NCBI GenBank assembly: GCA_943704415.1 | Contig: CALSCO010002216.1 | Span: forward strand, 1-41,441 | DNA from: Parvularia atlantis | Lineage: Eukaryota; Opisthokonta; Rotosphaerida | Direction: 5' to 3' | DNA: 41,441 bases | Shown: positions 1 through 41,441 of the stretch, piece after piece | Layout of the letters: each line of letters begins with the position of its first letter | Position numbering within the stretch: the stretch's first letter is position 1 | Notes under the pieces: generated by a model | Databases searched by the model: none | Seen by the model: only the letters and a program-made list of their open reading frames with translations | What the model was told of the DNA's origin: nothing | Translations under genes and position numbers: made by a program

Positions 1-30
1 GGGGGGGGGGCGCGGGTCGTGTGCGCGCAC

Positions 31-660
31 GGGATGCTCGCGCGGCTCGTTGACACCGTCGTGGTTGCGGCGGAAGCGAAAGAGCAGGGACGTGCGGCGG
101 AACTGGAGCGTGGTCACGGCCTCGACAAAGTCGGTCAGGGCCAGGTGGTCGCCCTGCGTCTTGAACCTGCCGGCCTCCTGCGCGGCCTGCTGGTCGATGA
201 AGCGCTCGAGGGCGAGCGGGTCCTGCGGCGGGGCGCGCTCGGGCGGGGCCCGCGCGACGATCGCCGCGACCATGCGCCGGAACTCGGCGAAGCTGAGCAG
301 GCCGTCGGCGTCGGCGTCGAAGAACCTGAAGATGTAGTGCAGGCGCAGCGTGCACCAGTCGAACGTGTGGTCCGTGTCCCACGCGAGCGCGGCCGTGCCC
401 AGCACAAACTGCTCGAGCGAGAGTCCGCCCGATGCGGCCGCGGGGCGCGCCTCGACCGCGTGGAAGGCGTCGTACAGGCGCGCCGCGTCGCCCTCGTCCT
501 CGCCCAGCTCCTCAATCATCAAGCGCCGGAAGCCGTCGGCGTGCAGGCGGCCGTCGGCCGCGCGGTGTGTCTCGAACCACCAGCGCTGGCGCTCGGTCGG
601 GTGGGCCATGCGCTGCACCAGCGTCGGGCTCGTGGCGACGACGACCGTTACGGGCGGCAT
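31..660 (-). CDS. EF-hand calcium-binding protein, 5' exon only (partial)
   Basis: The first exon runs from an ATG at 660 down to 31, where a GTGCG donor at 30 opens an intron that leaves the window. The 210 residues include one clear EF-hand loop, [13 protein letters not shown], with Asp at loop positions 1, 3 and 5 and Glu at 12. A weaker partner hand lies upstream near LSLEQFVLG. The exon ends after a TSLLFRF-like segment. The role is presumably calcium sensing in the cytosol; the rest of the protein is out of view, so it could be the regulatory front of a larger enzyme. I recognise no specific orthologue. It follows RPT5 on the same strand with a 92-bp gap. Confidence 0.7.
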
Positions 661-752
661 CGCACGGGGGCAGCACACACGCGCTCGCGCTCACAAAGTG
701 CTCTCTTCGTCTGCCAGAGTCGCTGTACAACGCAACGGGGGGCGGGCGCGCC

Positions 753-2340
753 TCACGCGTAGTACTGCAGCGTCGTCTTCTTCTTGGCCTGCACCTCCAT
801 GATGCCTGCAACACAGGGCACCGGTGAGCGCGGCGCGGGCGGGCAAGGCACAGGCGCGGGCGCACACCCTCCATGTAGTCCTCGTGCGTCAGCATCGACG
901 CGCCGCGGCGCAGCGCGATCATGCCGGCCTCGACGCAGACGGCCTTGAGCTGCGCGCCGTTGAAGTCCTCGGTCGAGCGTGCGAGCTGGCCGCGCCGCGT
1001 CAGCCCCAACCTGTCGCCTGCACAAGCGCACCTCCTCAAAGTTGACGTCCTTGCTCACGGTCATCTTGCGCGAGTGGATCTGCATGATGCGCGCGCGCGC
1101 CTCCTCGGTCGGGTGCGGGAACTCGATCTTGCGGTCGAGGCGGCCCGAACGCAGCAGGGCCGGGTCGAGGATGTCGATGCGGTTGGTCGCGGCGATGACC
1201 TTGATGTCGTCGTTGCTCGAGAAGCCGTCGAGCTGGTTAAGCAGCTCGAGCATGGTGCGCTGCACCTCGCGGTCGCCCGCCTTGTCCGAGTCGAAGCGCT
1301 TTGTGCCGATCGCGTCCAGCTCGTCGATGAAGATGATGCACGGCTGCTTCTCCTTGGCCAGGGCGAACGCGTCGCGCACGAGCTTGGCGCCGTCGCCGAT
1401 AAACATCTGCACGAGCTGCGGGCCGGCCAGCTTGAGGAAGCACGACTTGGTCTGGGCGGCGCAGGCGCGCGCGATCAGGGTCTTGCCCGTCCCCGGCGGG
1501 CCGTAGAGCAGGACGCCTGTGTGTGCGGCGGCGCGGTGAGCGGCAGAGCGGTGAGAGGGGCAGCGAGCGAAGGGGCAGCACGCGCGCCTTTGGGCGGCTT
1601 GATGCCAATGTTCTTAAACTTGTCCTTGTGCGTGATCGGCAGTACGACGGCCTCCATCAGCTCCTCGATCTGCTTGTCCAGCCCGCCAATGTCGCTGTAG
1701 TCCTCCGTCGGCTTCTCGTCAACCTCCATCGCCTTGACGCGCGAGTCGTACTCGGCCGGAAGGGTGTCGAGCACGAGGTAGCTGTCCTTGTTCACGCCTA
1801 CGAGGTCACCCGGCTTGAGCTTGCTCGCCTCGACCAGGCCGACCACTGGCAGGAACACGGTCTGCGTGTGCACGCGCGCGCGCGCGAGTTAGAGGCGTGA
1901 GCGGGCGCCGCGCCGACGGTCGCGTCAGACGCGCACCTGCCGCGTCGTCGTCTTGATCACCGCGCACTTGCCCTTGCGCTGCGCGTCCAGGTCAATGTTG
2001 GCCCCGTCGTCCTCGGGCTCGTCGTTCGGGTCGAGGTCGAGGATCTCGACAATGTTGGCGACGAGGTAGGGCAGCTGCCGGTTGACCTTGATCTTCTCGT
2101 TGTTCTCTTTGATCTTCTCCTTGTGCGCCTGCTGCTCGTGGCTGATCCGCGCAAGCTCGCTCTTCATGTACTGCGAGTGCGCGTGAGCGTGCGCGTCGGC
2201 AAAGGCCCGGCCCGCACCTTGATCTCGTTCTCGAGCAGGCGCGTCCGGTTCATGATCTCGTCGTTGCTCGACCGGCGAATCTCGTCCACGAGCTCGGGGA
2301 AGCCCTCGAGCGCGTCCTCGAGCGGCGCCGCGGTGGTCAT
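753..2340 (-). CDS. PSMC3: 26S proteasome AAA-ATPase subunit RPT5 (PSMC3, 6A)
   Basis: One of the six ATPases of the proteasome base, which unfold and feed ubiquitinated substrates. Six exons: 2340-2218, 2170-1937, 1861-1588, 1516-1032, 985-868, 805-753, giving 428 residues, close to the usual ~440. An N-terminal coiled coil and OB-fold precede the AAA domain. Walker A GPPGTGKT, Walker [12 protein letters not shown] and the second region of homology around [13 protein letters not shown] are intact. The C-terminus LQYYA is the HbYX-type tail by which RPT5 docks on the alpha ring. The intron at 1587-1517 begins with GC (GCGCGCG), forced by the conserved PPKGVLLYG junction. It is divergent from FUT8. 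Confidence 0.97.
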
Positions 2341-2466
2341 GGCTGGCGGGGAGGCGGCGGCGGGCGCGCGGCGCGCTGTCGTATGATGCTGCGCCGCGTC
2401 AGCACCCACTGCGCGGCCACGCTGGGAAGCGCACGAGTCAGAATCGTTGCAACGTGCAGTGTCACA
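2341..2466. promoter_or_regulatory. Divergent promoter region RPT5/FUT8
   Basis: This 126-bp GC-rich spacer separates the RPT5 start (minus) from the preferred FUT8 start (plus). An earlier in-frame ATG for FUT8 at 2383 would shorten it to 42 bp. I see no TATA box. Confidence 0.5.
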
Positions 2467-4882
2467 ATGGTCGCCGGCGCGCGGCTGCTCGGCGTGGCGG
2501 CCGCGGTCGTGCTCGTGTTTTTCTGGGGCGTGTACACGCTGCACACGTTCGTGACCCACGTGGACGAGACGGACCGGCTGCGTCTCGGTGCGGCGAGGCG
2601 TGCCGGGGGAAAGTGATATGACGCTCCACACGTGCGCCGCGCCAGAGCACGTCCGCGACGACACCGCCAGCGCGCAGCACCGTCAGGAGCTCGACCAGAA
2701 GCTCGCGGGCATAACCGAGCAGCTGCGCACGGCCAACCGCCAACTGGCCGACCTGCGACGCCTCGGGCTCGCGCGCGAAAGCGACAAGGCGCACAAGGCG
2801 AGCGCGGGTGGAGCCAGCGCGGGCGCGGACGAGGCGGACGAGCCGGCCGAGCCGGCCGCGGACCTGGCCGAGGCGGCGCTGCAGGTGCACCGTGTGTGTG
2901 CGCGCGTGTAGCGCTGATGGGGCCCGCGACAGGTGCTGCCGCGCCTGCACCGCATCCACCGCGCGATCCGCCAGCACCAGTACTCGTCCGACTGGGCGCA
3001 CCGCAAGGTGGCCGACGCGGTGCAGGCGCTGTTGACGGCGTCGACCGAGGCCGGGGTGAGCGGGCCGCGTCGTGCACTGCTACGCTGTGCTCAACCGCGC
3101 GCGCGAGCCCAGAACGGCAATGTCGTGCAGAAGGCTCAGGCCGTGGCCAGCCTCGTGAACGACATCGTCGACAACAACTTTGATGACCTGCTCGCGGACC
3201 AGCTGGACCTGGTCTTCCAGAGCACGCTCTACGGCATCGAGATTTCGCGGCGCGCGGCGTGGCTGCGTGACCTCCTGCGCGAGGACATCTTCTACCTCCA
3301 GTTCCCGTCGCTCCGGCGGCGCTTCGACTACGAGCGGCGCGGGCTGGCGGCGGCGCGCGAGGCCGCTGCCGCACTGGACTTGGTGACGCCCGACGAGGTT
3401 TGCCTGCCCATGCCCGAGCGCTGCCATGTCGGTGACACGCGCGAGCGCGCGCGCGCAGATCACGCGAGAGACGTGCGCCACGCGCAGGATGCTCGTCTGC
3501 GACCTCAGCAAGGCCTGCGGCTTTGGGTGTCAGATGCACCACGTCGCCTACTGCCTCATGACCGCCTACGGCAGCAACCGCACGCTCGTCATCGACTCTG
3601 CCGGGTGGGTCTACGCGAGCGGCGGCGGCTGGACGTGTGCGTGCGCGGCTGAGTGCTCGCGTGCGCAGCAGCTGACGGGGCGGCGCATCCGTGCGCAGCC
3701 GTCTTCGAGCCCTTTGGCGAGTGCGGCATTACCAGCGCGCCCGGCCGCAGCCCGTTCCTGACCAACTCGCAGGAGCGGTGCGTCGGCGGCAGTGCCTGCG
3801 AACGCGCACACTCACACCTTGCGCGCTGCGGATCGCCAGCGTCACGTACCTCAACATCATCGATGGCGGCGCGTCCGTCTACGCCCCAAGCGCGATGCCG
3901 CGACACTACCACGACATCCTCGCGACGTTCCACTCGAACCCGCCGGTCTGGTGGGTCGGGCAGTTTGTGAGCTACCTGCTGCGGCCCAACGCCGAGATGC
4001 AGCAGTTCATGACCGAGCGCCGCGCGCGCATCGGCTGGGCCATGCCGGGTGTCGGGTGCGTGTACGCCGCACTGCGACGCGACGGCTGACCTGACGGCTG
4101 TGCAGCATGCAGATCCGCCGCACGGACAAGATCGGCACCGAGGCCGCGTTCCACGACCTGGCCGAGTACATGGGCCCGGCCGAGTACTACTTTGAGACTC
4201 ACCTGAAGGACGCCGGACGGCGCTTGATCTTCCTGGCGACGGACGACCCGGGCGTCGTGAGCGAGGCCAGGACCAAGTGCGCGGTGCTCGCCGGCGGCGC
4301 GGCGCCTGTCACTAACGTTGCGCGCGACCGCAGGCACCCGACGTACTCGTTTGCGAACGACGCCGACGCATCCGAGTCGGCCAGCGTGCGCTCGCGCTAC
4401 TCGTGCGTGCCTGCACGGTGCCTTGAGCCGCGTGCCTGATGCGCGCGCGCGGGGACAGTGTGCGCTCGCTGCGGGGCGTCGTCGCTGATGTGCTGTTCCT
4501 GTCCGAGGCCGACTACATCGTCTGCACGTTCTCGTCGCAAATCTGCCGGCTCGCGTTCGAGGCGATGCAGGGGCGCCACGTCGACGCGTCGTGGCGCTAC
4601 ACGTCGCTGGACGACCCGTGGTACTTTGGCGGGGGCCAGCGCGAGCATCTGCGGATCTGGGCGACGCCGCCCGCGACGAGCGGTCGGAGCGCGCGGCCGA
4701 CGAACGCGTACATTGAGATTGCCCTGGGCGACGTGATCGAGAACCACGCGCGGTACGAGGGCTTCTACTGGAAGGGGCTCAACACGCGCACGCGGCAGAC
4801 AGCGCTGTACCCGGCGCTGCTGGCTGAGCCCGAGCCGCGCACGGTTGAATTTCCCGACTACCCTGGGCTTCGTGGTGGGTGA
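2467..4882 (+). CDS. FUT8: Alpha-1,6-fucosyltransferase (FUT8 homologue)
   Basis: Golgi enzyme that moves fucose from GDP-fucose to the innermost GlcNAc of N-glycans. Ten exons: 2467-2587, 2646-2884, 2933-3055, 3113 to about 3397, 3459-3636, 3699-3777, 3840-4055, 4106-4276, 4334-4402, 4459-4882, giving about 634 residues. The fourth donor is unresolved between 3383, 3398 and 3428, all in phase. The order matches FUT8: short tail, one membrane anchor (LLGVAAAVVLVFFWGV), coiled-coil stem, then LVCDLSKACGFGC, the GDP-binding RRTDKIGTEAAFH, TDDPG and CTFSSQICR. A C-terminal SH3-like segment, GDVIENHARYEGFYWKG, ends near LYPALL. I chose 2467 because it starts just before the anchor; 2383 is an in-frame alternative. 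It is downstream-adjacent to the mobile-element relic. Confidence 0.95.
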
Positions 4883-4917
4883 CTATGTTTTGGGCTAGGT
4901 TAGAGTACACGCGGGAC

Positions 4918-4935
4918 CGCGCAATCGAGCACACG
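4918..4935 (+). repeat. Left copy of 18-bp flanking direct repeat
   Basis: CGCGCAATCGAGCACACG here and CGTGCAATCGAGCACATG at 6137-6154 match at 16 of 18 bases. Both differences are C against T within CpG. The pair brackets the AT-richer island holding the IS607/Fanzor relic. Confidence 0.6.
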
Positions 4936-5115
4936 GGATGGTGCACGACCGTGGAGACCTTTTTCGCGCTTTATGAAGCAAAGTACCCACTTCTCTCTAT
5001 TTTCTCTTTTCCGTCTGCGCACTCTGCTCCAGTGAGCGACTCCGCTTCGTTTGCCCTTGCACAAAATGTTTGCAATTCGGCTTTACAGGTGCGTATTGTC
5101 ATCTCTCGTCATCGT

Positions 5116-5196
5116 CTTACCTCACCCGCTTACCTCAGCCATCTCGGCCTACGTCAGCCCCGACCCCGCTTACCTCAGCCATCTCGGCCTACGTCA
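5116..5196 (+). repeat. 40-bp tandem repeat upstream of the element promoter
   Basis: A 32-base block at 5125-5156 recurs exactly at 5165-5196, a period of 40 bp. It contains TTACCTCAGCCATCTCGG. A shorter third echo, CTTACCTCA, starts at 5116. There are only two full copies, so this is not a CRISPR array. Confidence 0.8.
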
Positions 5197-5280
5197 CCCA
5201 CCGCCCAGTCCCCTCTTAAACTGTGCCCCACCCCCTGTGTTGTGTGTCTTCCGTCGCTTACGAACCACGAAGTATTACAG

Positions 5281-5288
5281 TATAAAAG
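5281..5288 (+). promoter_or_regulatory. TATA box of the mobile element
   Basis: TATAAAAG lies 62-69 bp before the ATG at 5350. It is the only clear TATA box I noticed in the window and sits inside the AT-richer island, so it probably belongs to the element. Confidence 0.55.
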
Positions 5289-5349
5289 TGCGCGCCTTGT
5301 GTCTTTCCAACCATTATGAACCATTATTATGCTATTCTGATCTGCAAAC

Positions 5350-5496
5350 ATGTCTGCATCAACGACCACACACGTGTTCCTATCAGGCAAGGAGATCCGC
5401 AAGCGCTATGGGGTCTCCAATACGACACTACAACGGTGGCACCGCCTCGGCAACTTGGGCCGTCACGCTCCCGCTCGAAGTGAAGCCCGTGCCTGA
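5350..5496 (+). pseudogene. IS607 resolvase (TnpA) N-terminal HTH fragment
   Basis: The ATG at 5350 opens a 48-codon frame. It contains SGKEIRKRYGVSNTTLQRWH, a MerR/excisionase-like helix-turn-helix typical of the start of IS607-family serine recombinases. The catalytic serine-recombinase domain is absent: after about 37 codons the similarity stops, and the frame closes within the start of the TnpB-like segment. The upstream TATA box and AT-rich leader fit this as the element's original first gene. It could instead be a stand-alone HTH, but the neighbouring TnpB-like segment makes the IS607 reading likelier. Confidence 0.65.
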
Positions 5497-6117
5497 GCAC
5501 CTGCGCAACCCTAACGGCGTGCCTGAGCGCACGGCTTCAATGGATCCTGGTGTCAGAACCTTCCAGACCATCTTCAGTCCGAACGGGCGCGTCGACACGC
5601 TGTTCCGCCGTCTCGATCGTCTGCAGGACAAGATCGACTCCAAGGACACATGTGCCCGCGAGCGCTACCGCCTCCGCCGCGTCGCCACGCGCATCCGCGA
5701 GCAGATCGAGAACAGGGTCGACGACGTCCACCGCAAGCTCGCAAAGCACCTGGTCGAGAACTTCCCGTCTTTCGAGACGCAGCAGATGGTCAAGAAGAAG
5801 GGCACCAAGAAGCGCGTGATCAACAAGAAGGTCGTCCGCCAGATGCTCACCTGGCGGCACCACGCGTTCAAGCGCCGGCTACTCGACAAGGCACTGGGTG
5901 AAGGTCGTGATCGTCGACGAGTCGTACACCAGCAAAACGTGCGGCTGGTGCCCTCGGCGGCAAGTCGTGCGGCACTGCAGTGTGACGCGACATCAACGGC
6001 GCACGGAACGTCCTATCTCAAGAACCACGAGCACTGCTCGTGATGCGGGGGGAAGCCCCTGAGGCTGCCTCGGGCCCGGAGAAAGGTGCCACCAAGGACG
6101 ACTCGGCTCCACAGTGA
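5480..6117 (+). pseudogene. Fanzor/TnpB-like nuclease remnant
   Basis: From about 5480 an open frame carries the C-terminal half of a TnpB-family nuclease. RuvC-I motif MDPGVRTFQTIFSPNGR (catalytic Asp) is followed by a helical linker, a FETQQMV segment that aligns with the RuvC-II Glu region, and MLTWRHHAFKRRLL. The zinc-finger start DESYTSKTCGWC lies in a second frame. RuvC-III RDINGARN at about 5987-6010 lies in a third, which then stays open to a stop at 6115-6117. Only part of the zinc finger remains, and the wedge/recognition N-terminal half is missing. TnpB and Fanzor cut DNA guided by an RNA from the element's 3' end; this copy should be inactive. Confidence 0.75.
6043..6117 (+). ncRNA. 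Candidate guide-RNA (omega-RNA-like) scaffold relic
   Basis: In TnpB/Fanzor elements the guide RNA overlaps the 3' end of the nuclease gene. Here that stretch can fold: CCTGAGG at 6058-6064 pairs with CCTCGGG at 6068-6074 over a 3-base loop, with one G-U pair. A competing GGGG/CCCC hairpin is possible at 6048-6059. The position is right, but transcription and function are not shown. Confidence 0.35.
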
Positions 6118-6136
6118 CACAAGGAGTTAAAAAAGG

Positions 6137-6154
6137 CGTGCAATCGAGCACATG
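6137..6154 (+). repeat. Right copy of 18-bp flanking direct repeat
   Basis: CGTGCAATCGAGCACATG is the partner of the copy at 4918-4935. It reads TG at both places where the left copy reads CG. Confidence 0.6.
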
Positions 6155-6168
6155 AAAAGCTAAGGATA

Positions 6169-6177
6169 AAAAAAAAG
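6169..6177 (-). terminator. RNA polymerase III terminator of the tRNA gene
   Basis: A run of nine A on the plus strand is a T-run on the tRNA strand. It lies about 16 bp past the tRNA 3' end, where Pol III stops. Confidence 0.75.
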
Positions 6178-6193
6178 GGAGGAGAACATCTCC

Positions 6194-6277
6194 TGCCCGA
6201 TGACAGAATTGAACTATCGACCTCCTCATTGCCGTCAACTTACTAGTGAGGCGCTCTGCCAGCTGAGCTAATCGGGC
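6194..6277 (-). tRNA. tRNA-Thr (anticodon AGU) with an 11-nt intron
   Basis: All four arms fold: acceptor GCCCGAT/ATCGGGC with discriminator A, D arm GCTC/GAGC, anticodon stem CCTCA/TGAGG and T arm GATAG/CTGTC with loop TTCAATT. The 18-nt anticodon loop is 7 nt plus an 11-nt intron at the canonical 37/38 site (plus-strand 6230-6240). The loop reads CTAGTA before the intron, so the anticodon is AGU (inosine-modified in use) and it serves Thr ACU and ACC codons. Removing the intron leaves a normal 73 nt. Internal A and B boxes are present. It starts 38 bp before the next gene's ATG on the other strand. Confidence 0.93.
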
Positions 6278-6315
6278 ACCGACTCGTAATGGTGTGCCTG
6301 ACGCTCATAGTTGCG

Positions 6316-8966
6316 ATGACGTCGCTGCGTGATCTGCTCGACGCCGACGACGCCGACGCGCTCTTTGCGCCGCGCTCGCGCACGGGCTCGACGGCGCCAG
6401 CGGGCGCGGCACGCTCGCGCACGGGCACGGGCGCCGCCGGTCCCGGTGCGGCCAAGGTGGCGACGCCGAGCATGGGCCGGCGCGCGCTGTTTGACGACGA
6501 CGACGACCTCGCCGACTTGTTCACGTCGAGCAAGCCGCCCGCTGCCGCCGTGGTTCTGGCGTCGCCGGTCGTGGCGTCGCCCGTCGTGGCTGCGCCGGCT
6601 GTGGCGTCACCGGCCGTGGCGTCGCCGGCGGGCGCGGGCGGCTTTAAGCTGACGGCCAAGACGGCGCTCGCACTGGACGACAACGACGACGACAACGACG
6701 ACGACGACGACGACGCCTTCAAGGCACCTGCGCCCTCTGCCCGCGCCGCCAGCACACCGAGCAAGGTGGCAGCGGCTGACCTGGGCCTGTTCGACGACAG
6801 CTTCCTTAAGCCGAGCGCGGTCGCGGCGCCGGCCAAGGCCGTGGCAGCGCCGGCCGCACCGGCCAAGAAGGCCGTGACGGGGCTGCTGGACGACGACGAC
6901 GACGACGACGACGGCACCGGCCTGTTTACGTTCAAGAGCTCCAACGTGCTCGGGGCGCGCGCGGCCAAGGCGGCGCCGCTGCTATTCGCGGACGAGGACG
7001 CGGACGCGCAGGCGGCGGTGCAGGCGGCACAGGCGAAGCGCGAGGCGGAGGAGGCCGCGCGGCGGGAGGCAGCGGAGCGTGCGAAGCGCGAGGAGGCCGC
7101 GCGGCGCGAGGCGGAGGTCAAGACTAAGCTGGCGGCTGCCGAGGCGAAGCTGGCGGAGGAGCGTGCGAAGCGCGAGGCGGAGGCCAGGGCCAAAGCGAAA
7201 GCCGATGTTGCTGCGGCGGCGAAGGCCAAGGCCGATGCTGAGGCTGCGAGGGCCAATGCGGACGCTGCTGCTGCTAAGGTGAAGGCCGACGCAGAGGCTG
7301 CCAAGGCACGGGCGGACGCAGAGGCCAAGGCCAAGGCCGACGCTGCTGCCAAGGCGAAGGCAGACGCAGAGGCTGTCAAGGCACGGGCAGACGCAGAGGC
7401 CAAGGCCAAGGCCGACGCAGAGGCCAAGGCCAAGGCAGACGCAGAGGCCAAGGCTAAGGCGAGCACAACAGCCAGCACCACGGCACCGGCGTCAACCGCC
7501 GCCGCACCCGCCAGCAAGCCCGCGCCCATCAAGGCCAAGCCCGCCGTGCCCGCCAAACCGTCGCTGGCACTGGCAGACGAGCCCAAAGACCCGGACGCGG
7601 AGGCGATTTCCGGCAAGCCGCCCAAGGCGCAAGCGCCGCCGCAGCCGACCCAGCAGCAACAGCAGCAGCAGCAGCAGCAGCACGCGAGCGATCTGCAGCA
7701 GCAGCTGGACGCGCTGCGCGCGCAGCTGGAGCAGGCGCGCGCCCAGGCCGCACGGGACGCGCGACTGCTGCGCGAGGAACTCGAGCTAGAGGTGCAGGCT
7801 CACGAGCAGAGCAAGCGGGCCGCGGCGACGGCGCGGCAAGAGATCGTCAAGCTCTCGGACCAAGTCAACGCGTTCGTCTCGGCGGACGCGGACGTGGACA
7901 AGGTCCGGCGCGAGCTCACGCAGCACTTGACCACGGCCGAGAAGCGCGCGCTCGATGCCGAGGCGAAGGTGACTGCGGCCAACAAGCGCGCGCTCGATGC
8001 CGAGGCGAAGGCGACTGCGGCCGAGAAGCGCGCGACCGAGGCCGACAAGCGCGCGACCGAGGCCGACATGCGTGCAGCAGAGGCACCAGTACAAGCAACT
8101 GCACCCGCACTCGCACCCGCACCCGCACCCGCACCCGCACCCGCACCAGCGACCGCGCTGGCAACCACTCCAAGTCTGGCACGTGTGCCGTTATCAGCAC
8201 GGCCAAAGGTGCGCGTGCTCACGCTGGGCGAGCCTGCGCATTCACGCGCGGTTGCCCACAGTCCGCCCTGGTCGACCAGTTTGAAAAGTCCGGCATGATC
8301 ATGGGCATGGCAGCTCCGCCGGGCAAGATCAAGGCGCACACGGCCTCGGCCGCGAGCGACGGCGCCAGCGAGGGGCCGGGCATGATCGAGACGCGCACGG
8401 CCTCGGCGGCATCCGAGGACAGCGCGGTCGAGAGCGGCGGCGGCGTGGAGGCGACAAGCAACAACGACGCTGGCGCGCATGAGGCGCCCGCTGCCACCGC
8501 GGCCGCGGCAAGCAACCCGCGCCTGCTGGCGCACTTTGCGCGCTCGTCCGGCCCGGCGCGGCGGCCCCCGTCCAAGACGGCGTCGATGCAGCTGCGCGGG
8601 CAGGACGCGCTGCTGTTTTGGCTGCAGGAGCGCACAAACGGGTACCGCGGCGTCAAGGTCGACAACTTCACGTCGTCGTGGGCGGACGGCCTGGCGCTCT
8701 GGTGCGCCGCGCCGCGCGCTTGTACTGCGCTACGCGTGCTCACCGTGCGCGGCAGCGCGCTCATGCACACGTTCCGCCCGAGCCTGGTGCCGTACGACAC
8801 GCTCTCGGGAGACGACCGCGCGCGCAACTTTGAGATCGCCTTTGCCGCGGGCGAGAAGCTCGGCGTGGAGCGCTTCCTGGACGTGGAGGACATGCTCGCG
8901 CTGACGGTGCCGGACAAGCACAGCATGCTTGTCTACCTCTCGCAGGTGTGGCGCGTGTTGCATTAG
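6316..8966 (+). CDS. Coiled-coil protein with C-terminal calponin-homology domain (cytospin-like)
   Basis: Exons 6316-8208, 8262-8701 and 8756-8966 give 847 residues. The N-terminal ~230 residues are disordered with acidic patches such as [12 protein letters not shown] and [15 protein letters not shown]. Residues ~235-400 are an Ala/Lys/Glu coiled coil rich in KADAEAKA-type repeats. Then come a poly-Gln tract, a second coiled coil with RALDAEAK repeats and a Pro-Ala spacer. The last ~110 residues are a CH domain ([42 protein letters not shown]). Coiled coil before a C-terminal CH domain is the layout of cytospin/SPECC1, an actin-linked protein. An upstream in-frame ATG at 6289 nearly touches the tRNA gene, so 6316 is preferred. 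Confidence 0.85.
7195..7464 (+). repeat. Coding minisatellite (Ala/Lys/Asp/Glu coiled-coil repeats)
   Basis: Imperfect units such as GCAGAGGCCAAGGCCAAGGC encode repeated ADAEAKAK steps. Their closeness in DNA sequence points to recent slippage or unequal exchange. Confidence 0.85.
7651..7680 (+). repeat. CAG microsatellite encoding poly-Gln
   Basis: Ten glutamine codons, nine CAG and one CAA, lie inside the CH-domain gene. Confidence 0.9.
8101..8148 (+). repeat. GCACCC hexanucleotide repeat encoding Ala-Pro
   Basis: About eight units, one with GCACTC, encode an alternating Pro-Ala spacer between the coiled coil and the CH half of the protein. Confidence 0.9.
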
Positions 8967-9009
8967 ACGATCGGCCGTGTGAAGCTGCGCGCGTGTGGTG
9001 GTGTCTTTG

Positions 9010-10016
9010 TCAGCGGTCAAACAACGCGGGAATCCAGTACTGCGTCTCGGGCGCCTGCTCGTCCACCCAGGCGATGCCGTCCTTGACGAGCGCGTTGAGG
9101 TTGTACGCGACGCGGTCCTCGGTCCAGCCGAGCTGCGCGCGCAGGGCCGACGCCGTGACGTACGCCGTGGCCTTTCGCGGGCGTCAGCAGCAGCCCGCCT
9201 AGTCACACACGCACGCGGGCGCACCTCGGCTTGCGCCAGCACCGCCATCGTGTCCGTGTTCATCTCGCGCGGCACCGACTGCACCATCTGCCGCTGGCCG
9301 ACCGTGAGCACCGAGAAGCCGCTGCCGAGCACGTGCAGCTTCTTGATGGCGCGGACGATGTCGTCCCTGCGCGCCGCGGGAGGCTTCAGCGCGCGCGCCG
9401 CACGGTCGCCGCGCGTGGGCGCGCACTCGGAGATGCTCTGCGCCGCCCGCCCGCGGCGCCGCTCCAGCCGCCGCTTGAGCTCGGCCAGCTCCATTAGCCC
9501 GCCGTTCTGTGCGCGCGTCGAAAAGCACACGTCGATGATCTGCACGCCGAGCTCGTAGTAAAAGTCGCCCACGCCGAGCAGCTCAGCCCAGAAGCCCTTG
9601 TTGGCTGCGCACCCACGCGTGTGCGCGTCAGCCGGCCGCAGAGCACGTCGGCCGCACGCACAGGCCAGCGGGTCAACGCCGATCTGCGCGCACAGCTGCT
9701 GGAACTGCAGGCGGAACGCCGGGTTCTTTTGGATGTCACGCCGGTGCTTGCGCGCAAACTCCTCCAGGTTCTCCTTGAACGAGGCGAGCTGCGTGCGCAT
9801 CTGCGGTGCGGCGCGTTTGGAGGGCGGGGCGTGGTGACGTGGCGGATGTGCGCCGCCGCACCTGCGCCATCTGCTCCGTCTCGAGCGCCGAGCCCACCTG
9901 CCGGAACTTCTCCTGCATCGCGTGTGCGCGTTCAGCGCTGTGCCGCGCGGACCCGCCGGCCGCACGTTCGTCTGCTGCTGCTGCTGCAGCCCGCCGATGC
10001 CCGGACGTCGCCGCAT
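9010..10016 (-). CDS. SNF8: ESCRT-II subunit SNF8/VPS22 (EAP30)
   Basis: ESCRT-II helps sort ubiquitinated cargo into multivesicular endosomes; SNF8 is its EAP30-type winged-helix subunit. Six exons: 10016-9966, 9912-9862, 9800-9662, 9604-9427, 9366-9225, 9171-9010, giving 240 residues, near the usual ~250. It starts MRRRPGIGG, as in animal SNF8. Conserved blocks include [45 protein letters not shown] and a C-terminal winged helix ending [13 protein letters not shown]. All introns are 53-61 nt. It ends 43 bp from the convergent CH-domain gene and is followed upstream by BLOC1S2 on the same strand. Confidence 0.95.
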
Positions 10017-10081
10017 GATCGTCGTGTCGTTGTGTGAAGGAAATGCGCAACCAAGAGACACAACAGTAACAGCAGCTGGCC

Positions 10082-10691
10082 TCACTTCCCCTGCAGCTTG
10101 CGGAACTTGGCCTCTGTGCGGGGGCGGACGTGGTCCGCCGTCAGCGCGGCAGCCCGATGCGCGTGTGGCGCGCGCAGGACGTGCCTAACCGCTTCGAGTA
10201 CTCGTCGATCTCGCGCGCGGCCTGCTCGAGCACGGCGATGCTCTCATCCAGCTGGTCGATCTGCTCCAGGTACGGCTTGAACGCGTCGTCTTGCGATGCG
10301 CGCGCAGTCAGCACGGGCCTGCTGCCGGCGGCGCACGCACACTTCTGGTGCAGCGACGCGTTGAGCGTGTTGGCGTTCTCGGCCAGGAACGCCATGTCGC
10401 TGTACTTCTGTTTGCTCAGGCCGTTCATCGTCTCGAGCATCTTGTAGTCGTCCTTGGTCACTGCGGGCGCGAGCGAACCGTGCGCGTGCGGATCGGGTGA
10501 ATGTTGAGCTGCGCCGCTTGCGCGTGCGGCGGCCGCGCACCCTGCAGCTCGGCGTGCAGGTACTTGGTCAGGCTGGCGAAGGTCTGCTCCGACAGCTGCA
10601 CGACGGCCTCCTTCGTGACCTGCGGCGGCTGCTGCTGCGGCTGCTGCTGCTGCTGCTGCTGCGGCTGCTGCGGTGCAGATGTCGACGCCAT
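10082..10691 (-). CDS. BLOC1S2: BLOC-1/BORC subunit BLOC1S2
   Basis: A small coiled-coil subunit shared by BLOC-1 (lysosome-related organelles) and BORC (lysosome positioning). Exons 10691-10541, 10460-10341, 10289-10185, 10113-10082 give 135 residues. A Gln-rich start is followed by the family core: [56 protein letters not shown]. The last intron (10184-10114) has a GC donor, GCACGTCC, required by the conserved SKRLEAKF junction. BORCS8, another BORC subunit, is encoded at 32229-33514. It is divergent from the pterin enzyme gene. Confidence 0.93.
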
Positions 10692-10750
10692 CGTGGATAT
10701 GCTCAGTCGCACTCACAGCCTCTTTCGGTTAGCCACTGAACGTGACCGGG
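10692..10750. promoter_or_regulatory. Divergent promoter BLOC1S2/PTPS-like
   Basis: A 59-bp spacer between two ATGs. It contains CACTGAACGTGAC, resembling words in other divergent spacers of this window. Confidence 0.45.
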
Positions 10751-11382
10751 ATGTACACGGCCGTGCTGTCCAAAGAGCGCCACAAGTTCGCCGCCGCGCA
10801 CTTCACGCTCTTCCCGGCCACCCACGCCCGCCCGGCCACCGTCGAGCGCCTGCACGGGCACAACTACCAGGTCACCGTCAGCATCGCCGGCGACCGCCTC
10901 GCCGACGGGATGCTCGTGCCGTTCGAGGACGCCAAGCGCGCGATCGCCGACGCCTGCGCGCTGTGGGACGAGCGCGTGCTGCTGCCGACGGTGCGGGCGG
11001 CAGTGGCGGGCGGGCGGGCGGGCGGGACGCTGACAGACGGTGGTGATCGCGATCGCAGGAGTCGCCGCACGTCGTCCTCGGCATGACCGACGGCGAGCAG
11101 CAGGTCGAGGCGCGCGTCGCACTTGGTGACATCCGCAAGCTCTACAGTCTGCCGCGGGAGGACGTGGCGCTGGTCGCGTGCGACAACATCACCTGCGAGC
11201 ACCTGGCGCGCGTCTTTTGCGACAACCTGCTGCAGAGGCTGGACCTCGCACAGCTCGGCCTGTGCGTGCCGCGTTCGCCTTGGTGTCGTGCTGACCCCGT
11301 GCGTCACAGCGAGCGCGTCGCCGTCTCGATCAACGAGGGCGGCGGCCAGGCGGTTTCTTACGCGCGCGCGCTCCGATCGTAG
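10751..11382 (+). CDS. 6-pyruvoyltetrahydropterin synthase-family enzyme (PTPS-III-like)
   Basis: Exons 10751-10990, 11059-11261 and 11310-11382 give 171 residues. This T-fold enzyme family works on dihydroneopterin triphosphate in pterin or folate synthesis. The zinc ligands are visible: His in FAAAHF and both His in HGHNY. The Cys that most PTPS/QueD enzymes carry before HGH is not seen; the motif reads VERLHGHNY, an ExxHGH signature like PTPS-III, which makes a folate precursor. Later blocks ALWDERVLLPT, SPHVVL and VSINEG fit a COG0720 branch. The ATG at 10751 is used; the preceding GTG is not needed. Substrate is inferred, not shown. Confidence 0.85.
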
Positions 11383-11404
11383 AAAGTCACATGTCTCATC
11401 ATCA

Positions 11405-12485
11405 TTACACGAAGAAGCTGATGCCGACGCAGTGTGCGCAGGGTGGGAACGCCAGCCCGCGCTTGCCCATCGACGGCACCGGCCCCAGCGCCGTCACTGG
11501 CACGGGCGCCCGCGGCTCCTTCTTGAGCTCTGGCGGCGTGTGAATCTGATCTGCGCGTGCGTGCGCAGCATGGCGTGCGCGCACCCTCGATCACGTAGTC
11601 GGCCGTGGCTGCGATCGGCAGCGTGTCCGACAGCATGATTGCGTTAGCCGACGGGCCGTTGAGCTCCAGCTCGTCGATCTCGGCCAGCCGCCGCAGCCGC
11701 TTGTTCTCCCACGAGACGTTTTCGAGCGTCTCGCGCGCCTGCACGAGTTGCTAGGGTGCGCCGACCGTCAGTGCCACACGTCAGTCGGTCAGCCGCGCCG
11801 TACGCACCTTGATCGTCTTCTGGTGCACAAGCGTCAGGTCACCCAGCAGGCGCTCCTGCTCCAGGAACTTGGCCTTGAGTGCTGACCGCTCCTTGTGGTA
11901 CATGCTGATGTAGTCCGGGATCGTCTCAATCTCCATGCGCAGGCGCTCGGTCATGTACTGCTCCTCCTCGAGCTTCAGCCGCAGCTCCTTGCGCTCGGCC
12001 TCGAGTCGCCTGATCTGCTCGCGCAGCTGCTCGGCCTGGTCGCTCGGCAGTGCAGATGCGACCTGCACCGGGCTCGCCTCGGCGCTGCCGTGCTGCGCGC
12101 CATTGACGCGGGCCGTCGCCAGCTCGGCGCGCTGAGCCTCGATCTCGGCCCGGAGCCGCTTGATGCGCCCCTGCTCATTCACGACCTGGTCGGCGAGCTC
12201 CATCTTCTCGTTCGTGATCTGCCGACGGCGGCGCCCGGCAGCGTCAGCAGCCGTGGCATGCACGCCAGTGCGCACCTGGACGAAGCGGTCGCGCAGCTCG
12301 TTGAGCTGCTCAAACAGTTTGCGGTTGTCGACCATGAGCCGCTCGGTCTGCTCCGAGCTCTCGCGCAAACGGTTGTTGAGCCGCGCGCGCTCGCGGCTGT
12401 CCTCGCTCAGCCGCTCGACCTCGGTGCGCAGCTGCGCGATGAGTGCGTCGCGGTCGTCTGCGCGCGGCGTGCCCGCTTCCGGTGC

Positions 12486-12518
<33 letters not shown>

Positions 12519-13667
12519 CACCGCCGCCAGCTCGTGCTGCAGACGCGCCATTTCGGCCCGAGCCGCTTGCAGCTCCGCCGTCGCCGCCGCCCGCGCCGCT
12601 TCGGCCGCCTCATGTGCATGCTGCAGGCGCGTTTCCTCGTCCAGCAGCTGGTGGTAGCGGGCCTTATCCTGCGCCAGCGTCTGCTCGAGGCCGTGCAGCT
12701 GGCCCTTGAGCGCGGCTATCTCGGCCTCGGCGTGCTGCACGTCGCGGTCGCGCGCGTGCAGGAGCTGCTCGAGCTGCCGGTTGTGCTCCTGAAACTGCTT
12801 CAGCCGCTCGTCGTCGGCGCCGTTGCTGCGGGCCTGTGCAGCCAGTACTGGTCAGACAAAGGCGCGAGTTGGCGAGGGCGCACGCGCACCTGCACTTGCG
12901 CCGCCACCTCCTCGCGCAGCCGCGCCAGAGCCGCGCCGTCGTTGCTGCGCGCCTGCGTCTGCTCGAGCTCTGCAACGCGCCGAGCCTGCGCAGCGTCAAC
13001 CAGCGCCGCACAACCGCGCGAGGCACGCGGTACCAGCGCATCGCGCTCCGTGCGCAGCAGCTGCTGCTCAGGCGACGGCGTCGTTGGCGCCGTTGCCGCT
13101 GCCGTGGCCTGCGCGGCGTCGTCGGCTCAGCGCCCGCCGTCGAGCAGCCCCTACCGCGCACCGCTGCGAGCGCCAGCTGCTCCTGCTGCGTCGCCACGAC
13201 GTCGGTGAGGCGGCGGTTCTCGCGCTCGAGCCGCTCTGCGCGCGTCGCGGCCTCGACCTTCTCCAGCGCGAGCACGTTGATCGACTGCTGTTGCGATTGC
13301 TGCGCGCGGCGTGTCACGTCCAGCGGCGTGGCGCGGCGACTCCGCACCAACTTATGCAGCAGCGTCGCGTGCTTTTTCTCGTGCTCGCCCAGCAGGCCCT
13401 GCAGCCGCTGCACCTCGGCCGCGTCCGCCACGCCGGCGGTCGGCAACGGCAGCGCCGTGGCCACGTCGGCGCCGCCATTGTCCGCACCGCCCTCGCCGGG
13501 CGCGCCGAGGCTGCTCGACAGGCGGTATTTTTGCAGCTGCGCGCCGGCGCCCGTGTCCCGTGTCCCCGGCGTGAGGCGGCCGCGAGCAGCAAGCGAGAGA
13601 CGTCGAAGAGCGTGCGCACCCGCTTTTTAGCGGCCTCGACCTTCGACTTGCGTTCAGCGTCGTCCAT
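11405..13667 (-). CDS. GOLGA2: GM130/GOLGA2-like cis-Golgi coiled-coil golgin
   Basis: A tethering golgin of the cis-Golgi. Exons 13667-13620, 13536-13162, 13108-13034, 12985-12890, 12833-12276, 12218-11808, 11750-11585, 11529-11405 give ~617 residues, mostly coiled coil. It shares with GM130 a basic start (KVEAAKKR then LQKYR), the block FVQITNEKMELADQ, and the signature IETIPDYISMYHKERSALKAKF. The C-terminus AHCVGISFFV is hydrophobic, like the GM130 tail that binds the GRASP65 PDZ groove. The last intron could also end at 11551 (34 nt), but the 55-nt version fits local intron lengths. Length is shorter than human GM130 (~1000). An Ala run lies near 12494-12520. Confidence 0.85.
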
Positions 13668-13698
13668 GCTGCGAAATACGTGGCTACTTTATCGCGTC
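13668..13698. promoter_or_regulatory. Divergent promoter GM130/EEP protein
   Basis: Only 31 bp separate the two start codons. The spacer is slightly AT-richer and includes ATACGTGG and CTTTATC. Confidence 0.45.
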
Positions 13699-15178
13699 AT
13701 GAAGCACGTGCTCATCCTCGCGACGGCACTGGTGGCCGCGGCCGCGGCGGGCGCTGTGCGCGTCGATCGGGCGTGGGGCGCGGGCGAGCTGCGCGCGATG
13801 GTGGACGGCGCGACGGCCGTGCGCGTGCTCGGCACGGGCGAGCGCGTCGGCGCCGAGCGGCTCGACGAGGCCGCCGCCTGGGCCGCGCGCGGCATGAACG
13901 GCGCCGAGCCGGCGCGCGTCGCCGTGACCGAGGCCGGCGCGCTCACGTGGTTTGAGCGCGCGTGGACGGGCGGCTTCGCCGACCAGGGCGTGCTCCTGAC
14001 CGACCGCAAGACGGGCGTGGCGCGCCTGCTCGAGTGGAACGTGACCCTGCCGGCACCCGTGTCGCGCGCGGCAGCCGAGACGCGCGACGTCGAGGCCGCA
14101 GTCATGTCGTTCAACATCCGCTACGGCACGGCCAACGACGGCAGCAACAGCTGGCCCTACCGCGAGGAGATAGTCTACGACCTGCTCCAGCGCTACGACG
14201 CCGACCTCGTCGGCCTGCAGGAGGCGCTCAAGTTCCAGATCGACTCGCTCCTGGCCAACGTGCCCGGCTACGCCTACGTCGGCGTGGGGCGCGACGACGG
14301 CGAGGAGGCGGGCGAGTACTCGGCCATCATGTACAAGACGAGCCGCCTGGCCGTCGCCGAGTCTGGCACGTGCGTTCCTCCGTTGCTGCACCGCGCTCGC
14401 GCCGCTCACGCCGCGGCACGCCCGCAGCTTCTGGTTCTGCAACCAGCCCAACGTGCCCGGCTGCACCAGCTACGGCAACTCGCTCCCGCGCATCGCCACG
14501 TGGGGCCGCTTCGTCGACCGCGTGACCGGGCAGGCGTTCTACATGTGCGCGGCCGCAATGGCGCGGCGACGTCGTGCCTGACACCACGCTGCACAGGTAC
14601 AACTGCCACCTCGACCACCAGTCGGAGAACTCGCGCCAACAGAGCGTGGTGCAGATGTTGGACGACATCAGCAAGCGCGTGCCCGCAGGCATGCCCGTGT
14701 TGGTGACGGGCGACTTCAACGCGGCCGAGTCGTCCGTGGCAGTCACCAACATGGCACGTGCCGCCCTCGCGCGTTGGCGGCGATAAAGAAGGGGCCTGAC
14801 GCGCTGCCCGCAACCGCAGAAGGCCTCCGGCTTTGACGACACATTCCGCCTGATCAACCCAAACGCGACCAACGTCGGCACGACGAACGACTGGAACGGC
14901 CAGATGGGCGGTCAGCGGCGCGAGCGGGTGGGAGCCGTCCGCTGACGCCACGATCGCCGCGCGCAGGCGCCAAGATCGACTACGTCTTCGCGCCCGACAC
15001 CGGCGTGCGCACGACCGAGGCCGCGATCATCTAGTGCGCCGCCGCGGCTGGCTCGCGGGGATGCTTGACTAACAAAAACTGGTCGTGCGCGCGCGCGCGC
15101 GCCAGCGACAACGTCGACGGGCGCTACCCGAGCGACCACTACCCGGTCTGGGCGCGCCTCTTGATGCTCCTCGCCTAG
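13699..15178 (+). CDS. Secreted endonuclease/exonuclease/phosphatase-family protein
   Basis: Exons 13699-14369, 14428-14544, 14597-14753, 14820-14910, 14967-15033, 15106-15178 give 391 residues. A signal peptide (HVLILATALVAAAAAGA) begins the protein, so it is probably secreted or lumenal. The EEP (DNase I-like) fold follows: MSFNIRYGTANDG, GLQEALKFQ, GVGRDDGEEAGEYSAIMY, CHLDHQSENSRQQS, VTGDFNAAESS and the terminal SDHYPVW. These hold the expected catalytic Asn, Glu, Asp, His residues. The third intron (14754-14819) uses a GC donor, GCACGTGC, required to keep the frame before ASGFDDTF. Substrate is unknown: phosphodiester, nucleic acid or phospholipid head group are all possible. Confidence 0.88.
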
Positions 15179-15229
15179 AGAGGCTGGTGTCTTGTCGCTC
15201 GCTTGTCAGTCGGAGGTTTCTTGTGCGAG

Positions 15230-16509
15230 ATGAGCGGCGTGAAGCGCGCGGTCGCGGCCAAAACGGCCAACTACGAGGCACGCCCCATCGCGGCCCCGTC
15301 CTGCGCCCACCCAGCGCCGCGCCCGCTCACGCGCCGCCCGCGCGCGCAGGTCGGCGAGCGCATCCTGTGCTACAACCATGGCTCGCTGTACGAGGCCAAG
15401 ATCCTCAAGGTCAAGTCCGACGGCGAGGACGTCAAGTACCACGTGCACTACATCGGCTGGAAGAGCACGTGCGGCGCGCGGCGGCGGCGAGCCGGGCGGA
15501 CGGACGCGTACCCATGCGCCTTGCACGCGCGCGCGCAGATGGGACGAGGATGTGACCGAGGAGGTGATGCTCAAGCGGACGGAGGAGAACCTGCGCAAGC
15601 GGCACGAGATGCTCGGTGCCGGGCCGCGCCAGCCGCGCATCCGTCGCGCTCACGGGGCCACCCTCGCTTGCGCACGCAGCGGCAGCGGCAGCAACTCAGC
15701 AGACCAAGCGCAAGAACGAGCGCGACGACGGGGACGGCGACGACAAGGCGAGCAAACGGGGGCGCGGCGCCAGCGCAGGCGCCGGGGCCGCGACGGCGCC
15801 CGGGACCGAGGGGACGCGCCGCAAGGTGCGCGCAGCGTCGTCAGAGGCGTGTGGCTGAAGAACGCACGCGGCGCAGACGATCATCGAGCTGCCGCTGCCC
15901 GAGAACGTCATCGCCCACCTCATCAACGACTGGGAGATGGTCACGAAGGACCAGCGGGTGTGGAGTGCAGGCGCGCGGCGCGCGGCGTGGTGCACGGCTC
16001 ACGCGACGCCGCGACGCCAGCTGGTGGACCTCCCGAGGACGCCGACCGTGACCGAGGTGCTCGAGCGGTTCGCGCAGTCGGACGTCTTCGCGGCGCGCAA
16101 GGACCCCGCGGCACGCGAGGTGCTCGAGGCCGTGCGGCTGTACTTTGACGTGGCACTGGGCAAGATGCTGCTGTACCGGTGCGTGCCCTTTTGCGCGCTC
16201 ACGCGGGCTCGGTGCTGACACGCGCGCCGGCGCAGCTTTGAGCGGCAGCAGTATGCGACGGTGCGTGCTGAGCGCGGCGACAAGGCGCGCATGTCGGACG
16301 TGTACGGCTGCGAGCACCTACTGCGCCTACTCGTCAAGCTGCCGCAGCTGGTCAGCAACAACGTGCACATGGCGCGCGAGTCGCAGGCCGGCCTGACGAG
16401 CATCCTGACCGACCTGGTCGCGTATCTCTCGGGTAGCCTGGGCGAGCTCGTGCTCGAGTCGTACGAGAACGCGTCACCGGCGTACATCTCCGTGAGCAAG
16501 ACGTTCTAG
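15230..16509 (+). CDS. MORF4L1: MRG15/MORF4L1 chromatin protein (chromo barrel + MRG domain)
   Basis: A subunit of NuA4-type acetyltransferase and Rpd3S-type deacetylase complexes that reads methylated H3K36. Exons 15230-15277, 15348-15478, 15539-15615, 15680-15825, 15877-15957, 16021-16178, 16236-16509 give 304 residues. The chromo barrel runs from GERILCYNHGSLYEAKIL through HYIGWKSTWDEDV. A Lys-rich linker (KRKNERDDGD) follows, then the MRG domain: LPENVIAHLINDWEMV, VRLYFDVALGKMLLYRFERQQY, MSDVYGCEHLLRLLVKLP. The first intron (15278-15347) has a GC donor, GCACGCC. It is a multiple of neither 3 nor free of stops only by frame, so retention remains possible, though the branch and acceptor signals favour splicing. 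It is convergent with the RNF185-like gene. Confidence 0.95.
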
Positions 16510-16577
16510 CGCTGTGTGCCCTCCGCACGTTGGCATCCAGCCACCAGCACAGCACAGCACAGCAGCACACACGGCGC

Positions 16578-17503
16578 TCAGTGAGACATGATGAACAGGA
16601 GGAGGATGAAGCCCACAAACATGAACAGGCGCGACAGGAACTGCTGGTTGGTCTCCTGCTCTGTCATGTGCGCCTGCGCGCACAGCCGGCGGGGTCAGCG
16701 CACAGCAGCACGCGCCGCGCGGCCACGCACCGGCGCGCATGCCGTGCGGCTCCATCGGGAAAGCAAACTGTAGTCCGAATAGCGACGGGAAGAGGCCGAA
16801 GCCCATCGAGAAGTGGAAGTTGGTGTTGTTGTGCATGTGCCCGTGGCGCGCAAACGCGCCGAGCGGGTCGTGGAACTGCGGCGGGAACTGCCGCTCGGGC
16901 GCGGGGCGCTGGCCCTGCGGCCGGTTGGGCACGCCGGCCTGGCGCGGGTCGGCCGCCTCCTTGCCGCGGTTGTAGACCGGGATGACCTTGTCCTTGCCGA
17001 TGCCGGCCTTGCACACGGGGCAGAGCGGCACGGCCTGCGACTCGATCCACTGATGGATGCACGGCCAGCTTCGGCGCGGGGCGCGGCTCAGCGCGGGCAA
17101 ACGGCGTCGCTCGTGTGCGCGCGCACCAGTACAGGTGGCCGCAGAGCGACACGACCGGGTTGGCCGCCTGCTCGAAGCAGATGTTGCACTGGAACGCGAC
17201 GTCGCCGTCATCGCCGTCGCTGCCCACCGCCGCCGCCGCCGCCGCCGAGGACGCGGGCGCGGTCGATGACGACGCCCCGGCTGCTCTCACACATCAGCTG
17301 ACCGGCCGCGCGCGCGCGCCTGCGGGGGCCCCGCGCGCACCCGCCGTGTCGGGCGCGGCTCCTGCTGCCGTTGCTGCTGCCGGTGCTGGTGGTGCTGCCG
17401 GTGGTGCTGCCGGTGGTGCTGCCGCCGCGCCCGCCGCCGCCAGGCCCTCGCCACTCCCGCTCGACCCGAGTGGTGCGCGCCGGCGGAGCAGGCTGCCCAT
17501 CAT
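16578..17503 (-). CDS. Membrane-anchored RING E3 ligase, RNF185/RNF5 type
   Basis: An ER/mitochondrial membrane E3 used in ER-associated degradation. Exons 17503-17341, 17280-17127, 17068-16731 and 16660-16578 give 245 residues. A ~85-residue Ala/Pro/Ser-rich front precedes the RING: CNICFEQAANPVVSLCGHLY, CWPCIHQWIE, CPVCKAG, complete with all eight ligands once spliced. DKVIPVYNRGKEAADPR then matches RNF185/RNF5. The protein ends with a hydrophobic anchor, FLSRLFMFVGFILLLFIMSH. The first acceptor could also be 3 nt earlier, adding one codon. The start ATG at 17503 is 39 bp from the MAEA start on the other strand. Confidence 0.93.
17388..17423 (-). repeat. 12-bp coding tandem repeat
   Basis: Three exact copies of GGTGGTGCTGCC on the plus strand encode repeated Ala-Ala-Pro-Pro... 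steps in the disordered front of the RNF185-like protein. Confidence 0.85.
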
Positions 17504-17542
17504 GGCCGCGGTACTAGTTCACTGATATCACTCGAAACTCGA
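17504..17542. promoter_or_regulatory. Divergent promoter RNF185-like/MAEA
   Basis: A 39-bp spacer between two ATGs, with TTCACTGATATCACT near its middle. Confidence 0.45.
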
Positions 17543-18992
17543 ATGGACGTGCCGGAGGAGGCGGGCGCGATGGGTGGTGCGCCGGCGTCGGCGGCGGTGC
17601 GGGCCGCGGTCGACGTGATGCTGCACGTGGACCACGCGTTTGTGCGCGTGCCGCTGGAGCAGCTCGGGCGGGTGCGGCTGCGTGCACGCACTGCGTGTGA
17701 CTGACGGTGAACGCAGGCCGTGCGCGCGGCCGAGAAGCTCGCTGAGAAGGACCTGGCCAGTGCGGCGGCGGCGGTGGACGAGCTCGCGGCCCGCGCGGCC
17801 TCCGCGACGCCCGAGCAGCGCGGCGAGGTACTGGCGCAGCTCGCGACGCTCGCGACGCGGCTGCAGACGCTCCGGCGCAAGCTCAGCGAGGTGCACGCCG
17901 AGCAGGACACGTACGCCGAGCGCGTGGGCGCGCGCCTGGACGTGCTGCACCGCTCGGCGCTGGCGTTCGAGGGCGGCCGCGTGGAGGAGGTGCAGCAGTG
18001 GCTGCGGCAGCGCTTCGACCGCACCCTCGTCGACCACCTCCTGCGCGAGGGCTTCTACCAGACCGCGGCCGTCCTGACCGAGCAGGGCGGGCTGGGCAGC
18101 CTGGTGGACGTGGACATGTTCCTGGCCGCGCGCCGCGTCGAGGACTCGCTCCGCGGCCGCTCGTGCACCGAGGCCCTCGCGTGGTGTTCCGAGAACCGCT
18201 CGCGCCTGCGCAAGCTCAAGTCGACGCTCGAGTTTAACCTGCGCATGCAGGAGTACATCGAGCTCGTGCGCGGCGGGCGGTACAGCAACGCGATCACGTA
18301 CGCGCGCAAGCACCTGACGCAGTGGATGGACACAAACGCAAAAGACGTGCAGAAGGTGCGCCTGTGCGGAGCACACGTGCGCTCGCTCACACGGCATTGC
18401 GCCCGCGCAGGCCCTCGCCCTCCTCGCGTTCCCGAGTCACGACACGCGCTGCGAGCGCTACCGCCAGCTGTACGACCCGGCGCGCTGGCAGACCCTCGCC
18501 GAGCAATTCCGCAGCGACAACTTCCAGCTGTACTCGCTCACGTCGCAGTCGCTGCTCACGATCACGCTCCAAGGCGGCCTGAGCGCGCTCAAGACGCCCA
18601 TGTGCTACGAGGTGCGCGGGCTGCGGTGTGCGCGCAGACTGCTCACGCGCCCGCTGCCCGCCAGCTCGAGTCCAAGACGCTCAACTGCCCCGTGTGCAAC
18701 GCGCAGATGGGTCAGCTCGCGCGCACGCTCCCGCACGCGCACCACGCGCACTCGTCCATCGTCTGCCGCCTCTCGGGCGCGCTGATGGACCCGGACAACC
18801 CCCCGATGATGCTGCCCAACGGCAACGTGTATTCGACGCGGGGTGCGCCCGCTTGGAGGCGCACGCGGCTGCCTCCTGGCTCACGCTCGCGCAGCACTCG
18901 AGTCGATGAACGCGTCGCAGGGCGCGATCGTGGACCCGCGCACGGGCGAGCGCTACCGCATGAGCGAGCTGCGCAAGGTCTTTGTGATGTAA
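17543..18992 (+). CDS. MAEA: MAEA/GID9 subunit of the CTLH (GID) E3 ubiquitin ligase
   Basis: MAEA pairs with RMND5 as the RING module of the CTLH/GID ligase. Exons 17543-17671, 17717-18355, 18411-18611, 18665-18842, 18895-18992 give 414 residues (human 396). An N-terminal helical region precedes LisH-CTLH-CRA (VDHLLREGFYQTAAVL, LAWCSENRSRLRKLKSTLEF, YIELVRGGRYSNAITYARKH, DPARWQTLAEQFRSDNF). The divergent C-terminal RING reads NCPVCNAQMG, HAHHAHSSIVC, NPPMMLPNGNVYS and ends KVFVM, as in the family. All introns are 45-55 nt. Its stop codon is 8 bp from the convergent DPAGT1 stop. Confidence 0.96.
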
Positions 18993-19000
18993 CAAAGTAC

Positions 19001-20543
19001 TCACAGCGGGTTGTACACAATCGACGCGAGCGGGTAGCGCACGACAAACGCGACGAGGGTCGTGAGCACCTGCACGGCCAACACGAGCTTGGTGAGCGTG
19101 TCCTCGCGCTGCGGGCCGAACCAGAGCAGCAGCACGTTGATCAGCGTGAAGTTGCTGCACGTCGTCAGCACGAGAGATCGCACAGCGGACGCGCAACACA
19201 CCTAACCTCGGCGCCGTCGTACGAGGGCTTGGCCGTGTCCTTGTAGTACACGCGCACGAGCCCAAGCTGCCGGACGGCCGCGGCACGGTCAGCCGCAGCG
19301 TTGCCGCGAGACCCGTGCGCGCGCGCGCACCGCCGACAGGATCGTCACGCACTGACGGCCGAGCCATGTGCCGCTCGCCAGCGACGCGCGCGACGGCTCG
19401 AGCAGGCCCGTGTCCTTGTTCAGCCTGCGACGCGCATCAGAGGCCGCCGCACCATACGCCGCCCGGCGCACCGAGGCAGGCGGTGCCGCGGGCACTCAAC
19501 CCAGCGGAAGAGCTGCGGGAGCGAGAGCGCAAAGTTGAACAGCTGCGGCACGAAGAAGAGCACCATGGTCTTGCTAAAGTGCCCGAGGATGCCGACGACG
19601 GCGAAGGTCATGCCGGCAAAGTAGCAGTACGTGTCGCCCACGAAGACGCGCGACGGGTACCAGTTGTGGTAGAGCAGGGCCGCGGTCGTGGCGATGAAGG
19701 GCAGGATCAGGTACAGCGTGAACAGGTTCTCCTGCACGCAGCAGTCTGTCGAGACGAGCTGGATGTAGCTGTTGGCCGCAATCGCCAGGGCGATCACGAG
19801 CGACTGCCCGGCCTCGACGCCGTTAATGCCCGCGAGGATGTTGATCGAGTTGGTGCAGAACACGGCCAGCAGGCTCATGAACACGTAGTAGAACATGCCT
19901 GTACACGGTGAGAACCCACACGTATGCACAGCCCCACGCGCACGCACCCAGCTCGATCGTCGTGCCGAGGGCGAAGCGCAGCGGGATCGGGATGACGACG
20001 TGCGTCTTGTTGTAGGTGACGTAGTAGACCATCAGCAGCGGCACGGTCGCGAGGGTCGGCAGGAGGACCTTGTGGCGCCAGCGCAGGTCGAGCACATCGT
20101 CGGCGAAGCCGAGGAAAATCATGCAGCAGATCGACAGCAGCGCCGACAGCAGCACCGCGAGCGTCTCGAGCGGGAACGAGCTGCGGTCGCCGAAGAAGTG
20201 GTCGACGAAGGGCACGGGGATGAACACAAACAGCGCGACGAGGTACACCACGCCGCAGACCACGCCCAGGCCCTCGGGGCTGCGGCGCACCGGCACCCAC
20301 GCGTCAGCACCACACACTGCGCGCGCGCAGGCAGAGTGCGCACATGGGCGGGCGGTCGGGCTTGTTGACGTCGTGCCCAAACTGGCCCGCCGCCACAAAC
20401 GTCGCGGCCAGCGCGGGCACGAGCCGCAGCGTCACCGCAAACACGAGCGCGCTCAGCGCGACGTTGACCGCCAGCGCCGACGTCGCGTTTGTGCCCAGCT
20501 GCGCCTCGAGCGCGTCGCGCAGAGTGCGCACGGCGACCTCCAT
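19001..20543 (-). CDS. DPAGT1: UDP-GlcNAc:dolichyl-phosphate GlcNAc-1-phosphotransferase (DPAGT1/ALG7)
   Basis: First committed step of N-glycan assembly in the ER membrane, the target of tunicamycin. Exons 20543-20344, 20279-19948, 19898-19472, 19424-19331, 19266-19202, 19154-19001 give 423 residues (human 408). About ten membrane segments are visible. Catalytic and substrate motifs are intact: [49 protein letters not shown], and the loop CPRHRLPR. The C-terminal [10 protein letters not shown] block resembles yeast Alg7. The fourth donor was set at 19330, because only that phase leads into LGLVRVYY. It shares a 16-bp start-to-start spacer with the glycosyltransferase gene. Confidence 0.97.
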
Positions 20544-20559
20544 CACGTGACTGAGATTG
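20544..20559. promoter_or_regulatory. 16-bp divergent start-to-start spacer DPAGT1/glycosyltransferase
   Basis: ACGTGACTGAGATTG-like spacer between two opposed ATGs. Core promoter elements must overlap the coding sequences or lie within them. Confidence 0.5.
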
Positions 20560-22978
20560 ATGACACAACGCGTGGCCGTCGCCCTTTGGCTGCTGTGCGC
20601 GGCCAGGGCGGCGGCGGCGGCAACGGCGGCATCGGCGGACGGCCTCGAGCTGCTGGCAGTCGACGCAGCCTACGCGCGCCTGCAGCTGCGATGGCCCGCG
20701 GGCCGCTGCGCCGACGGCGCCGCCGTGGCCGTTGAGCTGCGCGCGCCCGCGATGCCCGACGCGGTGCGGCCGCTGACGGCGCGCGTCGAGCGGCGCAACG
20801 AGACCCACGCGACGGTGCACCTGGGTGCGATTGGTGACGGCGAGCTGGGCGACGGCGCGGTGCTGCACGTGCGCATCGGCTGCGCCCTCGCGCGCTACAC
20901 GCACGACGACTACCCGTGGCAGCGCCTGCCGCCCGTCCGCACCGCGCCCGCCGGCGACGCCTGGCTCATCGACGTCACGCGCGACCGCCGCACGCCGCCC
21001 TGGTGGCTCTGCGCTGACCTCGTGCACCACGCCGAGGTGCTCGACCGGCTCGAGACGGTCGCCTACTTCGCCCCTTTCACCGCCGCGCACGGCTACCCGA
21101 CGCACCTCTTCGACCGGGCCGGCCAGCTCGTCGCGCGCATCGCCGCCGAGGCCGTGCGCACGCACCCAGACGCGCAGATCGTCGAGATCCGCGTGCGTGT
21201 GCTTCTTGCACCCACGCCCAGTCTCGCGCGCCTGACCGTCGCCGCAGATTGCACAAGACCCGAGCGCCGCCAGCCCAGCGCCGCAGCGCGCCGAGGTCAT
21301 TGCCCTGCGGCTGCCCGACACGTGCGAGCTGCGCCTCGAAGGCGACCTGCACGAGCACCGGCCGCTGCTGCTCGCCCTGCAGTCGCCGCACAACACCGAC
21401 CGGCGCGTCACATTCATCGTCACCGTCGCCGGCCGCCTGGACCGCCTGCGCCACGTGCTGCGTCTGCACCGCGCCGCCGCGCTGCAGGGCGACCGTGCGC
21501 CGCCGCTGCCGTGCGCGACGCCACGCCTCGTGCTCACCATGCCTGCGCCACGCCCGCCAGGCTTCGGGCTGTGCGTGGTCGACTACGTCGAAGTCAACCG
21601 CGACTTGTTTGACATGGCAGGCGAGCTGCGCGCGGTGCTGCCGCAGGCGATGCCGGTCGAGCACGTGCGCATGAACGGGCCGTTCAACAAGGTCCGTGGC
21701 CTGCAGGCGTGCCTGGCGGCGCTCGATCCACGCGAGCTCGCCTTTGTGCTCGACATCGACATCGACTTTGAGCCCGGCCTGGCCGACCTCGTGCGGCGGT
21801 ACGTGCGGCCGGGGCGGCGCTTCTTCGCGCCGATCGTGCACTACGACGGCCACGACGGCGCGGGCACGCGCTTCGTGGACGGACCCGTTGGCTGGGCCAC
21901 GGGCGGCACGGGCCTCGTGGGCTTCTGCGTCGCGGACGCGCGCCGCATCGGCGGCTACAACACAGCCGTGTTTGGCGCGGTCCACGGCTGGGAGGACACG
22001 GACTTTTTCTTCCGCCTGCGCGCGTCCGGGCTGCAGGTGGCGCGGTTCCGCATCAACACGCTCGCGCACCTCGCGCATGCGCGCCGCGGCACGTGGGCCG
22101 AGCAGAGCACCGTGCGCCGCCAGGCCGAGGTGCGTGCGCGGACCGTGCGCTCGGTCGGCGCCCGTGACGTGTGCGCGCAGTTCTTTGGCTGCGACGACAC
22201 GATCGCGCGCCTGCGCGAGTCGTTCCTTGACACGGCGCAGCGCCTCGTGCTGCTCGGTGAGCGCGCCGCGGACGAGAGCGACGCGTGGGTGCGGCGCTAC
22301 GTCGTCGGCAGCGACATCTTCTACCAGCTGAGCACGGACGACGGCGCGTGGCGCACGGGACGGGTGCAGGCCGTGTCGCACCACAAAACGCGCGGCGTGG
22401 TGCGTTATGCACCGTGCTGTGCGGCCGCTGTCGGCGCTCACGCGTGCGCATGCAGTCGGTGCTCGTCGGCGGTGCGTGGCTCGACCTGCAGAGCCGCAGG
22501 CTGCTCGAGGTGCGCATCGTGCCCACGCGGCACCGCTGCACGATCGAGACCGACTGGCCGGCGCGCCCTGGGCACTGGTGGCAGTACGCCGTGTCGGACG
22601 ATATCTCCAGGCAAACGCGCTGCGTACCGCCGCCCCCCTCCCCTCGCCTACTGACTGCTGTATGTCGCTCGCAGCTACGCCGCATCGGACGGGCCGGTCG
22701 CAGCCGGGACGGCGCTGGTCGTGCGCTACGATTCACCGGTCGAGGGCCGCGCCGTCCGTGTGCGCACCGGCAGCCTCGCACACCCGCTGCTCGTGCTGGA
22801 CGACGGCCTAGTCGAGGTGGCCACGGTAGCGGGGACGCATAGCGCGCCACTGCTGCTCGGCGCGGCGTGGGTGCAGCTCGAGCCCGGAGACGCTGGCGCG
22901 ATAACGCACATAACCGTGCGTGCGTTGCGGGCGACGGCCACGCGCATTGTTGTAGAGCCGATTGAGATCATTACGTGA
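20560..22978 (+). CDS. Chondroitin GalNAc-transferase-like glycosyltransferase (GT7/CHGN type)
   Basis: Exons 20560-21192, 21248-22399, 22456-22610 and 22675-22978 give 747 residues. A signal peptide (VAVALWLLCAARAAAAA) leads into the secretory pathway. The first ~250 residues are unassigned. The GT-A domain (~residues 245-540) starts VTFIVTVAGRLDRLRHVL, carries the DxD motif in FVLDIDIDFEPGLADL and the acceptor block GYNTAVFGAVHGWEDTDFF, as in chondroitin synthase/GalNAc-transferases. About 180 further residues of beta-rich sequence follow, with no match I can name. The third intron (22611-22674) has a GC donor, GCAAACG. The donor sugar is a guess (UDP-GalNAc or UDP-GlcA type). A lumenal role in glycoconjugate synthesis is likely. 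Confidence 0.8.
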
Positions 22979-23003
22979 CTGACAGGCGGCAGCTTTTTCC
23001 ATA

Positions 23004-25708
23004 TCACAAACGGTGGTGCCGCGACGTCACGGGCAGCGAGGACGAGTACGCGGCCGCGAGGTCGTCATCGTCGTCGTCGCTGCCCACCTCGCCGGCCTTG
23101 TCGCGCTGGCCGTCCTCGCCGCCATTGCCCTTGCGCAGATCGTTGTCGCCGTCGGCCGGAGCGTCGCTGTCGACCGTGCTGCGCGCCGCGCGTCAGTCGC
23201 CGCCGGCACGGCGCACGGGCGTGCCTGTCGTCCTTGAGCTGCGCGTACGCCCGTGACCCGCTCGCCACGTTCAGCATGACGCTGTCCTGACCCACCGAGC
23301 CAGTCAGGCCGAGTTTGGAGTGTGGCATGCCTGCGCGCTCGCGCCGTCAGGAGCCGCCCGCTCGCGCACAGCTCGGCCGCACCGTAGAAGGCGTAGATGA
23401 GCACGCCGACGATGATCCACACGACCAGGCGCAGCCACGTCAGCGCGCCCAGGTTGACCATGAGGTACAGGTTGGCCTGACGAGCGCACGCATGTCAGGC
23501 GCGAGCGGAAGGTGGGCGCGAAAGCGCACCGTCATGCCGAGGATCGGCGTGAGCGGCACAAACGGCGTCACAAAGATGTCTGGCATGAGCGCGACGTGCG
23601 GCTGCGGCGTGCACGCGCGTCAGGCCACGACGCGCAGATATGGAGCGCGCACGCACCTCACGAAAGATCAACACCACCGGCGCGACAGGCAGCAGCCACA
23701 GCAGCACGAGGGCCGCCACGGGCGTGTTGTACGTCGAGGCGACGAGCGGCGGCACGAGCGAGGCCGTGAGCACAAATACGAACAGCGTACCACGCGAGGG
23801 CCGCGCGGGCGTGCGCAGGCGCAGGATGATGATCGCAGCGCAAACGATGCTGGCGCGTCGCGCGAGCGTGCGTCAAATGGGCGGCCACAGCACGCCGCGG
23901 TCGCGTGCGCACTAGAACGCAAAGAGCGTGCCAATCGAGACCATGTCGGCCAGCAGCTCGATGTCGATCGCAAGCGTGAGCACGGCGGCTAGCGCGCGCT
24001 CAGTCAGGCCTCCCAGTCGCAGGCGAACGCGTGCGCTCCGACGCACCGACGCCGCCGGTGATCAGCGCGCCGTAGATGGGCGTGTTGAAGCGCGGCGAGA
24101 TGTACCTGCGTGCACACGCGGCCGCAGTGAGCGCGCAGTTCGCAGGCATTTCGTGCGCGCGCGCGCGCGTACTTGAATACGGGGAAGAAGAGGCCGTCAC
24201 GCGACATCGCCAGGAAGATGCGCGGCATGCTCATGAGCGACGTGATGATGGTCGTCGTGAGCGCGAGGAACGCGCCCAGCGACACCAGCACCTGGGCCCA
24301 CGGCAGGCCATGCACGGCAAAGGCGGCGGCGAGCGGCGCGTCCAGGTCGATCTCGTAGTACGGCACCATCCCGGTGATGACCAGAGCGACGGCGCAGTAC
24401 AGCGCGGTGCTGCGGCGCGCCGCGTGAGCACACGGGCGCGAGTGCTCCGCGCGGCGCACCTGATCAGGATCGAGCCGACGACGCCAATCGGCATGTCGCG
24501 CTTCGGGCTCTTGGTCTCCTCGGCGCTGCGGCGCGTCAGCGGTGGCAGCGAGCACGCCGCACACGCACAAGGTCGAGACCGAGTCGAAGCCGACGTAGGA
24601 GAAGAAGATGACCGCGGCGCCGCGGATCGTGCCCTGGAACCCGAATGGGAAAAAGTCGCTCCAGTTGACCGGGTTGACGAACGCTGCGCCGGCAAAGATC
24701 ACAAAGAAGATCGTCAGGAACGTCACGCCCATCTGCAGCCGGCGAGTGAGCACGCGCGCACGCGGTGCAGGCACCGGTCGCGCGCACCATGATGCCGTTG
24801 ACCATGCTGGACGACTTGGTCCCGACCGCCGTGAGCACCGTGAGTGCGACCGTGACGACAAAGGCCGTCAAGTCGATCGTGTTGCACTGGCTCGCGGCGG
24901 CGTCAGGTCGGGCGGCGGTCGCGCGCTTACGGGGCAGCAGCGCACGGCGATCTCGGTGCGCTCCGTCGCCGAACCGTCCTCGACCAACGTCACGTTGGCG
25001 CAGTTGAACTCGATCTGGTACAGCGCCTTGGGGTACTCGAGCGCGAAGCCCGCGAGCAGCGTTGCCAGGTACGAAGACCAGCCGCGCGCGACGGCGGCCA
25101 CAGCGACGACGTACTGTTCCGCTTAGGTGAGCGCTCCGCATCTGGCGTGTCAGGCCGCGGGCGCACCTCGAGGATCAGGTTCCAGCCGACGAGCCACGCC
25201 GTGAACTCGCCGAGGGTGCAATAGGCGTACACGTAGGCGGAGCCTTGCGCGCAGGCGACGGCGTCAGACCGCGCGCAGGCCGGCGCCCCTCGCCGCGCGC
25301 ACCGGCCACAGGTATCCGCGCCGCGAACTCGGCGTAGCATAGGCCCGAGAAGACGCAGGCCACGCCCGAGAACAGGTACGAGAGCACGATCGACGGGCCG
25401 GCGTCGCGCCGCGCGGCAATGCCCGTCAGCACAAACAGGCCCGCGCCGATGATGCTCCCGACGCCTGCGCGGGCCGCGGGTCACGCGCGCGTGCTTACCC
25501 TGCACGACCAAGCGCTCGCACCGAGCCCGAGCAGGTCGTACCACGCGAGCACCTTGCGCAGCTGCACCTCGCCGTGCTCTGCGCGCGCACACGTCCGCGT
25601 CACGCGGCGACCAACACGCGGCCGGCCGCGCGCACCGTGCCGCAGCACCTGGTCCACGGGCTTTAGCCTCGTCGCCGCCGTGCGCAAGCGCGCTGTGACC
25701 GTCGCCAT
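23004..25708 (-). CDS. Cationic amino acid transporter-like permease (CAT/SLC7A1-4 family)
   Basis: APC-superfamily permease for amino acids. Sixteen exons: 25708-25636, 25578-25522, 25464-25303, 25243-25167, 25113-24931, 24886-24788, 24732-24569, 24525-24460, 24409-24173, 24105-24047, 23988-23913, 23849-23657, 23601-23530, 23476-23383, 23330-23225, 23178-23004. They give 630 residues, like human CAT1 (629). Family blocks: GVGSIIGAGLFVLTG, GLCYAEFAARIP, SAYVYAYCTLGEF, PFGFQGTIRGAAVIFFSYVGFD, ETKSPKRDMPIGVV, SLMSMPRIFLAMSRDGL, DMVSIGTLFAF and a C-terminal NLYLMVNLGALTW. A large loop with NVT lies between helices 3 and 4. The last intron (23224-23179) has a GC donor. Fifteen introns in 2.7 kb make this the most fragmented gene here. 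Confidence 0.93.
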
Positions 25709-25747
25709 CGGCCAGCCGCACGGCCACGCTGCCTTTGACAACTTCCG
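25709..25747. promoter_or_regulatory. Divergent promoter CAT-like/NAK kinase
   Basis: A 39-bp spacer between opposed ATGs. No TATA box is visible. Confidence 0.45.
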
Positions 25748-25795
25748 ATGCAGTCGTTCTTCGCGTCAGCGCGCGGCGGCCTCGCGGGCCTCGGC

Positions 25796-25827
<32 letters not shown>

Positions 25828-27997
25828 CGTCGCGGGCGGCGCGGGCGGCGCGGGTGGTGGCGCGGGTGGTGGCGGCACGTCGATCCTCGGCGGCCTCGGC
25901 GGCGCGGGCGCGAACGGCGGCGCGGCGGCCGACGAGGTGGTCCGCGTTGGCAAGCACGTCGTGCGCGTGGAGCGGCTGCTGGCGGGCGGTGCGGGCGCCC
26001 TCCCGGCCGCGCGCTCTCGGCTGAGGCGGCGGCGCAGGCGCCTTTGCCAACGTGTTCCTCGCCCATCCGACCGACAACGACGGCGTGACGTACGCGCTCA
26101 AGCGCACCATCGTCAGCGACCCCGAGGTGCTGCGCCAGGTCATGCGCGAGGTCGCCGTGATGGTGCGGCACCACGGGCGGCCGCGCACCGTGCTCACCCG
26201 CCGCGAGCAGCAATCGCTGCCAAAGCACCCGAACATCGTCACGCTCGTCGACGCGGCCGTCGCCGAGCAGCGCGACGCGGCCGTCGTGCATATCCTAATG
26301 GAGTACTGCCCCAGTGCGCGCGCCCGCCCTCCCTGCCGCTGCCATCCGCCGCTCATGCAGCGCACGGCTGCAGGCAGCGTCGTCGACCTCATGAACCAGC
26401 GCCTGCCAACGCACTTTGGCGAGACCGAGGTCCTGCGCATGTTCATGTCGATCTGTGTCGGGCTGTCGTGCCTACACTACCGCAAGCCGCCGCTGATCCA
26501 CCGCGACATCAAGGTGCACGCAGCTGGACGGGTGGCCGCTCGGTCGCCGATACGCGCGCGCACAGGTCGAGAACGTGCTGCTCGGGCGCGACCAGCAGTT
26601 CAAGCTGTGCGACTTTGGCAGCGCGACCGAGCGCGTCATCGACAGCTTCACGTCGCAGCAGATCGTCGCGGCCGAGGAGGAGATTCAGAAGTTCACCACG
26701 CTCGCCTACCGCGCGCCCGAGATGGTCGACCTGTACCAGAAGAAGGTCGTGAACGAGAAGGTCGACATCTGGGTGCGCCAACGGCGTCGCGCTAGCGGCC
26801 ACGTGCTAACCGGCGCCGCCACGCTCGCAGGCGCTCGGCTGCCTGCTCTTCAAGCTGTGCTACTTCAAGTCGCCGTTCGAGGACGGCGGCCAGCTGGCCA
26901 TCCTCAACGGGCGCTACACCTTCCCGCTGCAGCCGGCCTACAGCGCCGAGCTCAAGCAGCTGATCCGTGCGCAGCGCGCAGCGCGAGCGGCGGCTCCGCA
27001 GCTGAACCGCGTGCGACAGAGGTGTGCCTCACGCTGGACCCGTACAAGCGCCCGAACGTATACCAGGTGGCCAAGCGCGCGGCAACCCTGCTCGGCGTCG
27101 AGTGCCCGGTCGAGAACGTGCGCCCTGCTGCATTAGTCGCGGCCCGGCTGACATACACGCGCGCGCGCAGATCTACGGTGACGCGCCGCCACCGCGCGCT
27201 GAGCCCGCGCCTGCGCCCGTGCCGTCGCTGGCGCGGCAGCACGCAGCGAGACAGGCTGAGCCGGCCAGGCCACCGCGGCAGGAGGCGCCAGTGGCTACGG
27301 CGCCGCCGCCGGGCATGCGACGTGGCCGACCCACGCACCAGCGCGGCGCGTCCGGTGCGCGCGTGCGCGGCGCCTTATGCAGGCTGACGTTGCCGTGCAC
27401 AGGCGGCAATGCAGTGATGACGGCAGCGGCCACGGCAGCCGCCGCGCCGTTTCAGGCCAACTTTGCCAACTTTGACGACAGCAGCGCATGGGGCCCGGCA
27501 CCCACGTCCGTCGCCAGCACGGGCCTCGACGCCGCCTGGGGCCCGCCCGCGCCTGTGACGGCCGTGTCGGCGCACGACGACGATGTCTGGGCGGCCCCTC
27601 CATCGTCGTCGTCGTCGGCACTAGTGGCTGCGACTGCAGCGGAGGACCTCTGGGCGGCGGTGCCGCTGTCGATAAACCCGCTCAACCCGTTCAGCCAGCC
27701 CACGCTGTGTGTTGCGTGCTCTTGCGCGCGTCGCGCTCACGCACGCGCAGGCAAGAGCCGCTGGTGGACAGCGAGCACGCGCCGCACGCGCCACCGACGG
27801 CCGCGCGGCACCGGCCGAGCAAGAGCGTGTCGTACAGCAGCAGCGTGAACGCAGACCTGAACCCGTTCGACCCGTCGCACTCGGCCGGGTCAACGCCCGC
27901 TGCCGTTATGAGTCCGGTCCTCAGCGTCAGCGCGATCGCCGAGAGCCTGCCGCCGCTGTCTGCGCCGCCGCTGCCGAGTGCGCTGGCCTCGCCTTGA
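25748..27997 (+). CDS. NAK-family protein kinase (AAK1/BIKE/GAK-like)
   Basis: A Ser/Thr kinase family that phosphorylates clathrin adaptor mu subunits. Ten exons: 25748-25988, 26038-26162, 26211-26313, 26374-26513, 26566-26772, 26831-26966, 27020-27117, 27171-27354, 27403-27706, 27751-27997, giving 594 residues. A Gly-rich front (residues ~10-60) precedes the kinase domain: GAFANVFLAH, YALKRT, HRDIKVENVLL, LCDFGSAT, TLAYRAPEMVDLY, DIWALGCLLFKLCYFKSPF, all close to AAK1. The tail is disordered and carries NPF motifs (LNPFSQP, LNPFDPS), which bind EH-domain endocytic proteins. The next gene downstream encodes an ANTH-like adaptor. Confidence 0.94.
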
Positions 27998-28046
27998 GCC
28001 GCGCGGGTCCTGATTGCGCACGCGCGCGCGTGCAGTCCCGCCGCAC

Positions 28047-29717
28047 ATGCGGCTCAGCACGCAGCCCGGCACGCCGCGCAGTGGCGTGCACTCACGCACG
28101 GGTGCGTGTGCCGGATGAGACCGTGCGCGCGTGCGTGTGGCGTGACAGGGCGCGCCAGCATCGAGCTCGTCGCTGAACGAGAAGCGGTTCATGGCGACCA
28201 ACCGCCTGCGCTGGCTCAAGCGCGTGCTCGACGGGACCAACGGCTACAGCCGCACGCGAGTGCGCAGGCTGGTGATGGAGGCCTGGCGGTGCGCGTGCGC
28301 CGTGCAGAGGCTGCGTGCGCCTCACCGCGCATGGCCCCTTGCAGGGGCGCATCAGGCGGCGCCGACGACGCGAGCACGTTTGGCTGGATCTTCACCGACC
28401 TGTCCAAGACGCTCGCGACCAAGGAGCCGGCGGCCATCCTGCGCGTGCTGCACCTGCTGCACGAGCTCACGTTTGAGGGGCCCAAGGCGGTGCGGTGCCG
28501 CCCGCTGGAGTGCTTGCCGCTCTGACGGGTTGTGGCCGCCAGTTTGTGACCGAGCTGCGCAAGAAGCTGTTCATCATTGACGAGGTCAAGAGCACGTTCT
28601 CGTCGGCGCGCTACAGCGGTGCGCTGCGCAGCCGCGTGGCCGTGCTGCTGACGAGGGCGCGCTGCAGACATCAGCGCGTCCAAGATCATCGTCAAGTACG
28701 CCGAGCACCTCCTGCGCAAGTACGCCCTGCTCGAGCGCCGGCCGCAATTTGAGGGCTCGTACTCGCTCGACATCTTCTTTGCCGAGCTCATGCGCAAGCC
28801 GCCGAAGGAGCGCTCGATCGCATTTGTGAGGTGCGCGCGGGTGCGGGCGGGTCACGCCGAGCGCGCCACCGATACACGAGCACTGCGCGCAGCGTCGAGG
28901 CGCTGCGCGAGCTGCTGGACCAGTACGCCGTCGTCGACGAGTTTCGCGACGCGCTCTGGAGCTCGGGCTTCCTCCTTCCCAGCCTGGACCCGCGGGACCT
29001 GCGCTACTGGTGCGTGCGCCCCGCCGAGCACTTTCGGCTGACTGTGCGTGGCAGGATCGTGCTGAGCGTGGTGAAGGAGGCGCACGCGCTGCTGACGATC
29101 GTGCTGCACCTGACGGGCAAGATCCGCGGTGCGCAGCGCAACGCGCATGCGCGCCCACGTGTCGCTTAAACCGGCAGCGGCCAGACATGCACGGCCAGGC
29201 CGAGCTGTACAACACGCGCCCGCGCGTGCGCCAGGTGCACGCGTCATACCAGGTGCTGCTGGACCAGGCCGCGGGCATTGTCGGCGGTGCGTGTGCGTGC
29301 GCGTGCGGACCTGGCTGTGCCGCTGATGATGAAGCAGCTGCCGCACTCGCAAGGTACCCGCCGCCCGCCGCGCGCCTGCAGTCGACCGACGACATCTCGG
29401 CCGCGTCAAGCGCCACCGAGGTGCCCGCGGTGGCGTACCCGCCGACGACCGCGCGCAAGTGCGTCAGCCCGCTGCATCGCCGCCCTGTGTCCTGACGCGC
29501 CCCTCCCCATGCAAGGTACTGCCGCCGTCTGATGCTGCAGCGCGTGCCGCCGAGCGACCTACGCCTGCTCGTGGACGCGACCGGCTGGGACCTGCGCATG
29601 CTGCCGCCGCCGTCGCCGAGCGCTGCGTCGCCCGTGGCCGCAGCCGAGCTGTCGGACTCGTCCGAGGACGACGTCGAGGCGCAGCCGGGCACGCCTGTGA
29701 GCGCTGACTATCTGTGA
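28047..29717 (+). CDS. ANTH/ENTH-superfamily clathrin-adaptor-like protein
   Basis: Ten exons: 28047-28101, 28159-28288, 28345-28489, 28543-28618, 28668-28830, 28893-29009, 29055-29128, 29185-29286, 29338-29458, 29516-29717, giving 394 residues. The N-terminal ~270 residues are all-helical and resemble an AP180/CALM ANTH domain: LDGTNGYSRTRVRRLV, AAILRVLHLLHELTFEG, KIIVKYAEHLLRKYALL, ALRELLDQYAVVDEF. Such domains bind PtdIns(4,5)P2 and recruit clathrin. The remaining ~120 residues are Pro/Ser/Ala-rich with acidic LSDSSEDD. The similarity is moderate and no NPF or DLL clathrin box is obvious, so another helical-repeat protein is possible. It follows the NAK kinase by 49 bp and precedes the GTPase by 30 bp. 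Confidence 0.6.
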
Positions 29718-29747
29718 GCTGTGACCGCGACCTTGACGTGAGAGCCG

Positions 29748-32197
29748 ATGTGGCGCCGTGTCACGCACCTCGCCACACGGCGCGCGCTGGCCACGGTCGC
29801 GGCCGCGTCGGCAGGCCCAACGACGCTGTCGGTCGCGCAGGGCGCGGACCAGGTGCAGGCGCTGCTGCAGCGCGCGACGGCGCTCAAGGCGCAGCTGCGC
29901 TCGCCGTCGGTCGGCGCCGTGCCCGCGCTCGACCTCGCGCGCCCGTTCCGGCTGGCGGTCGTGGGCGGGCTCAACACGGGCAAGAGCACGTTCACCAACG
30001 TCCTGCTCTGGTCCGAGGACACGGCCGCCCGCAAGCCGCTCGAGGTGCTCAGCCAGGCCCTGTCCAAGGACATCCACGCCGTGCACCGCGTGCGCTACGG
30101 CGACGAGCAGCGCGTCGAGGCCGACTCGATGCGCTCGACCCTCATCGACGTGTACTGCCCGCAGCCGTGGCTGCGCGACAAGAACGTGCACGTGTACGAC
30201 ACGCCGGGTGCGCGGCGGGCGGGTGTGCCACGAGCGCGGCTGACGCGGGCGGCGCGGGCAGGCTATGGCGCGTGGCTGTCGGGCCAGAGCACGGTCGAGG
30301 CGATGCTGGACGAGGCCGACGCTGCCGTGCTGCTGACGGACGTGAGGTACGCGGCGGGGCAAGCACGGCACACGTTGCTGACAGGCACGCAGCCGCCAGC
30401 TCACCGACGCCACCGAGGTCTCGCTCCTGCGCCGCCTCGCCGACAAGCGCCCGCTGGTTGTCGTGAACCAGATCGACCGCCTCGCCCACCGCAGCGACCC
30501 GCAGCGTGACGTTGGCCGCCTGATCGCGCGCGTCAACGCATCCATCTTCGCCTCGCTTGACATCCGCGACGACGACGGGCTCGTGATGGGCGAGCCGCTG
30601 CTCGTGCGCACGTCGTCGACGCTGCTGTGCGCACTTGCAGCCCTCTGCGCGCACGCAGGGGCTCACGCGGCTACGGCGCGCAGCGGGTACGAGGCCATCC
30701 TGCGGCCGCAGCAGCGCGGCGAGCTGTGGGCGCGCTCGGGCATGGCGCCGCTGCTCAAGTACGTGCACGAGGGCGTGCTGCGCGACGCCGAGGTCATGGC
30801 CCTGCTCAAGTGCCGCACGGCCGTGGGGCTGCTCGAGCAGGGTGCGTGCGCGCGCGCACCTGCGCGTGGCTGTGCGAAGGCCTGACCGAGCGCGCGGTGC
30901 CAGTGGTGGGGAGTATGCGCTTGTCGCTCGAGCGCCGCCGGCTCCAATTGCGCAAGAAGCTCGAGGACGTCGAGGGCGCGCGCAAGCCGCTCGAGGCCTT
31001 CCAGCGCGCGTACCGCGCCGAGTTTGAGCAGCGCGACATGGCCCAGCTCGAGAAGTCGCAGATCAACCTGCGCCGCCAGGTCGTGCAGGCCTTTGCGCGG
31101 CTGTCGGCGTCGAACGTGGTGCTGCACCCGTTCCAGGTCTCGCAGAACTTCCGCGCGCGCATCACCAGCGACCCGAGCCTGAAGGAGCTCGAGTACCAGG
31201 TGCGTGCGGCGCGACCGCGCGGGCGGGTGGGCGCCTGAGACCGCGCGCCCGTGACAAGATGGCCTACGCCACCGGGCGGCTCAACGAGGGCGCGCGGCTG
31301 CTGTTGGAGCGCGTCGAGCGTCGCATCGCCGCCGTGGCGGCCGACACCCAGCTCAGCAGTCACCCGCTCACGGCGAGCCTGTCGCAGCAGCTGCTGCAGG
31401 TGCGGCGAGCGCAGGCGGCGCGCGCTGCCCGCGCCCTGACGTGTCCGCGCGCGTAGCTCAAGGACGACCTGCCCGGCCGGCGCGTGCATGCCGAGACGTT
31501 CACGCTGCCCACTGCCGTGTCCGAGGGCGCCAAGGTGCTCGACGCGAACGAGCTGGGCAAGTCGCTCCAGCGGCGCATGTGGCTGCGGACGGCGCTCGTG
31601 GGCGTGGCGCAGACGGCGACGCTCGTCGTGGCCGCGGGCGTGTGGCTGCTCGAGCTGCCGCCGCTCGCGACGGGCTCGGCGGCCCTGCTGAGCGCGGCAA
31701 CGGCTTACGCGGGTGCGCGCGTCGCCCGGGCTGCGCGGTGCCGCGTCTCACGGCGCTGCTGCCGCGGCAGGCTACACGTTCCTCAAGATGACCTGGGTCA
31801 GCTCCGAGGACAAGCTGCTGGCCGACATCAACCGTGTGCACCGGCAGCTCGGCGCGAAGCTGATGGTGTGTCCGTCGGGGCCGCGCTTGTGCGATGGCGC
31901 GGCTGACCCCGCGCCAGGTCATGGCCGACGCGGAGATGGTGCGCGTGGCCATCCAGCCGACGGCGCAGGCGCTCGACAGCGCGCACGCCCTGCTGCAGGC
32001 AAAGCTGGACGAGTGCGCAAACGTCGCGTTTCGGGCGCGTGTGGCGCTGACTGCGTGCTCGCAGGGTGCAGACGCTGCGCACCGAGGCGGACGCGCTCAT
32101 GGCGGACGTGCGCGCGCTCAAGGGCGCGATCCAGGGCGAGGCGCACCGGCGCGTGCACGGCAGCGGCGACACGGGCGCGACGCCCATCGCGCGATGA
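29748..32197 (+). CDS. Mitofusin/Fzo-like dynamin-family GTPase, mitochondrial
   Basis: Exons 29748-30207, 30262-30346, 30393-30626, 30684-30841, 30904-31199, 31259-31399, 31457-31712, 31771-31865, 31918-32012, 32065-32197 give 650 residues. The start MWRRVTHLATRRALATVAAA looks like a mitochondrial presequence. The GTPase domain shows G1 GGLNTGKST, G3 DTPG and G4 NQID. Long helices follow, then two adjacent hydrophobic segments near residues 510-550 (GVAQTATLVVAAGVWLLEL, ATGSAALLSAATAYAG), then a final coiled coil. This is the order of Fzo/mitofusins and bacterial dynamin-like proteins, which fuse or shape membranes. Whether it sits in the outer or inner membrane cannot be told; the presequence is unusual for a mitofusin. 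Confidence 0.78.
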
Positions 32198-32228
32198 GTA
32201 CAGCCGATGTCCATTTATATCTAGCGTG

Positions 32229-33514
32229 ATGGACGAGGTGCTCGCTGCACTGGGCTCGATCCTTGGGCCGGTGACCGTCTCGGCCGGGGCGGCGGCGCAG
32301 CAGGCGGCTGCGGCGGCGGCGGCGCTGCAGCAGCCCGGGTCGCTGCTGCTGAGCGACTTTATCGACGAGGAGAGCCTGGGGCGTGTGGAGAAGGGTGTGC
32401 GCGGCGCGTGCCATGCGGTGCTCTCCTTGCCAAGCCCGCGCCGCCGCAGTCGTCAACAGGCTGACCGAGTGCGTCCACGTCACGGCCAACGAGCCCTCGC
32501 TCGGCCTGTACCGCGTCGACGAGCACGTGCGGCGATCGCTGCCACAGCTGGTCGAGCGCAAGGTGATTCGGACGCCCCTTCGGCACGGCCGCTCACGCGC
32601 GGTCGCCGCCGCCGCCACCGCAGAAGGAGCTGCGCGCGACGTGCCTGCGCGTCGAGGGCATGATGTACGACATCAACTACACGCGCCAGGTGACCGAGGG
32701 CCTGCGGCAGCTGACCGCCTTTGAGGACATCAACCGCAAGCTGCTCTACACCATCCGGCTCAAGAGCGACATCGACCGGCGCGGCGGGTGCGCGCCGCCC
32801 ATCGCACACCGCGCGCGGGATTGACGCGCGTGAGCGTGCTGGCGGCGCAGGAGTCGCGGGCCGGCCATCCAATCGATGGCCGAGTTTCACGCGCGCGACC
32901 AGATGGGGCCCGAGCCGGTCTCGATCGTGACCGTTGCGGCCGAGCCCGTGCTTGACGCCGAGCCGTTCGCACCCGGGCCAGCACAGCACGACGTCGACGA
33001 GACCGATGTGGTGACGACACACGCATTCTTGCGACCGCGGTGCGCCGCGCGTCAGTGGGTCGGTCGTGCGCTGACGATGGAGCACGCAGGTCCCAGCGGT
33101 CGTCCGCGGCCAACACCGGCGCCAACACACCCGCCGTCGACAGCGCCGGGTCCGAGGCACGCAGCCGCAGTAACAGCTTGTCGGGCGCGCCGGATGGCGT
33201 GGTTGTCAACCCGGCCGACCCTTCCGGTGTGTGCCTCTTATGCGCTGCGTGGTCGTTGCTAATGACGACGTGCACAGCCGACGAGCTGATGGCGCGGCGG
33301 CTGGCGTCGGACGACGCAAGCGCGGCAGACGCGAGTCAGAGGTGCGTGTGTACGCGCGCACCGTGCAGCAGCCCGGCTCAAGGCCCGTCCCCGCAGCGAA
33401 AACCCGGGCATCTACGGCTACGGCGCCAAGGGCAAGCGCAAGCCCAAGAAGAAGACGGCGTCGCCGGCCAAGCCGCGCGAGGGCAGTGACATAAAGTTCA
33501 AGACGTTTGGGTGA
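32229..33514 (+). CDS. BORCS8: BORC complex subunit BORCS8 (MEF2BNB), extended
   Basis: BORC sits on lysosomes and recruits Arl8 and kinesin for outward transport. Exons 32229-32394, 32450-32562, 32621-32787, 32851-33039, 33090-33226, 33278-33341, 33397-33514 give 317 residues, much longer than human BORCS8 (~119). The family core is VVNRLTECVHVTANEPSLGL, YRVDEHVRRSLPQLVERKK and YTRQVTEGLRQL (residues ~57-140). It is preceded by an Ala-rich start and followed by a Ser-rich segment and a Lys-rich tail (KGKRKPKKKTASPAKP). The tail could bind acidic lipids or nucleic acid; this is a guess. BLOC1S2, another BORC subunit, lies at 10082-10691. Confidence 0.88.
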
Positions 33515-33548
33515 CGGGCTGCGGCTGCGACACAACGAAGACCCTCAT

Positions 33549-34282
33549 TCATGCGGCCGAGTTCTGCGTCGCTTCCATGCTTTCGTCGTCCTCGTCGGAT
33601 TCACGCGAGCGGCCGGCGCCGTCCTCGTCCTCGTCGTCCTCGTCATCGCCGCCTGGTGCGCTCCCGGCCGCTGCGGCGTGGCTGGGTGGCCCTGCGCCGT
33701 GCTGCAGCGCGCTGCGCATGTTGTAGTGCTGTGCGCGCAGCTGGCGGAACTTGTCGCGCTTGGCCCGCTCTGGCGCACGCGCGCGCGCGCGGACGGCGAT
33801 CAGAGGGCGCGCGCGGGCAGCAGGCGGTGTGCGCGCACGCTCGGGTGGCAGCAGGTCCTCGTCGTCGACGTCGTGCGGATCGGGCACGTGCGCGGCCGCG
33901 CCGGCGTGGTCGGCCTCGTAGAAGCCGTGCTCGTTCGGGACGAGCTCGCCGCGCACCATCGCGTCCTCGAGCGCCGAATTAAGCTGGTGCGGTGACAGCC
34001 TCCTCTTGTCGCCGCCGCTGCTGCCCTCGACCGTGTCCGAGTCCGAGTCGTAGTAGAGGTAGGGCGTCTTGGGCTCGTTGACCTTCATGGTCGAGTCCTT
34101 CTGCGACTCGGTCAGGGTGATGTTGGCCTCGTCCCAGAGCACGCCGCCCTTGTGCTGCATGCTGCCACCGCGATCGGGCGTCAGGCCCACGACCGCGCGC
34201 GCATCGCCCGCGCGCACCTGTCGCCCGACGCAGCCGTCGGCCTCTTCAGGATGCCCCGAGGTGGTGCGCCCGTCGCCGCCAT
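33549..34282 (-). CDS. PPP1R2: Protein phosphatase 1 inhibitor-2 (PPP1R2)
   Basis: A conserved disordered regulator of protein phosphatase 1. Exons 34282-34218, 34161-33839, 33769-33549 give 202 residues (human 205). All three PP1-contact regions are visible: RGILKRP near the start (family KGILK), VLWDEANI followed by [10 protein letters not shown], where the Thr is the GSK3-type site, and [19 protein letters not shown] (family HYNE). The tail is acidic. The second intron (33838-33770) is a multiple of 3 and open, so an isoform that keeps it would add an Arg/Ala-rich insert. The stop is 34 bp from the BORCS8 stop, and the start is 38 bp from COMMD3. Confidence 0.95.
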
Positions 34283-34320
34283 CGACGCCGCCGCACTGAG
34301 GGATCGAATTGGCCACGTGG
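34283..34320. promoter_or_regulatory. Divergent promoter PPP1R2/COMMD3
   Basis: A 38-bp spacer between opposed ATGs. It contains GCACTGAGGG and the E-box-like CCACGTGG, which ends at the COMMD3 ATG. Confidence 0.45.
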
Positions 34321-35079
34321 ATGGACCTGACCGACGCGACCGCGGCGGGCCTCGCGCTCTTCGGCGACGCCAAGGCCGTGCCGGACGAGGCCGCACGGGA
34401 CGTGCTCAACGCGCTGGCGCAGGACGTGACGTCGGACGCGGCCGTGGACCACGCAGGCACGCCGCGCCCGCTGTGCTCGCGCGCGCACCAACGGGCCCGC
34501 ACTCGGCGTCGCAGAGCTGCTGCTGCGCAAGGCCGTCGCCGCGCTCAACCCGGCGCTCGTCAAGGAGGTCTACGCGGCGCTCGTGGTCGTGCTGAACGAG
34601 GCCGCGCGGCAGGACGTCGATGCGGCGGCGCTCGTGTGCGTGTGCTCGGGGTGTGTCGCGGCCGGTGGCTCACACGCCGCGCCCGCTCTGCAGCGCGCTG
34701 CTGGAGGACAACAAGGTCTCGGCCGCACGCGCGCAGGTGCTGGCGACGGCGTTCGGCAAGCTCAAGCCCGTGCTGAGGCAGCAGCTTGCGCGCAACACGG
34801 CGACGTACCCGCACCTGACCGACGTGCAGTGGCGGCTCGACTACCAGGTCAAGGCACGTCGGCGCTGGCCGTGCGCAGAACCCAACGCGGCTCACGCGCA
34901 ACCCGCAGGACAACCACGTCGACAAGGTCAACAAGCTGCAGTACCTGCTCAGCCTGCACACCGAGGGCGGCGACGGCCAGCGCGAGCAGCTGCAGCTGTC
35001 GTGCACGGTCGAGCAGCTACAGGACCTTGTGAACGCGCTCAAGGACGCGTCCAAGGCCGTGCAGTCGCTGGCGCAGTGA
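34321..35079 (+). CDS. COMMD3: COMM-domain protein COMMD3
   Basis: A subunit of the CCC/Commander complex that recycles endosomal cargo. Exons 34321-34456, 34515-34635, 34694-34853 and 34909-35079 give 195 residues, the same as human COMMD3. The helical N-domain is followed by the COMM domain: [44 protein letters not shown]. The ending LKDASKAV matches COMMD3 rather than other COMMD paralogues. Two of its three introns (34457-34514 and 34854-34908) begin GCACG instead of GT; both are forced by frame and homology. A TXNDC9 gene follows on the same strand after 43 bp. Confidence 0.93.
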
Positions 35080-35122
35080 GAGAAGTGTGCCACATTATCC
35101 TGTGTCCGTCACGACTCGCCCG

Positions 35123-36053
35123 ATGACATCGTGCGGATGCACCTGGTCCGAATGCGCGGCGCGCGTGTGTCTGATGCGGTGCACCAGACGCACCGCGGCC
35201 GATGCCGAGCGCGCGCTGCGCGACAAGCACGAGCTTGCGGAGCAGCTCGAAGAGGATCTGGACGAGGACGAGCGGGCGGTGGCGCGGTATCGGGAGCAGC
35301 GCATCCGCGAGATGCAGGAGAGGTGCGCACGCCGGCCATCGCGTGGACGCGCGGCACGTTTGACGCGGCGCACACGCGCACAGCATTGAGCGCATGGAGC
35401 GCATGCGCCGCGAGCAGCACGGGCAGTACACCGAGCTCACCGTCGAGAAGGAATTTCTGCGGCTCACAACGTCGACGCAGCGCGTCGTGGCGCACTTTGC
35501 GCACAAGGACTTTCGGCGGTGCCAGATCCTGGACGCGCATCTGCGGGTGCGCGCCCGCGAGGGGCGGGGCGGCCGGGGTGGCGTGCGCTCACGTGCGGCG
35601 ACCCAGGCGCTCGCGGCCAAGTACTTCAACACCAAGTTTGTCAAGGTTGACGTGCAGCACGTGCCGTTCTTCGTCGAGAAGCTGCAGGTCAAGGTTCTGC
35701 CGTGCCTCGTCTCGTTCTTCAACGGCGTCGTGGTCGATCGGTGCGGCCTGCCCCCGGTGTTGCGCGCGCGCGGGGGGCGGGCCATGACGCGCGCCCGTGC
35801 TAGCCTCGTTGGCTTTGACGAACTCGGCAACACTGACAAGTTTCAGACGTCCGTGCTCGAGAAGCGGCTGCTCGCGTGCGGTGCGCGGCGACGCCTGCCG
35901 CGTGCGTTCCTCGGGCGCTCAGTGGGGGCGGCAGGCATCGTCGAGGCGGTCACCGTGACGCCAGCCTCCGGTGGCACGCTGGCCGACGCTGCACCGCGCG
36001 CGATCTACGGCCAGGGCGGCGGCGACGACGACGACGACCATCTCGGACTTTGA
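35123..36053 (+). CDS. TXNDC9: Thioredoxin-domain protein 9 (phosducin-like PhLP3/TXNDC9)
   Basis: A co-chaperone of the CCT chaperonin that helps tubulin and actin folding. Exons 35123-35130, 35188-35322, 35384-35546, 35607-35740, 35804-35880, 35935-36053 give 211 residues. The first coding exon is only 8 nt (ATGACATC). Without that splice the frame still opens at the same ATG but reads a Cys-rich insert. Family blocks: LDEDERAVARYREQRIREMQ, EREQHGQY-like REQHGQYTEL, VEKEFLRL, FRRCQILDAHL, FNTKFVKVDVQHVPFFVEKL, VKVLPCLVSFFNG, LVGFDELGNTDKFQT. As usual in this family there is no CxxC redox pair. The tail is acidic (DDDDD). Confidence 0.92.
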
Positions 36054-36450
36054 CGTGTGAGTCGGTGTGTCGAGGCAACTCCCGCTGGCAGACCGCTGCA
36101 CCGCCACCCGCAGCCCGGCCCACTGGCTGCGCCTGGGAATGACCGACGTCACGGCAGTCCAGGCACTTTGCAGCGTCAGCACGGGCGTGTGCACAAATTC
36201 CCTTTATCCCGACTCGGAGTACGGGGCCGCGCCGGTGTGCTTTGCCGCGCGCCGGTGTGCACGAGCTCTGCCTCTCCCTCTCGCGTCGCGCTGTTGTTAC
36301 GCTGACATACACGGGCGACGCCGACTGTCGGCGTTCCCCTCCGCCGACCGCGCTGCACTGTCACGGTCACGGTCCAGTCTCGGTTCACATCGCTCACTTG
36401 CCCACGATGTCTCACGCAGCCAGCACCACCATCACCACCAGTGCTCGGCG
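36054..36450 (+). promoter_or_regulatory. Intergenic region before the hybrid histidine kinase
   Basis: This 397-bp stretch is the longest gene-free DNA outside the element island. It holds a short perfect hairpin, ACGCCGAC-T-GTCGGCGT, at 36318-36334, a repeated TCACGG at about 36360-36371 and an ACGTCACGG word near 36147. An in-frame ATG at 36139 would extend the kinase by 104 residues; their composition does not look like the rest of the protein, so I treat the region as promoter and 5' leader. Confidence 0.45.
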
Positions 36451-39400
36451 ATGCCCATCGGTCCCGGTCCCGACGACCCGCTCGGGCCCATCTGGGACGC
36501 CACCGACTGGGCCGCGACCGCGCTCGGCCCGGTCTGCGGCTGGTCGCCCGCGCTCGTCCACGCCGCCGGCACGGTCCTGCACATGCCCATGCCCGCCGCG
36601 CTCGTCTGGGGGCGGCACTGCGCGACCATCTTCAACCGGCACTACGCGCACTGCCTCGGCCGGCGTCGCCCGTCCACGCTCGGCCTGCGCTGTGAATAGT
36701 GCCCGCGCGCGCCGGTCGCCGCTGACAGAGACGCGCGCAATGGCAGTCAGCCTCGTCTGGCCGACAATGGCGCAGACGCTCGCGCGCGAGCTCGACGGCG
36801 CGCTCGAGGGCCGCGGCGCGCAGCTGTGCGACGTGCGCGTGGCGGTCGAGCACGACGGCAGCACCGAGGAGGCCTTTGCCACCCTCAGCGTCTCGCCCAT
36901 CTTCGGCCGCGCTGGCAAGTCGCCCGATGGCGCGCTGGTCCTGGTGCGCCCGCGCCGCACGCCGCGCCCTCGCGGGAGCTGCGCTCTGAGAGACGGCGCC
37001 GCACCGCGCAGCACATTGACACGACCGCGCGCATCGTGCACGAGCGCCGCCTGTGCGTGCTCAAGGATATCAGCGCGTGCGTCGCCGGCTGCGAGCGCGT
37101 GAGCGACGCCTGCGAGCGCCTCCAGCGCACCATCGCCGAGCACCCGGCCGCGCTGCCCCTGGTTGCGCTGTACCTGCACGGCCTCCGCCCAAACAAGCAA
37201 GACCGCGAGAAGGCACGGCGGCCGCCCCGTGCCGAGGCGCGCCTGGCCCCGCTCACGCGTGCGGCCGCAGTTGTCGCTCCACGGCGCCGTCGCGCATTCG
37301 GTCGACGCCAAGACGCTGCTAGAGGACCAGATCCCGCTGCACGGCGAGCTGACATCGTTCGCGAGCCGCTGCGTGCGTGACGCCTACCTCGACAACTTCG
37401 TCGCCGTGCATGAGATCGGCGACCACATGCCGGGCTTGACCGGTGCGCGCGCGCCCTGCACAGGTGGGCCGTTCAACGAGCCCGTGCGGCACTTTGTCGT
37501 GCTCGCGCTCGCGTCCGACACCCTCCCCGGCGTGATGCTGCTCGGCCTCAACCCGGCGCGCCCCAACGACCGCAGCTACAAGGAGTTCCTCTTTGCGCTC
37601 ACCCAGGCTGTGGCCAACGCGCTTGACAGCGTGCGCCTGTACGAGCACCAGTGTCGGCGCAGCTCGGTGCGCGCGCCGCTGCCACTGTGCGCGCGTGCGT
37701 GTGCTCATGGCCGTGGCGGCAGGCGCTGCAAGAGATGCACGCGTCGCGCGCCACGTTCCTCGAGAACCTGTCGCACGAGCTGCGCACGCCGCTCACGCTC
37801 ATCCTCAGCCCGCTCGACGACCTGCTCACGCTCGAGATGAGCGACGACCAGCGCCATCTGCTCCGCCTCGTCCACCGCAACGCCTTCCGGCTCTCGCGCC
37901 TCGTCGACACCCTTCTCAACCTCAGCAGCGTCGAGGCCGGGCGCCTCCGCACCCAGTTCCGTCCGACCCGCCTCGGTGCGCTCACCTGCGACTACGTCAG
38001 CGCGTTCCGCTCGGCGATCGAGAGCGCCGGCCTGCGCCTGACCGTGCACGTCGACCCGGCCGTGGACGCGCTCTGGGACCGCGCGGACGAGAGCAGGCTG
38101 CCGTACGTGGACGTGGACCACTGGGAGCACATCGTCAGCAACCTGCTGTCCAACGCGCTCAAATTCACCGAGCACGGCGGCATCACCGTCACGCTCCGGC
38201 TCGAGGGCGCCAACAGCACGCACCCGATCGTGCGCCTGAGCGTGGCCGACACGGGCCTCGGCATCTCGACCGACGACCTCGAGCACGTCTTTGAACGCTT
38301 CTTCCGCGTCCGCGCCGTCACGGGCAGCGTCGTCCGGCGCTCGGCCGTCCAGGGCACGGGCATCGGCCTGGCCCTCACGCGCGAGCTCGTCAAGCTGCAC
38401 GGCGGCGTCATCTCGGCCCACAGCCGCGTCGGCGTCGGCTCCAACTTTGTCGTCACCATCCCGCTCGGCCGGGCGCACCTCGCGGCCAACAGCGTCCTGC
38501 AGTCGCCCTGTGTCTCGCCCACGCTCGCGGCGGCGCACCTCGCGGGCACGGTCAGCGGCGACGACAGCAGCGAGGGCGAGATCGAGTCGCCGTCGCACTC
38601 GTCGAGCGACACGTGCCAGAGCGACACGACCGCGTGCGTGCTCATCGTCGACGACGACCGCGACATGCGCAAGGTGCCGCCCTTCCGCGCACGCCGATCC
38701 CACGGGCACTCACTTGTGCGTGCGCGCCCGCAGTACGTCGCCCGCCTGTTGCGCAAGCACAGCATGCGTGTGCTCACGGCCAGGAGCATCCAAGAGGCGA
38801 TGCAGCTGCTCCACGCCAACACGGTCGACCTCGTCCTGACCGACGTGATCCTGCCGGGCGCGGACGGGCTCGAGCTCGTGCGAGCGCTCCGCGCGGACCC
38901 GCGCTGGCACCTTGTCCCGATCATCATCCTGTCGGCGCGCGCCGGCAAGGACGCGCAGTGTGAGGGCCTCGCGGCGGGCGCGGACGACTACCTGCTCAAG
39001 CCGTTTGTGCCCAAGGTGCGCGCGTGTGGCAGCGGCGCCAGCGGCTGCTGACGCCGCGGTGCAGGTGCTCCTGGCCCGCGCGACGTCGCAGCTGGCCGCG
39101 GGCCGCGCCCGCATGGACCTCGAGCGCCAGATGCACGCGCGCGCACACGAGCTTGCCGCGACCGAGCTCCGCTTCCAGTCGCTGGTGGAGATGTGCCCCG
39201 CCGGCATCGTGCTGCTCGAGCTCCGGCAGGATCTGGTGCGTCACTCTGCGCCGCTGCGGGTGCGCGAGACAGGCCCGCTGATCCGCGTGTGCGCGCCGCG
39301 CGCAGCGGCGCCAGATTGTCTTTTGCAACGAACGCTTCACGGAGCTGACGGGCTACAGCGATGCGGAGTGGGTGCGCGGCATCAGCGCGCGCGACATCGA

Positions 39401-41428
39401 GCGCTTCGAGCACCGCCTGCACGACGCCGTGATCGGCCGGCGCAAGTTCCAGTTTGAGTTTGAGTACCGCCGACGCGACGACCGCGTGCTGTGGCTCTAC
39501 GGGCAGTACGCGCTCGTGGGCGAGCGGGTACGCTGTGCGTGTACATGCAGCCGCGCGGAGCTGACGCCCACACGCGCGCCAGACCATGCTCGCGGTCTAC
39601 TCGGACCTGACCGAGCTCAAGCGGCTCGAGCGCGAGCGGCTGCAGGCCATCTCCCTGGCCGAGCGCATGCAGAGCGAGCGCGCGGAGGAGGCCGAGGAGA
39701 ACCGCGTGGCGATGGAGACGTTTGTGGACACGGTCTGCCACGAGATCCGCAATCCGCTCAACGGCATCCTGCACAACCTCGAGTTTATCCGCGAGAACGA
39801 CGAACGACGCCAGCGCCACGAGCTGCGGCACGAGTGGGACAGCGTGGCCGAGCTGCAGCACGACACGCGCGCCATGATCGACGCGATCCAGCTCTGCGTC
39901 GAGCACCTGGTGCGCGGTCGCTCTGCGCGAGCGGGCAGCGCAGTGCTGACGGCGCGCCATCGCAGCACCGCGTCACCAACGACGTGCTCGACCTGACCAA
40001 GGTGCCCTCGGGCTCATTTGTCGAGAAGGAGTCGTTCCAGCCGCGCCAGCTCGCGCTCAAGATCATCGACGTGTTCCGGCGCGACGCGCAGCGCAGCGGC
40101 GTCGACGTGGTCGTGTGCGCGCACGGCGTGGCCGAGGCGACGCTGTTTGGCGAGGCGCACCGGATCGAGCAGGTCCTCATCAACCTCCTTGGGCAGTTCC
40201 TCCAGCCCGAAATTGCCGCCGTCGCCGCGGCCAACTCCACCGCCCCGCCAAACGCACCCGCCAAGCGCCGCCAGATCACCATCAACGTCAGCATCGCGAG
40301 CGGGCCGCATATCAGCGCCCGACGCGACTCGACCTCGTCGTCGACCAGCACGGGCAGCAGGCGCATGTCCGAGGGGGACGAGCACCCGTCGCCGATCGAG
40401 TGGGCGCAGGCCCAGCTGCGCGGCACGAGCGGCGGCACGGACCCGTGCTCGGCTGGCTCGGCGTCGGCGTCGTCGGCCACGACCACGCCGGCCTCGGCTG
40501 CATCGGTTGGCCTGCTCTCGCCCAGCCACGACAACACGACCAGCAGCAGCAGCAGCAGCTCAAGCGGCGGCGCGGGTCAGCCTCGGCCGACGTCCCTTCA
40601 GGCGACGGCCTCGTTTTACTCGTTCGGCAGCGGCAGCGGCAGCGGCAGCGGCAGCAACGCTAGTGCCGGCAGTGCTGGTGCCGGCGGTGCTGGCGCCGGC
40701 AGTGGCGCGTCGACGGCCGTGTCGCAGACGAGCGCCAGCGGCGCGCACGAGCAGCCTGTGTACCTCGAGATCTCGGTGACGGACCCGTCGCTGGTCACGA
40801 CCGAGCAGATGCAGGCGCGCCTGGCCGAGTGCCTGCGCTGCCCGAGCTTCCGCACGCACAAACAGTACAACGACCTCGGCCTGGGCCTGATCATCAGCAG
40901 CTGCATCGTCGCGCGCCTGGGCGGGACGATGTTGTCGCGCGTGCCGCCCGAGGGCGGAACGTGCATTGCCTTTTCTGTACCGTGCCACGCCCTGCACTCG
41001 GCCACGCCGCCGCCGCAGCTGCCGGGCGCGATGCCCGAGCCCATCGACGCCGAGCCCCAGGTGCCCGCCGAGCGCGTCTTCACGCTCTCGTCACGCACCG
41101 TGCACGTTCTCGGTGCGTGCGCACCGGCTGCGCTCGTATGCGACGCTAACGCCGCGCCGCAGTCGTTGACGACAACGATATCAACCAGAAGGTGATCGCG
41201 CGGCAGCTGCGCGGCATCCCGGGACTGCTGTGCGTCGTGGACGTGGCCGACAACGGCCAGGACGCCGTCGACATGGCGCGGCGCGAGCGGTTCGACATGA
41301 TCCTGATGGACGTCGAGATGCCAGTGATGGACGGCCTCGAGGCGACAAGGCGCATCCGCGCGCACGGCCCGGAGACGGCCACGCCGGCGACCGTGCCGAT
41401 CATCGGCGTCTCGGGCAACGCGCGCCAG
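36451..41428 (+). CDS. Double hybrid sensor histidine kinase (PAS-GAF-HK-REC-PAS-HK-REC), 3' partial
   Basis: Exons 36451-36691, 36747-36943, 37012-37212, 37271-37666, 37723-38673, 38734-39015, 39065-39235, 39315-39527, 39583-39909, 39966-41112, 41163-41428 give 1464 residues before a donor at 41429. Order: a PAS-like front (DWAATALGP, typical of bacterial PAS/SpoIIE sensors), a GAF-like region, HisKA with SHELRTPL (His ~363), ATPase with NLLSNALKFT, DTGLGIS and GTGIGLALT, then REC1 (LIVDDDRDMR, LVLTDVILPGADG, LLKPF). Next come a PAS (FCNERFTELTGYS), a second HisKA (VCHEIRNPLNGI, His ~937) and an ATPase that lacks a normal DxGxG box and holds a ~190-residue Ser/Gly insert. REC2 has VVDDNDINQK and MILMDVEMPVMDG. 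Cytosolic; signal unknown. The third intron has a GC donor. Confidence 0.93.
40541..40655 (+). repeat. Ser- and Gly-Ser-coding microsatellites in the kinase insert
   Basis: An AGC run at about 40541-40560 and five GGCAGC units at 40626-40655 encode poly-Ser and Gly-Ser stretches inside the second ATPase domain. Confidence 0.85.
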
Positions 41429-41441
41429 GTGCGTCGTGGGG

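Follow-up and report, generated by a model that had tools for sequence, protein, structure and literature searches.

Remnants of an IS607-family transposon with a predicted Fanzor2 nuclease in the genome of Parvularia atlantis

Introduction

Which element left the AT-richer island in the window, i.e., the whole stretch of 41,441 nucleotides of Parvularia atlantis DNA analyzed here, does it have relatives in the same genome, and how did it reach its site? IS607-like elements with Fanzor2 genes occur in eukaryotes and giant viruses; Bao and Jurka (2013, PMC3627910) describe ACa-1, ACa-2, CRv-1 and ISvMimi. For its insertion IS607 itself requires GG and hardly anything more (PMC4058570; PMC6188088), the nuclease motif of IS200/605 TnpB is the insertion site of the transposase (PMC11870625), and the TAM of Fz2 from Naegleria lovaniensis was measured as 5'-CCG (Saito et al., 2023, PMC10432273).

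Very probably the island is what breakage and internal deletion have left of an IS607-family transposon copy, and it encodes parts of TnpA and Fanzor2. It belongs to a family with dozens of copies, whose members likely entered this eukaryotic genome through a CG crossover within ACCG^T.

The window copy and its surroundings

The relic, an IS607-family transposon encoding a Fanzor2 remnant, extends from 4952 to 6136 and is bounded by CG at 4950-4951 and CG at 6137-6138. The original prediction had drawn it from 4936 to 6154; these limits had to be narrowed, and 5097-5279 was recognized as a separate nested repeat. The AT-richness of the island was described correctly (GC 0.58-0.59 vs about 0.70 around it). 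Its neighbors, supposedly two host genes, are a FUT8 exon (PF19745, E 7.3e-23) and a tRNA-Tyr gene (6193-6278, minus strand). The individual parts are:

4916..4933, plus strand: near copy of the predicted target, ACCG + C + GCAATCGAGCACA (direct repeat D6; putative target copy)
4948..4951, plus strand: left junction ACCG, AC being target flank and CG the putative crossover dinucleotide; predicted TAM (41 left ends compared)
4952..6136, plus strand: relic body including the nested repeat, 1185 bp (ends set by comparison with other copies)
5093..5096, plus strand: GTAT, the left one of the two 4-bp target duplicates which flank the nested repeat (other copies uninterrupted here)
5097..5279, plus strand: nested 183-bp MITE-like repeat (copies elsewhere in the genome)
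5280..5283, plus strand: GTAT, second copy of this duplication (other copies uninterrupted here)
5281..5288, plus strand: TATAAAAG, resembling a TATA box, about 60 bp before the ATG (from sequence; putative promoter)
5350..5496, plus strand: start of TnpA, a 48-codon frame with an HTH of the IS607/MerR type which ends soon past the deletion junction (relatives reach the serine-recombinase domain)
5453..5454, plus strand: deletion junction from TnpA (HTH) to the middle of TnpB (common to copy C141; the TnpB protein match begins here)
5454..5899, plus strand: Fanzor/TnpB fragment around RuvC-I, through FETQQM and further, with small losses (PF01385, NF040570 and P0002 match)
5898..6059, plus strand: shifted-frame stretch containing the alternative RuvC-II glutamate (5919-5921) and, from 5940, CGWC, the first zinc-finger pair (PF07282, E 2.2e-4)
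5986..6117, plus strand: RuvC-III stretch RDINGARN in a third frame (preceding zinc-finger part missing compared with other copies)
6018..6136, plus strand: predicted guide-RNA (reRNA) scaffold and right end (fold of copy C113; putative function)
6137..6138, plus strand: right CG, putative crossover dinucleotide (right ends compared)
6139..6158, plus strand: right flank, the predicted guide segment of the window copy

Around the relic a repeat is apparent. The stretch 4916..4933 closely resembles ACCG joined to the start of the right flank and lies 32 bp upstream of the site which was used. In the window copy this left-side repeat and the right flank share 13 bases, vs 4-6 in five other complete copies. 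A target duplication was considered and rejected, given the 18-base offset on the left and at most 6 bases between the flanks of those five copies. A 32-bp tandem duplication which predates the insertion explains the repeat: aligning 4916-4933 with 4948-4951 plus 6139-6152 yields ACCG, then C or T, then GCAATCGAGCACA. The upstream unit of this duplication would be a TAM-flanked near match to the window copy's own predicted guide.

Protein remnants of TnpA and Fanzor2

DPGVRTF is located at 5543-5563 in the frame of 5474, the DPG of RuvC-I being 5543-5551, and FETQQM follows downstream in the same frame. E-SYTSKT-CGWC begins at 5919 in the frame of 5898, and RDINGARN at 5986 in the third frame. 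This is the order DPGVRTF, FETQQM, YTSKTCGWC, RDINGARN which the original prediction had read, and profile matches place the motifs beyond chance. PF01385 (OrfB_IS605) matches with E 1.7e-7, over the model's cut-off; NF040570 (guided_TnpB, E 1.8e-10) and PF07282 (E 2.2e-4) match below theirs.

According to Yoon et al. (2023, PMC10711439), the Fanzor fingerprint is defined by the DPG together with a glutamate located six residues ahead of the first cysteine of the zinc finger. The window has both, i.e., the DPG and an E at 5919 with a C at 5940, which is a spacing of six residues. CGWC and RDINGARN are in different frames and sequence between them is missing; the C4 zinc finger and the RD are complete in the metagenome protein P0001. 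P0001 is the closest protein relative, with 82% identity over 63% of the query among 60 relatives listed from 231 candidates scored. It is encoded on an 862-bp contig and has a TnpA HTH fused in frame to the C-terminal half of a Fanzor2, 222 aa without a stop. The window fragment is 53% identical to P0002. Among solved structures the TnpB-like mimivirus protein L79 (9b0l) is the best relative of the fragment as well as of the profile; the single-sequence match is weak (E 0.013), that to the profile of 16 rows has E 2.4e-49.

The HTH, which had been proposed as the start of an IS607 resolvase, by itself matches weakly: the best Pfam match has E 0.0073, MerR has E 0.013, and every one of them is below cut-off. 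The assignment to an IS607 TnpA comes from the relatives, because these continue into the catalytic domain (NF033518, PF00239). Judged by its sequence, the window copy thus retains parts of TnpA and of Fanzor2, a predicted nuclease guided by RNA.

That the copy is truncated and frame-broken was read correctly: a deletion joins HTH and TnpB, and the Fanzor part is in three frames. This HTH-to-mid-TnpB junction is common to C141; therefore the window copy is a derivative which has moved or has been copied at least once. The relic is further broken by the nested repeat and by losses at the right end.

The 183-bp MITE-like repeat begins with TGTCATC and ends with TTACA. It is found in the window and in C574, C581, C423, C24, C135, C92 and C334, and 4-bp flanking repeats are seen in some copies, i.e., GTAT (window), AAGT (C581) and CGGT (C135). 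It sits in several IS607 copies and also occurs alone in the genome. In the window the TATA-like TATAAAAG is directly 3' of it.

A family of copies in the genome

A DNA search of 16.25 Mb in 616 contigs gave at least 66 matching pieces, 40 of 121 candidates having been scored. The left-end word GAGACCTTTTCGCGCTTTAT and the right-end word CACTTTTGTAAGAGGCG occur exactly 36 times each; the reversed controls gave 0 in both cases. From the same 16.25-Mb assembly 41 left and 43 right ends were compared, for which the exact words supplied 15 and 20, respectively; C49, C323 and C522, with altered right ends, were excluded from the right-end count. Both ends are present on six contigs (C533, C141, C339, C67, C346, C198), and so the insertions number 43 to 78. 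Contig ends cut off many of the pieces, which is expected where an assembler meets recent repeats. The left ends differ by a mean of 3.4% substitutions over about 135 bp (253 pairs). This eukaryote has dozens of IS607/Fanzor2 insertions, and they are fairly young.

TnpA fragments match NF033518 in 14 places, with a best E of 1.6e-16 and none over cut-off; copies C440, C55, C66 and C67 are among them. The serine-recombinase domain PF00239 is over cut-off in 4 places. A serine-recombinase TnpA with an N-terminal HTH is found in the family of copies; the window copy alone keeps the HTH only. Matches to the TnpB relative P0002 are present in 29 places, none near full length. C334 has an N-terminal part with a long leader and the nested repeat inside. 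C520, and C415 with one change, run from the HTH into the start MPPKRKKDPDDG; from its sequence this is perhaps a Fanzor N-terminus with a nuclear signal.

The 41 left and 43 right ends, the serine-recombinase fragments and the eukaryotic contig bear out that this lineage has hosted IS607/Fanzor elements. The expectation of intact copies elsewhere did not hold in this assembly. All 14 TnpA-profile matches and all 29 TnpB-relative matches are partial, and an intact TnpA or Fanzor gene was not found. Since contigs break inside the elements and many copies end at contig ends, intact copies may nonetheless exist.

Tree and host contig

A quick tree of 102 rows was computed, for which 86 loci were fetched; 55 had a recognizable TnpB frame and 40 of these were used. 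The window row fills 34% of the tree columns. It pairs with P0001 (support 100), and both are inside a 30-row set (SH-aLRT 99) which also contains metagenome proteins of unknown host and is separate from the 37 bacterial rows used. Of the viral sequences, the 3 included in the tree cluster with cyanobacterial rows, away from the window. A search with a single protein for close viral relatives gave none, and an alignment-based search gave 6 viral loci, 3 of them in the tree. Two of the 120 relatives listed from a profile search bear EukProt labels, both being outside the tree. A second TnpB of this genome, on C26, also belongs to the 30-row set, where it joins P0011 (support 94) on another branch.

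Further TnpB/Fanzor remnants are L043 (C26:56072-56646) and L001 (C566:12314-12448). The C26 remnant has almost no DNA likeness to the IS607/Fanzor2 family of the window.

The eukaryotic domains encoded by the contig of the window are FUT8, SNF8/EAP30 (ESCRT-II), a chondroitin N-acetylgalactosaminyltransferase domain and CTLH. No listed protein exceeds 52% identity with its SNF8 (120 of 151 listed), and the best named matches among those listed are from Mortierella-type fungi (45-51%). At window positions 37627-39048 of the same eukaryotic contig a single frame encodes a histidine kinase together with a response-regulator domain, and a frame with a PAS domain follows downstream.

Ends of the copies and the target motif

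Ahead of GAGACC the left ends read, from position -6 to -2, A in 33, C in 38, C in 34, G in 35 and T in 34 of 41 cases, and the left flank at -7 and further is near random. ACCGTR is exact in 28 of the 41. The right ends finish with GGCG, and the next base is T in 31, C in 8, A in 4 and G in 0 of 43; this T is preferred with p 4.6e-17 against T = 0.148, and later bases are near random. In the six complete copies the left T is constant, while the first base on the right is T, T, A, C, C and C. It is for this reason that the putative crossover is placed between CG and T. A crossover at CG in ACCG^T predicts that AC comes from the target, that CG is shared, and that the element contributes the left T and the target the right one. 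From the edges of the copies the preferred landing site is likely ACCG, then T.

In the six copies with both ends no target duplication is present, the end of one flank and the start of the other being without overlap. An inverted repeat between the ends is absent, with 9 of 30 positions alike when inverted. Twelve left flanks were tested for empty sites and none was found; all 10 extra matches in this test belong to a repeat adjacent to a single insertion. Since no empty site was found, ACCG^T is proposed from the copies themselves. Among 30 loci scanned a tRNA was present at one, the window's own, which gives no sign of tRNA targeting. GG as crossover was rejected: A or G precedes GAGACC on the left and the right ends finish with CG. 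A crossover within GAG (GAGACC, AAGAGG) was judged unlikely, as it needs GCG/GGCG as target in nearly every copy.

The repeat adjacent to a single insertion is in the left flank of C440, and in C602, C276, C182, C305 and others. It is about 60-74 bp long and has ten further genome matches of 81-91% identity; according to ARAGORN it is not a tRNA in the C440 locus.

Guide RNA and gene-less derivatives

The hairpin CACGAGCACTGCTCGTG is kept in the window copy at 6026-6042; the terminal stem partner GGCACTTTT is missing. The right end is without sequence present in other copies, including GGCACTTTTGTAAGA, the start of which pairs with AAAGGTGCC in the C113 fold. The energy of this fold is not significant (z -0.80; 44 of 200 shuffles are at least as stable), and the guide-RNA reading is consequently based on where the region lies and on its resemblance to IS607 reRNAs.

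A junction which removes the promoter and the start of the HTH is common to C207, C276 and C346 and is the same in C198. Another, from TnpA to the right end, is common to C198, C346 and several others. With a length of about 515 bp, C198 and C346 have no intact gene, yet both ends and the guide-RNA region are kept. If Fanzor2 were made anywhere, copies of this type would supply guides in trans.

Deletions and other damage

With a search minimum of 6 bp, 32 junction rows were obtained, of which 26 distinct deletions remained after removing six (redundant, an insertion, or an internal repeat). They measure 8 to 327 bp; 14 are of 8-12 bp and 8 of exactly 10 bp. Microhomology is slightly in excess (mean 1.19 vs 0.75, p 0.045). 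Small indels are common in the copies. In a four-gamete test all four combinations were present in 5 of 10 character pairs; this suggests exchange between copies, with many rows being contig ends, where the assembler may mix copies.

The nested-repeat copy C135 (L075; one of 7 aligned) has an 11-bp deletion, and short insertions are present in others. Because this unrelated repeat has such a deletion too, no link between deletions and Fanzor is claimed, and the deletions as an IS607-specific signature were dropped. The cluster at 8-12 bp may be a repair habit of this genome.

Discussion

A coherent course of events can be proposed. TnpA, a serine recombinase, would excise the element as a circle, the CG of which would be joined to the one in ACCGT with no duplication of the target. 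Transcription of the right end would continue into the flank and give a guide RNA. Fanzor2 with this guide RNA would then recognize ACCG together with the matching flank, i.e., the vacated site, and cut, and repair after the cut would copy the element back. Copies which lack genes but retain both ends and the guide-RNA region would need proteins supplied from elsewhere. Neither moving nor cutting is expected of the window copy itself, since its TnpA stops after the HTH, its Fanzor2 remnant is in three frames and its predicted scaffold is without the last stem. We know of no test of the role of Fanzor2 for its transposon in a natural host. The putative transposase site and the published Fanzor2 motif coincide, as a nuclease which recaptures vacated sites would require.

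ACa-1, ACa-2, CRv-1 and ISvMimi are alike in having a serine-recombinase TnpA and a Fanzor2-type TnpB, and in lacking terminal inverted repeats and target duplications (PMC3627910). Compared by this description, the copies reported here differ in being deleted or broken, in left ends which point to an ACCG^T site and in that some derivatives consist of ends and guide-RNA region only. Fz2 of Naegleria lovaniensis, likewise a Fanzor2, has a TAM, CCG, which equals the left-end motif here (comparison of motifs); it is an active enzyme, whereas the window copy is a relic (PMC10432273). Bacterial IS607 and cyanobacterial 'pro-Fanzor' elements share the TnpA and TnpB families and a short identical core at both ends. 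This core is GG in IS607 (PMC6188088) and CTG at both ends of the Microcoleus-type cyanobacterial elements compared; in the present family it would be CG. Among the papers listed, largely non-subscription ones, titles and abstract openings gave no CG crossover or ACCG target for a eukaryotic IS607 element. The ACCG^T pattern with its putative CG crossover is new from the comparison of ends and fits the CCG of Naegleria Fanzor2.

The 13 of 41 left ends which deviate from ACCGTR leave room for ACCG being decayed element sequence. The transposon would be the same and ACCGTR its own left terminus, with no CG crossover, no implied TAM and only the preference for T on the right. We consider this unlikely. 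Descent would indeed give the 28 matching ends, small indels are common in the copies, and C605, C32 and C337 keep ACCG displaced by a short insertion. However, C381, C142, C520, C470 and C66 have changed several of the six bases right beside an unchanged 20-base end, CG is common to both ends, the right T varies independently of the left one, and CCG is the TAM of Naegleria Fz2 (PMC10432273). Somewhat less probable still is that the internal deletions are scars of interrupted repair, i.e., that Fanzor cut the vacated donor site and the copy-back stopped half-way. The preserved ends with lost interiors, the slight excess of microhomology (1.19 vs 0.75, p 0.045) and the failed four-gamete test in 5 of 10 pairs are compatible with such scars. 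Yet the nested repeat, although unrelated, has short insertions and an 11-bp deletion as well, so the pattern may be genome-wide; several junctions common to copies are explained by movement of derivatives, and assembly may mix copies in the many rows which are contig ends.

Two further possibilities concern the nature of the locus as such. Domestication of a Fanzor or of the TnpA HTH as a host gene, kept for a host function, is very improbable. P0001, with its HTH joined in frame to a TnpB end over 222 aa, demonstrates that such fusions can be open; in the window, however, the parts are in different frames, the Fanzor part in three, other copies carry different breaks and no frame is conserved among the copies compared. 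Bacterial contamination, or a bacterial IS607 misassembled into the contig, is hardly credible, and in this respect the original prediction is upheld. The relatives do include IS607 TnpBs of cyanobacteria and other bacteria, and the GC of the element is lower than that of the host. Against contamination are the FUT8, SNF8/EAP30 and CTLH domains encoded by this very contig, the presence of family pieces on dozens of others, the nested repeat which also occurs alone in this genome, and the separate set in the tree.

Returning to a broken IS607/Fanzor2 copy as the preferred reading, one may speculate, with considerable reservation, that the gene-less derivatives of about 515 bp are a dispersed guide-RNA library. 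Each would read its own flank, together they would supply many different guides to Fanzor2 enzymes made elsewhere, and one such nuclease would simultaneously guard dozens of insertion sites. The target of the transposase, ACCG^T, and the motif of the nuclease, CCG, would thereby coincide in a eukaryote. Dozens of IS607/Fanzor2 insertions in one eukaryote are natural sites to read, and gene-less derivatives with a guide-RNA region allow a direct test of guide RNAs.

Possible traces of other insertions were noticed in the copies. Fillers of 3-5 bases which make or contain CTGA or TCAG were seen by eye at unrelated places in C346, C67, C141, C300, C337 and C198 (L078, L047, L051, L071, L035, L190, respectively); they are perhaps footprints of another, excised transposon. 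The TnpB part of L054 (C357) contains an insertion of about 60 bp, an almost perfect palindrome (AATATATAAAGGGGAGGATACGC...) which may be a second MITE-like element.
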